Assembly: GCF_003435375.1 (NCBI RefSeq)
Contig: NZ_QWGL01000016.1
Span: 1-64,000 of the forward strand
Direction of reading: 5' to 3'
Origin: Clostridium sp. AM34-11AC
Lineage (GTDB): Bacteria; Bacillota; Clostridia; Lachnospirales; Lachnospiraceae
DNA length: 64,000 bases
The translations under genes and the position numbers were made by a program. The notes beneath the pieces are model-generated. The model had not been told where the DNA came from. It ran no database searches and saw only the letters and a list, made by a program, of their open reading frames with translations. Positions 1 to 64,000 of this stretch are shown one piece after another; positions within the stretch are counted from its first letter, which is position 1, and the number at the start of each line of letters is the position of its first letter.

Positions 1-37
1 GTTACCAGTTCAGATACTGCTCCGTGAATAATTCAGG
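1..37. mobile_element. End of an IS1380-like element, cut by window edge
   Basis: Bases 20-37 match, without a mismatch, the outer 18 bases of the IS1380-type element that ends at 58258. Beyond those 18 bases the two copies diverge, so this is probably the terminal repeat of a related but different element lying mostly left of the window. Alternatively it is a relic of the inverted repeat only. The element boundary is placed at 37 because that is where the shared sequence stops. Confidence 0.45.
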
Positions 38-59
38 ATAAAGGATTTTTCGAACAGGG

Positions 60-87
60 TCCCCGGCGGGTATAGCCGGGGATTTTT
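60..87 (+). terminator. Intrinsic terminator
   Basis: An 8-bp GC stem (60-67 with 75-82, tccccggc / gccgggga) is followed by five T. It ends a transcription unit that enters from outside the window. Its T-run is the point where repeat family B begins. Confidence 0.7.
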
Positions 88-221
88 ATGTAACAGGAAA
101 TTCCGAGGAATTCCCCGTTACATAAAAAGGCACTGACGTGCCAAAGCTGCACACTCGCGCGAAGATGTAGATAGTCGCAAGCGACCGCGCGAGGTGCGAG
201 AATGTGCCAAAGCACATTCTT
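87..221 (+). repeat. Repeat family B, copy 1 (four-hairpin element)
   Basis: About 135 bp, also found at 53587-53719 and 61416-61550. It folds as four successive hairpins: an outer atgtaac/gttacat stem, a small ggcac/gtgcc hairpin, a long ctcgcgcg/cgcgcgag stem enclosing gtcgc/gcgac, and a gaatgtgc/gcacattc hairpin. It starts in the T-run of a terminator, as do the other two copies. No protein-coding capacity is evident; the open frame across it on the minus strand just follows the palindromes. Confidence 0.8.
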
Positions 222-281
222 ATTTAGACAGATAAAGAAGGCAGAGTTATCATTTTATTTGATGAAGTCAGCCACCTCTAA

Positions 282-440
282 TTATGCATTAAGCATGATT
301 CTTACAAGGCGTGCGGTGCTGTCAATGATGCCGCAATATTACCTTTGGGAGATAAAAAAGAAATTAAAAATATGTTCGTATTCAGAAGAAAATATGGAAT
401 AGTCAGGCCGTATAAAAACCTCCTGACTATGGAATCCTAA
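282..440 (+). pseudogene. Possible 3' gene remnant, unidentified
   Basis: After a stop at 279 this frame runs 52 codons to a TAA at 438-440. It has a protein-like composition (for example AAILPLGDKKEIKNMFVF) but no start codon with a ribosome site. It lies between repeat B and the DMT transporter and overlaps the regulatory hairpins of that gene. It may be the tail of a gene truncated by mobile elements, or chance; no family was recognised. Confidence 0.2.
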
Positions 441-465
441 GGGAAACATGGTTTCAGGAGGTTTT
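399..465 (+). promoter_or_regulatory. Mutually exclusive hairpins sequestering an RBS
   Basis: A perfect 12-bp helix pairs 415-426 with 454-465 and buries the AGGAGG ribosome site of the DMT transporter gene that starts at 468. A competing 9-bp helix pairs 399-407 with 422-430 and uses the same bases 422-426, so only one can form. This is the layout of a translational switch (riboswitch, leader attenuator or thermosensor). The T-run after the long stem could also make it a terminator. The ligand, if any, is unknown, and no known riboswitch consensus was recognised. Confidence 0.5.
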
Positions 466-467
466 TT

Positions 468-896
468 ATGTGGGGAATTTTGGTGGCATTGCTTTCTGGG
501 GCGCTTATGAGCCTGCAGGGGATCTTTAATACGGAGGTGACGAAGCAGAGCAGTATCTGGGCGGCGGCAGGATGGGTGCAGCTGACGGCGTTTCTGACAT
601 GTGTGGTTCTCTATTTTTTTACCGGGCGTGGGGAGATCTGGGGGATGTTCTCCATCGACCGGAAATATATGCTTCTCGGCGGTGTCATGGGCGCGTTCAT
701 CACCTGGACCGTGATAAAAAGCATGGACGGTCTGGGACCGGCTAAGGCGACGCTGCTCATTGTTGTGACCCAGATATTAGTCTCCTATATTGCTGAGGTA
801 TTTGGGCTTTTCGGCGTCGAGAAAGCAGCATTTGAGTGGCGGAAGCTTATTGGTGCGGCGCTGGCGATTGCGGGGATCGTTGTGTTTCGGTGGTAG
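468..896 (+). CDS. DMT-superfamily transporter, YdcZ/DUF606 type
   Basis: A small integral membrane protein of 142 residues, the usual length for YdcZ (DUF606) proteins of the drug/metabolite transporter superfamily. It shows about five hydrophobic segments, an N-terminal SGALMSLQG-type motif near residues 10-20 and a closing GAALAIAGIVVF helix. The substrate is not predictable. The start at 468 follows an AGGAGG site with 6-base spacing. That site is locked in the 415-465 hairpin, so translation is probably conditional. The 3' end overlaps the convergent nuclease gene by 50 bp. Confidence 0.85.
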   Translation: MWGILVALLSGALMSLQGIFNTEVTKQSSIWAAAGWVQLTAFLTCVVLYFFTGRGEIWGMFSIDRKYMLLGGVMGAFITWTVIKSMDGLGPAKATLLIVVTQILVSYIAEVFGLFGVEKAAFEWRKLIGAALAIAGIVVFRW

Positions 897-1968
897 CGCG
901 GCGCAGGGCGTCTTGAAAATGGGCGAAGGTATCTGTGGTGGCAGCCGTTTCTACGAGATCTATGCGCTCGTCAGAGGTGAGGTATCTAATTGTGGGTGAG
1001 GCGAGTTCTCCTGCCTTTTTGCCGAAGCGCGAGACAATGATTTTCATGAGCATTTTATAGCTAGTTTCATCATTGCCTTGGGATATACCCTGAGAGAGGC
1101 CCTGAGAGAGGCCCTGAGAGAGGCCCTGGGAGAGACCCTTTGCTTCCCTTTCTGCTAACCAAATATCTATCGCTTTGCACATATTTATCTTTCCTCCTCT
1201 TGTCTGCATCATACGGGGTTCTAGTAAAGTCGACATACTCGTATGAGTGGCAATCATTTCATATGCATCTTTATCTAACATTTGATATTCTGATGTATTC
1301 AACAACTTTTTTAGATACGTCTTATCATCAGAATACCGGATAAAATCAAATACCTGCCTGATATCCGTCTTAAAAACATCGGTATTCTGTAAATGCCGGA
1401 CATCCACAAGATGAATCCGGTAATTCTGAATCAAAGGATGAAATTCTTCCGGAATCCCGGAAAAATCGATCATTCCGTGAAGGTCGACGGATCCATCCCA
1501 GGGAAGCTCGCCATAGTAGAGAACGATGATGATTGAAGGATGGAGATGACTCTCTTTGGAAAAACTGTAAAGATATTCTCCAGGATTCTGTTTGATGTCG
1601 GCATTTCGAACTGCGCGGCGTATCATTGCGGCCTGGCGCTCATATTCACCGGCTTCATAGGTCATACAGCGAAGCGGCAGTGAGTAATCGATGGTCTGCT
1701 GGTTTTCAATACCGATGACAAGAAAATTTACGCCAAAGGATGCTTTTTTAACCAGATCACGAAGCTTTACACGTCGTCGGTTCTTTGATTTGTGGATTGC
1801 CGGATCGTTCCAGATCCCGGTCTGGGTGTCCAGATCCTGCAGGTCTTCTTTTCGGACAACCGGTCTGCCTTGGCAGATGAGTCCATTGATCAGGTCAGCG
1901 TAGCGCTCATCGTCGGAAAAGAACTTTTTGTCACTGATGTCCGCACTTGGAATTGTGCTCAAGTTCAT
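847..1968 (-). CDS. Rpn/YhgA-type PD-(D/E)XK nuclease-family protein
   Basis: 373 residues resembling the Rpn (recombination-promoting nuclease, formerly putative transposase YhgA) group, whose members cut DNA and promote RecA-independent recombination. Visible features are a GIENQ segment near residue 85-90, which fits the E-x-(Q/K) part of a PD-(D/E)XK core, and a C-terminal region with the tetrapeptide SQGL/SQGI repeated five times near residues 287-305. The family often varies in this region. The AGGAGGT site abuts the ATG at 1968, so a TTG at 1962 with 7-base spacing may be the true start. It overlaps the convergent transporter gene by 50 bp. A second Rpn-like gene lies at 41491. Confidence 0.7.
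   Translation of the reverse strand: MNLSTIPSADISDKKFFSDDERYADLINGLICQGRPVVRKEDLQDLDTQTGIWNDPAIHKSKNRRRVKLRDLVKKASFGVNFLVIGIENQQTIDYSLPLRCMTYEAGEYERQAAMIRRAVRNADIKQNPGEYLYSFSKESHLHPSIIIVLYYGELPWDGSVDLHGMIDFSGIPEEFHPLIQNYRIHLVDVRHLQNTDVFKTDIRQVFDFIRYSDDKTYLKKLLNTSEYQMLDKDAYEMIATHTSMSTLLEPRMMQTRGGKINMCKAIDIWLAEREAKGLSQGLSQGLSQGLSQGISQGNDETSYKMLMKIIVSRFGKKAGELASPTIRYLTSDERIDLVETAATTDTFAHFQDALRRATTETQRSPQSPAPHQ
1088..1135. repeat. 12-bp tandem repeat coding SQGL units
   Basis: Four head-to-tail 12-bp units (ccctgagagagg; the last one diverged) inside the Rpn-like gene, encoding Ser-Gln-Gly-Leu on the minus strand. Because the unit is a multiple of three, slippage would change length without breaking the frame. 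Confidence 0.85.
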
Positions 1969-2163
1969 ACCTCCTTTGCGCAGGAGTCAGAACATGCAAA
2001 GTGGACAACATGATCAGCCATTTTCCAATGCATCTCGGATTCTCCTGCTTTTAAATTGATTGAAAATAGGTAAAGGATATAAAAGCAATGAAGTTCCGAA
2101 ATGTGAAAAGACGGATCGTAGTCCGGATAGAAACTTAGAGAATATGCTTTTATAGGATTATGT

Positions 2164-2296
2164 GTAACTGTTCAGCAGGTCTGCACACTTGCTGCGCTGA
2201 CCATAAGAAAACATAGGCTGGAAGGCAAAAATCCCGTCAGCGAAGCTGATCTGGAATAGATTTTGCGCGTAACTATGAAGGTACTGAATAGTTTAC
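2164..2296 (+). mobile_element. Repeat family A (MITE-like), copy 1
   Basis: About 133 bp with inverted ends (gtaactgttcag / ctgaatagtttac) enclosing two hairpins, one around gcgctgacc and one around a gcaaaaatcc/ggattttgc stem. Flanks gattatgt (2156-2163) and gattttgt (2297-2304) match at 7 of 8 positions and look like a decayed 8-bp target duplication. This is the most diverged of six copies. The sequence from 1969 to 2163 holds only the upstream region of the Rpn-like gene; nothing else was recognised from 2297 to 2522. Confidence 0.8.
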
Positions 2297-2522
2297 GATT
2301 TTGTGTGGATATCGTATCACAGGATATGCGGGATAGCAAGGTAGTTTGGTATATAAAATTATAAAAATTTTCGAAACTATGAGGAATTTTGCAGCGCGGG
2401 GAAAATATATAGGCATGGGAGAAGCGTGTTGCTTCGGAATAGCAGTGATATGAAAATTTTAAAACGATCATGCAAGAAGTTTAAAAAAATTAAATATATG
2501 ATTTAAAATAAATAAAATCATA

Positions 2523-2551
2523 TTGACAAACTAGGAAATAGGGGTTATTAT
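2523..2551 (+). promoter_or_regulatory. SigA promoter for the metNIQ leader
   Basis: TTGACA (2523-2528), a 17-bp spacer and TATTAT (2546-2551). Transcription would start near 2558, giving a leader of about 335 nt before metN. Confidence 0.8.
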
Positions 2552-2637
2552 AGCGCCATCGGATTCGAACAGGGAGTTCAGACGATGAGGAAACATTGGA
2601 CTGCAGGATAGCAGGCGGTTGGAAAGGAGATACAGGT

Positions 2638-2760
2638 ATGGGAAATGCGGGAAGAAATAACATGAACAATATGTGTTGTTGCTGTTGTATGTGGATTTCC
2701 GGGCGTTTTTTACGGCCAGGTGCTTTGTTGTGCAGCCAGGTACCTGTATACAGAAAGTAG
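2638..2760 (+). CDS. Poly-cysteine leader peptide
   Basis: A 40-codon reading frame with an ideal ribosome site (aaaggaga, 7-base spacing). Residues 12-18 read Met-Cys-Cys-Cys-Cys-Cys-Met; there is one more Cys near residue 32 and four Met in all. It lies between the promoter at 2523 and an intrinsic terminator at 2785, upstream of metN. The arrangement is that of an attenuator peptide: ribosomes stalling on five Cys codons when charged tRNA-Cys is scarce would change folding downstream. No other function is expected for the peptide. Poly-Cys leaders are known for sulfur genes in some Actinobacteria; its use here is inferred from sequence alone. Confidence 0.75.
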   Translation: MGNAGRNNMNNMCCCCCMWISGRFLRPGALLCSQVPVYRK

Positions 2761-2820
2761 TTTCCTGTTAATGCCAGAAAATGCGCCCGGAAGTGTAAAA
2801 GCTTCCGGGCTTTTTATTTA
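2697..2820 (+). terminator. Attenuator: antiterminator and intrinsic terminator
   Basis: Terminator: 9-bp stem 2785-2793 with 2802-2810 followed by tttttattt. Antiterminator: bases 2697-2705 (ttccgggcg), just after the Cys codons, are perfectly complementary to 2784-2792, the 5' arm of the terminator. The two structures exclude each other. Ribosome stalling at 2674-2688 would leave 2697-2705 free to pair and allow read-through into metN. A further 8-bp match joins 2631-2638 (leader ribosome site and start) with 2741-2748 and may tune leader translation. Confidence 0.7.
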
Positions 2821-2894
2821 CGCGGAGAATCACAGAGACCGCGAAAACTTGAGAAGTCCTAAAATCGCGCTTCTCAGATGGGGAGGAAGAAACA

Positions 2895-3920
2895 TTGATC
2901 CAGATCGAACATGTAAGCAAAACCTTTTCAGGAAAATACGGAACCGTCCACGCGTTGGACGACGTGAGTATCCATGTGGAAAAGGGTGATATCTGCGGTA
3001 TCATAGGGTTTTCCGGAGCCGGAAAGTCCACACTGATCCGCCTGGTAAACGGTCTTGAGACGGCGGACAGCGGAAAAGTCACTGTCTGTGGAAAGGAGCT
3101 TTCCACATTGAAGAAGCCGGAACTTCGGGCGCTGAGAAGAAAGATCGGAATGGTATTCCAGCAGTTCAACCTGCTGGAATCCAAGACGGTGTACCACAAT
3201 ATTGCGCTTCCGCTGATCCTTGCAAAGACTCCGAAGGTGGAGATCGACAAGAAGGTTAAGGAAGTATTAAAGATCGTTGAGCTGGAGGACAAGAAAGACA
3301 CCTACATCAGTCAGCTCTCCGGAGGACAGAAACAGCGTGTGGGAATCGCGAGAGCGCTGACCACCGACCCGGAACTTCTTCTCTGCGACGAGGCTACAAG
3401 CGCCCTGGACCCGCAGACAACGGAATCGATTTTAAAGCTTTTAAAGAAGATCAACCGTAAAATGGGTGTCACGATCCTTCTCATCACCCATCAGATGCAG
3501 GTCGTCCAGATGATCTGCAACAAGGTAGCGGTCATGGAGAGCGGAAAGATCGTGGAATCCGGCAGCGTTCTGGAGGTCTTTGGATCCCCGAAGATGCCGG
3601 TGACAAAGCGGTTCGTCCAGACGGTTATCCGGGACCAGATCCCGGACAGCATCATAAGCCTCGTGAAGGAACAGAAAGAAAACTTCCGTGTGGACCGTCT
3701 GAAATTTATCGGTTCCAGCGTGAAGCGCCCGGTAATCTCCGATATCTGCAAGACAAAGGGTGTCGTGGTCAACATCCTCGGCGCGGCGGTACAGGAGCTG
3801 GAGGACAGCGTCATGTGCGTCTTCATCTTACAGCTCATCGGCGATGATGAGAGCATCGATAAGGCGGAAGCGGAGATCGACAAGAACGGCGTCTTAAGAG
3901 AACGACTGGAGGTGGAGTAA
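2895..3920 (+). CDS. metN: Methionine-type ABC importer, ATPase MetN
   Basis: ATP-hydrolysing subunit of a MetNIQ importer of methionine (some members also take related sulfur amino acids), acting at the inner face of the membrane. 341 residues: Walker A GFSGAGKS (38-45), signature LSGGQ (141-145), Walker B LLLCDE (161-166), then a C-terminal NIL/ACT-like regulatory domain from about residue 265, typical of MetN. The start is a TTG at 2895 after ggaggaa. It is first in a metN-metI-metQ operon. Its expression should depend on the poly-Cys attenuator upstream; no S-box (SAM) riboswitch was seen. Confidence 0.93.
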   Translation: MIQIEHVSKTFSGKYGTVHALDDVSIHVEKGDICGIIGFSGAGKSTLIRLVNGLETADSGKVTVCGKELSTLKKPELRALRRKIGMVFQQFNLLESKTVYHNIALPLILAKTPKVEIDKKVKEVLKIVELEDKKDTYISQLSGGQKQRVGIARALTTDPELLLCDEATSALDPQTTESILKLLKKINRKMGVTILLITHQMQVVQMICNKVAVMESGKIVESGSVLEVFGSPKMPVTKRFVQTVIRDQIPDSIISLVKEQKENFRVDRLKFIGSSVKRPVISDICKTKGVVVNILGAAVQELEDSVMCVFILQLIGDDESIDKAEAEIDKNGVLRERLEVE

Positions 3921-3921
3921 G

Positions 3922-4602
3922 ATGGAAGAACTCATGAAAACAAAGATCTTTAAGGTCACGGTGGAGCGTCTGCTGTTGAACGGCGGACAGACTCTTTACA
4001 TGGTTGGATGGTCACTTCTCATCGGAACGATCATCGGAATGATCCTGGCACTGATCCTGGTGCTTTGCAGAAAAGGCGGATTGGTGGAGAACCGACCGTT
4101 ATATATGATCGTCAGCGTCTACATCAACGTGGTGCGCAGTATCCCCTTTGTTATTCTTCTTGTAACGATCATGCCGATCACCCGTGCTATTGTCGGAACG
4201 ACCATCGGAAGTACGGCAGCGTTGGTGCCGTTAGTAGTTTATATAAGTCCGTACCTTGCGAGGCTGATGGAGAACAGCCTGCTTGAGATCGATCCGGGAA
4301 TCCTGGAGGCGGCAGAGGCCATGGGCGCGACAACATGGCAGGTCATCCGATATTTCCTGGTTCCAGAGACATTAGGTTCCATGGTGCTTGCACTGACAAC
4401 GGGAACCATCGGACTTCTTGGAGCGTCTGCAATGGCCGGATATGTCGGTGGCGGCGGAGTCGGAGATCTGGCATTGACATACGGTTATGAAAAGATGAAC
4501 ACACCGCTCATGATCCTCACAGTTGTGATCCTGGTGGTTCTGGTACAGCTTTTACAGATTCTCGGAAATACGATTTCTGGTAAATTAAGACAGCATAAAT
4601 AA
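3922..4602 (+). CDS. metI: Methionine-type ABC importer, permease MetI
   Basis: Membrane-spanning subunit of the MetNIQ importer; 226 residues, close to the family norm. Five or so hydrophobic helices, with the cytoplasmic EAA loop (EAAEAMGATTWQVIRYF region, about residues 130-147) that contacts MetN. It begins one base after the metN stop, so the two are translationally coupled. Confidence 0.93.
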   Translation: MEELMKTKIFKVTVERLLLNGGQTLYMVGWSLLIGTIIGMILALILVLCRKGGLVENRPLYMIVSVYINVVRSIPFVILLVTIMPITRAIVGTTIGSTAALVPLVVYISPYLARLMENSLLEIDPGILEAAEAMGATTWQVIRYFLVPETLGSMVLALTTGTIGLLGASAMAGYVGGGGVGDLALTYGYEKMNTPLMILTVVILVVLVQLLQILGNTISGKLRQHK

Positions 4603-4629
4603 ATTTTAAATAAGAGGAGAGAAAAAATT

Positions 4630-5505
4630 ATGAGAAAAGCAATTGCGGGAGTACTTATGGGAGCAGCAGTGTTAAGCCTTGCGGCATGCGGAAAGAGCGA
4701 CACCGCGCAGACAACAGCGGCGCAGGCTGCAGAGAGTGCAGACAGCACAGCGGCAGCGGTTGATACGGAGGACAAGAAAGAGATCGTTTACGGAAAATCC
4801 CAGGGGCCGTACACAGAGCTCTTTGAGGCTGCCATCGTTCCGATTCTTGAAAAAGAGGGATACACCGTAAAGGGCGTGGACTTCTCTGATCTTCAGACAG
4901 CTGACATCGGATTAAACGACGGCGATGTTGATGTCAACGTGGAGCAGCACGCCGCATACGCTGAGAACTTCAACGCAAACTACAATGCGGATCTTGTGCC
5001 GATCAGCCCGATCCCGACTGTACCGGCTGGCGTATATTCTGCAAAATACACATCTGTTGATGAGATCCCGGACGGTGCGAAGGTTGCAGTTCCGAACGAT
5101 GCCTCCAACACCGCAAGATGCTATCTGATGCTTCAGAAGATCGGCTGGATCAAGCTTGCCGATGATGTGGATCCGTCCGCAGTTACCCAGGATGACATTG
5201 TTGAAAATCCGCATAACATCGAGTTCACAGAGATGAAGAGCTTAACGATCCCGGCAGCGATCCAGGACTTTGACTATGTGGCAATTACCGGCAGCGTTGT
5301 ATACAACGCAGGCATCGACCCGTCCACAGCCCTCGCAACAGAGGATATCCAGGATCACCTGGTACTTCAGGTCGTTGTGAAGGAAGAGAACAAGGACGCA
5401 GAGTGGGCAAAGGCAATTGTGGACGCTTATCATTCTGACGAGTTCAAGCAGTACATGGAAGAGAACAACGACGGATTATGGTGGATCCCGGACGAGTTAA
5501 AATAA
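4630..5505 (+). CDS. metQ: Methionine-type substrate-binding lipoprotein MetQ
   Basis: Extracytoplasmic binding protein of the NlpA/MetQ family, 291 residues. Signal peptide with lipobox LAAC, Cys20 being the lipidated residue, then a low-complexity Ala/Thr/Asp linker to about residue 45 and the binding domain starting KEIVYGKSQGPY. It ends in the family-typical WWIPDELK. The start follows an aggagag site. Third gene of metNIQ; a terminator follows. The poly-Cys leader raises the possibility that cysteine or cystine is a substrate. Confidence 0.92.
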   Translation: MRKAIAGVLMGAAVLSLAACGKSDTAQTTAAQAAESADSTAAAVDTEDKKEIVYGKSQGPYTELFEAAIVPILEKEGYTVKGVDFSDLQTADIGLNDGDVDVNVEQHAAYAENFNANYNADLVPISPIPTVPAGVYSAKYTSVDEIPDGAKVAVPNDASNTARCYLMLQKIGWIKLADDVDPSAVTQDDIVENPHNIEFTEMKSLTIPAAIQDFDYVAITGSVVYNAGIDPSTALATEDIQDHLVLQVVVKEENKDAEWAKAIVDAYHSDEFKQYMEENNDGLWWIPDELK

Positions 5506-5544
5506 GATTGGAAGCTTATTGAACGATCAGGAAAATAGTGGATG

Positions 5545-5597
5545 AAAAAGGTTCTTCGGCACTGGAATATAAATTCCGGTATCGAAGGACCTTTTTT
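5545..5597 (+). terminator. Terminator of metNIQ
   Basis: A 14-bp imperfect stem (5545-5558 with 5583-5596) whose 3' arm ends in six T. The inner loop holds a second small hairpin. Confidence 0.8.
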
Positions 5598-5652
5598 GGT
5601 AGTGGTATTAAAATTATAAAACCTTGAAAGTTAACTGATAAACGGAAAACGG

Positions 5653-5714
5653 TTGACTTTCACGGCGTTTTTTTATATAATTGTGAACTATAACGTAGAG
5701 CAAAAGTTTACAAT
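5653..5714 (+). promoter_or_regulatory. bioB promoter with BirA-type operator
   Basis: TTGACT (5653-5658), 17-bp spacer, TATAAT (5676-5681). Overlapping the -10 and the start site is an imperfect inverted repeat, attgtgaac (5680-5688) and gtttacaat (5706-5714), with a 17-bp gap and one mismatch. It resembles the TTGTTAAC-N-GTTAACAA operators bound by the biotin repressor BirA in Firmicutes. This implies biotin repression of bioB. Confidence 0.7.
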
Positions 5715-5828
5715 CGTAACATGATAATTCAGAGAAAAAATCCGGAAGACGGACCAGGACCAGAGATCAAAGCCCGGATGACGAAAACGGCGATTGCACA
5801 TAAAAATCAGAAAAATAAGGAGAATACT

Positions 5829-6812
5829 ATGGACGCACTGACACTGGCACAGGAAATTATCGACGGAAGAAGAATTACAAGAGAGGATGACTTAAATTTC
5901 TTTCTGACATGCGATCTGAAGGAACTCTGCGAGGGCGCAGACCGGATCCGCAAGGCATGTGTGGGAGATAAGGTTGATCTCTGTTCCATCATCAACGGAC
6001 GGAGTGGACGATGTCCAGAGGACTGCAAGTACTGCGCGCAGTCTGCACACCACCACACAAGCTGCGAGATCTATGATTTCCTTCCGGAAGAAGAGATCGT
6101 AAAGATGTGTCACGTCCATGAGGAAGAGGGCGTTGACCGTTTCTCCATCGTTACATCAGGAAGAGCATTGACGGGGGAGGAGTTCGATAAAGCGATCCAC
6201 GCCTACGAGACTATGAAAAAGGAATGCAAGATCGACCTCTGCGCGTCCATGGGCTTTGTGACCGCGGAACAGCTTCACCGTCTCCATGAAGCAGGTGTCA
6301 CAAGCTACCACCACAACATCGAGACATCCAGAAGAAACTTCCCGAACATCTGCACGACTCATACATACGACATGAAGATCAACACCCTAAAGATGATCAA
6401 GGCAGAGGGTATGTGCGCATGTTCCGGCGGCATCATCGGAATGGGTGAGACATGGGAGGACCGTCTCGATATGGCAGTGAGCCTTGCGGAGCTTGGAATC
6501 GATTCCATTCCGTTAAACGCCCTGATGCCGATTCCGGGAACTCCTCTGGAACATCTGGAGAGAATCTCTGAGGACGATATTCTCCGCACCATCGCATTCT
6601 TCCGCTATATCAATCCGGAGGCAAACATCCGCCTCGGCGCAGGCCGCGCGCTGCTGACAAACGATGGTGAGACCGCATTCTGCTCCGGAGCATCCGCAAC
6701 AATTACCGGCAATATGCTGACAACGGTTGCATGCGCAACGATCCGCAGTGATAAGAAAATGCTGAAAGGCCTTGGAAGAGATGTGACACCGGAGTATATG
6801 AAGGAAAACTAA
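5829..6812 (+). CDS. bioB: Biotin synthase
   Basis: Radical-SAM enzyme that inserts sulfur into dethiobiotin to make biotin, in the cytoplasm. 327 residues. The SAM-cluster cysteines C62-x3-C66-x2-C69 lie in RCPEDCKYCAQ, and the protein keeps the biotin-synthase pattern through LGAGRALLTND near the C-terminus. The start at 5829 is chosen for its ataaggag site; an in-frame ATG at 5721 would add 36 residues unlike the family. No other biotin gene is near, so it probably uses imported or distantly encoded dethiobiotin. A family A element follows 14 bp after the stop. Confidence 0.93.
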   Translation: MDALTLAQEIIDGRRITREDDLNFFLTCDLKELCEGADRIRKACVGDKVDLCSIINGRSGRCPEDCKYCAQSAHHHTSCEIYDFLPEEEIVKMCHVHEEEGVDRFSIVTSGRALTGEEFDKAIHAYETMKKECKIDLCASMGFVTAEQLHRLHEAGVTSYHHNIETSRRNFPNICTTHTYDMKINTLKMIKAEGMCACSGGIIGMGETWEDRLDMAVSLAELGIDSIPLNALMPIPGTPLEHLERISEDDILRTIAFFRYINPEANIRLGAGRALLTNDGETAFCSGASATITGNMLTTVACATIRSDKKMLKGLGRDVTPEYMKEN

Positions 6813-6826
6813 GAGAAAGAACAAGG

Positions 6827-6959
6827 GTAACTGTTCAGTAGGTCTGCGCACTTGCTGCGCTGACCGTAAGAAAACATAGGCTGGAAGGCAAAAATCCCAT
6901 CAGCGAAGCTGATCTGGAATGGATTTTTGCACGTAACTATGAAGGTACTGAATAGTTAC
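6827..6959 (+). mobile_element. Repeat family A (MITE-like), copy 2
   Basis: A 133-bp element with GTAACTGTTCAG / CTGAATAGTTAC-type inverted ends and two internal hairpins. It is flanked by exact 8-bp duplications, gaacaagg at 6819-6826 and 6960-6967, which shows transposition into the bioB downstream region. Confidence 0.92.
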
Positions 6960-6979
6960 GAACAAGGTTATATATAGAA

Positions 6980-7017
6980 AAGACAGAAATGTGAGGTTTC
7001 ATTTCTGTCTTTTTTCG
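6980..7017. terminator. Bidirectional terminator
   Basis: A perfect 12-bp stem (6980-6991 with 7000-7011, aagacagaaatg / catttctgtctt) with T-runs on both outer sides. It can end bioB transcription and, on the minus strand, the TSUP transcript. The minus-strand small frame stops inside it (6999-7001). Confidence 0.8.
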
Positions 7018-7187
7018 TACCATTCTTTAAACCCATCCACTGTGAGCCGGTCGCTGAGGTCCTGGATGGTCCTCGACGCGGACTCCATGATCTGTTCCGG
7101 AGTCTTTCTTTTTCGAAGCATTTCGTAAGTGGGGCCCAGCGGATCTCCGTATTTTCGTTCTGCCGGATCAGATTTTGCAGATATGTA
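6999..7187 (-). pseudogene. In-frame coding-like extension after the TSUP stop
   Basis: Directly after the TGA stop of the TSUP gene (7188-7190), the same frame stays open for 62 codons and stops within the terminator. Its composition is strongly protein-like (for example YGDPLGPTYEMLRKRKTPEQ, then a helical C-terminus). There is no ATG before codon 23; a CTG at codon 17 has a ggag site. It may be a small separate gene with an unusual start, a gene remnant, or the product of stop read-through. A GTG at 7195 opens a different frame and would need a frameshift. No family was identified. Confidence 0.35.
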
Positions 7188-7952
7188 TCAGGCACCGAGA
7201 ATCTCGCTCAATGTCTTTATAAAGAAGATCACCAGAACCACCATCATCAAGGGTTTTACAAACTTTGCGCCGCCCTTGTCGAAACAGCGTGTTCCGAGAT
7301 AATTTCCGGCGATGCTGAAGATACCGGCAATAAGGCCAAGAAGGAAAATTACTTTTCCGTTCATGAGGTAGACCGCCAGGGCTGTCAGGTTCGTTGTCAG
7401 GTTGATGGCTTTTGTGATCCCGTTGGCTTCCTTCAGTCCCATGTGGGCAATTCCAGTGAGGAGAAGCAGCAGAAATGTTCCGGTTCCGGGACCGTAAAAG
7501 CCGTCGTAGATGCCGATGATGAAGGCGATCAGAGCGCTGAAAAGAATCATCTTGCGGACCGGGAAAGACTCTTTTTCTCCCACGAACGGTTTTCCAAATG
7601 TGAGATAGAGGGCGGTACAGGGCAGGATCACGAGAATCAGGCGCTTAAAATAATAATCGTCTAACTGCAGAGCAAGTTTTGCGCCGAGAGAGGAACCGAT
7701 GAGAGCTGTAACGATACAGAGAAGCGCGTTCTTCCAGGCAATATAACCGTTTTTCGCAAAGCGAGCTGTTGCCAGTGTGGTTCCCATTCCGGAGCTTAAT
7801 TTGTTTGTTCCGATGGCAAAATGGACTGGAAGACCGGCGATCATGTAAGCCGGGAGTGAGATCAGTCCTCCGCCTCCGGCAACCGCGTCGACGAAACCGG
7901 CGAGAAATACCAGCGGGCAGACGATCAGAAAGTGCATCAGATGTAATTCCAT
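7188..7952 (-). CDS. TSUP-family (TauE/SafE) membrane transporter
   Basis: Probable exporter or importer of sulfur-containing anions or organic acids (TSUP, formerly DUF81). 254 residues with about eight hydrophobic helices in two related halves. The first half has the glycine-rich AVAGGGGLISLP motif near residues 23-34; the second has the matching YDGFYGPGTGT near 149-159. The promoter is divergent from that of the comEA-like gene. The frame continues past the stop for 62 codons (see 6999-7187). The substrate cannot be told from sequence. Confidence 0.85.
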   Translation of the reverse strand: MELHLMHFLIVCPLVFLAGFVDAVAGGGGLISLPAYMIAGLPVHFAIGTNKLSSGMGTTLATARFAKNGYIAWKNALLCIVTALIGSSLGAKLALQLDDYYFKRLILVILPCTALYLTFGKPFVGEKESFPVRKMILFSALIAFIIGIYDGFYGPGTGTFLLLLLTGIAHMGLKEANGITKAINLTTNLTALAVYLMNGKVIFLLGLIAGIFSIAGNYLGTRCFDKGGAKFVKPLMMVVLVIFFIKTLSEILGA

Positions 7953-8040
7953 AGCAGTAATTCCCCTTAAGTATGATTAAATTGAACGTGCTGTTTTCGC
8001 TGCCGGAGCGGATGAAACGGTCTTTGCACGCTTTTTGCCA

Positions 8041-8069
8041 AATATAGCATAATTTTAAAGAAATTGCAA
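8041..8069 (-). promoter_or_regulatory. Promoter of the TSUP gene
   Basis: On the minus strand, TTGCAA (8064-8069), 17-bp spacer and TATATT (8041-8046), about 90 bp upstream of the start at 7952. Confidence 0.55.
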
Positions 8070-8170
8070 TGAAAGCAGGTGGGCGGAGCGTGAAATATCT
8101 GGCGGGAGAAAGCCAGAGAACGGTTGATTTGGCATCGAGTATGCTCGGTGCGAGAAGGAGAATGCGAGGC

Positions 8171-8199
8171 TTGAGAAAAAATCGGACTGAGGTTATAAT
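8171..8199 (+). promoter_or_regulatory. Promoter of the comEA-like gene
   Basis: TTGAGA (8171-8176), 17-bp spacer, TATAAT (8194-8199). Confidence 0.65.
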
Positions 8200-8300
8200 G
8201 GAGAGCGTACATAACAAAAATGCCCTTGTTTTTACAGGACTGATTCGGTAAAATAGAGACAGGCAGAACGATCCCCCTGAAAATGTTCAGGAGGGAATGT

Positions 8301-9071
8301 ATGAAAGAAGATAAGAAAAAAATTTTGACGGCCGCGGCTTTCTTGATCGCAGCCGGACTTGTGTTTGGGATGACAAGAAGCCGGAGTGGAATCCAGAAGC
8401 TGGATGAATCCGGAGCGGTCGTTATGAGCGGATCACTGGATGCGGATGGGAACATCAGCTGGGAGAAAAACGGCTCTGCAAAAAGCGACGGTCTGCCGCA
8501 GGGGGATTCTGGAAGCAGTACCGAGAAACAGGAGATTCAGGAACCATTCAGGGATGAAAATGGCAGTGTACAGGGAGAAAGTACCGTGGAGACGCAGGAA
8601 TATGTGGAAAACTCTGAAAAATCCGGAGTTTATGTGTATATCTGCGGAGAGGTGGCAGCCCCAGGTGTGTATGAGCTTTCGGAGGACAGCCGGATCTACG
8701 AGGCAGTGGATGCCGCCGGGGGATTTACGGAGAACGCGGCGAGGGAGAGTGTAAATCTCGCCTCAAAAGTTTCTGATGGCATGCAGATCACGATCTACAA
8801 TAAGGAAGAGGCCGCGTCGCTTCCGGCGGGCAGCGGGTCTGCAGTAGGAAACACCGGTCAGGGCGGAACCTCCGGTTCCGGGCTTGTGAACCTGAACACG
8901 GCGACAAAAGAGGAGCTGATGACCTTAAAGGGCATCGGGGAGGCGAAAGCCGAGGATATTATCCGCTACCGCGAAAAGAGCGGTGGCTTTAAGAAAATCG
9001 AGGATATCATGAAGATATCCGGTATCAAAGAGGCCGGGTTTCAGAAGATAAAGGATAATATTACGGTGTGA
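8301..9071 (+). CDS. comEA: ComEA-like DNA-binding membrane protein
   Basis: DNA receptor-like protein of the competence family, anchored outside the membrane. 256 residues: transmembrane anchor about 8-24, a variable linker, an SLBB domain (about 108-167, VYVYICGEVAAPGVYEL) and a C-terminal helix-hairpin-helix pair (about 195-256, LVNLNTATKEEL and GIGEAKAEDI). This domain order is that of Gram-positive ComEA. The start at 8301 has a caggagg site 5 bases upstream; an ATG at 8283 lacks one. ComEC/ComEB are not adjacent, so natural transformation is not shown. A family A element follows 15 bp after the stop. Confidence 0.88.
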   Translation: MKEDKKKILTAAAFLIAAGLVFGMTRSRSGIQKLDESGAVVMSGSLDADGNISWEKNGSAKSDGLPQGDSGSSTEKQEIQEPFRDENGSVQGESTVETQEYVENSEKSGVYVYICGEVAAPGVYELSEDSRIYEAVDAAGGFTENAARESVNLASKVSDGMQITIYNKEEAASLPAGSGSAVGNTGQGGTSGSGLVNLNTATKEELMTLKGIGEAKAEDIIRYREKSGGFKKIEDIMKISGIKEAGFQKIKDNITV

Positions 9072-9086
9072 AAAGATGAAAAAACG

Positions 9087-9219
9087 GTAACTATTCAGTG
9101 CCTTCATAGTTACGTGCAAAAATCCATTCCAGATCAGCTTCGCTGATGGGATTTTTGCCTTCCAGCCTATGTTTTCTTACGGTCAGCGCAGCAAGTGCGC
9201 AGACCTACTGAACAGTTAA
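9087..9219 (-). mobile_element. Repeat family A (MITE-like), copy 3
   Basis: Same 133-bp element, in opposite orientation to copies 1 and 2. It is flanked by exact 8-bp duplications aaaaaacg (9079-9086 and 9220-9227). The last base of its right end is A instead of C. Confidence 0.92.
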
Positions 9220-9342
9220 AAAAAACGTATAATTCATGCTGATTGTGACATTTAAAAACACAGGAGGCGGAAATCAGGTCATAGACATTAGAAAAGCAGC
9301 AGGAGAGGACCTGCGCATTACAGCATAACGTGGAGGAGAGAA

Positions 9343-10041
9343 ATGGCAAGAGTTCTGGTAGTTGATGATGAAAAACTGATCGTGAAGGGAATCCGCTTCA
9401 GTCTGGAACAGGATGGATATGAGGTGGACTGTGCTTACGACGGTGATGAGGCGATCGAGAGGGCAAAAGAACGGGAGTATGACGTGGTTCTTTTGGATGT
9501 CATGCTTCCGGGACACGATGGATTTGAGGTCTGCCAGACGATCCGTGAGTTTTCCGAGATGCCGATCATCATGCTGACGGCAAAAGGCGATGATATGGAT
9601 AAGATCCTGGGACTGGAGTACGGCGCTGACGATTATATCACGAAACCGTTCAATATCCTGGAAGTAAAAGCGCGGATCAAGGCGATCATCCGCAGAAACA
9701 ATAAGAAGAGCGGCGCCGCGAAACGCCAGAAATCCAGCGTAGTCACAGAGGGCGACTTAAAGCTTGACAGGGAGAGCCGCAGAGTCTTCATTAAAGATAA
9801 GGAGATCAACCTGACCGCGAAGGAATTCGACCTGCTGGAACTTCTTGTCACAAATCCGAATAAGGTCTACAGCCGTGAGTCCCTGCTTGAGTATGTATGG
9901 GGAAACAAGGCCATGGTAAGCGGGGATGTCCGCACGGTGGATGTGCATGTGAGAAGACTGCGTGAAAAAATTGAGCCTAGCCCGAGTGATCCGAAGTATG
10001 TACACACAAAATGGGGCGTAGGCTACTTCTTCCGCGCATAG
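9343..10041 (+). CDS. OmpR/PhoB-type response regulator, orphan
   Basis: DNA-binding response regulator of 232 residues. The receiver domain has acidic D8/D9, phosphoacceptor D52 (LLDVMLPG), T79 and K101 (TKPF); the C-terminal winged helix (about 130-232) has NLTAKEFDLLELL and RTVDVHVRRLREKI. It is close to the YycF/RegX3 group. No histidine kinase is adjacent, so partner and targets are unknown. The ATG at 9343 follows ggaggag. Upstream lies a family A element, which may carry or separate part of its promoter (a TATAAT is at 9228-9233). Confidence 0.9.
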   Translation: MARVLVVDDEKLIVKGIRFSLEQDGYEVDCAYDGDEAIERAKEREYDVVLLDVMLPGHDGFEVCQTIREFSEMPIIMLTAKGDDMDKILGLEYGADDYITKPFNILEVKARIKAIIRRNNKKSGAAKRQKSSVVTEGDLKLDRESRRVFIKDKEINLTAKEFDLLELLVTNPNKVYSRESLLEYVWGNKAMVSGDVRTVDVHVRRLREKIEPSPSDPKYVHTKWGVGYFFRA

Positions 10042-10054
10042 CGATGAGCAGTGC

Positions 10055-10172
10055 AAGATCAACAGACTGACTTTCGGCGTTGTGCTTGCACATAAGCCGA
10101 AAGTCGGACAGTTGATCTTATAGGGCGAATGCCCGCGAGCCCTGAGTTGGGGCCTGCACCAATTCAGGGCTC
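10055..10172 (+). promoter_or_regulatory. Two long hairpins between regulator and GNAT gene
   Basis: Hairpin 1 pairs 10055-10078 with 10096-10119 (9 bp, a small internal loop, then 10 bp). Hairpin 2 pairs 10137-10150 with 10159-10172, 14 positions, the only non-Watson-Crick pair being G.U on the plus strand. No T-run follows either, so they are not ordinary terminators. They may be a processed or regulatory 5' leader of the GNAT-rlmH unit, or a palindromic intergenic element; no second copy was seen in the window. Confidence 0.45.
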
Positions 10173-10223
10173 CACTGCGGACTAACCAACAAAATTAATT
10201 AAAACTTAAAGGAGAAAAATTTT

Positions 10224-10727
10224 ATGACATACACAATTCGCCCAGTCCGCCCGACGGACCTTGCGGCAGTTACCGAGGTGGAAGCAATCTGCTTCCCGGC
10301 GGCGGAAGCCGCAGCAGAGGAATCATTTAAGGCCCGCATCGCGGCATTTCCGGAGTGCTTTTTTGTTGCGGAAGCGGACGGAAAGATCATAGGCTTCATC
10401 AATGGCTGCGCCACAGATTCCAAAACGATTTATGACGAGATGTACGAAAATTCCGCCTGCCATAGGCCGGACGGCGCATACCAGTCTATTTTCGGACTGG
10501 ATGTGATCCCGGACTACCGCTGCCAGGGAATCGCGGCGGCGCTCATGGATCACATGATCGAAGACGCGAAAAATAAGGGAAGAAAGGGCCTGATCCTCAC
10601 CTGCAAGGACCGTCTGATCCACTATTACGCGAAATTTGGATACAAAAACATGGGCATTTCCAAGTCTGTCCACGGCGGGGCAGTCTGGTACGACATGATC
10701 CTGGAATTCGGGGATCAGAAATCATGA
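10224..10727 (+). CDS. GNAT-family N-acetyltransferase
   Basis: Cytoplasmic acetyl-CoA-dependent acetyltransferase, 167 residues. The GNAT fold is complete: N-terminal TIRPVRPTDLAAV strand, and the acetyl-CoA pyrophosphate loop R99-CQGIA preceded by the LDVIPDY strand. The acceptor (amine, protein N-terminus or small molecule) is not predictable. It overlaps the start of rlmH by four bases (ATGA), so the two are co-translated. Confidence 0.85.
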   Translation: MTYTIRPVRPTDLAAVTEVEAICFPAAEAAAEESFKARIAAFPECFFVAEADGKIIGFINGCATDSKTIYDEMYENSACHRPDGAYQSIFGLDVIPDYRCQGIAAALMDHMIEDAKNKGRKGLILTCKDRLIHYYAKFGYKNMGISKSVHGGAVWYDMILEFGDQKS

Positions 10728-11203
10728 AGGTCACATTGATCACAGTCGGAAAGATCAAGGAAAAGTTCTTTCAGGACGCCATCGCGGAATATTCCAAGCG
10801 CCTGAGCCGGTACTGTAAGCTGGAGATCGTCCAGGTGGCGGACGAAAAGACGCCGGATGGGGCCAGCGAAGCGGTGGAGACGCAGATCAAGGAGAAAGAG
10901 GGCGAGCGGATTCTGTCTAACATCAAGGATGGTAGCTTTGTCGTTGCCCTTGCGATCAACGGAAACATGCTGGATTCTGAGGAACTTGCGGCAAAAATAG
11001 AAAAATGGGGTGTGTCGGGGATCAGCCAGATCGTGTTTATCATCGGCGGATCTTTAGGACTTTCCAACCAGGTCCTGGCACGGGCCGACTATAAACTGAG
11101 CTTTTCAAAGATGACATTCCCGCACCAGCTCATGCGGGTCATTCTTCTGGAACAGATCTACCGGAGTTACCGGATCATCCAGGGAGAACCATATCATAAG
11201 TAA
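10724..11203 (+). CDS. rlmH: 23S rRNA pseudouridine-1915 N3-methyltransferase RlmH
   Basis: SPOUT-class methyltransferase that uses SAM to methylate pseudouridine 1915 in helix 69 of 23S rRNA on assembled ribosomes. 159 residues, the exact family length. The SAM-knot motif IIGGSLG ends near residue 112, HQLMR lies near 134-138, and the conserved C-terminus is EPYHK. It is coupled to the upstream GNAT gene by an ATGA overlap. Confidence 0.95.
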   Translation: MKVTLITVGKIKEKFFQDAIAEYSKRLSRYCKLEIVQVADEKTPDGASEAVETQIKEKEGERILSNIKDGSFVVALAINGNMLDSEELAAKIEKWGVSGISQIVFIIGGSLGLSNQVLARADYKLSFSKMTFPHQLMRVILLEQIYRSYRIIQGEPYHK

Positions 11204-11234
11204 AAAATGGGGACTTGGCAAGGAGGCAAAACGA

Positions 11235-12482
11235 GTGACAGAGGAACAGAAAGCGGGGAAGATCTTTCTTTTCTGCAAGGAATCTTCACAGGAGCGGATC
11301 ATGAAGTGCCTGCGGGACGCCTTTGACGTTCCGGGCAGCGCACATGATACAGGATTGGAACTTCACAATGGGAATCTGAATGTGACGCTCAGGATCTACT
11401 GCGAGAGCGCGGGTGACGAGGAGCAGGAGCTGGTCCGAAGCTGGTCTGACCGGGCAAGAGGCCACTTTTCCAGGGTCGAGACCGCGGTGGTGGATGTGAA
11501 AACGAATCTTCTCTATCAGCTGGAAGGAACCGAGAGTATCGTTTCGGTGGACTATGTGTTCGAGGGGGAAGAGTCCGAATTCCTGACAGAGGCAGAGGAG
11601 GCCGCGAAGAGAAATATGGAGCAGACACTGTTTCGTGTTCTTTCCGATCTTCGTGCAGTCATGGCGTTCAGGGGAGAAAAAAGGGGATTTTACTGCCTGG
11701 ATGCGTCCGGCATGGAGAAGCTGATCCTGGACGGAAACGGAAACAGTGAGATGGAGCGGTTTCTGCCATATCAAGCGGTGGGCTATGTTCCGGGAAATGA
11801 GATCGAGACGGAACAGTTGAACCGCAGGGAGAAGAACCGGAGAGAGTTTGAGGCGCGGGGCGTGTATGTTCCGGTATTTTACCCGCTTTTGGAGACGGAG
11901 GCGGAGGCAGACTGCCGGACACCATATGAGATCGCGGCGAGAGCGGTGGCGCTCATGCTGGTGGCGGTATTTTCTGAGGCCATGCTGGCGAAAAAGATGA
12001 GCCAGAAAGAGGCATTGGAATTTATCCAGAAGCGGATCAACGAGTTCGGGGCGGATGATTTCTTCTCCCTGAAGGAGTGGAATTACCTGCACAACGAGGA
12101 TCCGAAAGAATCAGAGAAGATATCCTATTCCTGGCAGTACGAGAATCTGTATGTGATGGAGTGGGCGCTGGGACTGATCGACGGGCCGTTAGATTTCCCG
12201 GATCACTTCTGCGCAGTGGCGGAGGCGGCGCAGCTTCTGACAGCCTTTCACTCCATGAGGGAGATCCTGGAGGCGGCGAAGCCGAGGAGCGCGAAGGAAC
12301 TTCTCGATGCCTGCGATATGATCTTCTGTCTGGACTGGGCATGCACCGATACGAGGATGCGGGATCTTCCCGCGCCTGCGGGAATGGACGGAGGTGTGGT
12401 CTTTGAGCGCCATAAAGCGTTAAACTGGCTCGTGGGAGCCGGGGAGAAGGCAGACTGGGACCATGTGCCGGTGGATACGTGA
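11235..12482 (+). CDS. DUF4272-domain protein
   Basis: A 415-residue soluble protein. The second half matches the DUF4272 pattern: a YEIAARAVALM helix near 233, W-x-YENLYVMEWALG near 291-303, and a closing LDWACTDTRM ... DGGVVFERHKALNWL block. The function of the domain is unknown. The first half (about 1-215) is unassigned. The start is a GTG at 11235 after aggagg. It probably continues the GNAT-rlmH unit, and a terminator follows. Confidence 0.75.
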   Translation: MTEEQKAGKIFLFCKESSQERIMKCLRDAFDVPGSAHDTGLELHNGNLNVTLRIYCESAGDEEQELVRSWSDRARGHFSRVETAVVDVKTNLLYQLEGTESIVSVDYVFEGEESEFLTEAEEAAKRNMEQTLFRVLSDLRAVMAFRGEKRGFYCLDASGMEKLILDGNGNSEMERFLPYQAVGYVPGNEIETEQLNRREKNRREFEARGVYVPVFYPLLETEAEADCRTPYEIAARAVALMLVAVFSEAMLAKKMSQKEALEFIQKRINEFGADDFFSLKEWNYLHNEDPKESEKISYSWQYENLYVMEWALGLIDGPLDFPDHFCAVAEAAQLLTAFHSMREILEAAKPRSAKELLDACDMIFCLDWACTDTRMRDLPAPAGMDGGVVFERHKALNWLVGAGEKADWDHVPVDT

Positions 12483-12501
12483 GGAGATAAAGCACAGTAA
12501 C

Positions 12502-12537
12502 AAAACACATCATGGAGAGATCTATGGTGTGTTTTTT
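12502..12537 (+). terminator. Terminator after the DUF4272 gene
   Basis: Stem aaaacacatcat / atggtgtgttttt with an 11-base loop and six T. Confidence 0.75.
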
Positions 12538-12547
12538 AATTGCATTT

Positions 12548-12680
12548 ATAACTGTTCAGCAGGTCTGCGCACTTGCTGCGCTGACCGTAAGATAACATAA
12601 GCGGGAAGGCAAAAATCCCATCGGCGCAGCCGATCCGGAATGGATTTTTGCAAGTAACTATGAAGGTACTGAATAGTTAC
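12548..12680 (+). mobile_element. Repeat family A (MITE-like), copy 4
   Basis: A 133-bp copy with exact 8-bp duplications ttgcattt at 12540-12547 and 12681-12688. The first base is A instead of G. The right-hand duplication contains the -35 hexamer of the hom promoter. Confidence 0.92.
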
Positions 12681-12709
12681 TTGCATTTTTTAACGTAGTG
12701 TAGTATAAT
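12681..12709 (+). promoter_or_regulatory. Promoter of hom
   Basis: TTGCAT (12681-12686), 17-bp spacer, TATAAT (12704-12709). The -35 box lies within the duplicated target site of family A copy 4, so the insertion removed or replaced everything upstream of -35. Confidence 0.7.
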
Positions 12710-12830
12710 TACGTCACTTTGAAAAAAGACAAATGTCCACGACTCACGGTCATGGAAGAATAAAAGAGAAGACTGACGGATGTCTGCAGTTACTAATGCG
12801 GCTATTCCGGGGATAGAGGAGATACGAACC

Positions 12831-14123
12831 ATGGGAGAGAGAAATGTGATCAAGGCGGCGCTTCTCGGCGCTGGAACGGTTGGAAGCGGCGTGTATGCCC
12901 TCGCCGAGATGTTAAAGGATGAGATGTTCCAGAAGACCGGTGCCAGCCTGGAAATTAAGAAGGTCCTGGTACGGAACACAAAGAAGGACCGCCCGGGGAT
13001 CCCGAAGGAGATCATGACGGACAACTGGCAGGAGATCCTGGAAGATGAGGAGATCCAGCTTGTGATCGAGCTCATGGGCGGCGTGGAACCGGCGAGAACC
13101 TATATCGTGCAGGCCCTGGAAGCCGGAAAACAGGTGGTTACCGCCAACAAGGACGTGCTCGCGGAGCATGGACAGGAGATCCTGTCACTGGCGGAAAACA
13201 GCGGCTGCGATATCCAGTTTGAGGCGGCAGTCGCAGGCGCGATCCCGATCATCCGTCCCTTAAAGCAGAGCCTCGCGGGCAGCATGCTGACGGAGATCAT
13301 GGGAATCGTTAACGGAACCACGAACTACATTCTGACAAAGATGTCGGAAGAGGGGATGGATTACAAGGAAGCGCTGGCAAAGGCCACAGAGCTTGGATAT
13401 GCGGAGGCGGATCCGACGGCGGACGTGGAAGGCTACGACGCGGGACGAAAGATCGCGATCATGTCCTCCCTGGCGTTCAACTCCAAGGTGACCTTCAGCG
13501 ATGTCTATATGGAAGGGATCACGAAGATCACCTCCAATGATATCCGCTACGCGAAGGAATTTGGCTATGTGATCAAGCTTCTCGGCGTTACAAAGCTGGT
13601 GGACGGAAAGATCGAGGTCAAGGTCCACCCGATGCTGATCCCGGAGCAGCATCCGCTTGCGACGGTCCGCGACTCCTTCAACGCGGTGTTTGTACACGGC
13701 GAGGCCTGCGATGACGCGATGTTCATGGGACGCGGTGCGGGAAAGATGCCGACGGCCAGCGCCGTTATGGGTGATATCATCATCGTCATGAGAAATATCG
13801 TTCATGACAACTGTGGCTGGAATGGCGGCGTGGCGTACAAGAATTATCCGGTGAAGCCGATCGAGGAGACGAGATCGAGATATTTCCTCCGTCTTCAGGT
13901 CGCGGATAAGCCGGGCGCCCTCGCAAATATTGCGGGCGTTCTCGGAAACAACGATGTCAGCATCGCCCAGGTCGTTCAGAAACGCGCGAGGGACGGTGTT
14001 GCAGAGCTTGTTGTGATCACGGATTCCGTTCTGGAGCGCCATTTCAACGACGCGCTGATGATCGTGAAGGGCATGTCCGTGCTTCGTGAGGTGTCCGGAA
14101 TTATCAGGGTTTACGGGGATTAA
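12831..14123 (+). CDS. hom: Homoserine dehydrogenase
   Basis: NAD(P)-dependent reduction of aspartate semialdehyde to homoserine, feeding threonine and methionine synthesis. 430 residues: Rossmann motif G13-A-G-T-V-G18, the catalytic domain with the signature AEADPTADVEGYDAGRK region, and a C-terminal ACT domain (about 350-430, RLQVADKPGALANIAGVL) for feedback control. The start at 12831 has an agaggag site; a longer reading from 12780 lacks one. It stands alone, with its own promoter and terminator. Confidence 0.94.
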   Translation: MGERNVIKAALLGAGTVGSGVYALAEMLKDEMFQKTGASLEIKKVLVRNTKKDRPGIPKEIMTDNWQEILEDEEIQLVIELMGGVEPARTYIVQALEAGKQVVTANKDVLAEHGQEILSLAENSGCDIQFEAAVAGAIPIIRPLKQSLAGSMLTEIMGIVNGTTNYILTKMSEEGMDYKEALAKATELGYAEADPTADVEGYDAGRKIAIMSSLAFNSKVTFSDVYMEGITKITSNDIRYAKEFGYVIKLLGVTKLVDGKIEVKVHPMLIPEQHPLATVRDSFNAVFVHGEACDDAMFMGRGAGKMPTASAVMGDIIIVMRNIVHDNCGWNGGVAYKNYPVKPIEETRSRYFLRLQVADKPGALANIAGVLGNNDVSIAQVVQKRARDGVAELVVITDSVLERHFNDALMIVKGMSVLREVSGIIRVYGD

Positions 14124-14151
14124 CAGCCGGTATTTGAAATAATGGAATTAG

Positions 14152-14205
14152 AAAGCATATCTGTCTGGTCAGGTGAAACTGACTGGGTGGATGTGCTTTT
14201 TTATT
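14152..14205 (+). terminator. Terminator of hom
   Basis: Imperfect stem from aaagcatatc to gatgtgcttt with an inner gtcag/ctgac hairpin, followed by a T-run. Confidence 0.7.
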
Positions 14206-14217
14206 TTCCGAGAAATA

Positions 14218-14245
14218 TCATAAAAATCCGGGGTGTTCATATATT
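14218..14245 (+). promoter_or_regulatory. Candidate sigma-E promoter of spoIIIA
   Basis: TCATAA (14218-14223), a 14-bp gap and CATATATT (14238-14245) resemble sigma-E (mother-cell) elements known from Bacillus spoIIIA. The match is partial and the assignment is inferred. Confidence 0.4.
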
Positions 14246-14299
14246 GTATCAATTCCGGGAAAGGCGGACAGGCAGAACACGGGGAGAAAGGAGCGCGGG

Positions 14300-15271
14300 A
14301 TGAATACGGAAACTTTTGAAAGACTGCTGAAACAGGCGGTTCCAGACGGGAAAACGATTCGGGAGATCAGAATCCGGACGGAAAAACCGGTGATGATACT
14401 GCTGGAAAGCGGGGAAAACCTCCTTTTTTCGGATGGGACCTGTGGAAAGACGGAAAGTTATGGAAAGAAAAAGATGGGGTCGCTGGAGATAAGAGAAGAC
14501 CGGAGCGTAGTTCTTGCAGACCAAGAGCTGATCCGCGGGATTCTGGAGACCTGTTCCAGGCATTCGCTGTACGCCTACGAGCGGGAGATCAGTCAGGGAT
14601 TCCTCACGATCCGCGGGGGGCACCGTGTGGGAATCGCAGGGAAAGCGGTGGTGGAGGACGGACATGTGAGGACGGTCCGGGATCTCTCATCTTTAAATAT
14701 CCGTGTTGCCCATGAGGTAAAGGGCTGCGCAAAAAACGTGCTGCCGTACCTGATGGATGGGGAAACATTTCTGGACACGCTTTTGATCTCCCCGCCGGGA
14801 GCAGGAAAGACAACACTTTTGAGGGATCTGATCCGGGAACTTTCATGCGGGGGAACATGGGGAGCGGGGAAGAATGTGTCCGTGGTGGACGAGCGTTCGG
14901 AGATCGCAGCGTGTTTTGGAGGAGTTGCCCAGTGTGACCTGGGGCCCAGGACCGACGTGATGGACGGGTGCCCTAAGTCTGAGGGAATGCTCATGATGCT
15001 GCGCTCCATGGCACCCCAGGTGCTGGCGGTGGACGAGGCAGGAGGGGAAGGCGAGATCCTGGCGATGAAGTATGGGATGAACTGCGGGTGCAGGATCCTG
15101 GCGACGGTCCATGGTGCAGATGTTGGGGATATCATGAAGCGGCCGGCGTGGCGGGAACTGGCGGAAGCGAAGGTGTTTTCCCGGTATGTGGTTCTTTCCG
15201 GAGTTCCGGGACCGGGAACGATAGTGGGAATTTATGATGTGAATTTTCAGCGAATGGATAAAAGAAATTAA
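14300..15271 (+). CDS. spoIIIAA: Stage III sporulation ATPase SpoIIIAA
   Basis: Secretion-ATPase-like component of the SpoIIIA-SpoIIQ channel that links mother cell and forespore. 323 residues, Walker A SPPGAGKTT (164-172) and Walker B VLAVDE (241-246), with TIRGGHRVGIAGK near 103-115 as in the family. The start follows gaaaggag. First of eight spoIIIA genes in the standard order. Confidence 0.95.
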   Translation: MNTETFERLLKQAVPDGKTIREIRIRTEKPVMILLESGENLLFSDGTCGKTESYGKKKMGSLEIREDRSVVLADQELIRGILETCSRHSLYAYEREISQGFLTIRGGHRVGIAGKAVVEDGHVRTVRDLSSLNIRVAHEVKGCAKNVLPYLMDGETFLDTLLISPPGAGKTTLLRDLIRELSCGGTWGAGKNVSVVDERSEIAACFGGVAQCDLGPRTDVMDGCPKSEGMLMMLRSMAPQVLAVDEAGGEGEILAMKYGMNCGCRILATVHGADVGDIMKRPAWRELAEAKVFSRYVVLSGVPGPGTIVGIYDVNFQRMDKRN

Positions 15272-15314
15272 GGTTTAAACAAGACATAGATCGTGAGTGG
15301 ACGGGGGATGAGAC

Positions 15315-15851
15315 ATGAAATATTTAGGACTCTTGTGCATGGCGGCAGCGGCGGTAGCTGGAGGTTTTCTGCTGGCGGGGGAGTGGGAGATGCGGGTAAA
15401 GATGCTTGGAATCTTCCGACAGATGGCGGTCTATCTGAAGGCGCGGATCCTGTACTCCAACGAGACGCTGCCGGAGGCGCTAAAGGAGATCGGCAGCCGG
15501 TTTTCAGACGGGAATTCCGGGATGGCGGCGGAGGCAGGACTCTTTTTTCTACGGGTGGAAAAGCGGATGGAGGAAGAAGCTGGGAAGCCGTTTGCCGAGA
15601 TATGGAAGGAAGAGATGGAAAAATTCCCGGACGACCTTCCTTTAAGAAAACAGGATCTTGAAGCACTCCAGGCACTGGGGGAAAATCTCGGTTACGCGGA
15701 CAAAAAGACCCAGGAGCGGACGATCCTGTTCTATCTGGAACAGGCGGATGACTCCCTGGCGTTCTTAAAGAAGGAGATGGAGAGCCGGACGAAGCTTTAC
15801 CGGTCTCTCGGAATGGCGGCAGGACTTTTTATTCTGGTACTCTTTGCGTAA
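15315..15851 (+). CDS. spoIIIAB: Stage III sporulation protein SpoIIIAB
   Basis: 178 residues with an N-terminal membrane helix and a C-terminal hydrophobic tail (LGMAAGLFILVLF), separated by a helical domain related to type II secretion GspF halves. It is part of the spoIIIA channel assembly. A 43-bp gap separates it from spoIIIAA. Confidence 0.93.
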   Translation: MKYLGLLCMAAAAVAGGFLLAGEWEMRVKMLGIFRQMAVYLKARILYSNETLPEALKEIGSRFSDGNSGMAAEAGLFFLRVEKRMEEEAGKPFAEIWKEEMEKFPDDLPLRKQDLEALQALGENLGYADKKTQERTILFYLEQADDSLAFLKKEMESRTKLYRSLGMAAGLFILVLFA

Positions 15852-15861
15852 GGGGGAGACT

Positions 15862-16056
15862 ATGGGGGTAAATCTGATATTTAAGATCGCGGCGGTGGGG
15901 ATCCTGGTGTCGGTGATGTGTCAGGTGTTGAAGCACAGCGGGCGCGAGGACCAGGCGTTTCTCACGAGTCTCGCAGGATTGATCCTGGTGCTGTTTTGGA
16001 TCGTGCCGTATATCTATGATCTGTTTGAGACAATTAAAAATCTGTTTTCGCTGTGA
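15862..16056 (+). CDS. spoIIIAC: Stage III sporulation protein SpoIIIAC
   Basis: A small 64-residue protein of two membrane helices, the normal size. The ATG at 15862 with aggggga is preferred to an upstream frame extension overlapping spoIIIAB. Confidence 0.92.
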   Translation: MGVNLIFKIAAVGILVSVMCQVLKHSGREDQAFLTSLAGLILVLFWIVPYIYDLFETIKNLFSL

Positions 16057-16070
16057 AAGGAGGGAGAGTT

Positions 16071-16457
16071 ATGGCGGTAGTTCAGGCGGCACTTCTGGGG
16101 CTTACGGCAGTTTTGCTTGCGGCGCAGTTAAAACCGCTGAAGCCAGAGTACGCGGTGTACCTGGTTCTGGCGGCATCCATCGGAGTCGGATTTCTTGGTC
16201 TGGCAAGACTGGGTGTGCTTTTGGACACCCTGCGGGAGATAGGAAACGGGATCAGGATCCGGCATGTGTATCTGGCGGCGTTATTCAAGATGGCGGGAAT
16301 CACATATATCGCAGAGTTCACATCGGGGATCTGCAAGGATGCCGGATACTCTGCAGTGGGGACCCAGGTGGAGATGGTTGGGAAGCTGGCGATCCTCGCG
16401 GTGAGCGCGCCGGTGGTGCTGTCGCTGGTGGAGACATTGAAGGTGTTTATGGAATGA
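16071..16457 (+). CDS. spoIIIAD: Stage III sporulation protein SpoIIIAD
   Basis: 128 residues, four hydrophobic helices, related to SpoIIIAC. Start at 16071 after aaaggaggg; an in-frame GTG at 16053 lies within the spoIIIAC end and is less likely. The stop overlaps the spoIIIAE start (ATGA). Confidence 0.92.
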   Translation: MAVVQAALLGLTAVLLAAQLKPLKPEYAVYLVLAASIGVGFLGLARLGVLLDTLREIGNGIRIRHVYLAALFKMAGITYIAEFTSGICKDAGYSAVGTQVEMVGKLAILAVSAPVVLSLVETLKVFME

Positions 16458-17719
16458 GATGGAAGAGAAATGTATTTCTGATGCTGGGGCTTGTTATGGG
16501 GATATTCTGGGGAATCAGACAGAGTGAGGTTACAGCTTTTGCCGCAGAGCAGACCGGTTTCAGACAGAAAACAGGGCGGCAGGCTGGATTGTGGACAATT
16601 CCGATACCAACAGCGGAAACAGTGGATTTCGGGCAGAGAGCGGAACCGCAGCAGGATGATGAGATAGCAGATATTGACGTTACAGAAATCCAGGAGTATT
16701 TAGACCAGATCGGCGGTGATGATACAGCGGGACTTACATTCCGGGACTTAATGGACATGATCCGGAAAGGTGATGCGGAGAACGTCTTCTTATATGGAAA
16801 GGACAGGATCGTCTCCGCACTGTTCTCGGAGATCCGGACGAACACCTCGTTTTTAGCGGAAATCCTGATCCTGTCCCTGTGCGGGGCGGCATGTTCCGGC
16901 TTTTTCGGAATTTTCGGTTCCAGCCAGCTGTCGGAGACGGGGGCCTACGTGATCTGTATCTGCGTGCAGACATTCCTGGCGGCGAGCTTTTTTGCCAGTA
17001 TTCGCATTGCAGAGGAGACCACAGGGGATATCTTAGGGTTCATGAAGGTTCTGCTCCCGGCATATTTCCTTGCAGTGACTATGGCGGGTGGGGCGGTGAC
17101 GTCGGCATCGGTCTGCGGATTCACGCTGGGGGCCATTGGCGTGATCCAGGCGGTGGTTTCGGGATTCCTTTTGCCGATCATGAAGCTCTACATGGTGCTC
17201 TCCCTGGTGGGAAATCTGTTCCGGGAAGAAATGTTCTCGGTGATGACGGAGTTCCTGGGAAAAGTCGTGGGGTGGACCGTGAAGACCATGTTCGGTATCG
17301 TTGTGGGATTTCACCTGATCCAGGGGCTGGTTCTGCCCCAGGCGGATGCCATGAAAAACGCGGCGGTCGTGCGGACCATCGAGGCGGTTCCGGGAATCGG
17401 CGCAGGGGCCGGGGCGATGTCAAATCTTCTGATGGGATCGGCGGTTCTCATAAAGAACACGGCGGGTGCCGCGGCGGTGGCGGTCCTGATCTTTCTGGCG
17501 TCGGTACCTATGGTGAAGCTGGCGGTGCTCATGGCGCTCTACTATCTGGCAGCGGCTGTGATGCAGCCTGTATGTGATAAGCGGCTGGCTGCATGCATGG
17601 CACAGAATGCCGTGGGGCATGGGATGTTACTCGAAATCGTCGGGTATTCGCTGGCGTTGTTTGCGGTGACCATCGCAGTGATCAGTTATTCTACGAATGC
17701 GGTGTACTATGCGGGATGA
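16454..17719 (+). CDS. spoIIIAE: Stage III sporulation protein SpoIIIAE
   Basis: Polytopic channel component, 421 residues: a signal-like N-terminus ending near AFAAEQ, an extracytoplasmic stretch to about residue 125, then about seven hydrophobic helices. The start is fixed by the 4-base ATGA overlap with spoIIIAD. A much longer upstream reading in this frame runs through spoIIIAD and is not credible. Confidence 0.93.
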   Translation: MRWKRNVFLMLGLVMGIFWGIRQSEVTAFAAEQTGFRQKTGRQAGLWTIPIPTAETVDFGQRAEPQQDDEIADIDVTEIQEYLDQIGGDDTAGLTFRDLMDMIRKGDAENVFLYGKDRIVSALFSEIRTNTSFLAEILILSLCGAACSGFFGIFGSSQLSETGAYVICICVQTFLAASFFASIRIAEETTGDILGFMKVLLPAYFLAVTMAGGAVTSASVCGFTLGAIGVIQAVVSGFLLPIMKLYMVLSLVGNLFREEMFSVMTEFLGKVVGWTVKTMFGIVVGFHLIQGLVLPQADAMKNAAVVRTIEAVPGIGAGAGAMSNLLMGSAVLIKNTAGAAAVAVLIFLASVPMVKLAVLMALYYLAAAVMQPVCDKRLAACMAQNAVGHGMLLEIVGYSLALFAVTIAVISYSTNAVYYAG

Positions 17720-17792
17720 GTTGTTGTCACACTGCATATTATCAAGGTGGCTGTGCAAAATGCGGACAGTGGCGGAGAAGTGGGGGAGCGGC

Positions 17793-18305
17793 ATGAAAGC
17801 GATTGAAAACTGGGTAAAAGACATCGTTTTTTACATGATCTTCGTGACCATGGTCATGAATCTTCTGCCGGATCCGAAATACGAAAAGTACTTGCGGCTG
17901 TTTGCCGGGGCGGTTATGATCCTGCTGGCTTTTGGGCCGCTTGCACGGATCACGGGGATGGAGACAGCGATAGCGGGCATGTTTGAGAAGATCATCTTTG
18001 AGGACGATGTGCGGACGCTGAAGGAGGAACTTGGAGCCGTGGATGAGAGGCGGATCGCAGGATTTTATGAGCGGTACCGGGCGGCGGTGGAGTCTGATAT
18101 CCGGACTATGGCAGAGAGTGATGGTCTGGAATGCGTGAGCGTATCGGCCCGGGTGGCGGATGCCGGAAATCTCAGCCATGTGAAGTTAGTGGTCCGGGGA
18201 GAGCAGAATCAGGCAGGAGCGGAGATCGCTTCGGTCAGAAGGAAGATAGGTGCTTATTATGGAGTGGAAGAACGGGACATTGAGGTCGATGTTGAAAGGG
18301 AATAA
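17793..18305 (+). CDS. spoIIIAF: Stage III sporulation protein SpoIIIAF
   Basis: 170 residues: two N-terminal membrane helices (FYMIFVTMVMNLL and FAGAVMILLAFGPL), then a soluble ring-building-like domain. The start at 17793 follows gggggag. An in-frame ATG at 17697 overlaps spoIIIAE and has no ribosome site. Confidence 0.9.
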   Translation: MKAIENWVKDIVFYMIFVTMVMNLLPDPKYEKYLRLFAGAVMILLAFGPLARITGMETAIAGMFEKIIFEDDVRTLKEELGAVDERRIAGFYERYRAAVESDIRTMAESDGLECVSVSARVADAGNLSHVKLVVRGEQNQAGAEIASVRRKIGAYYGVEERDIEVDVERE

Positions 18306-18888
18306 GGAGAAGGTGATTTTTCTATTCTGTTCCGGGCTGCTGCTGTTTGTGATCTCACTGCCGAATGGGAAGACAACGGATTCCGGATTGAGAGCTGGAA
18401 CGGTGGAGGTGATTGCGGATGTCAGCGGGGACGATGAGAGCACTGCGTTGGAAGATACCGGGGAGGAAGCTGCAGCGAAGGAGGAGAGTGGTTCTTACGA
18501 GGAGAAGTTGGAGCAGCGGATCCGGGAACTATTAAAGAGTGTGGATGGCGTCGGGGAGGCGGATGTGATGGTGGTGTTGAAATCTTCGGAGGAGAGGATC
18601 TGGCATGTGGATAAGAGCAGCACGTCCTCAGTGACGGAGGAGAGTGGGAGCAGCTCCGGGAGTTCACGGGTCATAAGGGAGGAGAACCAGTCAGAGAGCA
18701 CGGTGCTTGACGGGAAGAGCCAGTCACCGGTGATGGAGAAGGAAGTGAAACCGGAGATCTCCGGTGTAGTCATCAGCGCGGACGGCGGCGGAAGTGCGGT
18801 GATCCGGGCGGAGATCTCGGAGGCGATGGAGGCGCTTTTAGGACTTCCGGCGAATAAGATCAAGGTGATGAAGCGGGCGGTGAAATAA
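18289..18888 (+). CDS. spoIIIAG: Stage III sporulation protein SpoIIIAG
   Basis: Bitopic ring-forming channel protein, 199 residues with this start: membrane helix near 9-24, an acidic linker, a ring-building domain, and a serine-rich stretch near 105-120. The ATG at 18289 lies inside the end of spoIIIAF (17-bp overlap) behind gagg; ATGs at 18250 and 18259 are also possible. Confidence 0.85.
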   Translation: MLKGNKEKVIFLFCSGLLLFVISLPNGKTTDSGLRAGTVEVIADVSGDDESTALEDTGEEAAAKEESGSYEEKLEQRIRELLKSVDGVGEADVMVVLKSSEERIWHVDKSSTSSVTEESGSSSGSSRVIREENQSESTVLDGKSQSPVMEKEVKPEISGVVISADGGGSAVIRAEISEAMEALLGLPANKIKVMKRAVK

Positions 18889-19018
18889 AGGCAGTGGATT
18901 GCAGAGTATCGGCAAAAATGGGTTCTGTTTTTTACAGAGGAGAGAATTACAGCGGTATATTTCAATCCTGGAATCATAGAATGGAAGTATGAAAGTATGG
19001 GAAAGAAGGAGTTTTGCG

Positions 19019-19747
19019 ATGAAACGGATCTTCAGAAGAAATCAGATCATTATCACGACGCTGGCGGTCATGATCGCGGCAGCGGGATACCTGAATTACT
19101 CGTCGAAGAAGGAAGTGGCGGGGGCAGAGGTGTACGAGGCGGGGATGATGGATATTTCCGATTCGGACATTCTGGCGGAGAATCAGGCGAAGAATGGGGT
19201 GGATGATGGAAAGCTCAAGGAAATTGCGAGTCTTGACGGGGATGGAGAGGAACTTCTGCCCGATGGAAATGAGGTGGCGGCGATGCCTGAGAGTGCGGAA
19301 TCTGCTGGTGCAGAAGTTTCCGGGCAGGAGACAGCGGCTGCGGGAATTGAGAATCCGGGTGAGGCGGTGCTCACCGGCGGAACAGGGATCTCCGAGTACA
19401 TAGCTGGCGTCCAACTTGGCAGGGAGCAGATCCGGGCAAAGAATAAGGAAACTCTGATGCAGATCATCAACAGTGACCAGATCTCGGAGGAGGAGAAGCA
19501 GACGGCGATCCAGAACCTCATCGGGATGACGGAGATCTCGGAAAAGGAGAACGCGGCGGAGACGCTTTTAAAGGCAAAAGGCTTTGTGGACCCGGTGGTC
19601 AGCATCACGGACGGGAAGGTGGACGTCGTGGTGAACGCGGCATCGCTCTCGGACCAGGAGCGGGCGCAGATCGAGGATATCGTGAAGAGGAAGACGGAGA
19701 TCGGGGCGGACGGGATCGTGATCACGCTGCTGGATGTGGATGAGTGA
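19019..19747 (+). CDS. spoIIIAH: Stage III sporulation protein SpoIIIAH
   Basis: Mother-cell half of the SpoIIIAH-SpoIIQ channel, 242 residues. N-terminal membrane helix (IIITTLAVMIAAAGYL), a long acidic Ala/Glu-rich linker, and a C-terminal YscJ/FliF-like domain from about residue 130. The ATG at 19019 with agaaggag is preferred over 18989. Last gene of spoIIIA. Confidence 0.93.
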   Translation: MKRIFRRNQIIITTLAVMIAAAGYLNYSSKKEVAGAEVYEAGMMDISDSDILAENQAKNGVDDGKLKEIASLDGDGEELLPDGNEVAAMPESAESAGAEVSGQETAAAGIENPGEAVLTGGTGISEYIAGVQLGREQIRAKNKETLMQIINSDQISEEEKQTAIQNLIGMTEISEKENAAETLLKAKGFVDPVVSITDGKVDVVVNAASLSDQERAQIEDIVKRKTEIGADGIVITLLDVDE

Positions 19748-19853
19748 TAAGGACGATGGTGACGGAATATTGGCGTAAAGTGGTATGGTTCCCGGTATCT
19801 CTGGCGGCAGGCGCAAAGTGTGATAAAAAGAACTATGCAAAGAGAGGAGAAAA

Positions 19854-19862
19854 TGGTATAAT
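19854..19862 (+). promoter_or_regulatory. Extended -10 promoter of the Asp23 gene
   Basis: TGG followed by TATAAT (19857-19862), with no clear -35 element. Confidence 0.5.
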
Positions 19863-19895
19863 AACTGTATCTTTGATATACAGGAGGTAATTGTT

Positions 19896-20279
19896 GTGGC
19901 AGCGGAAACAGAGAGAAGCAGTCATAAGGTTTATGAAAAGGACAAAATTGGAGAAGTCCAGATTGCGGATGAAGTCGTGGCAATTATTGCCGGCCTGGCA
20001 GCAACTGAAGTTGACGGCGTGGACTCCATGGCGGGAAATATTACGAACGAGCTGGTTGGAAAGCTTGGAATGAAGAACCTTTCCAAAGGCGTTAAGGTGG
20101 AAGTTACGGAGGAGCATGTAAGCGTGAATATGGCTCTGAATCTGAAATATGGATATAGTATTCCGGACGTCTGCGAGAAGGTGCAGGAGAAGGTTAAGAA
20201 CGCGATCGAGAACATGACGGGGCTTACGGTGCTTGATGTGAATATTAAGATTGCCGGGGTCAGCCTGGAAGAAAAGTAA
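19896..20279 (+). CDS. Asp23/Gls24-family protein
   Basis: A 127-residue protein of the Asp23/Gls24 (YqhY-like) family, implicated in envelope homeostasis in Firmicutes; the molecular role is not established. It has the family pattern EVQIADEVVAIIAGLAATEVDGV near the N-terminus and the NIKIAGVSLEE end. The start is a GTG at 19896 behind aggaggt. Genes of this type commonly sit just upstream of nusB, as here apart from an inserted lipoprotein gene. Confidence 0.88.
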   Translation: MAAETERSSHKVYEKDKIGEVQIADEVVAIIAGLAATEVDGVDSMAGNITNELVGKLGMKNLSKGVKVEVTEEHVSVNMALNLKYGYSIPDVCEKVQEKVKNAIENMTGLTVLDVNIKIAGVSLEEK

Positions 20280-20296
20280 AGATTGTGACTGCGTAA

Positions 20297-20337
20297 GGGC
20301 AGGATTCCCGGGAGACACTGGGAGTCCTGCCCTTTTT
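20297..20337 (+). terminator. Terminator of the Asp23 gene
   Basis: Strong stem gggcagga / tcctgccc with inner pairing of cccggg-type bases, then five T. It may also serve the convergent lipoprotein gene. Confidence 0.8.
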
Positions 20338-20344
20338 GGCAAAC

Positions 20345-21253
20345 TTATTTTATCTCGATTGTGTAGTTATAGCTGTAGGTATGGACGTAAAGTGTATTAT
20401 CCTGGTATACGAGGAGATCAGGCTGCTTTTTTAGTTTCAGGCGGGAGAGGACTTCTCCGGTGTGAAGATTAAGCTGGTAGAGGTAGTCGTCCTCGGAGGT
20501 GAAGCCGTATCCGCAGATGATCACATCGTCTTTTACGATAAAGTTCATGGAGTTACAGGTCTGGTCGGCGCTTCTCCAGAGGAGTTTGTCGTTTTCCAGA
20601 TCGTAGGCGAACATGAAGCAGGTATCCGGCTGGGCGTAGCCGTTTGTCACGCTGGCTCCGTAGAAAATACCGTCCTTCAGACAGGCATTATTTCCGTTGA
20701 TGTACCATTTGTCGGTGGGATAGGTTAAGACATACAGGCAGTTTCCGGTACCGTTCTCAAAAATATAAAGCTCTTCGCCGGACCAGAGGTACTGGTAGTT
20801 GTCATCATAAAAGCTGTTCCAGTCGGTGCCGATCATTGGGAGGGATAATCCTTTCCTGTCGTACCATTCGGTTGCAAAATCGATACCGTTTTCTTCTTCG
20901 GATACGATCCTTAAATCAAAAGGAGCGGCGGCATCACCGGTGGGATGTGTCTCCTTGGCTGTGGACAGGTCGATGGTAATGTATTTTGTCCCGGGAGTAT
21001 TATTTACGGTGTCCTCATTGGCGACAGGGCTGGTTTCTGTTTTCATATCGGTTTCAGAGCTGTCTTCTGCCACTGTTTTCGTGTCAGATCCAGAAGTGCT
21101 TTCTGACTCTGTTTCCACTGCCGTTTTTAATTCGACTTCGGAAGTATGTACGGCTGTTTCTGTGGAGACTTCCTCCGAAATATTATTTTTATTGCCGCAT
21201 CCGGTTAATAGCATGCACAGGATGATGAGCGGCAGGTATTTTACTTTGTTCAT
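20345..21253 (-). CDS. Lipoprotein with PQQ-like repeat character
   Basis: 302 residues from the ATG at 21253 (aaagga site upstream). Lipobox LTGC places the lipidated Cys near residue 19, followed by a Ser/Thr/Glu-rich linker to about 90. The rest has short repeats such as LYVLTYPTDKWYIN, FAYDLENDKLLWR and YQLNLHTGEVL, as in PQQ/beta-propeller-like surface proteins. Function unknown. It interrupts the usual Asp23-nusB order on the opposite strand, and a family A element lies at its 5' side, suggesting acquired DNA. Confidence 0.7.
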   Translation of the reverse strand: MNKVKYLPLIILCMLLTGCGNKNNISEEVSTETAVHTSEVELKTAVETESESTSGSDTKTVAEDSSETDMKTETSPVANEDTVNNTPGTKYITIDLSTAKETHPTGDAAAPFDLRIVSEEENGIDFATEWYDRKGLSLPMIGTDWNSFYDDNYQYLWSGEELYIFENGTGNCLYVLTYPTDKWYINGNNACLKDGIFYGASVTNGYAQPDTCFMFAYDLENDKLLWRSADQTCNSMNFIVKDDVIICGYGFTSEDDYLYQLNLHTGEVLSRLKLKKQPDLLVYQDNTLYVHTYSYNYTIEIK

Positions 21254-21382
21254 TGTATTATTTTCCTTTCTGAGGTAAGTTTGGAATTCTGAAGGGATCA
21301 GAAAGAGTATACCATACCACAAGGATAAAAGAAACATCTCTCACATAAGGACTTGTGAAAATATACATTTTCATGTATAATC

Positions 21383-21515
21383 GTAACTGTTCAGTAGGTC
21401 TGCGCACTTGCTGCGCTGACCGTAAGAAAACATAGGCTGGAAGGCAAAAATCCCATCAGCGAAGCTGATCTGGAATGGATTTTTGCACGTAACTATGAAG
21501 GTACTGAATAGTTAC
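21383..21515 (+). mobile_element. Repeat family A (MITE-like), copy 5
   Basis: 133 bp, flanked by exact 8-bp duplications gtataatc (21375-21382 and 21516-21523). It lies between the divergent lipoprotein and nusB genes. The duplicated target looks like a -10 region, so two such boxes now flank the element. Confidence 0.92.
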
Positions 21516-21686
21516 GTATAATCCTAAATTAGGAGTACTCTGTTCTGCGCTCACATCTGCAGAAGCTGCAAAAGGCAGCTTTTTCGGAAGCATGGCTGCA
21601 AAAGAGCAGTTCAGAGATTGATAATCAGAGCAGCACGGACTGACGGAAAAGCCCGTCGGCCCGTTCAGATAAACGGAGGTAGAAAA

Positions 21687-22142
21687 GTGACCAGAAGGGA
21701 AGCCAGAGAACATTGTTTTAAGATGCTGTTCTGCCAGGATTTTTACCCGGCAGAGGAGAAGGAAGAGCAGTTAGAGAGATATTTTGAAGCGCCGAAGGAG
21801 GATGTGACCGGCGAAGACGGAAAAGATGAGATCCTTCATGATCCGTTTGAGAAAGAAGAGGACCGCGCATATCTCGAAAAACGCGTCGAGAAGATCATGG
21901 AACTGATCCCGGAGATCGATGAAAAGATCAACGAGATCGCGGAAGGCTGGAGAACAAGACGTATGGGTAAAGTTGAGCTTACGATTTTACGTCTTGCAGT
22001 GTTCGAGATGAAATATGATGAGGAGATCCCGGAGAAGGTTGCCATCAACGAAGCGGTTGAACTCGCAAAGAAATTCGGCGGAGATGAAGCCCCGGCATTT
22101 GTAAACGGTATCCTTGCAAAACTGATCCAGAAAGGCAATTAA
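21687..22142 (+). CDS. nusB: Transcription antitermination factor NusB
   Basis: All-helical RNA-binding factor that with NusE (S10) supports antitermination in rRNA operons. 151 residues. It keeps the REAREHCFKMLF N-terminus and the C-terminal VAINEAVELAKKFGG ... FVNGILAKL block. The start is a GTG at 21687 behind cggaggt; the open frame reaches 21618 but has no better start. Four bases separate it from xseA. Confidence 0.92.
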   Translation: MTRREAREHCFKMLFCQDFYPAEEKEEQLERYFEAPKEDVTGEDGKDEILHDPFEKEEDRAYLEKRVEKIMELIPEIDEKINEIAEGWRTRRMGKVELTILRLAVFEMKYDEEIPEKVAINEAVELAKKFGGDEAPAFVNGILAKLIQKGN

Positions 22143-22145
22143 ACG

Positions 22146-23414
22146 ATGGCAGGTGTTTACTCTGTTGCACAGGTAAATTCATACATCAAAAATATGTTTG
22201 CACAGGACTTCCTTCTTCGCCGCCTGTCGGTGAAGGGGGAAGTTTCCAACTGTAAGTATCACAGTTCCGGACATATCTATTTCACACTGAAAGACGGCGG
22301 CGGAACACTTCAGGCTGTCATGTTCGCAAGCCAGCGCCGCGGCCTCAACTTTAAGCTCGCCGAGGGACAGCAGGTTGTTGTAAAAGGAACTGTGGATGTC
22401 TACGAGCGGGACGGAAAATACCAGCTCTACGCGTCAGAAATCGAACTTTCCGGGCGCGGGGACCTGTATCTGAGATTTGAAAAACTCTTAAAAGAGCTGG
22501 AAGAGATGGGGATGTTTGACCCGCAGTATAAGCGGCCGATCCCGCGGTTCGCAAAGACCGTGGGAATCGTCACAGCGCCCACGGGAGCTGCGATCCGGGA
22601 TATCATGAATATCTCCCACAGACGGAATCCATATGTCCAGCTGATCCTCTACCCGGCCCTGGTTCAGGGAGACGGCGCAAAGGACAGCATCGTAAAAGGA
22701 ATCCGGACGCTTGATGCGATGGGACTGGATGTCCTGATCGTCGGGCGCGGCGGCGGTTCGATCGAAGACCTTTGGGCCTTCAACGAGGAGGAAGTCGCCA
22801 GAGCGATCTTCGCATGCAATACGCCGGTGATCTCCGCAGTTGGTCATGAGACCGATATGACGATCGCGGATTACGCGGCAGATCTTCGGGCACCGACTCC
22901 GTCAGCAGCGGCAGAGCTTGCGGTATTTGATTATTTCCAGTTCCGGATGGATCTGAATGCGAGAAAACAGCGCCTGATGAAGGAGATGGGAACATGTCTT
23001 GAGCGGGCTAAAAGCAGGTTAAAGCATGATGAGCTGACATTGCGGTTTTATGACCCGAAGAGCCAGTTGAATGAGAAGAAAAAACGGCTGGCGGACGCGG
23101 AAGATACACTTTTACGTCTGATCGCAGAGCGGCAGCAGGAGACGAGACGTGATCTGCAGAATGCAGAGACACTGCTCAGAAGATCCATGGCGGACCGGCT
23201 TGCGGCTGATAAGAGAAATCTTGCGGTGAAGAGTGAACGTCTGTGGGGACTGTCCCCGTTAAAGAAGATCAGCGGAGGATTCGGATTTATCACGGACGGG
23301 GATGGAAAACGTCTGGAGACTGTGGAACAGGCGGAAGCCGGAAAACGGATCACGGTCCGGGTGAAGGACGGTCGAATCGGGGCTGTTGTAGATCATGTTG
23401 AGAAGTATCGGTAG
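22146..23414 (+). CDS. xseA: Exodeoxyribonuclease VII large subunit
   Basis: Catalytic subunit of ExoVII, which degrades single-stranded DNA in repair. 422 residues: N-terminal OB fold (about 1-105, with GEVSNCKYHSSGHIYFTLKD), the catalytic core with GRGGGSIEDLWAFNEE near 199-214, a coiled-coil region, and a short C-terminal beta domain. It starts 4 bp after nusB. Confidence 0.95.
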   Translation: MAGVYSVAQVNSYIKNMFAQDFLLRRLSVKGEVSNCKYHSSGHIYFTLKDGGGTLQAVMFASQRRGLNFKLAEGQQVVVKGTVDVYERDGKYQLYASEIELSGRGDLYLRFEKLLKELEEMGMFDPQYKRPIPRFAKTVGIVTAPTGAAIRDIMNISHRRNPYVQLILYPALVQGDGAKDSIVKGIRTLDAMGLDVLIVGRGGGSIEDLWAFNEEEVARAIFACNTPVISAVGHETDMTIADYAADLRAPTPSAAAELAVFDYFQFRMDLNARKQRLMKEMGTCLERAKSRLKHDELTLRFYDPKSQLNEKKKRLADAEDTLLRLIAERQQETRRDLQNAETLLRRSMADRLAADKRNLAVKSERLWGLSPLKKISGGFGFITDGDGKRLETVEQAEAGKRITVRVKDGRIGAVVDHVEKYR

Positions 23415-23527
23415 GAATCCACCACAGAATATTATCTATCGCACCAATTTTCACGAATAATTAAATAATAATTCAAGTAGGAAAATAGAACGATACGGCA
23501 GGATATGCTGCCACAGTGAGGAATCAT

Positions 23528-23761
23528 ATGGATGACGAGACAAGAAAACAGATGAATGTCGAGGAGACATTTGCGGCTCTCGACCGGATCATCGGAAAGC
23601 TGGAAAAGGGAGACGGATCTCTGGAGGACGCTTTCGCTGATTATGAAGAGGGCATGAAGCTTGTAAAGAGCTGTAACGAAAAAATTGAGACGATCGAAAA
23701 AAAGATCCTTGTTTTGAGTGGAGATCAAACGGAGGAAAAGGAAAATGGCGGACAATTTTAA
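23528..23761 (+). CDS. xseB: Exodeoxyribonuclease VII small subunit
   Basis: Small helical partner of XseA. 77 residues, with the family pattern EETFAALDRIIGKLEKGDGSLEDAF and YEEGMKLVKSCNEKI. The ATG at 23528 follows tgagga; a GTG at 23516 is an alternative. It overlaps ispA by 17 bp. A 113-bp gap to xseA holds no clear signal. Confidence 0.92.
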   Translation: MDDETRKQMNVEETFAALDRIIGKLEKGDGSLEDAFADYEEGMKLVKSCNEKIETIEKKILVLSGDQTEEKENGGQF

Positions 23762-24638
23762 GGAAAGGTTCAGTCAGGCGGTCAAGGAGACTGAGACAGT
23801 CGTATATTCATATTTGCCGGAGGAGACCGGACACCAGAAGACGATCTTTGAGGCAATGAATTATAGTGTAAAAGCAGGTGGAAAGCGCTTAAGACCGCTT
23901 CTCATGCGGGAAGTGTACCGGCTGTTCGGCGGAAACGGTCCGGAGATCGAGCCGTTCATGGCGGCCATGGAGATGATCCACACCTCGTCCCTGATCCATG
24001 ACGATCTGCCGTGCATGGATAACGACGAATACCGCCGCGGAAAACTCACCACCTGGAAAGCCTACGGCTATGATATGGCAGTACTGGCGGGTGACGCGCT
24101 GATGATCTACGCGTTCGAGACTGCGTCAAAGGCCTTTTCCATGGGCGCTGATCCGGCAAAAGTCGGCCGCGCCATCGGGATCCTCGCAGAAAAGACCGGA
24201 ATCTATGGCATGATCGGCGGACAGACCGTCGATGTGGAGCTCACCGGAAAGGCGGTTCCGAGAGAAAAACTTGATTTCATCTACCGGTTAAAGACCGGTG
24301 CTCTCCTCGAGGCCTCCATGATGATCGGTGCAGTCCTTGCGGGCGCGACCGTGGAAGAGATCAAAGAGGTGGAAACGATGGCCTCCGAGGTCGGTCTCGC
24401 GTTCCAGATTCAGGACGATATCCTCGATGTGACGAGCACTCAGGAAGAGCTTGGAAAGCCGGTTCTGAGCGATGAAAAGAACGAAAAGACCACTTATGTG
24501 ACCTTAGAAGGCCTTGAAAAGGCAAAACGGGATGTAAAGGAAATTTCTGACCGGGCAGCAGGAAGACTTGCGGGGCTGCCGGGAAAAAATGAATTTCTGT
24601 ACAATATTATTGAAATGCTCGTGAATAGGAGAAACTAA
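23745..24638 (+). CDS. ispA: Polyprenyl diphosphate synthase (FPP/GPP type)
   Basis: Condenses IPP with allylic diphosphates, giving farnesyl or geranyl diphosphate. 297 residues with the two Asp-rich motifs: DDLPCMD (after SSLIHD, near 85-91) and DDILD (near 225). The ATG at 23745 has a cggagga site. It is placed directly before dxs, which makes its precursors. Confidence 0.93.
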   Translation: MADNFKERFSQAVKETETVVYSYLPEETGHQKTIFEAMNYSVKAGGKRLRPLLMREVYRLFGGNGPEIEPFMAAMEMIHTSSLIHDDLPCMDNDEYRRGKLTTWKAYGYDMAVLAGDALMIYAFETASKAFSMGADPAKVGRAIGILAEKTGIYGMIGGQTVDVELTGKAVPREKLDFIYRLKTGALLEASMMIGAVLAGATVEEIKEVETMASEVGLAFQIQDDILDVTSTQEELGKPVLSDEKNEKTTYVTLEGLEKAKRDVKEISDRAAGRLAGLPGKNEFLYNIIEMLVNRRN

Positions 24639-24675
24639 TCACTATATAAAATATGTAAGGGAGTAGTCTGGAAAC

Positions 24676-26547
24676 ATGCTGCTTGATCATATAAAACAGT
24701 CTTCGGACATCAAAAAACTGAAAGAAGACCAGTATCCGGAGCTTGCGCGGGAGATCCGCCAGTTCCTGATCGAAAAAATAAGTAAAACAGGCGGTCATCT
24801 CGCTTCAAACCTCGGGGTTGTGGAACTTACGATGGCGCTGCATCTGGCGTTCGACCTTCCAAAGGATAAAATCGTCTGGGATGTGGGCCATCAGGCCTAC
24901 ACCCACAAGCTTTTAAGCGGAAGAAAAGCCGGTTTTGATGACCTGCGCCAGTTTGGCGGAATGAGCGGATTCCCGAAGAGAAAGGAAAGCCCTTACGATG
25001 CCTTCGACACAGGACACAGCTCCACCTCCATCTCTGCGGGTCTCGGTCTCGCCCAGGCGAGAGAGATCACAGAGGAAGATTATTCGGTGATTTCGGTCAT
25101 CGGAGACGGTGCCCTGACCGGCGGAATGGCATATGAGGCATTGAACAACGCGGCCCAGATCAGAAAAAATTTTATTATTGTTCTGAATGACAATGAGATG
25201 TCCATTTCCAGGAACGTGGGCGGAATGTCGAAATATCTCAGCAGTGTCCGCACAAAAGAAGGATATGCGGAGCTAAAGCTCCGAGTGGAACGGACACTTT
25301 CCGCGATCCCTGTGATCGGAAGACCGCTGGCATACGGTCTGTACCAGTTAAAGAACGGGATCAAACAGTTCCTTGTTCCGGGAATGTTATTTGAGGACAT
25401 GGGGATCACGTATCTGGGGCCTGTGGACGGCCATAACGTTCAGGAAATGATCCGTGTATTTAAGGAGGCGAAGCGCGTCCAGCATGCGGTCTTAGTCCAT
25501 GTTATCACGAAAAAGGGAAAAGGCTACAAGCCGGCGGAAGAAAATCCGGCGAGATTCCACGGTGTGGAACCATTCGATATCAAGACCGGAAATCCTTTAA
25601 AGAAAAAGGAGTTTCCGAGCTACACGGATGTATTCTCAGAGAAGATCTGCGAACTTGCCGGAAAGAATAAAAGAATCGTGGCTCTGACAGCAGCCATGCC
25701 GGACGGAACAGGACTCACGAAGTTTGCGAAGGAATTCCCAAAACGGTTCTTTGATGTGGGAATCGCGGAGGCCCATGAGGTGACATCGGCGGCAGGTATG
25801 GCGGCAGCGGGACTGAAGCCCGTAGTTGCGGTGTATTCTTCTTTTTTACAGCGCGGCTATGATCAGGTGCTTCACGATGTCTGTATTCAGGGGCTTCCAG
25901 TGCTGTTTGCCATCGACCGGGCTGGTCTTGTCGGAAGCGACGGGGAGACACATCAGGGGATTTTTGATATTTCCTTCTTAAGTCTTGTGCCCGGAATGAA
26001 CATCATGGCACCGAAAAACTGCTGGGAGCTTCAGGACATGCTGGAGTTCGGCGTGAATTTTGACGCGCCCCTCGCCATCCGTTATCCGAGAGGACAGGCG
26101 TACCGCGGACTGGAAGAATTTCGCACTCCTGTCGAATATGGAAAGGCGGAGATGCTCTACGAGGAGTCGGAAATCGCACTTTTTGCCCTCGGAAGCATGG
26201 TGAGTACCGGCGAACACGTCCGGGAAAAATTAAAGGAAAAAGGACAGCCCTGTACCTTAGTGAACGCAAGATTTGTAAAGCCGCTCGATACGGATATGAT
26301 CGATCGTCTCTGCAAGACGCATAAACTGATCGTCACCATGGAAGAGAATGTTCTCCGCGGCGGCATGGGCATGTATGTCACAAAATATATCCATGAAAAA
26401 CACCCGGAGATCCGCGTGATCCAGATCGCGCTTCCGGATGCCTATGTAGAACACGGAAATGTTTCTGTGCTCAGGGAGATGCTTGGAATTAACAGCGATT
26501 CTGTGATCAGACGCATTGAGAAGGAATTTTTAAACGAGAAGAGATAA
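24676..26547 (+). CDS. dxs: 1-deoxy-D-xylulose-5-phosphate synthase
   Basis: Thiamine-diphosphate enzyme joining pyruvate and glyceraldehyde 3-phosphate, the first step of the MEP isoprenoid pathway. 623 residues: GHQAYTHKLL near 76-85, thiamine-binding VIGDGALTGGMAYEALNNA near 139-157, and the transketolase C-terminal half with the DRAGLVGSDGETHQG signature. It follows ispA by 37 bp. Confidence 0.95.
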   Translation: MLLDHIKQSSDIKKLKEDQYPELAREIRQFLIEKISKTGGHLASNLGVVELTMALHLAFDLPKDKIVWDVGHQAYTHKLLSGRKAGFDDLRQFGGMSGFPKRKESPYDAFDTGHSSTSISAGLGLAQAREITEEDYSVISVIGDGALTGGMAYEALNNAAQIRKNFIIVLNDNEMSISRNVGGMSKYLSSVRTKEGYAELKLRVERTLSAIPVIGRPLAYGLYQLKNGIKQFLVPGMLFEDMGITYLGPVDGHNVQEMIRVFKEAKRVQHAVLVHVITKKGKGYKPAEENPARFHGVEPFDIKTGNPLKKKEFPSYTDVFSEKICELAGKNKRIVALTAAMPDGTGLTKFAKEFPKRFFDVGIAEAHEVTSAAGMAAAGLKPVVAVYSSFLQRGYDQVLHDVCIQGLPVLFAIDRAGLVGSDGETHQGIFDISFLSLVPGMNIMAPKNCWELQDMLEFGVNFDAPLAIRYPRGQAYRGLEEFRTPVEYGKAEMLYEESEIALFALGSMVSTGEHVREKLKEKGQPCTLVNARFVKPLDTDMIDRLCKTHKLIVTMEENVLRGGMGMYVTKYIHEKHPEIRVIQIALPDAYVEHGNVSVLREMLGINSDSVIRRIEKEFLNEKR

Positions 26548-26559
26548 GGAGCAAAGCCA

Positions 26560-27369
26560 ATGAAAGAACGGTTGGATGTTCTGCTGGTAAAGAGAAATCT
26601 GGCGGAGTCCAGAGAGAAGGCGAAGGCGGTCATCATGTCCGGCATCGTCTATGTGGATGGACAGAAGGAAGACAAGGCGGGATCCATGTTCGACGAGACA
26701 GCGAACGTGGAGGTGCGCGGAACCACATTAAAATATGTGAGCCGCGGCGGCCTGAAACTGGAGAAGGCCATGACACATTTCGGCGTGACATTAGAGGGAA
26801 AGATCTGTATGGACGTTGGAGCGTCCACGGGCGGATTTACGGACTGCATGCTTCAGAATGGGGCAGTGAAGGTTTATTCTGTGGATGTGGGACATGGACA
26901 GCTGGCGTGGAAGCTCAGAAATGATGAGCGCGTGGTCTGCATGGAAAAGACAAATATCCGTTATGTGACTCCGGAGGAGATCCCGGACAGGATCCAGTTT
27001 GTATCCATTGACGTCTCCTTTATTTCTTTGACGAAGGTTCTGGGGCCGGCGAAGGCGCTCATGGAGCCGGACGGAGAGGTCGTATGTCTGATCAAGCCGC
27101 AGTTTGAGGCAGGGCGTGAGAAGGTCGGAAAGAAGGGCGTTGTCCGTGAAAAATCCGTGCATCTTGAGGTGATCGAGATGGTCGCGTCCTTTGCGGGCAG
27201 CATCGGTTTTGAGGCGTTGCACCTGGAATTCTCCCCGATCAAGGGGCCGGAGGGAAATATCGAATATCTGCTCCATTTAAGAAACTGCACGGATGGAAGT
27301 ACATTTGCGAACGACACCATCGGCGCTTCCGAGATCGTTGAAAAGGCACACGAGACACTGGATAAATAA
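26560..27369 (+). CDS. tlyA: TlyA-family rRNA 2'-O-methyltransferase
   Basis: 269 residues: N-terminal S4 RNA-binding domain (RLDVLLVKRNLAESREKAKAVI, about 3-60) and an FtsJ-like Rossmann methyltransferase with DVGASTGGFTDCML near 84-97. TlyA proteins methylate ribosomal RNA cytidines. It starts 12 bp after dxs in a conserved clostridial order. Confidence 0.93.
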   Translation: MKERLDVLLVKRNLAESREKAKAVIMSGIVYVDGQKEDKAGSMFDETANVEVRGTTLKYVSRGGLKLEKAMTHFGVTLEGKICMDVGASTGGFTDCMLQNGAVKVYSVDVGHGQLAWKLRNDERVVCMEKTNIRYVTPEEIPDRIQFVSIDVSFISLTKVLGPAKALMEPDGEVVCLIKPQFEAGREKVGKKGVVREKSVHLEVIEMVASFAGSIGFEALHLEFSPIKGPEGNIEYLLHLRNCTDGSTFANDTIGASEIVEKAHETLDK

Positions 27370-27389
27370 GGCATAACAGGCATAATTTT

Positions 27390-28238
27390 ATGAAGAAATT
27401 TTACATCGTTGCAAATCCTGACAAAGAGAATACGAAGAATATGCAGGCGGCTATTGAAAAGTACCTGAAGACTCACGGCGCGGGAGTTTCCTTGGGGAAA
27501 AGTGTGTCCGGACATGGAAATCCGTATACGGATCCGGAGGAGGTACCTGCGGATACCGAATGTGTCATCACGCTGGGCGGGGACGGAACCCTGATCCAGG
27601 CGGCAAGGGATCTTGCAGGGAGAAATCTTCCGATGATCGGTATCAATCTCGGCGGCCTCGGCTATCTTACCCAGATCGGCCGGGAAGGCGATGTAAAGGA
27701 GCTTCTGGATGCGCTTTTGGAGGACTGCTATGAACTTCAGGAACGCATGATGTTGAAGGGCTGTGTTTACCGGAACGCAAGGCCGGTGAAAGAGAGCATT
27801 GCGCTCAATGATATCGTCCTGACAAGGGACGGAGATCCACGGGTATTAAAACTAAAGCTTTACGTGGACGGACAGTTCTTAAATGAATTCAGCGCTGACG
27901 GTATGATCGTTGCGACTCCTACGGGATCCACGGCGTACAATCTGTCGGCGGGGGGACCGATCGCCCAGCCGGACGGACAGCTGATGATCCTTACACCGAT
28001 CTGCCCGCATACGCTGACATCGAGAACGATCGTTTTCGGAGCGGATAGCCGGATCAGGATCGAGATCCCGGCAACAAACCGGGGCAGTCAGGTGGCGGCT
28101 TTTGACGGCGACACGTTAGTGCGGCTGGAAAATGGGGATTATATTGAGATCACAAAGGCAGAGACGGTGACAAGAGTTGTGAAGCTTGATCACCGGTCAT
28201 TCCTTGATATTTTAAAGATGAAGATGTACGACGCGTGA
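27390..28238 (+). CDS. nadK: NAD kinase
   Basis: Phosphorylates NAD to NADP. 282 residues, with the GGDGT motif (GGDGTLIQAARDL near 64) and the nucleotide-binding TPTGSTAYNLSAGGP near 176-190. It ends four bases inside a non-coding extension of the argR frame and is part of the tlyA-nadK-argR-recN run. Confidence 0.95.
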   Translation: MKKFYIVANPDKENTKNMQAAIEKYLKTHGAGVSLGKSVSGHGNPYTDPEEVPADTECVITLGGDGTLIQAARDLAGRNLPMIGINLGGLGYLTQIGREGDVKELLDALLEDCYELQERMMLKGCVYRNARPVKESIALNDIVLTRDGDPRVLKLKLYVDGQFLNEFSADGMIVATPTGSTAYNLSAGGPIAQPDGQLMILTPICPHTLTSRTIVFGADSRIRIEIPATNRGSQVAAFDGDTLVRLENGDYIEITKAETVTRVVKLDHRSFLDILKMKMYDA

Positions 28239-28345
28239 ATTTACAGCGGAATAGCGCTGCAGGACACGCAGGACGGTGTGCGGATTTCTTCAAAAGAAGT
28301 GAAACGGACACTGATACAGGACGAGATCAGAAAGGGGCAGCAGAC

Positions 28346-28798
28346 ATGAAGGTTGACAGACACAGTAAGATCGTGGAGCTGATTGGAAAATATCAGATCG
28401 AGACGCAGGAGGAGCTTGCGGAGTATCTGAAAAAGGCCGGATATCATGTGACACAGGCGACAGTATCGAGGGATATCCGTGAACTGAAGCTCACGAAAGC
28501 TCCTGGAAAAAATGGCCGCCAGTGCTATGCAGTCATGCAGCATCAGAAAGATTTTGGCGAGAAATATATCCGTATTTTCAGGGACTGCTATGTGTCCATG
28601 GACATGGCACAGAATATTCTTGTGATCAAGACGGTTTCCGGTATGGCGATGGCAGTCGCTGAGGCACTGGATGTGATCGGTTTTCATGAGATCGTCGGAT
28701 GTGTGGCCGGAGACAATACGATCATGTGCGCGGTGCGGACCGTGGATGACACGATCATTCTGATGGATAAGCTGAAGAAGATCATTGAAGGAAAGTAA
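28346..28798 (+). CDS. argR: Arginine repressor ArgR
   Basis: Hexameric arginine-sensing repressor. 150 residues: N-terminal winged helix (about 1-70, with VTQATVSRDIRELKL) and C-terminal arginine-binding domain with GCVAGDNTIM near 117. The start at 28346 follows aaagggg. The TAA stop (28796-28798) is contributed by the first bases of a family A element; without it the frame would read Lys then TAG, so the protein is unchanged. Confidence 0.94.
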   Translation: MKVDRHSKIVELIGKYQIETQEELAEYLKKAGYHVTQATVSRDIRELKLTKAPGKNGRQCYAVMQHQKDFGEKYIRIFRDCYVSMDMAQNILVIKTVSGMAMAVAEALDVIGFHEIVGCVAGDNTIMCAVRTVDDTIILMDKLKKIIEGK

Positions 28799-28923
28799 CT
28801 GTTCAGTAGGTCTGCGCATTTACTGCGCTGACCGTAAGAAAACTTAGAATAGAAGGCAAAAATCCTATCGGCACAGCCGATTTGGAATGGATTTTTGCGC
28901 GTAACTGTTTACTGAACAGTTAC
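28795..28923 (+). mobile_element. Repeat family A (MITE-like), copy 6
   Basis: 129 bp, a slightly shorter copy. Flanks gaaggaaa (28787-28794) and ggaggaaa (28924-28931) agree at 7 of 8. Its first bases GTAA form the argR stop codon. Together with the spacer to 29058 it separates argR from the SOS-type promoter of recN. Confidence 0.88.
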
Positions 28924-29058
28924 GGAGGAAAATAGGCTTTGGACTTTTTTGTTTAAGGCAGAATATTGCAGAAATATTGAGCCCTGCGGAGCAGAAACGG
29001 GATAATTACCTGGTTTTGCTGTGCAGGGATTTTTTTAGGAAACAGAACGGAAAAAAGA

Positions 29059-29134
29059 GAACAACTGTTCGAAAAACACTGGACAATCGAACGTATGTGT
29101 GCTATACTCGTTTTACCAAATCGAACAAATGTTT
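29059..29134 (+). promoter_or_regulatory. recN promoter with three LexA-type boxes
   Basis: TGGACA (29080-29085), 17-bp spacer, TATACT (29103-29108). Three sites fit the Gram-positive LexA/DinR consensus CGAAC-N4-GTTYG: GAACAACTGTTC (29059-29070, perfect palindrome), CGAACGTATGTGT (29088-29100, inside the spacer, one deviation) and CGAACAAATGTTT (29122-29134). DNA-damage control of recN is therefore expected. Confidence 0.8.
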
Positions 29135-29165
29135 TATTTTCATAGAGGGAAAGCGAGGGAACAGG

Positions 29166-30857
29166 ATGCTTGTTGGTTTACATGTAAAAAATCTTGCTCT
29201 GATTGAGCAGGCGGACGTGGAGTTTGGAAACGGTTTAAATATCCTGACCGGTGAGACCGGAGCCGGAAAGTCGATTATCATTGGCTCTGTTGCCCTGGCG
29301 CTGGGCGCGAAAGCGTCAAGGGATATGATCAGATGTGGGGAAGAGTATGCGTATATTGAGCTTATTTTTTCGGTTGATGACGAGAAAAAACGGGAAGAAT
29401 TAAAGAAAATGGATGTGTATCCGGATGAAGATGGTCTTTTGATCATCTCAAAAAAGATCACCCAGACGAGAAGCATCAGCCGGATCAATGACGAGACAGT
29501 GACGACGGCGCGCTTAAAAGCCGTGACCGGAAAGCTTCTCGATATCCATGGACAGCATGAACACCAGTCATTGCTTCATAAACAGAAGCATCTGGAGATC
29601 CTTGATGAATATTCCTGGAGAGAGACGGGAAGCTTAAAAAGAAATGTGGCAGAGAGTTACCGGAGATATCTGGAATTAAAAGGAAAGCTTGACGGATTCT
29701 CTCTGGATGAGGAAAGCCGGAAGCGAGAACTTGATTTTGTGAGATTCGAGATCGATGAGATTGAGAATTCTGCATTAAAACCGGGCGAAGAGGAAGAACT
29801 TGCGGCGAAATTCCGCAAATTTTCCCACAGTCAAAAGATTATGGAAAGCTTACAGGGAGCTTATCAGGCGGTAGATGGAGATGCGATCGGCCGTGCGTAC
29901 CGTGAGATGGAAAGTGTGGCAGCCTACGATGAAAGACTGTCCGGGATCGCTGCTGGTCTTTCTGACGCGGAAAGTATTTTATCGGATATCTGCAGGTCGA
30001 TCTCAGACTATATGGATGAGATGGAGTTTTCAGGGGAAGATTTTAAAAAGACGGAAGAACGTCTGGATCTTGTCCGTGGAATTATGGCAAAATACGGAAA
30101 CAGCGAGGAAGCTGTCTTAAAATGTCTGGAAGAGAAGAAAAAACGCCTTGAGGAACTGGAAAACTATGCGGAACTGGCGTTTGCCGCAAAAGCCGAGTTT
30201 GAGGAGCAGAAGCGGGTTCTGGGACTTCTCTGCGGACGGCTCTCGAAGGAGAGAGAAAAAGCAGCAAAGATTCTGGAGAACCGGATCACGGAGGAGCTTG
30301 AGGACCTGAACTTCCTTCATGTGGAATTTCGGGTGGATGTACGCCGGACTGATCACTTTACGGCAGCCGGCTCCGACGAGGTAGAATTTTTGATCTCTAC
30401 AAATCCGGGAAGTATTCCGCCAAGGCCGCTGGGGGAAGTTGCTTCCGGCGGTGAGCTTTCAAGAATTATGCTGGCGATCAAGACGGTCCTTGCGGACACG
30501 GACGATATTCCAACTCTGATCTTCGATGAGATCGATACCGGTATCAGTGGACGGACTGCCCAGAAGGTATCGGAGCGCCTGTCCTATATCGGAAAAAAGC
30601 ACCAGGTACTCTGTATTACCCACCTTCCGCAGATCGCGGCAATGGCGGATACGCACTTTGAAATAAAAAAATCTGTGGAGAATGGTGTGACTGCGACGAA
30701 AATCAGAAAACTAACAGAGAAGGATGAGGTGGATGAACTCGCAAGACTCTTAGGCGGAGCTGAGATTACGGAAAAAGTACGGGAAAATGCCGAGGAGATG
30801 AAACGTCTGGCCGAGGAGACGAAGAATCACAGAGCTGTACTTCAAACAGCGGGATGA
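29166..30857 (+). CDS. recN: DNA repair protein RecN
   Basis: SMC-like ATPase that acts early in double-strand-break repair. 563 residues: Walker A GETGAGKSI (about 30-38), a central coiled coil with the ILDIHGQHEHQSLL motif, and C-terminal ABC signature ASGGELSRIML and Walker B TLIFDEIDTGISG. The ATG at 29166 is the family start; a longer reading from 28977 runs through the promoter. Regulated by the LexA boxes upstream. Confidence 0.95.
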   Translation: MLVGLHVKNLALIEQADVEFGNGLNILTGETGAGKSIIIGSVALALGAKASRDMIRCGEEYAYIELIFSVDDEKKREELKKMDVYPDEDGLLIISKKITQTRSISRINDETVTTARLKAVTGKLLDIHGQHEHQSLLHKQKHLEILDEYSWRETGSLKRNVAESYRRYLELKGKLDGFSLDEESRKRELDFVRFEIDEIENSALKPGEEEELAAKFRKFSHSQKIMESLQGAYQAVDGDAIGRAYREMESVAAYDERLSGIAAGLSDAESILSDICRSISDYMDEMEFSGEDFKKTEERLDLVRGIMAKYGNSEEAVLKCLEEKKKRLEELENYAELAFAAKAEFEEQKRVLGLLCGRLSKEREKAAKILENRITEELEDLNFLHVEFRVDVRRTDHFTAAGSDEVEFLISTNPGSIPPRPLGEVASGGELSRIMLAIKTVLADTDDIPTLIFDEIDTGISGRTAQKVSERLSYIGKKHQVLCITHLPQIAAMADTHFEIKKSVENGVTATKIRKLTEKDEVDELARLLGGAEITEKVRENAEEMKRLAEETKNHRAVLQTAG

Positions 30858-30912
30858 ATCGGCAGAATGAGAAAAAACTGACAGGGTGAAAATAAGAAAG
30901 CATCACATAATA

Positions 30913-30947
30913 GGAGAGGAGCAAAAAAGCTGCCTCTCCTTTTTTTA
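30913..30947 (+). terminator. Terminator of recN
   Basis: Stem ggagagg (30913-30919) with cctctcc (30933-30939), extended by agc/gct, then eight T. The rest of the gap to 31083 holds no further clear signal. Confidence 0.8.
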
Positions 30948-31083
30948 TAACGGTTTCTGTGACGGATGGGAATGACTGTCTGATAAAGTGGAAACGATAA
31001 AAGGGAAGCGGCAGCTTCGGAAAACTGCAGTGCAGGCGCGACAGCGGCGTTGCAGATAAAGAATGAATAAAGGAGGAGCTGCC

Positions 31084-32361
31084 ATGATGAAAAAAGAATC
31101 GTTTCGACGGATCCTGATCCGGATATTCTGGATTTCTCTCGTCTTTACAATCGGATTTTCCTGGGTCTATATCCGGTATGCAGTGCCGGATCGGCTGAAT
31201 CTGGTGGTCAATGAGGAAGAAGTCTTTCATTTCGCTCTTCCTCCCGGAGTGACCTTTGAGAGTGACAGCGAGGAGGTTGTCCTGAAGAATGCTTCAGAAA
31301 TCCCGCAAGGAATGATCCGGATCGAACGCCCGGATTCAGTCTCTATGTATGGGAAAAATGAGGGAAGCTACCGGGTTGGAATGAAGTTCCTGGGACTTAT
31401 CCGGATGAAAGACATTCAGGTGGAGGTAGTGGATGGATCTTATGCGATCCCCTGTGGAACGCCGGTGGGAATCTATTTAAAATCAAAGGGCGTTATGGTG
31501 ATTGGGACGGGGCAGATCACAAATGATACGGGAAACGTTGTGGAACCTGCTTACGGGCTTTTAAAGTCCGGAGACTATATCCAGACGGTGGACGGAGAAG
31601 ATCTGGAAGATAAAAATGATCTGGTGGACGCGGTGAGCGCGTCAGACGGAAAGACGCTGGCGCTCGGAATCCGGCGTGATGGTCGCAGGATCGAGGTTGA
31701 TATGACACCGGTTCTTGCGGAAGACGGAAGCTATAAGCTTGGTGCCTGGGTCAGGGATGATACTCAGGGAATCGGAACCATGACTTATGTGGATATGAAC
31801 GGAAATTTTGGTGCTCTTGGGCATGGAATCAGTGACAGTGATACCGGGGAACTGGTGGATATTGAAGGTGGGGAACTCTACGAGACCCAGATCCTCGGGA
31901 TCGAAAAAGGCCAGACCGGAAAGCCGGGAGTCATGTCGGGAGTGATCTATTACGGAAAAGGAACAAAACTGGGGGAAGTGAAGGAGAATACGGCAGAGGG
32001 AATCTACGGAACCGTAAACCAGCATTTTCTGGATTCAATAAAAACCGATGCGATTCCCGTCGGCTTCCGACAGGATACTCACAAGGGAACTGCGTACATC
32101 CGAAGCAATGTGTCCGGGGAAGTAAAAGATTATGAGATCGAAATTCAGAAGGTGGATTACGGCAGCATTCAGAAAAATAAAGGCCTGGTTCTCCGTGTTG
32201 TGGATGAGGAACTTTTAAATTTGACAAGCGGCATTGTTCAAGGTATGAGCGGTTCACCAATTATCCAGGACGGAAAACTTATCGGGGCTGTGACCCATGT
32301 GTTTATCAACGATCCGACGAGGGGGTATGGGATCTTTGCGGAGAATATGATCTCGCATTGA
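31084..32361 (+). CDS. spoIVB: SpoIVB sporulation serine peptidase
   Basis: Forespore-secreted S55 protease that triggers sigma-K activation by cutting the SpoIVFA brake. 425 residues: N-terminal membrane helix (about 12-32), a PDZ domain near 125-205, catalytic His in ALGHGISD and catalytic Ser in MSGSPII. The ATG at 31084 follows aaaggagga; ATG at 31063 is inside that region. In most spore formers spo0A follows this gene; here an aroD gene on the other strand follows. Confidence 0.93.
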   Translation: MMKKESFRRILIRIFWISLVFTIGFSWVYIRYAVPDRLNLVVNEEEVFHFALPPGVTFESDSEEVVLKNASEIPQGMIRIERPDSVSMYGKNEGSYRVGMKFLGLIRMKDIQVEVVDGSYAIPCGTPVGIYLKSKGVMVIGTGQITNDTGNVVEPAYGLLKSGDYIQTVDGEDLEDKNDLVDAVSASDGKTLALGIRRDGRRIEVDMTPVLAEDGSYKLGAWVRDDTQGIGTMTYVDMNGNFGALGHGISDSDTGELVDIEGGELYETQILGIEKGQTGKPGVMSGVIYYGKGTKLGEVKENTAEGIYGTVNQHFLDSIKTDAIPVGFRQDTHKGTAYIRSNVSGEVKDYEIEIQKVDYGSIQKNKGLVLRVVDEELLNLTSGIVQGMSGSPIIQDGKLIGAVTHVFINDPTRGYGIFAENMISH

Positions 32362-32482
32362 GCGGGTACAATTTATGGTAAAGGTATTTAGAGCTTATAG
32401 GGGTTTAACAGAAAGTGAGCAGAGGGGAGCTGGACACAGGGGGTATTGTTGTGAAGGAGCTCATATCCGTGTGAACAGTCAT

Positions 32483-33238
32483 TTATGCCAGCGTTTGCAG
32501 GAACGTGCTTAACAGGTTCGCCGGGATCTGCCCTGGCGCAGATGCCTTTCCTGCGGTTCCGAAGGTCACGCAGGAGCCGACGAGCTGACCGCAGATACGG
32601 CTGATGACGCCGGTGGGGCTCATGGACATGGTGATCACCGGGGTATCACTGTGCTCCTCCTTCATGGTCAACGTTGCGTCAAGCAGAGTCAGGACATCCC
32701 GCTCACACTGCGGCATCACCGCGAATTTCACGATATCAGCGCCCAGGGACTGCATCAGGCAGAGATTGCTTATGATGATGTTCTTATCCGGCGTTGCGGT
32801 AAAGTCGTGGCGGGAAGCGACGACTTTCACGCCAACCCTGTGGGCTGCCGCAATGATCGTTTTCATCGTCTCTTCCCCACGGGAGAGTTCCACGTCAACG
32901 AGGTCGATGAGACCGCTGTCGATCACGGCAAGGATCGTCTTCGTGTAGGTCTCCGTATCGATCTCCATCATTCCGCCTTCCACTCTGGTACGGATCGTGA
33001 AGAGCACCGGAATATTTCCTAAAGCATTCCGGAATAAGGTCATTGCCTTGGTCCGGACTTCGGGATCTTCCATACCGGTGTAGAAGTCCGCGCGCCATTC
33101 GATCAGGTCGAACGGAGTATTCCGGATCAGATTTACAGATTTTTTCAGGTCATCGAGATTTGTATCCGTAACCGGAATGCAGATCTTCGGCATTCCGTCT
33201 CCCAATTTTACATTTCTTACTTTTACAATTGCTCCCAT
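32483..33238 (-). CDS. aroD: Type I 3-dehydroquinate dehydratase
   Basis: Shikimate-pathway enzyme forming 3-dehydroshikimate through a Schiff base. 251 residues: N-terminal LIEWRADF, catalytic His in VASRHDF and Schiff-base Lys in DIVKFAVMP, C-terminal SPTGVISRICG. It stands alone on the minus strand after spoIVB. It has its own promoter at 33377-33405 and a leader of about 130 nt. No terminator was seen downstream. Confidence 0.94.
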   Translation of the reverse strand: MGAIVKVRNVKLGDGMPKICIPVTDTNLDDLKKSVNLIRNTPFDLIEWRADFYTGMEDPEVRTKAMTLFRNALGNIPVLFTIRTRVEGGMMEIDTETYTKTILAVIDSGLIDLVDVELSRGEETMKTIIAAAHRVGVKVVASRHDFTATPDKNIIISNLCLMQSLGADIVKFAVMPQCERDVLTLLDATLTMKEEHSDTPVITMSMSPTGVISRICGQLVGSCVTFGTAGKASAPGQIPANLLSTFLQTLA

Positions 33239-33285
33239 AAGCGGTTACTCCCCTGTTTCTATATGATTGATGTAATATCCGGTCA

Positions 33286-33405
33286 TGCGTTATATAACGC
33301 ACATCTCGCAGAAAGAATGCCGGTGCTTTGTATTCCAAATCGGCAAAGCCTGCGAGGCGTGATCCGCTATGTCCATAGTATAAAGACAGGAGAGAGAAAA
33401 GTCAA
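33286..33405 (-). promoter_or_regulatory. aroD promoter and structured leader
   Basis: Minus strand: TTGACT (33400-33405), 17-bp spacer, TATACT (33377-33382). The leader can form a 7-bp stem (33305-33311 with 33350-33356) closing over a GCTTTG/CAAAGC hairpin (33325-33330 with 33344-33349), with a possible short GCCG/CGGC pairing that would form a pseudoknot. A 16-base palindrome (33286-33301) follows. Its function is not known. Confidence 0.5.
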
Positions 33406-33560
33406 CACTTACGCGCGTTAAAGTTTAAAAAATTAAAGCAATATATTAACGGGAACGATCAATTCCTACTTATCAAGCGAACTCATCGATCGATCGCAAA
33501 GGTGTGCAAAGAATTGTTAAAATAATATCATATAGATTTACAGGAAAGCAGTCTTATTCC

Positions 33561-33591
33561 TGCATTTCACACATCAATTTTTACCATTCAC
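33561..33591 (+). promoter_or_regulatory. Candidate LytTR-regulator binding repeat
   Basis: Two direct repeats, tgcatttcac (33561-33570) and taccattcac (33582-33591), have a 21-bp period; both continue as TTCACACA. Such two-turn direct repeats are typical of LytTR regulators (YpdB sites use a GGCATTTCAT repeat with the same period). They lie about 180 bp upstream of the TAXI gene. A LytTR system is encoded downstream of the transporter. The remaining 33406-33769 sequence is AT-rich with no other clear signal. Confidence 0.45.
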
Positions 33592-33769
33592 ACACGATTT
33601 TGTGCAGTTTGCACGAACCCCATTGTATCAGAGCTACGTTTACGTTAAAATTTAGACATGAAATGTGAAATATTTATAAAGAATATGAAGCATTTGAAAA
33701 GTGGGTATGTAATGATCCGGGTGGGACCGGACAATTACGGGTAAACAAAAAGAAGGAGAGGTAAACAGT

Positions 33770-34852
33770 ATGAGATTAGTGAAGAGAATCACAGCAGCAG
33801 CTATGGCACTCACAATGACAGCAGCTCTTGCAGGATGCGGCAGCAGTTCCGGCAATACATCTACAACAGCAGCAGCTGACACAACAGCGGCAGCCGTAAC
33901 TGAGAAAGCGGCGGATGGTTCCAGCGCGGAGGCAGGCAGCACGCCCGTGAGCATTGACAGGGCGAAAGAGTTTGTCACAGTCGCAACCGGTCCTACGAGT
34001 GGTATCTACTACCCGATCGGCGGCGCATTTGCAACCGCATTAGGAAATGCAGGATATAAGACATCCGCACAGGCAACCGGCGCTTCCGTTGAGAACATCA
34101 ACCTGATCTTAAACGGTGAGGCAGAGCTTGCGATCGCAATGCAGGACTCCGTCGTACAGGCTTATGAGGGCTTTGGTGCGTTTGAGAAGGCAGAGCCGGA
34201 TCTGAGAGCCATGATGAGACTCTGGCCGAACTACGTACAGCTCGTAACCGTGGCAAGCACAGGCATCAAGAGCGTTGAGGACTTAAAGGGCAAGAGAGTC
34301 GGTATCGGTGCTCCGAACTCCGGTGTTGAGTTAAATGCGAGAATGATCTATGAAGCATACGGCATGACATATGAGGATAGTGATGTTGACTACTTATCCT
34401 ACGGCGAAGCGATCGACCAGATGAAGAACGGTCAGTGCGACGCGGCATTCGTTACCTCCGGTCTTCCGAACGCAACCGTCAGCGAGCTGGCATTCAGCTA
34501 CGATATGGTGATCGTTCCGATCGACGGCGAAGGCAGAGATAACCTGATCGAGAAGTATCCGTTCTTCTCCGCAAGCACGATCCCGGCCAATACATACAAC
34601 AACAAAGAGGACGTGGAGAGCGTATTCGTTTACAATATCATGCTTGTAAATAAGGACGTATCCGATGACATGGTTTACGATATGCTTGACTGCATCTTCT
34701 CCGACGATGGAATCGCTACCATCAAGGCATCCCACAACACAGCAGACAAGAACATCGATGTTTCCTTCGGTGTTGACGATGTAAAGATCCCGCTTCATGA
34801 CGGTGCTGCGAAGTGGTGGCAGGATCACGGTTATGAGACTCCTGAGAACTAA
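33770..34852 (+). CDS. TAXI-family TRAP solute-binding lipoprotein
   Basis: Extracytoplasmic receptor of a TRAP transporter, 360 residues. Signal peptide with lipobox LAGC (Cys23), Ala/Thr-rich linker, then the TAXI pattern VATGPTSGIYYPIGGAFATAL near 64-84 and VGIGAPNSGVELNARMI in the second lobe. TAXI receptors bind small organic acids, often glutamate or alpha-keto acids; the ligand is unknown here. It is followed by a DUF1850 gene and a fused permease, the normal TAXI partners. Confidence 0.9.
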   Translation: MRLVKRITAAAMALTMTAALAGCGSSSGNTSTTAAADTTAAAVTEKAADGSSAEAGSTPVSIDRAKEFVTVATGPTSGIYYPIGGAFATALGNAGYKTSAQATGASVENINLILNGEAELAIAMQDSVVQAYEGFGAFEKAEPDLRAMMRLWPNYVQLVTVASTGIKSVEDLKGKRVGIGAPNSGVELNARMIYEAYGMTYEDSDVDYLSYGEAIDQMKNGQCDAAFVTSGLPNATVSELAFSYDMVIVPIDGEGRDNLIEKYPFFSASTIPANTYNNKEDVESVFVYNIMLVNKDVSDDMVYDMLDCIFSDDGIATIKASHNTADKNIDVSFGVDDVKIPLHDGAAKWWQDHGYETPEN

Positions 34853-35324
34853 ATTAAAAATCCTGATTCCGGTTCTTCTGGTAATCACAGCAATCTCTGC
34901 TGCCGTATTTATACGGCAGCAGAAAAAAATTCTGGTGATCGAAGAGCTTGAAACCGGAAATGTCTACCGGGAGATTCCGGTAAAGACCGGTGACGAGCTT
35001 TCCTTCCAGTGGGAACATTCCTTTGAGCATATTCCATGGTACGAGTATTACGAAATACAGAAAGACGGAAGCTTCATTCTCCACACCATCGCGGTCGCGG
35101 GCTTCGGTGCCGGAATTCCGGCAGAGATGGACTGCAAATACCGCTACGAAGACGGACTCGTCTACATGGATGAGATCGAAAGCGTCTTTCCGCAGTTCAA
35201 CTGGATCAATTCCCAGACAGCCCTGAAGAACATCAAGGTGAATGGCGAGCTCCTGATTCAGGGTTCTGACATGCCGCATCACGTAAAAATGGTGCTGAGG
35301 ATCCGGAATGGTTTTGAAAAATAA
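34833..35324 (+). CDS. DUF1850 protein of the TAXI-TRAP cluster
   Basis: 163 residues with one N-terminal membrane helix and a small extracytoplasmic domain of the DUF1850 type (FQWEHSFEHIPWYEYYEI region). It is usually found between TAXI receptor and TRAP permease genes. Role unknown. The ATG at 34833 overlaps the receptor gene by 20 bp. Confidence 0.8.
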   Translation: MRLLRTKLKILIPVLLVITAISAAVFIRQQKKILVIEELETGNVYREIPVKTGDELSFQWEHSFEHIPWYEYYEIQKDGSFILHTIAVAGFGAGIPAEMDCKYRYEDGLVYMDEIESVFPQFNWINSQTALKNIKVNGELLIQGSDMPHHVKMVLRIRNGFEK

Positions 35325-35387
35325 GAAAAGGAAACTGCTGAAGAAACATCGACAACAACTCTGACAACGAAGGGAAGGGAAATCTGT

Positions 35388-37388
35388 ATGAGCGAAAAAG
35401 AAAAAAACATCGTCCCCAGTACAGCGGAAGCAGAGATGAGCGAGGAAGAAAAACAGAAACTCCTCGAGCAGTTTGATAAAGAGAGCAAGACGAGAAAGTT
35501 CGGGTCCCCGGTATTAAAGAAAGCTTACCGGGTATTCGCGATCATCGTTACCTTATATCATCTGGTTTTCGCATCCGGTCTTTACATGCCGGAAACATTA
35601 AAGCATCGTTCCATCCATGTCGGCATGATCCTGATTCTTGCCTTCATGCTTTATCCGGCTACGAAAAAAGCGAGCCGCAAAGTGATCGCATGGTATGATT
35701 ATGTATTTATCGCATTGTCAGCCGCAGTTCCGATTTATATGTGCGTAGATTATGTAAACATCATCAATCGTGCCGGAAAGCCGGACATGATGGATGTCGT
35801 AATCGGTACCCTGTTAACCCTGGTCGTTCTGGAGGCAACGAGACGTGTCTGCGGCATGGCTCTCCCGATCATCTCCATTATCTTTATGATCTACAGCTTA
35901 ATGGGCACGAAGCAGGGACTCATCCCGATCGATGTCCCGGGCATCTTCCTCCACAGAGGATATACATGGCAGAAGTTAATGAGCCATTTCTTCTCGAACA
36001 CGGAAGGTATTTACGGATCATCGGTCAACGTCGCGTCCACCTACATCTTCCTCTTCATTGCCTTCGGTGAAGTCATGAACAAGTGTGGCATGGGTCAGTT
36101 CTTCAACGACTTCGCAAACGCCATCGCGGGCGGCACAAAGGGCGGCCCGGCAAAGGTAGCAGTCGTTGCTTCCGGACTTCTCGGAATGATCAACGGTGCG
36201 GCCGTAGCCGTCGTTGTTACGACCGGTTCCTTCACGATCCCGCTTATGAAAAAATCCGGCTATGACGACGAGTTCGCAGGCGCCGTTGTTGCGACCGGTT
36301 CTGTCGGCGGACAGCTGATGCCGCCGGTTATGGGTGCTGCCGCATTTATCATGGCAGATACTCTTGGCATGAAGTACAACGAACTTCTTTTATCCGCGAT
36401 CATCCCGGCAGTTATCTACTACATGGGCATCCTGTTCCAGATCCAGATGAGGGCTGAGAAGATGGGAATGCAGGGAACCCCGAAGGATCAGCTTCCGAAG
36501 ATGTCCCAGGTCATGAAGGAGTACGGTCATCTGGCACTTCCGATCATTTTCCTCGTTTACATGCTGTTCTTCTCCGGAAAGACGGTTATCATGGCTGCGT
36601 TCTATACGATCGTATTCACGATCATCGTGGCGCAGTGCAGAAAGAATACGAGAATGACCTTCCAGGATATTCTTGATGCGATGGTAGCGAGCGCGAAGTC
36701 TACCGTATCCGTAGCGATCGCCTGCGCCTGCGTTGGTATCATCGTTGGTTCCTGCTCTATCACAGGTTTCGCCCTGAATATGGCAAATACCATCATCAGC
36801 ATCGGAGGAAAGAGCCTGATGTTCACATTGGTATTCACAATGATCACCTGCATGATCTTAGGTATGGGTCTTCCGAGTATCCCGTCCTATATCATTACAT
36901 CCACGATCGCAGCTCCGGCTCTGGTACAGCTTGGTATCCCGGCCCTGGTTGCCCACATGTTCTGTTTCTACTTCGCAATGTTCGCAAACCTGACACCGCC
37001 GGTTGCCCTTGCAGCCTTTGCGGCAGCAGGTATCGCAGGCGGAAGTCCGATGAAGACAGGATGGGCATCCGTAAAGCTTGCACTTGCAGGATTCATTCTT
37101 CCGTACATGTTTGTATACAATACAGACCTTCTGCTGCTTGATACTCCGCTTGCAAAAGCGATTCAGGTTGCAGTAACTGCTGCAGTTGGTGTATTCTTAA
37201 TCAGTACAGCAGTCGAAGGTTTCCTGTTCACAAAGGTCAACATCGTATTGAGAATTGCCAGCCTCATTGGCGCTTATCTCCTGATCGACAGTGGTCTTGT
37301 GACAGATATCGCAGGTATCGTGATCTGCGCAGTTGTATTCGTATTCCAGAAAGCAGCTGCAAAGAAGAGTGCACCGGCGGCAGCGTAG
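35388..37388 (+). CDS. Fused TRAP transporter permease (DctQM type)
   Basis: 666 residues, about 16 hydrophobic helices. The N-terminal four-helix part matches the small DctQ-like subunit and the rest the DctM-like ion-coupled permease, with conserved GSVGGQLMPPVMGAAAF and GLPSIPSYIITSTIAAP. Fused 4TM/12TM permeases pair with TAXI receptors. Sodium-driven uptake is expected. Confidence 0.92.
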   Translation: MSEKEKNIVPSTAEAEMSEEEKQKLLEQFDKESKTRKFGSPVLKKAYRVFAIIVTLYHLVFASGLYMPETLKHRSIHVGMILILAFMLYPATKKASRKVIAWYDYVFIALSAAVPIYMCVDYVNIINRAGKPDMMDVVIGTLLTLVVLEATRRVCGMALPIISIIFMIYSLMGTKQGLIPIDVPGIFLHRGYTWQKLMSHFFSNTEGIYGSSVNVASTYIFLFIAFGEVMNKCGMGQFFNDFANAIAGGTKGGPAKVAVVASGLLGMINGAAVAVVVTTGSFTIPLMKKSGYDDEFAGAVVATGSVGGQLMPPVMGAAAFIMADTLGMKYNELLLSAIIPAVIYYMGILFQIQMRAEKMGMQGTPKDQLPKMSQVMKEYGHLALPIIFLVYMLFFSGKTVIMAAFYTIVFTIIVAQCRKNTRMTFQDILDAMVASAKSTVSVAIACACVGIIVGSCSITGFALNMANTIISIGGKSLMFTLVFTMITCMILGMGLPSIPSYIITSTIAAPALVQLGIPALVAHMFCFYFAMFANLTPPVALAAFAAAGIAGGSPMKTGWASVKLALAGFILPYMFVYNTDLLLLDTPLAKAIQVAVTAAVGVFLISTAVEGFLFTKVNIVLRIASLIGAYLLIDSGLVTDIAGIVICAVVFVFQKAAAKKSAPAAA

Positions 37389-37413
37389 ACCTTCATAGAT
37401 AACCAGTGAATGC

Positions 37414-37457
37414 ACAGGGACTGCTGCAGAAAATTTACTGCGGCGGTCCCTGTTTTT
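37414..37457 (+). terminator. Terminator of the TRAP operon
   Basis: Stem acagggac / gtccctgt with inner ctgcag-type pairing and five T. Confidence 0.8.
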
Positions 37458-37586
37458 CTATATGTGTCTGTTAGAACACACCGGGTCAGGCGTCGGACAG
37501 TTGTGATCCATGCTGCGCGCAGATTGCAATAACCACTGCGGACAGATATAGAAAAACAGGGATCGTCAGAGACAGGAGGAAACAAC

Positions 37587-39350
37587 ATGCTGCTTGATGT
37601 TATTTACAGTATCTGCTTTAACATCTGCCTATTGGTAGTGCTCGCCTTCATGATGACGAAGATGGACTTTGTCCAGAGACTTCTATTAAATGAAGAGGGC
37701 GGAAGTGAGGAAGGAAGAGGAGAGAGCGTCTGGCAGAGGCTCTGGGAAAAGGTGCTTCTCGGTGTAATCTTCGGCGTCTTCTGCATCATCTCTGATTACA
37801 TTGGGATTCAGGTGACAGGGGCGCTGCCGAATGCCCGGGTGATCGGTGTCCTGTCCGCCGGATTTCTGGGCGGTCCTGTCTCCGGCTTTATCACGACAGC
37901 GATTGCGGCGGCTCACCGGTATCTGATCTTCCCGGAGCGGATCTCCACGGTGGCCTGTGTGCTCTCCGCGGTCATCCATGGGATCATCGGTTCCTTTATC
38001 GGCTGGAAGAAGAAGGAAAACCGCCAGTACTCGAATACATTTCTGCTTGGAGTCACGTTCATTTCCGAGATGATCCATATTGTTCTGATCCTGCTGCTCA
38101 CCCGACCGTTTGATGCGGCCGTTGATATCGTAAAGATCGTGATCGTTCCGATGGTGATCATCAATTCCGTCGGCATGGTGATCTTCTTTAATGTTTTTAA
38201 ATCGATCTTCAACACGGAGGACTTGAAGGTTGCGTCCAAGGTCTCCCTCGCAATGAGAACCGCCGAGCGGTGTACCCCGTATCTTGGCTCTGTGGAGAAG
38301 GACCGGAAGACGGCGGGAAAGATCATCGACATTATTATGGAAGAGTACCACTGTCAGGGCGCGGCACTGATCGATGACATGAAATTTCTGGCAAGGAGCG
38401 GGGCATTTTCCAGTATCGTTCTCACAGAGAACAATTATCCGAGACTTTTATCTGCAACAAAGACCTTCAAGACAACGAGGATCAGCCGCGTGCCTTTACC
38501 GGAGGACGGATTTTATCCTCTTTATAAGGAGAATGTGATCATCTCCGCACCGATCCTCCTCGATGAGGGAAAGGTTCTGGCGCTTGTGATGCTGGTGAAG
38601 AAAAATGCCTATTCCTATCGGGCGGATATTGAATTTGTCACGGGACTGGCGAATCACTTCGCGATGCAGATCAAGCTCTCGGAGATGGAGAAACAGAAGG
38701 AAGAGCTGAGAAAAGCGGAGCTTCGGACCCTGCAGTCCCAGATCAATCCGCACTTCCTGTTCAATTCATTAAATACGATCTCCTACTTCTGCCGGGAAAA
38801 GCCGGAGAAGGCGAGAGAGCTCTTGCTGGCACTGAGCTCCTATTTCCGCAGCATGCTGGAGGATACCGATTATATGGTAACTCTTGACACGGAACTTGAG
38901 CATGTAAAAGCCTATACGATGCTTGAGGAGGCGCGGTTTGAAAAACGTCTCTCGATCGAGATCAATGCGGATCCGGAGGCGCTGCGAAGCTGCGTGCCGA
39001 ACCTGATCTTACAGCCCATCGTGGAGAATGCGGTCCATCACGGGGCAATGCAGAGGGAAAAAGGAGTCGGAAAGGTCATCGTAAACGTAAAACGGGAGGA
39101 ACGGTCCACGAGGATCGACGTGATCGACAACGGACCGGGAATGGACTACCGGATCGTCCAGAGCCTGTACGGCGGGGAAAAAGTGGAACACACAGGAATC
39201 GGAATGATGAACGTGCAGCAGAGACTGATCTCCTTATACGGAAAGTCCTACGGACTCCAGATCGTGACAAGTGAAGAAGGGACGGACGTGCGGATGAACA
39301 TTCCGGACAGCGCGGCTGGAAGCGCGCAGCAGGAGAAAACGCCAGGCTGA
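37587..39350 (+). CDS. LytS/YpdA-type sensor histidine kinase
   Basis: 587 residues: N-terminal multi-helix 5TM-5TMR_LYT sensor (about 1-205), a GAF-like domain (about 230-360), His_kinase motif with phosphoacceptor H389 in QINPHFLFNSLN, and HATPase (N-box NAVHHGA, G-box GIGMMN). Kinases of this type sense extracellular metabolites or envelope state. It pairs with the LytTR regulator 80 bp downstream and probably controls the adjacent TRAP operon. Confidence 0.92.
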   Translation: MLLDVIYSICFNICLLVVLAFMMTKMDFVQRLLLNEEGGSEEGRGESVWQRLWEKVLLGVIFGVFCIISDYIGIQVTGALPNARVIGVLSAGFLGGPVSGFITTAIAAAHRYLIFPERISTVACVLSAVIHGIIGSFIGWKKKENRQYSNTFLLGVTFISEMIHIVLILLLTRPFDAAVDIVKIVIVPMVIINSVGMVIFFNVFKSIFNTEDLKVASKVSLAMRTAERCTPYLGSVEKDRKTAGKIIDIIMEEYHCQGAALIDDMKFLARSGAFSSIVLTENNYPRLLSATKTFKTTRISRVPLPEDGFYPLYKENVIISAPILLDEGKVLALVMLVKKNAYSYRADIEFVTGLANHFAMQIKLSEMEKQKEELRKAELRTLQSQINPHFLFNSLNTISYFCREKPEKARELLLALSSYFRSMLEDTDYMVTLDTELEHVKAYTMLEEARFEKRLSIEINADPEALRSCVPNLILQPIVENAVHHGAMQREKGVGKVIVNVKREERSTRIDVIDNGPGMDYRIVQSLYGGEKVEHTGIGMMNVQQRLISLYGKSYGLQIVTSEEGTDVRMNIPDSAAGSAQQEKTPG

Positions 39351-39430
39351 CGATCTTCTGAAAGAACAGATGACAGCAGCCTGCTGTTTGGAACAGCGGC
39401 GTTTTTGACAGAACATGGGAGGCATGAGGT

Positions 39431-40153
39431 ATGAGAATAGCAGTAGTTGACGATGAGCGCCCGGCAAGAAGCGAACTTAAATATCTGGTGGAACAGTGTG
39501 AGCCGGAGGCGGAGATCGCGGAGGCCGACGGAAGCGAAGAATTTCTTGCAATGCTGGAAAATGAGACCTTTGATGTGTGTTTTGTGGATATTAATCTGGG
39601 TGGAATGAACGGCACTACGCTGGCATCCATGATAAAGAGAAAGCAGCCGGACACGCTGATCATCTTTGCCACTGCGTTCCAGGAATACGCGGTAAAGGCC
39701 TTTGAGATCGGGGCGGTGGATTATCTCTTAAAACCCTTTGACTATGAGCGCGTCAAACGGGCGATGGAGCGGGTCCATGAACACATAAAGGAAAAGGCCG
39801 CCGGTCCCGGATATGAAATCGGGAAGATCATGGTGAACGTGGGCTCCAGCTTTCAGGTTGTTGACGTGGCGGATATCGTGTTCATCGAGACGGAAAAGCG
39901 TTCCTGCAAGATCCATATGAAGGACGGATCCTTCTATCTGCAGAACGAGTCATTGAACAATTATGAGACCCACCTGAAAAAGAGCCGGTTCTTCCGGATC
40001 CACAAGAGCTACCTGATCAATCTGGATTATGTGAAGGAGATGCAGGTGAGCTACAATAACGGATATTGTGTGAAGATGAAGTACTATGATGCTGAGGCAT
40101 TGCCCATCGGTCGGACCCAGGTAAAGGAATTCCGGCAGATTTTTGAAAAGTAG
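39431..40153 (+). CDS. LytTR-family response regulator
   Basis: 240 residues: receiver with D53 (FVDINLGG) and K101 (LLKPF), then a LytTR DNA-binding domain (about 135-240, with IVFIETEKRSCKIHM and FFRIHKSYLINL). Cognate of the kinase upstream. The direct repeat at 33561-33591 is a plausible target. Confidence 0.93.
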   Translation: MRIAVVDDERPARSELKYLVEQCEPEAEIAEADGSEEFLAMLENETFDVCFVDINLGGMNGTTLASMIKRKQPDTLIIFATAFQEYAVKAFEIGAVDYLLKPFDYERVKRAMERVHEHIKEKAAGPGYEIGKIMVNVGSSFQVVDVADIVFIETEKRSCKIHMKDGSFYLQNESLNNYETHLKKSRFFRIHKSYLINLDYVKEMQVSYNNGYCVKMKYYDAEALPIGRTQVKEFRQIFEK

Positions 40154-40188
40154 GAATAATCAGAACAGTAAAGCAAATATTGAAAAAT

Positions 40189-40253
40189 AAAGATCCCGCC
40201 AAAAGCCAGGACGTACAGATATTGTACAGAGGAAGGTTTCGGCGGGATCTTTA
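40189..40253 (+). terminator. Terminator of the two-component operon
   Basis: Ten-bp stem aagatcccgcc / ggcgggatctt enclosing a second gtac-rich hairpin; short T-run. Confidence 0.65.
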
Positions 40254-40281
40254 AATATCACAAAAAATTCACATACCTCCC

Positions 40282-40310
40282 TTGACATTGAATATTTGAT
40301 ATGTTACATT
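40282..40310 (+). promoter_or_regulatory. Promoter of the dnaJ-like gene
   Basis: TTGACA (40282-40287), 17-bp spacer, TACATT (40305-40310). No CIRCE element was seen. Confidence 0.6.
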
Positions 40311-40336
40311 ACATATAGAACAGTGAGGTGGTGAAT

Positions 40337-41413
40337 ATGTCATCGACAAAGAGAGATTATTATGATGTGCTGGGCATCTCGAGAGACGCGGATGCTGCGG
40401 CAATTAAACGTGCATATAGAAAATTGGCAAAGAAGTATCATCCGGACTCCAATCCTGGCGATAAGACGGCGGAGCAGATGTTTAAGGATGTAAATGAGGC
40501 TTACGACGTTTTGAGTGATCCAAAGAAGAAGAAGCTTTACGACCAGTTCGGACATGCTGCTTTTGATGAGACGGCAGGTTACGGACAGGGCGCCGGAGCA
40601 GGTGCCGGTGGTTTTGGCGGTTTCGGCGGCTTCGGAAACGGTGCCGGCGGAGCATACCGGTCTGGATCCTTCCGCTCCGGAGATGGAACATATCATGAAT
40701 TCCATTTTGAGGGCGGTGACGGGGATGATATCTTCGGTGATCTGTTTGGAAATATGTTTGGCGGCAAAGGAAGAGCTGGCAGCGCTGGCTTTGGCGGTTC
40801 CGGCTTCCATGGCTTTGGCGGCGGAAATGGATTTTCCGGTTCTGGATTTTCTGACCGCGGCAACGACTTAAATGCGGAGGTCCAGATAACCTTCGATGAG
40901 GCCGTTCATGGCTGCGAAAAGACCATCACGATCCAGAACCCGAACCAGCCTGGCAGCAGACCGCAGACCCTGAAGGTAAAGATCCCGGCAGGCATCGAGA
41001 CCGGAAAGAGCATCCGGCTTGCAGGTAAAGGAATGCCGGGAACCGGCGGTGGTGCCGCGGGCGACCTGCTTCTCAAGATCGCAGTCGGTGAGAAGCCGGG
41101 CTGGACGAGAAAGGGCATGGATGTCTACAGCGATGTGGAAGTTCCGTTCACCACGGCCGTCTTCGGCGGTGAGACTCTTGTCCACACGTTATATGGAGAT
41201 GTGGTCTGCAAAATCAAAGCCGGAACCCGCTCCGGTACAAAGATCCGTCTCCGCGGCAAAGGTATCGTCTCCTTAAAAGACCCGTCACTCCACGGTGACC
41301 AGTACGCCGTCGTAAGAATACAGGTTCCGGATGACTTAAGTCCGGAGGCAAAGCAGAAGCTTAAGGAGTTTGAGGAGATCTGCAGGCGGGATGGAAGATT
41401 CCATGCGGCATAA
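40337..41413 (+). CDS. DnaJ-family co-chaperone, CbpA type
   Basis: Hsp70 co-chaperone of 358 residues: J domain (about 6-70) with the DnaK-activating HPD at 35-37, a long Gly/Phe-rich linker (about 78-178), and C-terminal substrate-binding domains. The zinc-finger CxxCxGxG repeats of classical DnaJ are absent, so this is a type II (CbpA-like) protein. Not next to dnaK. The start at 40337 follows gaggtgg. Confidence 0.9.
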
Positions 41414-41430
41414 ATAAAGAAAAATTAAAG

Positions 41431-41475
41431 AGATCCGGGATCCCATCATGTATGGATGGTCTCCCGGATCTTTTT
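41431..41475 (+). terminator. Terminator of the dnaJ-like gene
   Basis: Stem agatccggga / tcccggatct enclosing a second catc/gatg hairpin, then T5. It may also end the convergent Rpn-like gene. Confidence 0.8.
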
Positions 41476-41490
41476 GATGAATATGGATAA

Positions 41491-42372
41491 TTATTTCCCA
41501 AAAGAATCAATGTATTCTTTCGCAGTGATCTGATCCAGATCAAAATTTTTACATATTTGTTCCAGAATAGTATCATCGCTTAAATGGAATTCTCTTCCCA
41601 TGCGAATCATTGCTAATATTCCTTTTTTCTGTCCAATTTCGATTCCCTTCTTCTCACCAATTTCAATTCCAGTAGATAAAATACTCATACGTGCGACCTC
41701 CCATTCTTCATTTTGCTTAACCTCAGCTACTATCGCATCGAGTGTTTTCAATCGTTCGTCCAATATCGTGATCTCCGGATTATCAAGCGTAGAATTCTTA
41801 CAGTACTGAAGAAAACTCACAAGCTCATCCCGTCCATTCTTGCTGGTCATATTTAAAAATATTTTCTTAGTTCCATCTTCTAACTCCATCTCGGGAAACT
41901 CATGACACCGCTCAGTAAACGTATACATTGCGCGGTCTTTCCCGAAAATATCCTTCTGAGTGATAAATGTCACGATCGTTGAAGGCAGATGGCGGTATTT
42001 TGTTTTCCTTCCGGACTTCAGTATCGGACTGTCCAAAAGTCCCTGATAAAACCTTGATCGCTTTCGCACATCATCGATGTCTGAGTCATTCTGCATTTCC
42101 GTCGCAAAATGCCGGGAATCCTCAGATACCGCCCATGCATCCAGCCGGATGCCCCGTTCTCCTTTTGCGTTAAGTACAACTTCCTCCACATGAACCTGAT
42201 TCAGCTTTAGATCAGGCTCCCCTAAAATAATACTCAGCACGCATTCATGTGCCTTTTTGCGCTTCATGACCGCCAGAAATAAGGCAAAATCACTGAGATT
42301 TACTTTCGAAGGATCAATGATATCCGCATACTCCGCCGGAATATCATAAGCATAATGATTCTGTTGTTTCAT
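41491..42372 (-). CDS. Rpn-type PD-(D/E)XK nuclease-family protein
   Basis: 293 residues of the PD-(D/E)XK nuclease-family transposase (Rpn-like) group. The motif I Asp in GIRLDAWA (near 84-91) and E-x-Q in FATEMQN form the usual core. The C-terminus has two EIG(E/Q)KKG repeats, a feature of these proteins. The start at 42372 follows gaaaggaagg; a longer frame to 42624 crosses the ilvE terminator. It is unrelated in detail to the Rpn-like gene at 847. Likely a selfish or phase-varying nuclease. Confidence 0.82.
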   Translation of the reverse strand: MKQQNHYAYDIPAEYADIIDPSKVNLSDFALFLAVMKRKKAHECVLSIILGEPDLKLNQVHVEEVVLNAKGERGIRLDAWAVSEDSRHFATEMQNDSDIDDVRKRSRFYQGLLDSPILKSGRKTKYRHLPSTIVTFITQKDIFGKDRAMYTFTERCHEFPEMELEDGTKKIFLNMTSKNGRDELVSFLQYCKNSTLDNPEITILDERLKTLDAIVAEVKQNEEWEVARMSILSTGIEIGEKKGIEIGQKKGILAMIRMGREFHLSDDTILEQICKNFDLDQITAKEYIDSFGK

Positions 42373-42580
42373 ACCAGACCTTCCTTTCCTGAGATTAGGC
42401 AGGAAAGTGCTTCTTTCGACTCCCTGCCGGTTATTTTGGTGTTTTAGCAAAGAGTCTTCAGATGCCGAATCCGGCTTAGATGATATTAGATAATAGAATT
42501 CATTAGAAACCTTGCTTAAATGTATCTTAACATGGTGCTTTTGGAAAAGCAAGGGAGTCCGGTATAAAAGAATTATAAAG

Positions 42581-42617
42581 AAAAAAGAGCAGGACTCCCC
42601 CAAAGGAATCCTGCTCT
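42581..42617 (-). terminator. Terminator of ilvE
   Basis: On the minus strand, stem agagcaggatt / agtcctgctct followed by six T. It ends ilvE transcription before the nuclease gene. Confidence 0.82.
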
Positions 42618-42637
42618 GATACAATTCACACGGTTAA

Positions 42638-43663
42638 TTATTTGATCACATGGATCCAGCCTTCCGGTGCCTCGATATGGCCCATCTGGATGCCTGTTAA
42701 TGTGTCGTAGAGCTTCTGGATCACCGGACCCATCTTCTCCATTCCGCTCGGGAAGCAGATCTCGTTGCCGTGGTCTACGATCTTGCCGACCGGGGAGATA
42801 ACAGCAGCGGTACCGCAGAGACCGCACTCAGCGAAATCTTTTACTTCTGTAAACGGAACCGGACGCTCCTCTGTCTTTAAGCCGAGGTAATGCTCAGCAA
42901 CGTAGAGGATGGAGCGGCGTGTGATGGACGGAAGGATAGAGTCGGACTTCGGTGTTACGACTGTGCCGTCTTTTGTAACGAAGATGAAGTTTGCTCCGCC
43001 TGTCTCCTCAACATAGGTTCTTGTAGCAGCGTCGAGATACATGTTCTCATCATAGCCCTGTTTGTGAGCATCAACGATGGCATGTAAGCTCATTGCGTAG
43101 TTTAAGCCGGCCTTTACGTGGCCTGTTCCGTGAGGTGCTGCGCGGTCGAAGTCTGTGACACGGATTGTGATCGGCTTAGCGCCGCCCTTGAAGTACGGGC
43201 CGACCGGTGTACAGAAAGCACGGAACTGGTACTCGGATGCCGGTTTCACACCGATTACCGGGTTTGTACCGAACATATACGGACGGATGTAAAGAGTTGC
43301 GCCGGAACCGTACGGCGGAACGAAATCAGCGTTTGCCGCAACCAGCTTTGTGATCGCGTCAATGAAGCGCTCCTTCGGGAACTGCGGCATCTCAAGTCTT
43401 GCTGCAGAGTTCATCATACGCTCAGCGTTTAAGTCCGGGCGGAAGGTTACGATGTGGCCGTCCTCCGTTGTGTATGCCTTTAAGCCCTCGAAGCAGGTCT
43501 GTGCATACTGGAATACACATGCACACTCGTTTAAGGTGATCATATCATCAGTTGTAAGAGTCCCTTCATCCCAGGAACCATCTTTGAAGTTGGATACATA
43601 TCTGTAATCAGTTTTGATGTAACCGAATCCGATATTGGACCAGTCGATCTCTTTCTTTGCCAT
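42638..43663 (-). CDS. ilvE: Branched-chain amino acid aminotransferase
   Basis: PLP enzyme interconverting leucine, isoleucine and valine with their keto acids. 341 residues of fold-type IV, with the family LNYAMSLHAIVDAHKQGYDE block carrying the region before the active site, and EETGGANFIFV near 205. The start at 43663 has ggaggaa; an upstream ATG gives five extra residues. Monocistronic, with its own promoter and terminator. Confidence 0.93.
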   Translation of the reverse strand: MAKKEIDWSNIGFGYIKTDYRYVSNFKDGSWDEGTLTTDDMITLNECACVFQYAQTCFEGLKAYTTEDGHIVTFRPDLNAERMMNSAARLEMPQFPKERFIDAITKLVAANADFVPPYGSGATLYIRPYMFGTNPVIGVKPASEYQFRAFCTPVGPYFKGGAKPITIRVTDFDRAAPHGTGHVKAGLNYAMSLHAIVDAHKQGYDENMYLDAATRTYVEETGGANFIFVTKDGTVVTPKSDSILPSITRRSILYVAEHYLGLKTEERPVPFTEVKDFAECGLCGTAAVISPVGKIVDHGNEICFPSGMEKMGPVIQKLYDTLTGIQMGHIEAPEGWIHVIK

Positions 43664-43781
43664 TGGAAATTCCTCCATTCTGCCGTCTGACCGGCATTGT
43701 ATTTTTTGCCGCCGGGGTCGGGCGGTAATGTCTTTTTACTGCGGTACTGTTTCGATGTAATGAACAGTTACCGTGTTTTCT

Positions 43782-43810
43782 ATTATAAGTACTTAAGATT
43801 TATCCTGCAA
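43782..43810 (-). promoter_or_regulatory. Promoter of ilvE
   Basis: Minus strand: TTGCAG (43805-43810), 17-bp spacer, TATAAT (43782-43787). The leader of about 115 nt contains a hairpin with cggtaactgtt / aacagtaccg arms but no T-box motif. On the plus strand the rest of the gap to 44056 has a possible extended -10 (TGCTACAAT, 43861-43869) for the MFS gene. Confidence 0.65.
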
Positions 43811-44056
43811 GTTCTTTATGGCAAAAAGATGAAAAAAATATGGGAAAATGGGAGAAAAAATGCTACAATATAACCTTAAGGAATAAAGAATATTCCGCGG
43901 ATTTATTCAGCATGCCCGCAGAGGCCAGGCGCCTGCCATAAGAGTGAGTGACGGAGATGGAACCGGGTGGATATGTGGCCGGAAGTTTTCGGGGCGGACA
44001 GCCGGATACCGGCGATATGCGGAAAAGAAAAAAGCTGGGGAAAGGCAGAAATAACA

Positions 44057-45331
44057 ATGGAACAAAAGAAAAACAGACTGCACTATGCCTGGTTCATCCT
44101 TGCGGGCTGCTGCATCCTGCAGGGGGCGACTCTGGGACTCATCAACAACTGTGCCGGTGTCTTTTATTCCCCAATCTGCAAAGAACTGGGGTTTGAGCTG
44201 GGAAAACTTACGATGTACCGGATGCTCTACTGCATCAGTTCTGCTTTGGCGCTGCCATTTGTGGCGACAAGCTTTCGGAAACATGATGTGCGGATCGTGA
44301 TCAGCATTGCAGCTGTCATATACGGAGGCTGCGCGACCCTCATGGGTACCTTCCATGAACTGTGGCAGTGGCATTTGACAGGCATCATTCAGGGAATTGC
44401 CTCGTCCTTCGTCTGCATGATCCCGGCGCCGATCATTCTTGGAAACTGGTTTAAGAAAAAGACCGGAATGGCGGTGGGAATCTCCGCGGCGTTCTCCGGT
44501 CTCGTCGGCATGATCGGCAGCAGCTTTCTTGGAATGGCGATCCCGGTATTCGGATGGAGGGTGAGCTATGTGGCGGTTGGAATCGTCAGTACCGCGCTGG
44601 TCCTCCCGATCTCCCTGTTCATTCTCCGCTATAAGCCGGAAGAGATGGGACTTCTGCCGTACGGGGCAGAGAATGTGGAGCAAAGGGCTGTATCAGGCAC
44701 ATCAGCGCCTGCATCCGTGGAAAACGGGACCCCGATAAAAGAATTGCTGCGTCAGCCGGAATTTTATATTGCCGTGGGTGCATACTGGACCAGTGTGTCA
44801 TGCGCGTACCTGAATTCCTTCCTGACGCCCTGTGGGATCGCAGCCGGCCTGACGCTGCAGGCAGCGGCCATGATGACGAGCATCTCCCTTCTCGGAAACA
44901 TGTCCAGCAAGCTGATCCTCGGAAAGATCAGCGACAGCCTTGGGATCATCAGGACCTTTGAAGTTTCGATTGCGCTGGCGTTTCTTGGACATGTACTGCT
45001 GTTTGTCGGTTCTCCGGAGACGGTGATGGCGGGCTCCCTGTTTTATGGTGTGACACTTCCCCTATCATCCGTCATGATGCCGCTGTTCTGCAGGATCTTC
45101 TGGAATGGTGAGACCTACAGTACAGCATATGCCTATTCCACCATGGTGGGAACGCTTCTGGGAGCGCCCTTCAACATGTGGTTTGGAACCTTTTATGATA
45201 TAACGGGAGATTACAGGCTGACCATTGGAGTGAGCGCGGCGATGCTTATTATGTTGACCTTCCTCATCATTCTTGAGGGTGTTCGTCTGAAACGGGCGAA
45301 GTCCGGAAAGTCTCCTTCGCAAGCTCGATAA
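44057..45331 (+). CDS. MFS transporter, oxalate/formate-antiporter-like
   Basis: 424 residues, about 12 membrane helices, closest in pattern to the monocarboxylate/OFA branch of the major facilitator superfamily (GLINNCAGVFYSPICKELG near 24-42, GNWFKKKTGMAVGI in the middle loop). Substrate unknown. The ATG at 44057 has a weak aaagg site; the frame is open to 43967. The last 65 bp overlap the 3' end of the convergent LysR gene. Confidence 0.83.
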   Translation: MEQKKNRLHYAWFILAGCCILQGATLGLINNCAGVFYSPICKELGFELGKLTMYRMLYCISSALALPFVATSFRKHDVRIVISIAAVIYGGCATLMGTFHELWQWHLTGIIQGIASSFVCMIPAPIILGNWFKKKTGMAVGISAAFSGLVGMIGSSFLGMAIPVFGWRVSYVAVGIVSTALVLPISLFILRYKPEEMGLLPYGAENVEQRAVSGTSAPASVENGTPIKELLRQPEFYIAVGAYWTSVSCAYLNSFLTPCGIAAGLTLQAAAMMTSISLLGNMSSKLILGKISDSLGIIRTFEVSIALAFLGHVLLFVGSPETVMAGSLFYGVTLPLSSVMMPLFCRIFWNGETYSTAYAYSTMVGTLLGAPFNMWFGTFYDITGDYRLTIGVSAAMLIMLTFLIILEGVRLKRAKSGKSPSQAR

Positions 45332-46184
45332 AGGCGTCCATCTCACCGGTGTGCCATTTGTCTTTGTGATAGAGGACCTGACGGTAGAGCTCCATGTGAA
45401 AATCCTTTACCGGCAGGATCGAGAGAATACCGGATTCCACTTCATGCCTTACGGCAAACTCCGGGAGAAATGAGATCCCGGCGTTCTGCTTCAACATATT
45501 GATAATGAATTCAGTGTTTCCAATTTCCAGGAAAGGCTTGATCTCCTTTCCGAGAGATGCCAGATATCGGTCAAGAACGAACCGGTAGCTGGCATTTTTT
45601 TCGGTCAGGAGGAACGGGTGGCTGATGACCGAGGCAAGGTCTGTGGGATCATTTTTTGCCAGCGTGTGGACGGAGGAAGAGACAAAGGAGATATTTTCCG
45701 GCGCTTCCAGAACTTTTATAAAACGCTTGTCGTCAATGGGCTGGTCGAGGAGATAGACCAGATCGATAGAGTTCTTGTTCATGCGGTCCAAAAGAACATC
45801 CGGGGAGTCCAGAACGATGCTCACGGAGACGTTCGGGTAAAGCTGATGGAATTTCTTTAAAAGATCCGGAAAGATGGATTCACAGATGGATTCAATGGTT
45901 CCGATGGTGAGGTCACCGGAGAGCTCAGTGGAGGCGGAAACCGCGTTTTTCGCGTCGGCGACGGTGCCAAGGATCGTCACGGCATAGCGGTAAAAGATCT
46001 CCCCGTGATGGGTCAGGACCGTCTTTTTTCCGAGACGGTCAAAGAGATGGATGCCGAGTTCCTCCTCTAACTGTTTGATCTGGACCGTGACGGCGGCCTG
46101 GGAATAGCCTAACGCCTCGGCGGCTTTTGAAAAACTTTGCTTTTGCGCGATCTGTAGAAACGTGCGGATCTCTCGAAGTTCCAT
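45267..46184 (-). CDS. LysR-family transcriptional regulator
   Basis: 305 residues: N-terminal winged helix (about 1-60, FSKAAEALGYSQAAVTVQIKQLEEELG) and a substrate-binding domain. It is divergent from the CyuA-type desulfidase gene with a 216-bp shared upstream region, so it probably controls that gene. It overlaps the convergent MFS gene by 65 bp. The ATG at 46184 follows an aaggaat-like site. Confidence 0.9.
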   Translation of the reverse strand: MELREIRTFLQIAQKQSFSKAAEALGYSQAAVTVQIKQLEEELGIHLFDRLGKKTVLTHHGEIFYRYAVTILGTVADAKNAVSASTELSGDLTIGTIESICESIFPDLLKKFHQLYPNVSVSIVLDSPDVLLDRMNKNSIDLVYLLDQPIDDKRFIKVLEAPENISFVSSSVHTLAKNDPTDLASVISHPFLLTEKNASYRFVLDRYLASLGKEIKPFLEIGNTEFIINMLKQNAGISFLPEFAVRHEVESGILSILPVKDFHMELYRQVLYHKDKWHTGEMDAFIELAKETFRTSPVSDEHPQE

Positions 46185-46400
46185 GGCGGATTCCTTTCTT
46201 CTCTATAAAAATTTATAAACGATCTGTTTAAAACGTTCAATTTTACTTTTAGCACTTCTTATGATACGCTAAGAATATAGAAATTGCAAGAAAATAGCAG
46301 GATAGAATGCGAATTTTCAGGATGTGAGACTCGGAGTCATGAATGGCAGGCGGAAAAAGTGATCCGATCGGCAGAAAAGAACGGAGAAAGGACGGATACA

Positions 46401-47678
46401 ATGGAGAAAAGCGATATCAGATATCAGGCATATGTGAGTATTCTGGAAGAGGAACTGAAGCCGGCGATGGGATGTACGGAGCCGATCGCCATCGCTTACT
46501 GCGCGGCAGTCGCGAGAGAAGTGCTCGGCGGACTCCCGGAGAAGGTGAAGGTAGGAGCCAGCGGCAGCATGATCAAGAACGTAAAATCCGTGATCGTCCC
46601 GAATACGGATCATTTAAAGGGAATTCCGGCGGCGGCGGCGGCAGGAATCGTTGCAGGTGATCCGAAAAAGGAACTTGAGGTCATAGCGTCTGTTACAAAA
46701 GAGCAGATCACGGCGATGAAGGAATTCCTTCAGACGACCCCGGTGGAAGTGGAACATATTGATAACGGCATCACCTTTGATATTATTGTGACACTGACAC
46801 GCGGAACAGATACCAGCATGGTCCGCATCGCAAATTATCACACGAATGTGGTACATATTGAAAAGAACGGAGAAGTCATTAGGGATATCCCGGTGAATGG
46901 TGAGGAGGAGGAAGGTCTTACGGATCGCTCACTGCTCGATATGGAGCATATCTGGGACTTTATCCATACAGTGGATGTGAACGATATCAGAGAGGTTCTG
47001 GAGCGCCAGAAAACTTACAATATGGCAATCGCCAGAGAGGGAATGCGTGGGCAGTATGGATCCAACATCGGCGCACTTCTTCTCGATATGAACGGAAATG
47101 ATGTCCGTACACGGGCGAGAGCCATGGCGGCAGCCGGATCCGACGCACGAATGAACGGATGTGAGCTTCCGGTTATCATCAACTCCGGCAGTGGAAATCA
47201 GGGAATCACGGCTTCTGTTCCGGTCATCGTATACGCAACGGAGCTGGGAGTCGATGAAGATACCATGTACCGGGCGATGGCACTCTCAGATCTCACGACG
47301 ATCCACCAGAAGACGCCCATCGGAAGACTATCCGCTTACTGCGGCGCAGTCAGCGCGGGCGCGGGTTCCGGAGCAGGGATCGCGTATCTCTCCGGAGCGT
47401 CCTATGATGAGGTGGTCCACACCGTGATCAATGCGGTCGCCATTATCTCCGGTATGGTCTGTGATGGCGCGAAAGCGTCCTGCGCGGCAAAGATCGCTGA
47501 GGCGGTGGACGCGGGGATCATCGGCTATTATATGGCAAAGCGTGGTCAGAACTTTGATGACGGCGACGGAATCGTGACGGCCGGGATCGAGGCGACGATC
47601 CGCAACGTGGGACGTCTCGCAAAAGAGGGAATGAAGGAGACGAATGATGAGATCATCAGCATTATGATCGGGAGCTGA
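46401..47678 (+). CDS. CyuA-type L-cysteine desulfidase (UPF0597)
   Basis: 425 residues of the serine dehydratase alpha / UPF0597 family, of which CyuA members split L-cysteine to sulfide, ammonia and pyruvate with a [4Fe-4S] cluster. Visible: ELKPAMGCTEPIAIAYCAA near 17-35 with C25, and GMVCDGAKASCAAK near 352-365 bearing further cluster-type cysteines. Serine deaminase activity is the alternative. The start at 46401 follows agaaagga; the frame is open to 46284. Likely under the divergent LysR. Confidence 0.82.
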   Translation: MEKSDIRYQAYVSILEEELKPAMGCTEPIAIAYCAAVAREVLGGLPEKVKVGASGSMIKNVKSVIVPNTDHLKGIPAAAAAGIVAGDPKKELEVIASVTKEQITAMKEFLQTTPVEVEHIDNGITFDIIVTLTRGTDTSMVRIANYHTNVVHIEKNGEVIRDIPVNGEEEEGLTDRSLLDMEHIWDFIHTVDVNDIREVLERQKTYNMAIAREGMRGQYGSNIGALLLDMNGNDVRTRARAMAAAGSDARMNGCELPVIINSGSGNQGITASVPVIVYATELGVDEDTMYRAMALSDLTTIHQKTPIGRLSAYCGAVSAGAGSGAGIAYLSGASYDEVVHTVINAVAIISGMVCDGAKASCAAKIAEAVDAGIIGYYMAKRGQNFDDGDGIVTAGIEATIRNVGRLAKEGMKETNDEIISIMIGS

Positions 47679-47720
47679 GGTCTGGAATCTTGTGTGAATT
47701 AAGATATGAAAGTATGGTTT

Positions 47721-47754
47721 CGGAGTGTTGTCCAGGTGACGGCACTCCGCTTTT
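47721..47754 (+). terminator. Terminator of the desulfidase gene
   Basis: Stem cggagtg (47721-47727) with cactccg (47743-47749) and a short T-run. Confidence 0.7.
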
Positions 47755-47938
47755 GATGTATAAGGTTTTTTCTGTGAGAAATAACCTTAGTTTGATAAAG
47801 AATAACAAAGAAGTAGAAAGATATGGCAAAAAATGATACATTATATACAAGAAAAGTCGCAGGAATGTGCGGCTTTCAGAAACTCTTTTCAGCAGCGATG
47901 CGCGGGAAGAGAGATAGAAAAATGAGGGAGGGAAGAAC

Positions 47939-48883
47939 ATGAGCTATGATATCAATCTGAAACATCTGGAATACTTCATCAAGGTGGCGAGACTTGGTTC
48001 CATCAACAAGGCAGCCCAGATGCTCTATGTTTCCCAATCCCATCTTGGAAAGATCATTCATGATCTGGAGGAGACCGTTGGGGCGCCGCTCTTAAACAGG
48101 AGCCGTCAGGGCGTGACGCTGACTCCCGAGGGAAATGAGTTTTTGGAGCGGTCAGTGCGGATCTTAAAGGAAATGGAAGGAATGCATCTGCGGCCATTAA
48201 AGGAGATGGAGAAGACAGAGCCCCTGGCGGTGTCCATGACAAAGTTCTCCCATGTGATGGAGAGCTTTATCACTATCGTGCGACGGTACCAGGATCAGCC
48301 GGAATTCACCCACCGCCTGTATGAGGGGCAGTTGGAGGATGTTATCGAGGATGTAGTCTCCGGGCGGGCCGACATCGGAATTTTCCATTTCGACAGTCAG
48401 AGGCATGAGGAGATCCAGATGATGGCGGCGGCGAAAGGCCTTACATACCGGTTCCTCTCCTATGTGGAACCGCAGATCGTGATCTCAAAGGATCATCCGC
48501 TCGTCCGGGAGAAGAAGCCGATGACGAGGGAGAATCTTGCGAATTACGGATTTATCCGCTATATGGGGCTGTATGACGATATTCTCTCCAATATCCTCGG
48601 ACCAAATGAGGATGGGGGAAGTACGGGAAAGAAGAAGGAGATTTATGTGACAGGGCGTGCGACGCTCATGAACCTGATCTCACAGACGGATTTTTACAGC
48701 ATCGGGATCCATGACTTCGACAAGCAGCTGTCGGATTTCCGGGCAGTTTCTGTGCCGATTCCGGGGTGCGAGGTGAAGCTGGAATTCGGGTATGTGACAC
48801 TTGCGGATGTGCCGATCTCCGGGATCGGGGAAGAGTTTTTGAAGGAAGTAAGAGAGCGGCTTGAGAGGGGACAGGACGTTTAA
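47939..48883 (+). CDS. LysR-family transcriptional regulator
   Basis: 314 residues: winged helix with INKAAQMLYVSQSHLGKIIHDLEE near 21-44, then an effector domain. It lies immediately upstream of glsA and the AGCS symporter in the same direction, so control of glutamine use is plausible but inferred. The ATG at 47939 follows ggagggaag. Confidence 0.88.
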   Translation: MSYDINLKHLEYFIKVARLGSINKAAQMLYVSQSHLGKIIHDLEETVGAPLLNRSRQGVTLTPEGNEFLERSVRILKEMEGMHLRPLKEMEKTEPLAVSMTKFSHVMESFITIVRRYQDQPEFTHRLYEGQLEDVIEDVVSGRADIGIFHFDSQRHEEIQMMAAAKGLTYRFLSYVEPQIVISKDHPLVREKKPMTRENLANYGFIRYMGLYDDILSNILGPNEDGGSTGKKKEIYVTGRATLMNLISQTDFYSIGIHDFDKQLSDFRAVSVPIPGCEVKLEFGYVTLADVPISGIGEEFLKEVRERLERGQDV

Positions 48884-48989
48884 AATAAGAAAAAAGCACG
48901 GAAAATGTGCTGACAGGAGTTTCCTGCGAAGTATGGAAAGTGCGGCAGCAGGAGTGAAAGGTCATAGAGGAAAGGAGTAAACAAAAGTT

Positions 48990-49907
48990 ATGTTTCAGGA
49001 TCTGATCAATGAGGCACTGGAAACGGGACGCCCATACATCAAAGAGGGAGAGGTTGCGACCTATATTCCGGAGCTTGGAAGAGCGGACAAGAATAAGCTT
49101 GGAATCAGTATTTTCTGCCGGGATGGAAGCCGGTTCTCCTGCGGGGATACGAAGGACCGGTTCAGCATCCAGAGTATTTCGAAGGTTATCAGCCTTGCGG
49201 TAGCCCTTGAGGTCTGCGGGTTTGACATGGTGTTTGAGAATGTGGGGATGGAACCGTCGGGGGACGCCTTCAACTCCCTGATCAAGCTTGAGGGATCTAA
49301 CAGCCATCCATACAATCCGATGATCAATTCTGGAGCAATCGCAGTGGCGAGCTTTATTGAGCCGAAGGTATCGTTTGAGGAGATGCTGAAGCTGGCGAGA
49401 TGTTTCTGTCAGGATGACGGGATCGTTCTGGATGAGAAAGTCTACGGTTCAGAGATGTCAACGGTGGCGAGAAACCGCGCCATCGCCTATCTTTTAGAGA
49501 GCAAGGGCGTGATCAATGGAAATGTGGAGGAAGCGCTGGATTTCTATGTGAAAATGTGCTCGCTGAGCGTCACGGCGGAAAGCCTTGCGGGATTGGGACT
49601 TCTGCTTGCAAACGATGGAGTGGATCCGTCCGGAAAGCGGCTGCTGAATTCCGATACCGTGAGAGTCGTGAAGACGATCATGCTGACCTGCGGCATGTAT
49701 GACGGGTCCGGGGAATTTGCGGTCCGCGTGGGAATTCCTTCTAAGAGCGGTGTCGGTGGCGGACTGCTGTCTGTTGTTGACGGGAAGATGGGAATCGGAA
49801 TCTATGGTCCGTCCCTGGACGCAAAGGGAAACAGCATTGCTGGGAGAAAAATCCTGCAGTTCCTTTCCTCACAGATGAAATTGCATATTTTTGCGAAGAA
49901 GGACTGA
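48990..49907 (+). CDS. glsA: Glutaminase
   Basis: Hydrolyses glutamine to glutamate and ammonia. 305 residues, a serine-dependent glutaminase with the S-x-x-K pair S62/K65 in IQSISKV, and NPMINSGAIA near 110-119. The start follows gaaaggag. Next to an AGCS symporter, which could import its substrate; in gut bacteria glutaminase plus antiporter can give acid resistance, not shown here. Confidence 0.94.
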   Translation: MFQDLINEALETGRPYIKEGEVATYIPELGRADKNKLGISIFCRDGSRFSCGDTKDRFSIQSISKVISLAVALEVCGFDMVFENVGMEPSGDAFNSLIKLEGSNSHPYNPMINSGAIAVASFIEPKVSFEEMLKLARCFCQDDGIVLDEKVYGSEMSTVARNRAIAYLLESKGVINGNVEEALDFYVKMCSLSVTAESLAGLGLLLANDGVDPSGKRLLNSDTVRVVKTIMLTCGMYDGSGEFAVRVGIPSKSGVGGGLLSVVDGKMGIGIYGPSLDAKGNSIAGRKILQFLSSQMKLHIFAKKD

Positions 49908-49924
49908 GCATTTTTTTTGATGAA

Positions 49925-50141
49925 GGGTAACAGTTCATCAGGTTACGATGAAAGTATGAAAGTGGTACGGGAACCCAGAGAAAAATGGGCAGACGGAAAC
50001 TTTCTTCTTTAGAGAAAAATTAGGAAAGGGAGGTATAATGGAAGGTGCAGTTCTGGCAGAATTTTCTGGAAAAATGATTGTAAATACGGGTAACTTACAG
50101 TAAAATTTTGGGGTAACAAAAAAAGAAAAAAGAGGGGTAAC
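49925..50141 (+). repeat. Four GGGTAAC direct repeats before the symporter
   Basis: GGGTAAC occurs at 49925, 50088, 50111 and 50135; the last three are spaced 23 and 24 bp apart, close to two helical turns, just upstream of the symporter ATG. This could be a regulator array or chance; the last copy overlaps the ribosome site (gaggggt). Confidence 0.4.
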
Positions 50142-50146
50142 AACAC

Positions 50147-51565
50147 ATGTACGATTTGTATGGGGCACTGATCGGGAATCTCAGTAATTATCTTTACACA
50201 TACATCCTGATCATCTTACTTGTTGCAGGCGGAATCTACTTTACGGTTCGCACAAAGTTTGTTCAGTTCCGCTATTTAAAGGAATCTTTGCGGGTCGTTC
50301 TCGCACCGAGTGAGGATGACAAGGCGATCTCGTCCTTTCAGGCACTCATGGTTTCGACGGCATCCCGTGTGGGAACCGGAAACATCGCAGGCGTATCCAC
50401 AGCAATCTGTCTCGGCGGACTCGGATCATTATTCTGGATGTGGCTCACAGCGCTTCTGGGAATGTCTACTGCTTTCGTGGAGGGAACTCTGGCTCAGATC
50501 TATAAGCGCCGTTCCGATGACGGCGGCTGCTACGGCGGTCCGTCCTACTACATCGATCAGGCAACCGGAAAACACTGGCTCGGAATCCTGTTTGCAGTGT
50601 TCATGATCCTGACCTACATGGTCGGCTTCAATCTGGTTGCATCCTTCAATATCGCAGATGCATTCCGTGTCATTCCGGCATACTCCCAGAATGAAAACCT
50701 TGCAAAATGGATCATCGGCGGCGTGCTTGCAGTGTTATTCTTCGTCTGCATCAGCGGCGGTGGAAAACAGATCGCAGGGATCACGGAAAAGATCGTTCCG
50801 TTCATGGGATTCTTTTACATTGCGGTTGCCGTGTTCGTGATCGTGACCCATATCACACTTCTTCCAGGAGTGTTCGCAGAGATCTTCCGCAACGCGTTTG
50901 ATGTGAAAGCAATTTTCGGCGGATTTACGGGGTCTGCGGTCATGCTTGGTATCAAGAGAGGTCTTTTCTCTAACGAAGCCGGTGTCGGCGCTGCTGCGTG
51001 TGCGGCTGGTTCCGCGGGTGTTTCCCATCCGGTAAAGCAGGGACTTGTTCAGGTGCTTTCTGTATTCCTTGATACCTGTATGATCTGTACAGCAACTGCG
51101 ATGCTGCTGCTCTGCTCCGGTGTGGAGCCGGATGCGGATATGGCCGGAATGGCCTATGTGCAGGCGGCTATGAACAACACACTCGGCAAGTTTGGTGTTG
51201 TGTTTATTACAGTTTCCCTGTTCCTGTTTGCATTTACGACTCTGCTTGGAAACTTCTATTATGCGGAGACAGGGCTTGCGTATCTTTGCGGCATGACTCC
51301 ATCTAATGGGGCAAAGTGGTGCATGAGGATTGTTGCTGCGGTGGTTGTGTGCGTCGGCGCTACGATGAAGCTTGGTATTGTCTGGGATACAGCGGATGTG
51401 CTGATGGGCTTCATGGCGCTGATCAATGTGCCGGTGATCGTTATTCTCCTGAAGCCGGTACTGCGGTGTCTTGAGGATTATACAGAGCAGAAAAAGGCCG
51501 GAAAGAATCCGGTGTTTAAGGCGGAGCATATTGGACTGAAGGAGAAGGTGGACTTCTGGAATTAG
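50147..51565 (+). CDS. AGCS-family sodium:amino acid symporter
   Basis: 472 residues, about 11 membrane helices, alanine/glycine:cation symporter family, with the family motifs VSTASRVGTGNIAGVSTAI near 65-83 and FSNEAGVGAAACAAGSA near 275-291. Probable sodium-coupled uptake of alanine, glycine or glutamine. The location after glsA suggests glutamine. Confidence 0.9.
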   Translation: MYDLYGALIGNLSNYLYTYILIILLVAGGIYFTVRTKFVQFRYLKESLRVVLAPSEDDKAISSFQALMVSTASRVGTGNIAGVSTAICLGGLGSLFWMWLTALLGMSTAFVEGTLAQIYKRRSDDGGCYGGPSYYIDQATGKHWLGILFAVFMILTYMVGFNLVASFNIADAFRVIPAYSQNENLAKWIIGGVLAVLFFVCISGGGKQIAGITEKIVPFMGFFYIAVAVFVIVTHITLLPGVFAEIFRNAFDVKAIFGGFTGSAVMLGIKRGLFSNEAGVGAAACAAGSAGVSHPVKQGLVQVLSVFLDTCMICTATAMLLLCSGVEPDADMAGMAYVQAAMNNTLGKFGVVFITVSLFLFAFTTLLGNFYYAETGLAYLCGMTPSNGAKWCMRIVAAVVVCVGATMKLGIVWDTADVLMGFMALINVPVIVILLKPVLRCLEDYTEQKKAGKNPVFKAEHIGLKEKVDFWN

Positions 51566-51609
51566 GGACGATATTTCCGGGAATGGAATTGGATATGGAA
51601 ATAGGTGAA

Positions 51610-51637
51610 GGGCAGCCGCAAGGCTGTCCTTTTTTTT
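51610..51637 (+). terminator. Terminator of the symporter gene
   Basis: Stem gggcagcc / ggctgtcc with a gcaa tetraloop and eight T. Confidence 0.85.
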
Positions 51638-51648
51638 GGGGGGGGGGG
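51638..51648. repeat. Poly(G)11 tract
   Basis: Eleven G directly after the T8 run of the terminator. Likely length-variable and prone to sequencing error; it lies outside genes. Confidence 0.8.
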
Positions 51649-51675
51649 ACGGGAGCGACGATTTTGGCGAGAGTA

Positions 51676-51884
51676 CGCTGCCGGTCAGCGTTCAGCCTCA
51701 GACGCTTGGATTTTCCGGGCGGTTCCTCTAAGCTTGCGAAAGAATGCTAAGGACGGGGAAAAGTCGGCACAACTCGCCTTCGGCTCAAACAAGTGCCGCC
51801 TGTCCCCCAACGCATTCTCCCGCGAGCTAAGAGGAAACCATGCCTGGAAAATATGCGTCTGTGTCTGAATGCTGACCGGCGGCT
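51676..51884 (+). ncRNA. Candidate structured RNA: 209-nt extended hairpin
   Basis: Arms of about 70 nt (51676-51746 and 51812-51884) pair almost end to end. The apical part (51747-51811) forms its own nested stems (ggacggg/cctgtcc, cggcac/gtgccg, gag-type hairpin with a ttcg loop). Several arm differences are G.U pairs on the plus strand, whereas they would be A.C mismatches on the minus strand, which favours a plus-strand RNA. No promoter or protein frame is obvious. It lies between the symporter terminator and the Rrf2 gene. Confidence 0.5.
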
Positions 51885-51911
51885 GGTTGTGGCTGTGCGA
51901 AGGAAAAGTTC

Positions 51912-52343
51912 TTATATTACATAATCATCCCCGGGCTGACCATTCTGCACGAGATCGGCGATGGTGATGCCGTCTAAGTATTCGTTGACGACTTTGTCGA
52001 GACCCTGCCAGAGAGGGAGAGTTTTACAGCTTCCCATTCTGGGACAGTTGGTGCTGCCGGGATCTAAGCAGGCTACCGGAGCCATGGAGTTTTCAGTGAG
52101 GCGAAGGATGCTGCCGACTGTGTACTGTTCCGGTGCTTTTGTGAGACGATATCCGCCGCCTTTACCGCGGACCCCCTCTAAGAGTTTTGCCTTTACGAGG
52201 ATTTTGATGATGCCCTCGAGGTATTTTTCAGAGATTTCCTGTCTCGCTGCTGTATCTTTTAATGGAATATAGCCGTCGGTCTGGTGCTCCGCAAGATCGA
52301 TCAGGACGCGGAGAGCGTAGCGGCCTTTTGTTGAAACCATCAT
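51912..52343 (-). CDS. Rrf2-family regulator (CymR/IscR-like)
   Basis: 143 residues: Rrf2 winged helix at the N-terminus (VSTKGRYALRVLIDLAEH) and three cysteines in CLDPGSTNCPRMGSC, spaced C-x7-C-x5-C, similar to the cluster region of IscR. Divergent from cysK, so it is likely a cysteine-responsive repressor like CymR, which uses CysK as partner in Bacillus; that role is inferred. The ATG at 52343 follows gggagga; the frame is open to 52427. Confidence 0.85.
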   Translation of the reverse strand: MMVSTKGRYALRVLIDLAEHQTDGYIPLKDTAARQEISEKYLEGIIKILVKAKLLEGVRGKGGGYRLTKAPEQYTVGSILRLTENSMAPVACLDPGSTNCPRMGSCKTLPLWQGLDKVVNEYLDGITIADLVQNGQPGDDYVI

Positions 52344-52513
52344 AATCTGTATCCTCCCATGCTGCTGCGAGTTGCTGAATATTTTTGATCGTAATGTAAG
52401 TTTAACATTATTCCTATTATAATACAAGGTTTAAGGGAAATAAAGACAGTGAAAAGGATAAAGGTGTTGTGATATATGATAGAAATTTTCTAACATGATA
52501 TCCGGAATGAGAC

Positions 52514-52542
52514 TTGACAAACAGATGATATCGCCATATAAT
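52514..52542 (+). promoter_or_regulatory. Promoter of cysK
   Basis: TTGACA (52514-52519), 17-bp spacer, TATAAT (52537-52542). The divergent Rrf2 gene has a TATAAT on the minus strand near 52417. Confidence 0.75.
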
Positions 52543-52576
52543 CCTATTAACATATATGAAAGGTAGGTAATAACTT

Positions 52577-53509
52577 ATGGCAAACATATATACATCCGCA
52601 GACCAGCTGATCGGAAAGACTCCGCTCTTAGAGCTTACACAGATTGAAAAATCCGAGGGACTTAACGCGAAGATCCTTGCGAAGCTGGAATATTTCAATC
52701 CGGCCGGATCGGTAAAGGACAGGATCGCGAAGGCGATGATCGATGACGCTGAGGCGAAGGGAATCTTAAAGACTGGTTCTACGATTATCGAGCCGACTTC
52801 CGGAAACACAGGAATCGGTCTTGCGTCGGTTTCGGCTGCCCGCGGTTACCGGATCATTATCGTTATGCCTGAGACCATGAGCGTGGAGAGACGCCAGCTT
52901 ATGAAAGCCTACGGCGCAGAGCTTGTGCTCACGGAGGGCGCAAAGGGAATGAAGGGCGCGATCGCAAAGGCGGAGGAGCTCGCAAAGGAGATTCCGGGAA
53001 GCTTTATTCCGGGACAGTTTGTAAACCCTGCGAATCCGGAAGTTCATGAGAGAACAACCGGGCCGGAGATCTGGGAAGATACGGACGGCAAGGTTGATGT
53101 TTTTGTCGCTGGTGTCGGCACCGGCGGAACCATCACCGGAACCGGAAGATATTTAAAGAAGCAGAATCCGAATGTGAAGGTCGTTGCGGTGGAACCGGCA
53201 AGCTCCCCGGTACTGGGCCAGGGCAAGGCAGGATCCCACAAGATCCAGGGAATCGGAGCCGGATTTGTTCCGGATGTTCTCGACACGAAGATCTATGATG
53301 AGATCATCGCTGTGGAGAATGATGATGCGTTTGCGGCAGGAAAGTTAGTTGGAAAGAAGGAAGGAGTCCTCGTGGGAATTTCCTCCGGTGCGGCGATCTG
53401 GGCAGCGATCGAACTTGCGAAGAGACCGGAAAACGCAGGAAAGACGATCGTGGCACTGCTTCCGGATACCGGCGACAGATACCTTTCCACACCGTTATTC
53501 GCGGACTAA
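52577..53509 (+). CDS. cysK: Cysteine synthase A
   Basis: O-acetylserine sulfhydrylase, a PLP enzyme making cysteine from O-acetylserine and sulfide. 310 residues: PLP Lys47 in PAGSVKDR, substrate loop [12 protein letters not shown] near 73-84, and [14 protein letters not shown] near 176-189. The CysK C-terminus ends LFAD rather than the common enterobacterial form. Divergent from the Rrf2 regulator. A terminator follows. Confidence 0.95.
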
Positions 53510-53541
53510 GGGAAGAAAAAACAGATAAAAATATATGAGAA

Positions 53542-53587
53542 AGACTGCGGGTTCATATCGGTTGATATGTGGATCGGCAGTCTTTTT
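53542..53587 (+). terminator. Terminator of cysK
   Basis: Stem agactgc (53542-53548) with gcagtct (53577-53583), inner atatc/gatat pairing, then T5. Its T-run is the entry point of repeat B copy 2. Confidence 0.8.
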
Positions 53588-53719
53588 ATGCAGCAGGAAA
53601 TGCCGGGGAATTCCCTGCTACATAAAAGGCATTAACGTGCTAAAGATGCTCACTTGCGCGAAGATGTAAATTGCCGCACGCGACCGCGCGAGGCGCAAGA
53701 ATGTGCCAGGCACATTCTT
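53587..53719 (+). repeat. Repeat family B, copy 2
   Basis: The most diverged copy of the four-hairpin element, starting in the cysK terminator T-run and ending in a second T5 run. Stem 1 reads atgcagcagg / cctgctacat, with a G-C pair where copy 1 has A-T and copy 3 has C-G. Confidence 0.8.
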
Positions 53720-53821
53720 TTTCTACAATGGAAGCTCCAAATGTGCCGGGCGTATTTTTGGCGTTTTTGACAGAAGGTCGTGAAAAACTGTTTGGAGCAA
53801 AAGTAAATAAATCCTGAAAAA

Positions 53822-53868
53822 CAATAATAATTACTATTATTGACATTTAAAACAAAGTATGTTAGAAT
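53822..53868 (+). promoter_or_regulatory. Rubrerythrin promoter with PerR/Fur-like operator
   Basis: TTGACA (53840-53845), 17-bp spacer, TAGAAT (53863-53868). A perfect inverted repeat, CAATAATA (53822-53829) and TATTATTG (53835-53842), overlaps the -35 box. Its form recalls PerR or Fur boxes, fitting a peroxide or iron response. Confidence 0.6.
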
Positions 53869-53878
53869 ACAACCATAA

Positions 53879-53934
53879 ACAAGACGATACGCAACAGACA
53901 AGACGATACGCAACAGACAAGACGATATACAACA
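53879..53934. repeat. 19-bp tandem repeats in the rubrerythrin leader
   Basis: Two exact units (acaagacgatacgcaacag) and a third partial unit, just downstream of the transcription start. No dyad symmetry within the unit; role unknown. Confidence 0.85.
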
Positions 53935-54044
53935 AAAAAGACGACCGTCAGACAGAAACGGTAAATTACAGGAACAGAAAGAATCATTTTGCAAAAAGAA
54001 GGGAAAACAATAAGAAAACAAGAATCAGAAAGGAGTTCAACACT

Positions 54045-54581
54045 ATGAGCAGATACGCAGGAACAAAAACAGAAAAGAACCTCGAGGCAGCATTCTCCGG
54101 TGAATCCCAGGCAAGAAATAAATATACCTACTTTGCATCCGTAGCAAAGAAGGAGGGATACGAGCAGATCGCAGCTTTATTCTTAAAGACAGCTGACAAC
54201 GAGAAAGAGCACGCGAAGATGTGGTTCAAGGAGTTAGATGGAATCAGCGATACCGCTGCAAACCTTGCGGCAGCCGCAGCAGGGGAAAACTACGAGTGGA
54301 CCGATATGTACGAGGATTTTGCGAAGACCGCCGATGAGGAAGGTTTCCATGCTCTCGCAGCAAAATTCCGTATGGTAGGCGAGATCGAGAAGCACCATGA
54401 GGAGCGCTACCGTGCCCTTCTTAAAAATGTGGAGACAGCTTCTGTATTCGAAAAGAGTGAAGTAAAGGTATGGGAGTGCCGCAACTGCGGGCATATCGTG
54501 ATCGGAACAAAGGCACCGCAGGTATGTCCGGTCTGCAGCCATCCGCAGAGCTACTTTGAAGTTCGCGAAGAAAATTATTAA
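54045..54581 (+). CDS. rbr: Rubrerythrin
   Basis: Peroxide-reducing diiron protein of anaerobes. 178 residues: ferritin-like domain with E-rich helices ([13 protein letters not shown] near 19-31; [23 protein letters not shown] near 108-118) and a C-terminal rubredoxin-like Fe(Cys)4 site with C-x2-C pairs in ECRNCG and VCPVCS. The ATG at 54045 follows aaaggag; the frame is open to 53859 across the tandem repeats. Confidence 0.95.
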
Positions 54582-54647
54582 GTCATATGCTTACGTTATG
54601 GCACTGTTCTATTTCATTGCCTGCTGAATGAAAAGCATCGAAAAGAA

Positions 54648-55031
54648 GGGGCTGTCGCATTAGCAAATATTTTTTGCTGGGCGGCAGCCCTGCTTTATGC
54701 CCAAATGGGGGCGAAATCGGTTGTGATTTCGCCCTCATCCCTTATAAACACAGTTCATTCCCAGACATCCCTTTCGGTATGCCTGAGTTCAGAAAGGTCC
54801 ATTTCCTCCACAAAGGCACTTACCAGACGAACTGGATCATCAGATGGAATAGAAATCTCTAAATCCAGCGGAAGTTTGATTTGATAATCCAGCGAAAATG
54901 AGGTATAATCCCTCTGTATTATTTTGTTTAGTCGCATAAACTGATTATACCACGGACGCCGGGCTTTTCGAAGCTCGGCGTTTTGTGTTGGATATATAAA
55001 AGGAGCTGCCGCACGTTAGTGCGACAGCCCC
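54648..55031 (-). mobile_element. IS1182-like internally deleted element
   Basis: 384 bp with 15-bp terminal inverted repeats GGGGCTGTCGCAyTA at 54648-54662 and 55017-55031. It contains only the first 60 codons of a transposase and a gggcgaaatc hairpin. It is a non-autonomous remnant. A truncated right end of the same element is at 58261-58392. Confidence 0.75.
54755..54937 (-). pseudogene. N-terminal fragment of IS1182-type transposase
   Basis: 60 codons, with the family N-terminus DYQIKLPLDLEI and DDPVRLVSAFVEEMDLSEL, then divergent sequence and a stop. Full-length proteins are over 400 residues, so the catalytic part is missing. Confidence 0.75.
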
Positions 55032-55139
55032 TCTGTTGTTGTTCGATTTTTGGTGTATGGTAAATGTCTTGCTTTAGATTGCCGTTTACTTCAGTCGTAA
55101 TTTAATTGTAAATATTTTTCGAATGTTTCCAACAAGATA

Positions 55140-55168
55140 TTGACTTTAATCGTAATTATAAGTATAAT
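55140..55168 (+). promoter_or_regulatory. Promoter of the abiE pair
   Basis: TTGACT (55140-55145), 17-bp spacer, TATAAT (55163-55168). TCGTAATT occurs at 55095 and inside the spacer near 55150, a possible autoregulatory site for the antitoxin. Confidence 0.65.
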
Positions 55169-55199
55169 ATTATTGAGTTATTATAATCGAGGTGAGTGT

Positions 55200-55793
55200 A
55201 TGGATTACATGACTGAACTCACCGCTATTGCAAAAACGCATGGCGGAATTATTGAAACGAAAATAGCAGCGCAACGCGGCATCTCCAAGGCGATGCTTTA
55301 TAAGTTGTGCAAAGAAGATAAAATCCATCGTATTGTAAAAGGCCAGTACATTCTTCCCGATGATATGCAGGATGAATTATTGGCAATCAGTAACCGTTCA
55401 GAAAGAATCATTTTTTCTCACGAAACAGCTCTTTACCTTCACGGAATTTCTGACCGTACTCCATTTGAGCATACGGTTACTGCACCGTCTGGTTGTATTC
55501 CTTCTGCGGCAATTAAATCTGAATGCAAAGTGTATTATATCAAGCCTGAATTGTTTGAACTTGGCAAAACAACGCTGAGAACACCTGCTGGAAATGATGT
55601 TCCTGCATACGATCTTGAACGCACCATTTGTGATGTAATTCGCAGCCGTAACAAATTGGGAACTGAAACATTTTTAGCGGCACTTAAAATGTACGCCGCA
55701 AGCCCGAAGAAAAACCTAAACCAACTGAATACATATGCAAAACAGATGCGTGTTGAAAAAGTGTTGCGTCAATATTTGGAGGTGCTTCTGTGA
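55200..55793 (+). CDS. AbiEi-type antitoxin (type IV TA)
   Basis: 197 residues: N-terminal winged-helix DNA-binding part (GIIETKIAAQRGISKAMLYKLC near 14-35) and a C-terminal AbiEi antitoxin domain (IIFSHETALYLHG, YDLERTICDVIR). AbiEi proteins repress their own operon and neutralise AbiEii without direct binding. The ATG at 55200 follows cgaggtgag. It overlaps the toxin gene by four bases (GTGA). Base composition is AT-richer than neighbours, as expected for acquired DNA. Confidence 0.86.
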   Translation: MDYMTELTAIAKTHGGIIETKIAAQRGISKAMLYKLCKEDKIHRIVKGQYILPDDMQDELLAISNRSERIIFSHETALYLHGISDRTPFEHTVTAPSGCIPSAAIKSECKVYYIKPELFELGKTTLRTPAGNDVPAYDLERTICDVIRSRNKLGTETFLAALKMYAASPKKNLNQLNTYAKQMRVEKVLRQYLEVLL

Positions 55794-56644
55794 GTAAAGC
55801 AATGAGTTTGAAGGCGAAAATTCGCAATATCGCAAAACAGAAGAATATCCCTGCACAGGTCATTCTGCAGAACTATATGTTTGAGCGTCTGCTTGTCCGC
55901 CTTTCCGCTTCCGAATACAAAGAGAAGTTTGTATTAAAGGGCGGTATGTTGGTAGCCGCCATTGTCGGACTCGACAACCGCGCAACCATGGATATGGACA
56001 CCACTCTTAAAAATCTGCCCCTTACACCGGAAGCAATTCGCAGTGCGTTGGAAGATGTTTGTGACATCGCATTCGATGACGGCGTTGTATTCGAGATTGG
56101 CACAATTTCGCCCATCCGTGAAGATGATATTTACGGCGGATACCGTGTCATGCTGAACGCCAAGTTTGATACTCTGCTGACTCCACTTAGCATTGATGTG
56201 TCCACCGGTGATGCTATTACACCCCATGCGGTGCAGTACAACTTCTCTGAAATTTTCGATGATGAGAAATCTTATGAGCTGTGGGCATACAACATTGAAA
56301 CCGTCATGGCCGAAAAGGTTGAAACTATTTTACGCCGTGGCGTGTTCAATACTCGTCCCAGAGATTTTTACGATACCTATATACTGACCACAACGCAGAA
56401 ATTCGATAATGCGGTATTTGCTGATGCGTTAAGTGCAACTGCCAAGCATCGTGGCACTACAGAACAGATTGCAGATGTTCCTTCTATTCTTTACAACATC
56501 GAAGAAAGCCCGGAACTCAAAACAATGTGGGACAAGTATCGCAAGCAGTTTTCTTATGCGAAAGATATTACTTACGAACAAATTATGGATTCCATAAAGA
56601 CTTTGCTCAAACCTGAATTATTCACGGAGCAATTTCTAACCTAA
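55790..56644 (+). CDS. AbiEii-type nucleotidyltransferase toxin
   Basis: 284 residues of the AbiEii/AbiGii nucleotidyltransferase family: FVLKGGMLVA near 44-53 and TMDMDTTL near 63-70 form the catalytic GS-x-D-like core, with the C-terminal ARPRDFYDTYIL-type helix region (RPRDFYDTYIL near 189). Phage-defence toxins of this type modify nucleotides or tRNA. GTG start overlapping the antitoxin stop. An IS1380-type element follows. Confidence 0.86.
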   Translation: MSKAMSLKAKIRNIAKQKNIPAQVILQNYMFERLLVRLSASEYKEKFVLKGGMLVAAIVGLDNRATMDMDTTLKNLPLTPEAIRSALEDVCDIAFDDGVVFEIGTISPIREDDIYGGYRVMLNAKFDTLLTPLSIDVSTGDAITPHAVQYNFSEIFDDEKSYELWAYNIETVMAEKVETILRRGVFNTRPRDFYDTYILTTTQKFDNAVFADALSATAKHRGTTEQIADVPSILYNIEESPELKTMWDKYRKQFSYAKDITYEQIMDSIKTLLKPELFTEQFLT

Positions 56645-56649
56645 ACCTT

Positions 56650-58258
56650 GCACCATGAATTGAAAAAATGATCCATGCAGCCATAACTTCTCTCAATTTG
56701 TCAGAAAAAAGGGCATAAAATCCCTATGACGAGTTTTTGAGCAATTATCAGGCTGTCAAGGTTCGTTGACAGTTGCTATTCCAGCTGTACATCCAGCTTA
56801 CCTATTGCAGAAAGGGTGTCATAAAACTCTTCTTTATATGGACAACTGCTGCACAGCTTGAATGTGATATATCTTGCTGAACGGACTACTTTTGCAGCAA
56901 TCTTCAGCAGTTTTAAACGAACGGTATCAATGCGTTGTTTCTGCATTTCTGCTGATAATACCAATCGTCTAAACCAATTAAATATGTTGTAGGCAAGAGC
57001 ATGTACCTGGACTCTGTTTGCATTTACGATTCTGTTGTGACTGCTCACCGCAGAAAAATCAAAACCAGATTTGCTTTCTTTGATGAAGTTTTCCATCAGA
57101 CCTCTTTTGCAGTAAAATTTGATAAGGTATTCCGGTGAGGAATCCATGTTTGTGACGATAAAGGTATACATGTAAACCATTTGGTTTTCTGGCTTCTCAA
57201 CCTTGCACACAACGCGTCTTTCATAAGGCCATGGACCAGCTTTGTACATGGATTCACCGTAAACCACAGCGTAGTCTACCTTGTTATTTTGAGTCCGACT
57301 GGTAAGTGCATCTGCAAGAAACGACGCTTTTTCACGGAGAACCTTGTTTCAGCCGGATGACATAGCTTGTTCCGTTTTCCTCACACTGTTTATAGAGATC
57401 AGGAGTTGCAAAACCACTATCGCCGCGAAGCAGGAGATGGATGGTTGGATAATCATTCAGGTACTCGTCGAGAATCGGCTGCAGGAAATCGGTTACACCG
57501 GTACAGGAATAAGCCGCTCCATCACGGAGTTGGATTTTTATCAGATCACCAGTGATTCCGTCATAACAGACGAGCGGATGGTAGCCATTACTCTGATAAT
57601 GGAAGTTAAATGCCCTGCCTTCCTGTTTGCCGTATGCTGCGAGGAGCGTGGAATCCAGATCCAGGATCACGGCCTGAGGCATCTGGATGCTGTAGATCCT
57701 TTTTCTGAGTATCCGGCTGATCTCCTGGAATTGCTTTAAAGTATCTTCATCCATGCGGTTAAAGAATCTTGATACGGTTGGCTGAGATGCTAATGCGGAT
57801 TTTTCAAGTACAGCTTTAAAAACAGGATCATTGGTCAGTTCATCCGAAGCATCATCTTCGAAGTAACCGGCCATGATCATATATATCATCTGGAGAAGGT
57901 TATCCCTGTCCGTATGATATCGAAACACTGCAGAATCATCGGTCTTAAATGAACGGTTTAAAATCCGTTCAATGCCAAGTCTGCTTATGAACTCTTTGAT
58001 GAGGAGTAAGCCTGCATCGGAGGATAGGTCGCCTTCATCAAAATTTATTTTAATTTGCCTATTGCTTTGAAGTGAAAAGGTGTTTACAATACTCATAAAG
58101 GGCTCCTTTGTTGGTTTTTATTTTGATTAGACACCTTAATTTTACCACAAATGGATGCTCTTTTTATTCACTTAACAAGTGAAAATCAATATGTAATTAA
58201 AATACAATAACTATGTGGCTTTCAGCCACGATCACGGCTTTGCCGTGAATAATTCAGG
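56650..58258 (-). mobile_element. IS1380-family insertion sequence, decayed
   Basis: Transposase pseudogene with flanks. The 58258 end begins CCTGAATTATTCACGG (minus strand) and interrupts the IS1182-like remnant; the other end near 56650 has a related ccatgaattg stretch but its exact boundary is unclear. No target duplication could be matched, suggesting deletion or rearrangement at the left side. Confidence 0.7.
56776..58096 (-). pseudogene. IS1380-type transposase, frameshifted
   Basis: The gene is read as an N-terminal piece (58096 down to about 57332) and a C-terminal piece (to 56776) in another frame. The break lies near 57345, after YVIRLKQ, where one or a few bases are missing. DDE residues are visible: Asp in ILDLDSTLLA, Asp in LLLRGDSGFA and Glu in GLMENFIKES. 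The combined length, about 440 codons, is normal. Inactive unless frameshifting restores it. Confidence 0.85.
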
Positions 58259-58260
58259 AT

Positions 58261-58392
58261 GAGGTATAATCCTTCTGTATTATTTTGTTTAGTCGCATAA
58301 ACTGATTATACCACGGACGCCGGGCTTTTCGAAGCTCGGCGTTTTGTGTTGGATATATAAAATGAGCTGCCGCACGTTAGTGCGACAGCCCC
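58261..58392 (-). mobile_element. Truncated IS1182-like right end
   Basis: About 130 bp nearly identical to 54900-55031: transposase start (14 codons, then a stop created at the IS1380 junction), promoter region, an aagctcggcg hairpin and the outer GGGGCTGTCGCACTA repeat. Its outer end abuts the UPF0340 stop codon and could act as that gene's terminator (gtgcgacagcccc then T6). Confidence 0.75.
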
Positions 58393-58396
58393 TTTT

Positions 58397-58975
58397 TTAT
58401 TTCTGATAAGCAGCCCGCTCGCCGCCGATATATTTGAGCCGTGTTCTCGCACAGACAACATGGGCGGAGCCGATGGATTTGATGGTGGTGCGGACCGGAA
58501 CGGCGACATGGCGCAGATGCATACCGATCAAGGTGTCACCGATATCGATCCCGGCGTGTGCTTTTATAAATTCCACTGCGCAGGGATGCTCAAAGCCACT
58601 CCACGCGGCGGTGGAGAAGGAACCGCCGGCCTTCAACTGCGGCTTTACATTCACCATCTCAAGGCCATATTTCTCGGCGCACTCTTCCTCGATGATCAGA
58701 GCGCGGTTTAAGTGCTCACAGCACTGGGCAGCGAGGTAGAGACCGTGTTTCTTTGTCACATGGGAAAGGGCGGTAAAGACAGCCTGTCCGACTTCGCTGC
58801 TGGAGTAGCAGCCGATCGCGTGGGCAGCGATCTCGCTGGAGGAGCAGCCCACCACCAGGATCTGCCCCGGTTTCATTGCGGCGGTATTGATCAGCTCCTC
58901 GGCGATCGCTTTTGTCTGTTCATAAATTAAGTCAAGGTCCACATCGACGGATGTGGCGATATCTGTTGCGCTCAT
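58397..58975 (-). CDS. UPF0340 / TIGR01440 (YwlG-like) protein
   Basis: 192 residues; family function unknown, cytoplasmic. Family features are VVGCSSSEIAAHAIGCYSS near 42-60 and CCEHLNRALIIEEE near 85-98. The length is normal although an IS1182-like end begins at its stop codon. It is probably cotranscribed after pncB on the minus strand. Confidence 0.85.
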   Translation of the reverse strand: MSATDIATSVDVDLDLIYEQTKAIAEELINTAAMKPGQILVVGCSSSEIAAHAIGCYSSSEVGQAVFTALSHVTKKHGLYLAAQCCEHLNRALIIEEECAEKYGLEMVNVKPQLKAGGSFSTAAWSGFEHPCAVEFIKAHAGIDIGDTLIGMHLRHVAVPVRTTIKSIGSAHVVCARTRLKYIGGERAAYQK

Positions 58976-59096
58976 AGTATTTCCCTCTTTTTGCAGAATG
59001 CCCGGAGACTGAAAATACTCCGGGCGGTATATGGTTTCATGGTTAAATGGATCCGGCGGTGCATGCCGCTGTCATGAGGAACATGTGAACTGGAAT

Positions 59097-60554
59097 TTAC
59101 TCGAAATGATATTTGTCTAGCAGAGCATGCTTCATATCCCAAAGCGGCTTGGAAAGATCCACATGGACCTCATGCGGGTTTACAAGACGCTTTGTCTCAT
59201 CCCATAAGGTATTGAGCTCTTCCTTGCAGTATTTCTGGATATCCATGACCTTCGGGGAGTGGTAGACACACTCGCCGTCCTTGAATACCTGTACCGGAAG
59301 CTCACGCATCGTGTAGGTTCCGGGAGCGAGGAGGGTCTTTTTCCAAGTTGCCACCGGGTCGAAGAGCAGTAACGGTTCGTCCTCGTTGAAGGTCTCTCCC
59401 ACGAGACAGATAATGTCCGCGATGACCTTGTGGCTGTCCTTTCCGTAGATACGGTAGGTGGTCTTGTTGCCCGGGTTTGTGATCTTCTCCTCGTTCTCGG
59501 AGAGCTTGATCTTCGGGATGAAGGTTCCAGTCTTCTTGTCCATGATCGCCGCGAGCTTATAAACACCGCCGAAGGACGGGCAGTCCTTGGAGGTGATCAG
59601 GTTTGTGCCGACACCCCAGGAGTTGATGGTTGCGCCCTGGTTCTTTAAGCTTGTGATCAGGGTCTCATCGAGATCGTTGGATGCGGAGATCACAGCGTCC
59701 GTGAAGCCTTCCGCATCGAGCATTTTTTTCGCCTCTTTGGAGAGATAAGCGAGGTCTCCGCTGTCCATACGGATTCCGTAGAAGGTAAGCGGGATTCCCT
59801 CGGCGCGCATCTCCTTGAATACCTGGATCGCATGCGGGATACCCGAATTTAAGGTGTCGTAAGTGTCGACTAACAGGATACATGCAGTCGGATAGAGTCT
59901 CGCGTAGGTGCGGAAGGCGGTGAGCTCATCCGGGAAACTCATGATCCAGCTGTGGGCATGGGTTCCTTTTACCGGGACATCGAACATCTGGCCGCAGAGA
60001 ACATTGGAGGTACCGATACAGCCGGCGATCATAGCGGCTCTCGCACCGTAGATTCCGGCATCCGGACCCTGGGCACGTCTTAAACCGAACTCCATAACTC
60101 CGTCTCCGCGGGCTGCATGGACGATCCGGGAAGTCTTTGTTGCGATCAGGCTCTGGTGGTTGATGATATTTAAGATCGCGGTCTCAACAAGCTGGGCCTG
60201 CATGATCGGGGCGATGACCTTTACGAGAGGTTCTCTCGGGAATACGACGGTTCCTTCCGGGATTGCGTAGATATCACCGGTGAATTTGAAGGTGGAGAGG
60301 TACTCCAGAAAATCTTCCCCGAAGAGTCCTGTGGTGCGGAGATAATCGATATCTTCCTTATCAAAGTGTAAATTTTCGATGTATTCGACAACCTGCTCTA
60401 AGCCGGCCGCGATGGCAAATCCGTTTCCATCCGGATTTGTGCGGTAGAATGCGTCGAAGATGACGGTCTCATTTGCATCCTTTGCATGAAAGTAACCCTG
60501 CATCATGGTCAGCTCGTAGAGATCTGTAAGCAGCGTCAGGTTTCGTTTGCTCAT
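59097..60554 (-). CDS. pncB: Nicotinate phosphoribosyltransferase
   Basis: Salvage of nicotinate to nicotinate mononucleotide for NAD. 485 residues, the larger Gram-positive type: N-terminal LLTDLYELTMMQGYF, the FGLRRAQGPDAGIYGARAA block near 154-172, and GIRMDSGDLAYLSKEAK near 236-252. Own promoter at 60703-60731. Confidence 0.94.
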   Translation of the reverse strand: MSKRNLTLLTDLYELTMMQGYFHAKDANETVIFDAFYRTNPDGNGFAIAAGLEQVVEYIENLHFDKEDIDYLRTTGLFGEDFLEYLSTFKFTGDIYAIPEGTVVFPREPLVKVIAPIMQAQLVETAILNIINHQSLIATKTSRIVHAARGDGVMEFGLRRAQGPDAGIYGARAAMIAGCIGTSNVLCGQMFDVPVKGTHAHSWIMSFPDELTAFRTYARLYPTACILLVDTYDTLNSGIPHAIQVFKEMRAEGIPLTFYGIRMDSGDLAYLSKEAKKMLDAEGFTDAVISASNDLDETLITSLKNQGATINSWGVGTNLITSKDCPSFGGVYKLAAIMDKKTGTFIPKIKLSENEEKITNPGNKTTYRIYGKDSHKVIADIICLVGETFNEDEPLLLFDPVATWKKTLLAPGTYTMRELPVQVFKDGECVYHSPKVMDIQKYCKEELNTLWDETKRLVNPHEVHVDLSKPLWDMKHALLDKYHFE

Positions 60555-60702
60555 AATGTTTCTCCTTAAATTTCTCCGCGGTAAGTGTCAGCGGAATATT
60601 AAACGCAGCAGTCCGGAGCGTATAAAAATGCCGGACGATAACGACAGCTTAAGTGCGGTTCACCCCAAAAGAACCGGGCGGCTGTCAAACGTGTTGTGGT
60701 TG

Positions 60703-60731
60703 ATTATATCAGTTCTTGTGCGAAAAGGCAA
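60703..60731 (-). promoter_or_regulatory. Promoter of pncB
   Basis: Minus strand: TTGCCT (60726-60731), 17-bp spacer, TATAAT (60703-60708). The 140-nt leader has a gtccgg/ccggac hairpin; no known NAD riboswitch was recognised. Confidence 0.65.
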
Positions 60732-60852
60732 ATTGCGTGTTAAAAAAGTAACGAACACTTCAAAAGAACGTAAAATGTGCCTAAAAAGTTAAGAAAGAAA
60801 ACAGGAAGACGGCATCAATATGGAAAGATTTCGCAACTCCCGAGGGATTCCC

Positions 60853-60881
60853 TTGACTTTTAAATACCTTATTACTATAAT
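60853..60881 (+). promoter_or_regulatory. Promoter of the ileS leader
   Basis: TTGACT (60853-60858), 17-bp spacer, TATAAT (60876-60881). Transcription would start near 60888, just before the 187-bp inverted-repeat element. Confidence 0.65.
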
Positions 60882-60895
60882 TATTTTGATACCAA

Positions 60896-61082
60896 GGTCA
60901 AAAGGTCGGAAATCTGATGCAAGCTTGCTTGCAAGAGGATTTTTGACCTTGGGACCCGCCTAAAACATGAATAAGTAGCCATTTTTCGTAGAAAAATGAG
61001 CGGATTATGAATGTTTTGAGGATTGTGGAAGCACGTAGTGCGAAACAATCCGGTATCAAAGGGGGCAAAAGACCTTTTGACC
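60896..61082. mobile_element. 187-bp MITE-like element with 12-bp inverted ends
   Basis: Perfect ends ggtcaaaaggtc (60896-60907) and gaccttttgacc (61071-61082), flanked by CCAA on both sides (60892-60895, 61083-61086). Internal hairpins: catttttc/gaaaaatg, and ggattgt/acaatcc enclosing gcac/gtgc. No coding frame. It lies between the ileS promoter and the T-box and would be transcribed. Confidence 0.7.
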
Positions 61083-61096
61083 CCAACATCATTATT

Positions 61097-61415
61097 TTGT
61101 CTGAGTGTAAAAAAATGTAACTATGAACAGATTCGATGGTTACATTCAGACAATCCATAGAAAAAAGCCATGACGGAGACAGTAGGTTCACAAGCAGAAA
61201 GCCAAAGCGAGCCGGGGACGATGGAAGCCCGGTGCTTTTTCGTGAAAGGAAGATCACTCCCGAGCTGGAAGCTGAACCCTGAAAGCGGTACTGCTTTTGG
61301 AAAGTAAGTGTACCCGGTGATTCCGCCGTTAAAGGGAACTCATATGTCAGTATGCAGCAATAGGTGGTTAAAAGCGTTATTTTCGCCCTGTTCTCATTGA
61401 GAATGGGGCTTTTTT
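61097..61415 (+). promoter_or_regulatory. ileS: T-box leader of ileS (isoleucine type)
   Basis: Stem I shows the AG-box-like AGCGAGCC (61206-61213) and GNUG-like GACGATGGAAGCC; then ATC at 61253-61255 as isoleucine specifier in agATCactcc. The T-box core GGTGG is at 61363-61367 (tagGTGGttaaaagcg, a departure from the usual AGGGTGGNACCGCG). A terminator follows (61385-61409, T6). A 5' hairpin 61097-61154 (ttgtctga/tcagacaa) precedes it. Uncharged tRNA-Ile should relieve termination. Confidence 0.8.
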
Positions 61416-61550
61416 ATGTACCAGGAAATTCCGAAGAATTCCCTGGTACATAAAAAGGCACTGACGTGCCAAAGATGCGCACTCGCGCGAAGATGTAGAC
61501 TGTCGCAAGCGACCGCGCGAGGCGCGAGAATGTGCCAAGGCACATTCTTT
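61416..61550 (+). repeat. Repeat family B, copy 3
   Basis: Best-preserved copy; stem 1 is a perfect 10 bp (atgtaccagg / cctggtacat). It begins right after the T-run of the T-box terminator and ends in T5, so it lies in the ileS message between terminator and start codon and is transcribed on read-through. Confidence 0.85.
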
Positions 61551-61641
61551 TTCATTACTAATTCAGCATACGACACACAAAACACGAAGAGCATAACAAC
61601 GAGAAAGTTATGCGCAAAACATTGATTGGAGGAAATGTGTC

Positions 61642-64000
61642 ATGTACGAGAAAGTATCAACAGACCTGAACTTTGTGGACAGGGAAAAACAGGTTGAGAA
61701 ATTCTGGAAAGATGAAAAGATCTTTGAAAAGAGTATCGACAGCCGCAGAAAAGGAACCCCTTACGTATTCTATGACGGACCGCCTACCGCAAACGGAAAA
61801 CCGCATATCGGACACGTACTTACCCGTGTTATCAAGGATATGATCCCGAGATACCGCACCATGAAGGGCTATATGGTTCCGCGTAAGGCCGGATGGGATA
61901 CCCACGGACTTCCGGTAGAGCTTGAGGTCGAGAAGCTTCTTGGTCTCGACGGAAAAGAGCAGATCGAGCAGTACGGTGTTGAGCCGTTCATTGAGAAATG
62001 TAAAGAGAGCGTCTGGAAATACAAAGGAATGTGGGAGAATTTCTCCAGCACCGTTGGTTTCTGGGCTGATATGGATAATCCGTATGTTACCTACCATGAT
62101 GACTATATCGAATCCGAATGGTGGGCATTAAAACAGATCTGGGATAAGGGACTTTTATATAAGGGCTTTAAGATCGTTCCGTACTGCCCGCGCTGCGGAA
62201 CACCGCTTTCCAGCCATGAGGTTGCCCAGGGATATAAGGATGTAAAAGAGAAATCTGCCATCGCCCGCTTCAAAGTAAAAGGCGAGGACGCATACTTCCT
62301 TGCATGGACCACAACACCGTGGACACTTCCGAGCAACGTGGCTCTCTGCGTAAATCCGAAGGAGACCTACGCAAAGGTAAAGGCTGCAGACGGCTATACC
62401 TACTATATGGCAGAAGCCCTGCTTGATGCCGTTCTCGGAAAGCTTGCGGATAAGGAAAATGGAACTCCGGCATATGAAGTTCTTGAGACCTGCACCGGTA
62501 AGGATCTTGAGTACAAGGAATACGAGCCGTTATTTGACTGCGCAGTTGAGATCTGCGAGAAACAGCACAAGAAGGCATACTTCGTGACATGCGCGGATTA
62601 TGTAACCCTGACAGACGGTACCGGCGTGGTACACATTGCACCGGCCTTTGGTGAGGACGATGCCCAGGTAGGCCGCCGTTATGATCTCCCGTTTGTACAG
62701 CTTGTAGACGCAAAGGGCGACATGACAAAGGAGACTCCGTACGCAGGCGTATTCGTGAAGAAAGCGGATCCGATGGTCTTAAAAGACTTAAAGGAAAAAG
62801 GCCTGTTATTCGAGGCACCGGCCTTCGAGCACAGCTACCCGTTCTGCTGGCGCTGTGACACACCGCTTATCTACTATGCGAGAGAGTCCTGGTTCATCAA
62901 GATGACAGCGGTGAAGGATGATCTGATCCGCAACAACAATAAGATCAACTGGATCCCGGAATCCATCGGTAAGGGACGCTTCGGTGACTGGCTGGAGAAT
63001 GTTCAGGACTGGGGAATCTCCAGAAACCGTTACTGGGGCACACCTCTTCCGGTATGGCAGTGTGAGTGCGGAAAGATGCACTGCATCGGCAGCCGTGAAG
63101 AATTAAAGAAGATGAGCCCGAATTATCAGGATGTTGTTAAGAAATACAGCAAGGAGATGGATGGAGACAAGGGAGAGGTTGAACTTCACCGTCCGTTTAT
63201 CGACGATGTAGTGATCACCTGCCCGGACTGCGGAAAAGAAATGCACCGTGTACCGGAGGTTATCGACTGCTGGTTCGACTCCGGCGCAATGCCGTTCGCG
63301 CAGCACCACTATCCGTTCGAGAACCAGGAGCTTTTCCACAAACAGTTCCCGGCACAGTTCATCTCCGAGGCTGTTGACCAGACAAGAGGATGGTTCTACT
63401 CCCTGCTCGCTGAGTCCACGCTGCTCTTTAATGAGCCGCCGTACCAGAACGTTATCGTTCTCGGCCACGTTCAGGATGAGAACGGACAGAAGATGAGTAA
63501 GTCCAAAGGAAACGCTGTCGATCCGTTTGACGCCCTGAAGACATATGGTGCCGACGCGATCCGCTGGTACTTCTACATCAACAGCGCACCGTGGCTGCCG
63601 AACCGCTTCCATGGAAAGGCTGTTATGGAAGGACAGAGAAAGTTCATGGGTACTCTCTGGAACACCTATGCATTCTTCGTTCTCTATGCGAATATTGATA
63701 ACTTTGACGCGACCAAGTACACACTGGAGTACGATAAGCTTCCGGTCATGGACAAATGGCTGTTATCCAAGTTAAATTCTACTGTTAAGGCAGTGGATGA
63801 TGACCTTGCGAACTACCGCATCCCGGAGGCAGCAAGAGCACTCCAGGAGTTTGTGGATGACATGAGCAACTGGTATGTCAGAAGAAGCCGTGAGCGTTTC
63901 TGGGCAAAGGGCATGGAGCAGGATAAGATCAACGCTTACATGACTCTTTACACAGCTCTTGTGACGATCAGCAAGGCAGCAGCTCCGATGATCCCGTTCA
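61642..64000 (+). CDS. ileS: Isoleucyl-tRNA synthetase (3' end outside window)
   Basis: Charges tRNA-Ile in the cytoplasm. 786 codons are present; the full protein is usually about 1030-1050 residues, so the C-terminal anticodon-binding part is cut by the window. Class I motifs: PHIGH (GKPHIGHVL near 52-60) and KMSKS ([10 protein letters not shown] near 616-625), and an editing domain with [12 protein letters not shown] near 214-226. The ATG at 61642 follows ggagga. Controlled by the T-box upstream. Confidence 0.96.

Follow-up and report, generated by a model that had tools for sequence, protein, structure and literature searches.

A probable cysteine leader-peptide attenuator upstream of metNIQ, with relatives in a Lachnospiraceae-like family

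The region upstream of metNIQ in Clostridium sp. AM34-11AC is very probably a ribosome-mediated transcription attenuator that reads the charging of tRNA-Cys, and one member of an RNA family that, in a Lachnospiraceae-like family, precedes cysteine and methionine enzymes and transporters. Throughout, the window is the whole stretch of DNA analysed, 64,000 nucleotides of contig NZ_QWGL01000016.1. The parts of the leader, their recurrence in other genomes, covariation, gene context and a predicted structural switch were all computed. An original prediction had described a promoter, a 40-codon leader ORF, a run of five Cys codons and a terminator in this region, and all four were found where it had placed them. 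See Table 1 for the coordinates of each feature.

Table 1. Leader and operon features in the window
Feature	Position	Strand	Basis
SigA-type promoter TTGACA-17-TATTAT	2523-2551	+	11/12 consensus matches
Shine-Dalgarno AAAGGAGA of the leader ORF	2623-2630	+	sequence
Leader peptide ORF MGNAGRNNMNNMCCCCCMWISGRFLRPGALLCSQVPVYRK, 40 codons + stop (stop at 2758)	2638-2760	+	sequence
Five consecutive Cys codons, TGT TGT TGC TGT TGT, proposed stall site	2674-2688	+	sequence, shuffles
Antiterminator 5' half	2697-2706	+	folding, covariation
Antiterminator 3' half, overlapping the terminator 5' arm	2783-2792	+	folding, covariation
Antiterminator helper helices	2708-2711/2778-2781 (4 bp), 2714-2716/2773-2775 (3 bp)	+	folding
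Intrinsic terminator: 10-bp stem 2785-2794/2801-2810, 6-nt loop, then TTTTT	2785-2815	+	
Covariance model R1 match, 95.8 bits (window is 1 of 14 training sequences)	2671-2818	+	
metN, ABC ATPase with NIL domain, TTG start	2895-3920	+	Pfam, NCBIfam
metI, permease	3922-4602	+	Pfam, NCBIfam
metQ, NlpA-type substrate-binding lipoprotein	4630-5505	+	Pfam, NCBIfam

The leader contains the sequence and structural features of a ribosome-mediated attenuator: a Shine-Dalgarno site with its ORF, a Cys run, a terminator, and a covarying antiterminator that excludes the terminator. The Cys run is a mixture of TGT and TGC codons and is the only run of at least five Cys codons in the 64-kb window, counting both strands and any frame. 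Among 5000 dinucleotide shuffles of positions 2558-2894, no ATG frame held a run of five or more Cys codons and one held four or more. Complementarity to the terminator arm as good as the real one arose in 3 of 5000 shuffles of 2689-2770. Since related leaders are found elsewhere, a chance origin of the Cys run and of this complementarity is untenable. A relative of the leader peptide among public proteins (P0001) is 88% identical and keeps CCCCC. The antiterminator begins 8 nt after the Cys run; the pairing first proposed, 2697-2705 with 2784-2792, is indeed a perfect complement, and folding of 2697-2795 (RNAfold, -40.6 kcal/mol) extends it to 10 bp, 2697-2706/2783-2792.

We then modeled the effect of a stalled ribosome using a partition function and an assumed footprint whose leading edge, following general knowledge, was placed 13 nt downstream of where the A-site codon starts. 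With RNA extending to 2825 and this assumed footprint, stalls at Cys codons 1-4 formed 8.0-8.5 of the 9 antiterminator pairs but just 0.3-1.1 of the 10 in the terminator, while a stall at Cys5 gave mainly the terminator (7.2 of 10 pairs) with the antiterminator mostly lost. With the ribosome beyond 2710, all 10 terminator pairs formed, and 9.9 of 10 did so with the ribosome absent. Shorter transcripts behaved differently. At RNA end 2815 the Cys4 stall was near even, with 5.0 of 9 antiterminator against 4.3 of 10 terminator pairs, and at RNA end 2810 the terminator prevailed at equilibrium despite the stall (8.4-9.9 of 10 pairs). When no ribosome was present, the antiterminator also formed until RNA end 2805 and was displaced thereafter. 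A stall is thus predicted to leave the antiterminator arm free at Cys1-4 and mostly to fail to do so at Cys5, and the stalled complex would have to keep the antiterminator kinetically over a few nucleotides around RNA end 2810.

From these parts we infer that the leader is translated and that ribosomes stall on it, as well as the signal and the direction of the response. When Cys-tRNA is scarce, the ribosome would stall on the Cys codons at 2674-2688, and its front edge would leave 2697-2706 free to pair with 2783-2792. The antiterminator so formed would block the terminator, and RNA polymerase would continue into metNIQ. With ample Cys-tRNA, the ribosome would keep moving across the antiterminator arm in the direction of the stop codon (2758), which would let the terminator (2785-2815) form.

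We searched for related leaders in 397 genomes of the Lachnospiraceae-like family of genome G002, which contains locus L012. The window Dxs is 79-85% identical to that of nine genomes of this draw, and therefore the window belongs in or near the searched family. A codon pattern (GGAG, ATG, then ATG-TGY-TGY-TGY, with gaps) matched in 75 of the 397 genomes, and the reversed control gave 1 match among those listed. These matches comprise 88 places, 49 in frame and 39 out of frame. We read 47 of the in-frame places, leaving out two that were ispF-like, and kept 29 by eye; L105 and L127 were then dropped, which left 27 stand-alone leaders. Most other in-frame places were rejected as leaders for lying inside longer genes, including those of PTS IIB-like proteins and the ispF frame. 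Adding the window, L152 and L153 gave a set of 30 leaders. A script found a terminator in 28 of them, and inspection by eye showed one in the remaining two, L094 and L144; for L130, L123 and L124 the terminator bounds were set by eye instead of by script. Scanning viral contigs for the Cys motif and searching a plasmid collection produced no match.

Next, we tested each leader for a duplex between the terminator arm and up to 60 nt following the Cys run, using 200 mononucleotide shuffles per leader. Over the 30 leaders, own pairs averaged -19.7 and crossed pairs -15.3. The window duplex, at -30.4 kcal/mol, was reached by 0 of 200 shuffles and ranked first among the 30 leader arms against the window terminator arm. 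The test gave p<=0.04 in 17 of the 30 leaders and p>0.04 in the other 13 (L088, L094, L102, L110, L113, L119, L130, L137, L142, L144, L145, L149 and L153), of which L094 and L113 are class I members. Widening both sides for 15 leaders brought five to p<=0.045 (L088, L102, L125, L139 and L146; L088 at 0.045) and left ten above 0.05, including L145 at 0.07. Together, these tests place the window in class I, the group with a common antiterminator. The poly-Cys leaders outside class I may use other pairings.

We aligned 14 class I leaders with MAFFT, leaving out L094. Over 15 pairs, 90.2% of cells in this alignment pair, a flattering figure because the leaders were hand-picked for showing the motif; versions slid by 1-3 columns reach 27.8-47.9%. 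Covariation among the 14 leaders scores 0.292 against a shuffled mean of 0.181, with none of 500 shuffles as high, and 7 pairs change on both sides against 3.4 in shuffles, 7 of 500 of which reach that number. RNAalifold predicted 8 pairs of helix 1 unaided from the same alignment and did not predict helix 2. At columns 23/140 (U-A) and 30/133 (G-C), the window has a pair other than the most frequent one and so preserves the pairing. In a larger set of 33 sequences, 92.2% of cells pair, again flattering because the rows were fitted to the structure model, and 10 of the 15 pairs change on both sides, above all 500 shuffles. The last Cys codon lies 11 nt from helix 1 in 21 of the 33, against 7 nt in the window. 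Family members have between 1 and 5 Cys codons. Those with one or two often carry Met codons beside them, and four of the 33 (L163, L167, L168 and L175) have a single Cys codon before the helix, which counts in part against the expectation that homologous leaders keep the Cys run. In L157 and L160, TCGAATG beside the Cys codons is complementary to CGTTCGA about 30 nt on, a possible protector hairpin (TCGAATGC/GCGTTCGA). Several R1-found leader peptides (e.g., L161-L166) end in Arg-Cys before the stop.

The covariance model R1, built from the 14 hand-picked leaders, has 149 positions and 15 pairs. Run against the poly-Cys leaders, R1 scored L094 at 46.9 bits and the other 15 tested at no more than 23.8 bits; L144 and L153 were absent from its matches at E up to 10. 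On the 397 family genomes it matched in 50 at E<=0.001. On 391 class genomes it gave 20 matches in 14 genomes, of which 18 were new and L156 was training member L131 again. The L169 match looks like chance, as no leader is present there. An in-frame start with a Shine-Dalgarno-like site occurs in 32 of the 36 R1-found leaders.

The genes behind these leaders largely belong to sulfur metabolism and transport. Among pattern-found leaders, 19 of the 22 first genes scanned fall in Cys/Met-metabolism or amino-acid ABC-transport families: Cys_Met_Meta_PP (6), PALP (2), NlpA (4, two of which also carry a family-3 binding domain), SBP_bac_3 (2), permeases (3), NIR_SIR (1) and an M20 gene before MetN (1). 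The first genes of L110, L130 and L136 fall outside these families. The 22 leave out L098, L111, L125, L137 and L088; the first gene of L088 is MetN, and those of L125 and L137 read as MetN and CysK, respectively. The R1-found leaders of the class agree, with 15 of 16 scanned first genes in the same families (Cys_Met_Meta_PP 8, NlpA/MetQ-type 5, PALP 1 as a C-terminal piece, permease 1, and L157 without a Pfam match); L162 and L168 were left out of the scan, and L168 reads as MetN. For the 18 new family R1 loci among the matches listed, reading the first genes gave 13 Cys/Met PLP enzyme-like and 4 family-3 binding protein-like. In the remaining one, L201, a class I leader precedes what looks, on reading, like a glycyl-radical enzyme gene. 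The substrate of a transporter cannot be told from its binding-protein or permease family. Taken as sequence evidence, the sulfur targets and the Cys codons point to tRNA-Cys as the probable signal. The claim of a complete attenuator keyed to cysteine is thus supported by the Cys codons, the covarying antiterminator and the sulfur-metabolism targets in other genomes.

MetN, MetI and MetQ of the window were named from Pfam domains and from NCBIfam best hits below the curated cut-offs. The closest solved relatives of the window MetQ are chains of lipoprotein GNA1946, which we take to be the MetQ of N. meningitidis. These chains read NGNY where the window protein reads TGSV, and the Asn of NGNY presumably contacts methionine. 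MetNIQ may carry cysteine or cystine; a transporter importing methionine that the cell then converts to cysteine would need the same Cys control.

MetN orthologs at E<=1e-100 were present in 5 of 299 genomes. Four of the five lie in checkable operons; in the fifth genome, G146, only 231 nt of contig precede the M20 gene. G226 has a poly-Cys leader directly before metN (L088), G123 has a CMCC leader before metN-metI-metQ-M20-metN, with the ortholog as last gene (L152), and in G166 (L145) and G037 (L153) the leader precedes an M20 peptidase gene followed by metN. The expectation that related metN leaders would share both the Cys run and the alternative pairing was borne out in part: all four operons have a Cys leader, and three of these four (L088, L145 and L153) showed no antiterminator of the window class. 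A scan of genome contigs for MetN gave at least 80 loci, one at 64% identity and the others at no more than 53%. The 64% locus, in G001, is the closest MetN among the matches listed and has no such leader. The nine genomes nearest by Dxs gave neither a codon-pattern match nor an R1 match, and MetN searches, which covered the nearest genomes other than G346 and G366, gave no ortholog of the window MetN. The distribution of the attenuator is therefore patchy, with 50 of 397 genomes R1-positive and the nine nearest negative.

Near relatives of the window also have metN paralogs (43-49% identity), and these lie behind either a T-box (L206, at 1189-1445) or Met-rich leaders (L207 and L208). The Met-rich leaders are conserved, lie about 260-300 nt before metN and are a candidate methionine leader attenuator. 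The two arrangements hint at a split of control between paralogs.

The -35 box of the window promoter lies in CATATTGACAAACTAGG (window 2521-2535), which resembles CCTATTGACATAGTAGG before related leaders and is a candidate operator. CCTATTGACATAGTAGG forms a palindrome over the -35 box, and its left part, CCTATTGAC, occurs in 24 of 49 leader regions and 14 of 18 R1 loci. Elsewhere in the window, an Rrf2-family regulator is divergent from the cysteine synthase gene cysK (51912-53509); the regulator scores 96.4 bits against a CymR cut-off of 195 and is also below the IscR cut-off. The window further contains a Clostridiales-1 RNA (Rfam RF01699, 60887-61058) and short repeats encoding GLSQ units (1084-1130) in a reverse-strand ORF at 847-1968.

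Which amino acid the leader senses deserves closer attention, as the leader may read methionine too. A stall at flanking Met codons would then also give read-through, and the attenuator would report a general shortage of sulfur amino acids. We consider this rather unlikely. From start to antiterminator in the 32 R1-found leaders, Met ranks first among the residues (88 of 529) and Cys second (73 of 529), although Met is partly enriched by construction, since the search pattern and R1 both contain ATG next to TGY. Met also stands beside Cys at the run itself, as MCM in L167 and L175 and as MCMF in L168, and the leaders of metN paralogs L207 and L208 (QMNM..LMCGM.MCGM) precede a terminator-like hairpin seen by eye. 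Against this, the ATG in CGAATG may be conserved as RNA sequence, and in the window the five Cys codons are consecutive and the Met codons isolated. Comparison across genomes thus upholds a Cys-keyed attenuator, while charged tRNA-Cys may not be its sole signal, as Met codons recur beside the Cys codons.

Three further explanations are less probable still. Cys runs can bind metals, and a Cys-rich nascent peptide might sense metal or thiol-oxidising stress and arrest or release the ribosome. This is highly improbable here: the Cys codons vary from 1 to 5 while the antiterminator spacing is constant in most leaders (11 nt in 21 of the 33), a pattern more in keeping with a stall site than with a metal site, and the first genes scanned serve sulfur metabolism and amino-acid transport, even though a copper-responsive uORF has been published (PMC9426467, in excerpt). 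Still less probable is a riboswitch or T-box with an incidental ORF. The RNA structure is conserved, and T-boxes and S-boxes serve sulfur genes in clostridia according to an excerpt of PMC2940859, but the conserved helices are those of the antiterminator, and the in-frame start and Shine-Dalgarno-like site are kept in 32 of 36 R1-found leaders. Furthermore, the window leader and 20 related loci had no Rfam 15 match at gathering score, and a search at E up to 10 gave sub-threshold matches only, yet the same tool finds the L206 T-box. Both a T-box (RF00230) and a SAM (S-box) riboswitch were rejected for the window leader on this absence of a match. We give the least credence of all to two further readings, in which the arrangement arose by chance or the ORF encodes a small, functional Cys-rich protein and has its own terminator. 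Short ORFs are common and the frame is kept in P0001, but the shuffle tests, the covarying antiterminator and the codon pattern, with 75 of 397 genomes against 1 reversed-control match among those listed, all argue against it.

More broadly, and tentatively, Lachnospiraceae-type Clostridia may run their cysteine regulon largely by leader-peptide attenuation, a proposal that we hold at somewhat short of an even chance. Several operons per lineage would share one conserved antiterminator, superimposed on a promoter operator, with codons tuned to Cys alone or to Cys and Met, and MetNIQ paralogs would be split between Cys-read and Met-read control. A covarying cysteine attenuator family before several kinds of sulfur operon would in itself explain how Lachnospiraceae-like bacteria control cysteine supply at loci lacking an Rfam T-box or S-box match (20 loci). 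It would also add an RNA family to those available for annotation, and its presence offers a hint, from regulation, at what loosely annotated transporters carry.

Most known cases of leader-peptide attenuation come from Proteobacteria and Actinobacteria, and those in Firmicutes are scattered, as far as excerpts of PMC2965389, PMC9413887 and PMC5794164 describe it. The Rfam attenuators named in the excerpt of PMC3766115 were, at its time, His, Leu, Thr and Trp only. Excerpts of PMC1262725 describe Cys leaders in Actinobacteria, and those of PMC13236596 describe M. tuberculosis leaders whose Cys codons are regulatory. We found no description of poly-Cys attenuators in Lachnospiraceae in the open PMC literature, a collection that mostly excludes subscription papers. 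Judged on that literature and Rfam 15, the cysteine attenuator family is apparently undescribed.

Several published systems resemble the window leader, and we compare them as far as excerpts of the sources reach. The His attenuators of Firmicutes (B. cereus group, Peptostreptococcaceae and Erysipelotrichales; PMC9413887, PMC2965389) also combine a leader ORF carrying a one-amino-acid codon run with a terminator and antiterminator; they read histidine, in 17 genomes in PMC9413887, whereas the window family would read cysteine before several kinds of operon. The ilv-leu Leu attenuator of S. aureus (PMC5794164) is a proposed, mutant-supported case of ribosome-mediated attenuation in a Firmicute, and differs in reading leucine at one operon where the window family has cysteine and several operons. 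Mycobacterial polycysteine ORFs (Canestrari 2020; PMC1262725) also precede cysteine genes and are cysteine-responsive according to the Canestrari title. However, these ORFs are leaderless and, in the excerpt of PMC1262725, have no conserved terminator hairpin, unlike the window with its Shine-Dalgarno site, intrinsic terminator and antiterminator; the mycobacterial leaderless type was rejected for the window on its Shine-Dalgarno site (2623-2630) and terminator. By description, uORFC-8-2 of Rhodobacterales cysS (PMC8632094) is similar to the window in its tandem Cys codons, attenuator-like structure and U run, but it is alphaproteobacterial and, in the excerpt, occurs only before cysS. Finally, the clostridial Cys T-box (PMC2940859) responds to tRNA-Cys charging at similar genes by premature termination, as we propose for the window. 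According to the excerpt, that T-box binds tRNA directly and has no leader ORF, whereas the window leader, which has no Rfam T-box match, would read the same charging through a translating ribosome.
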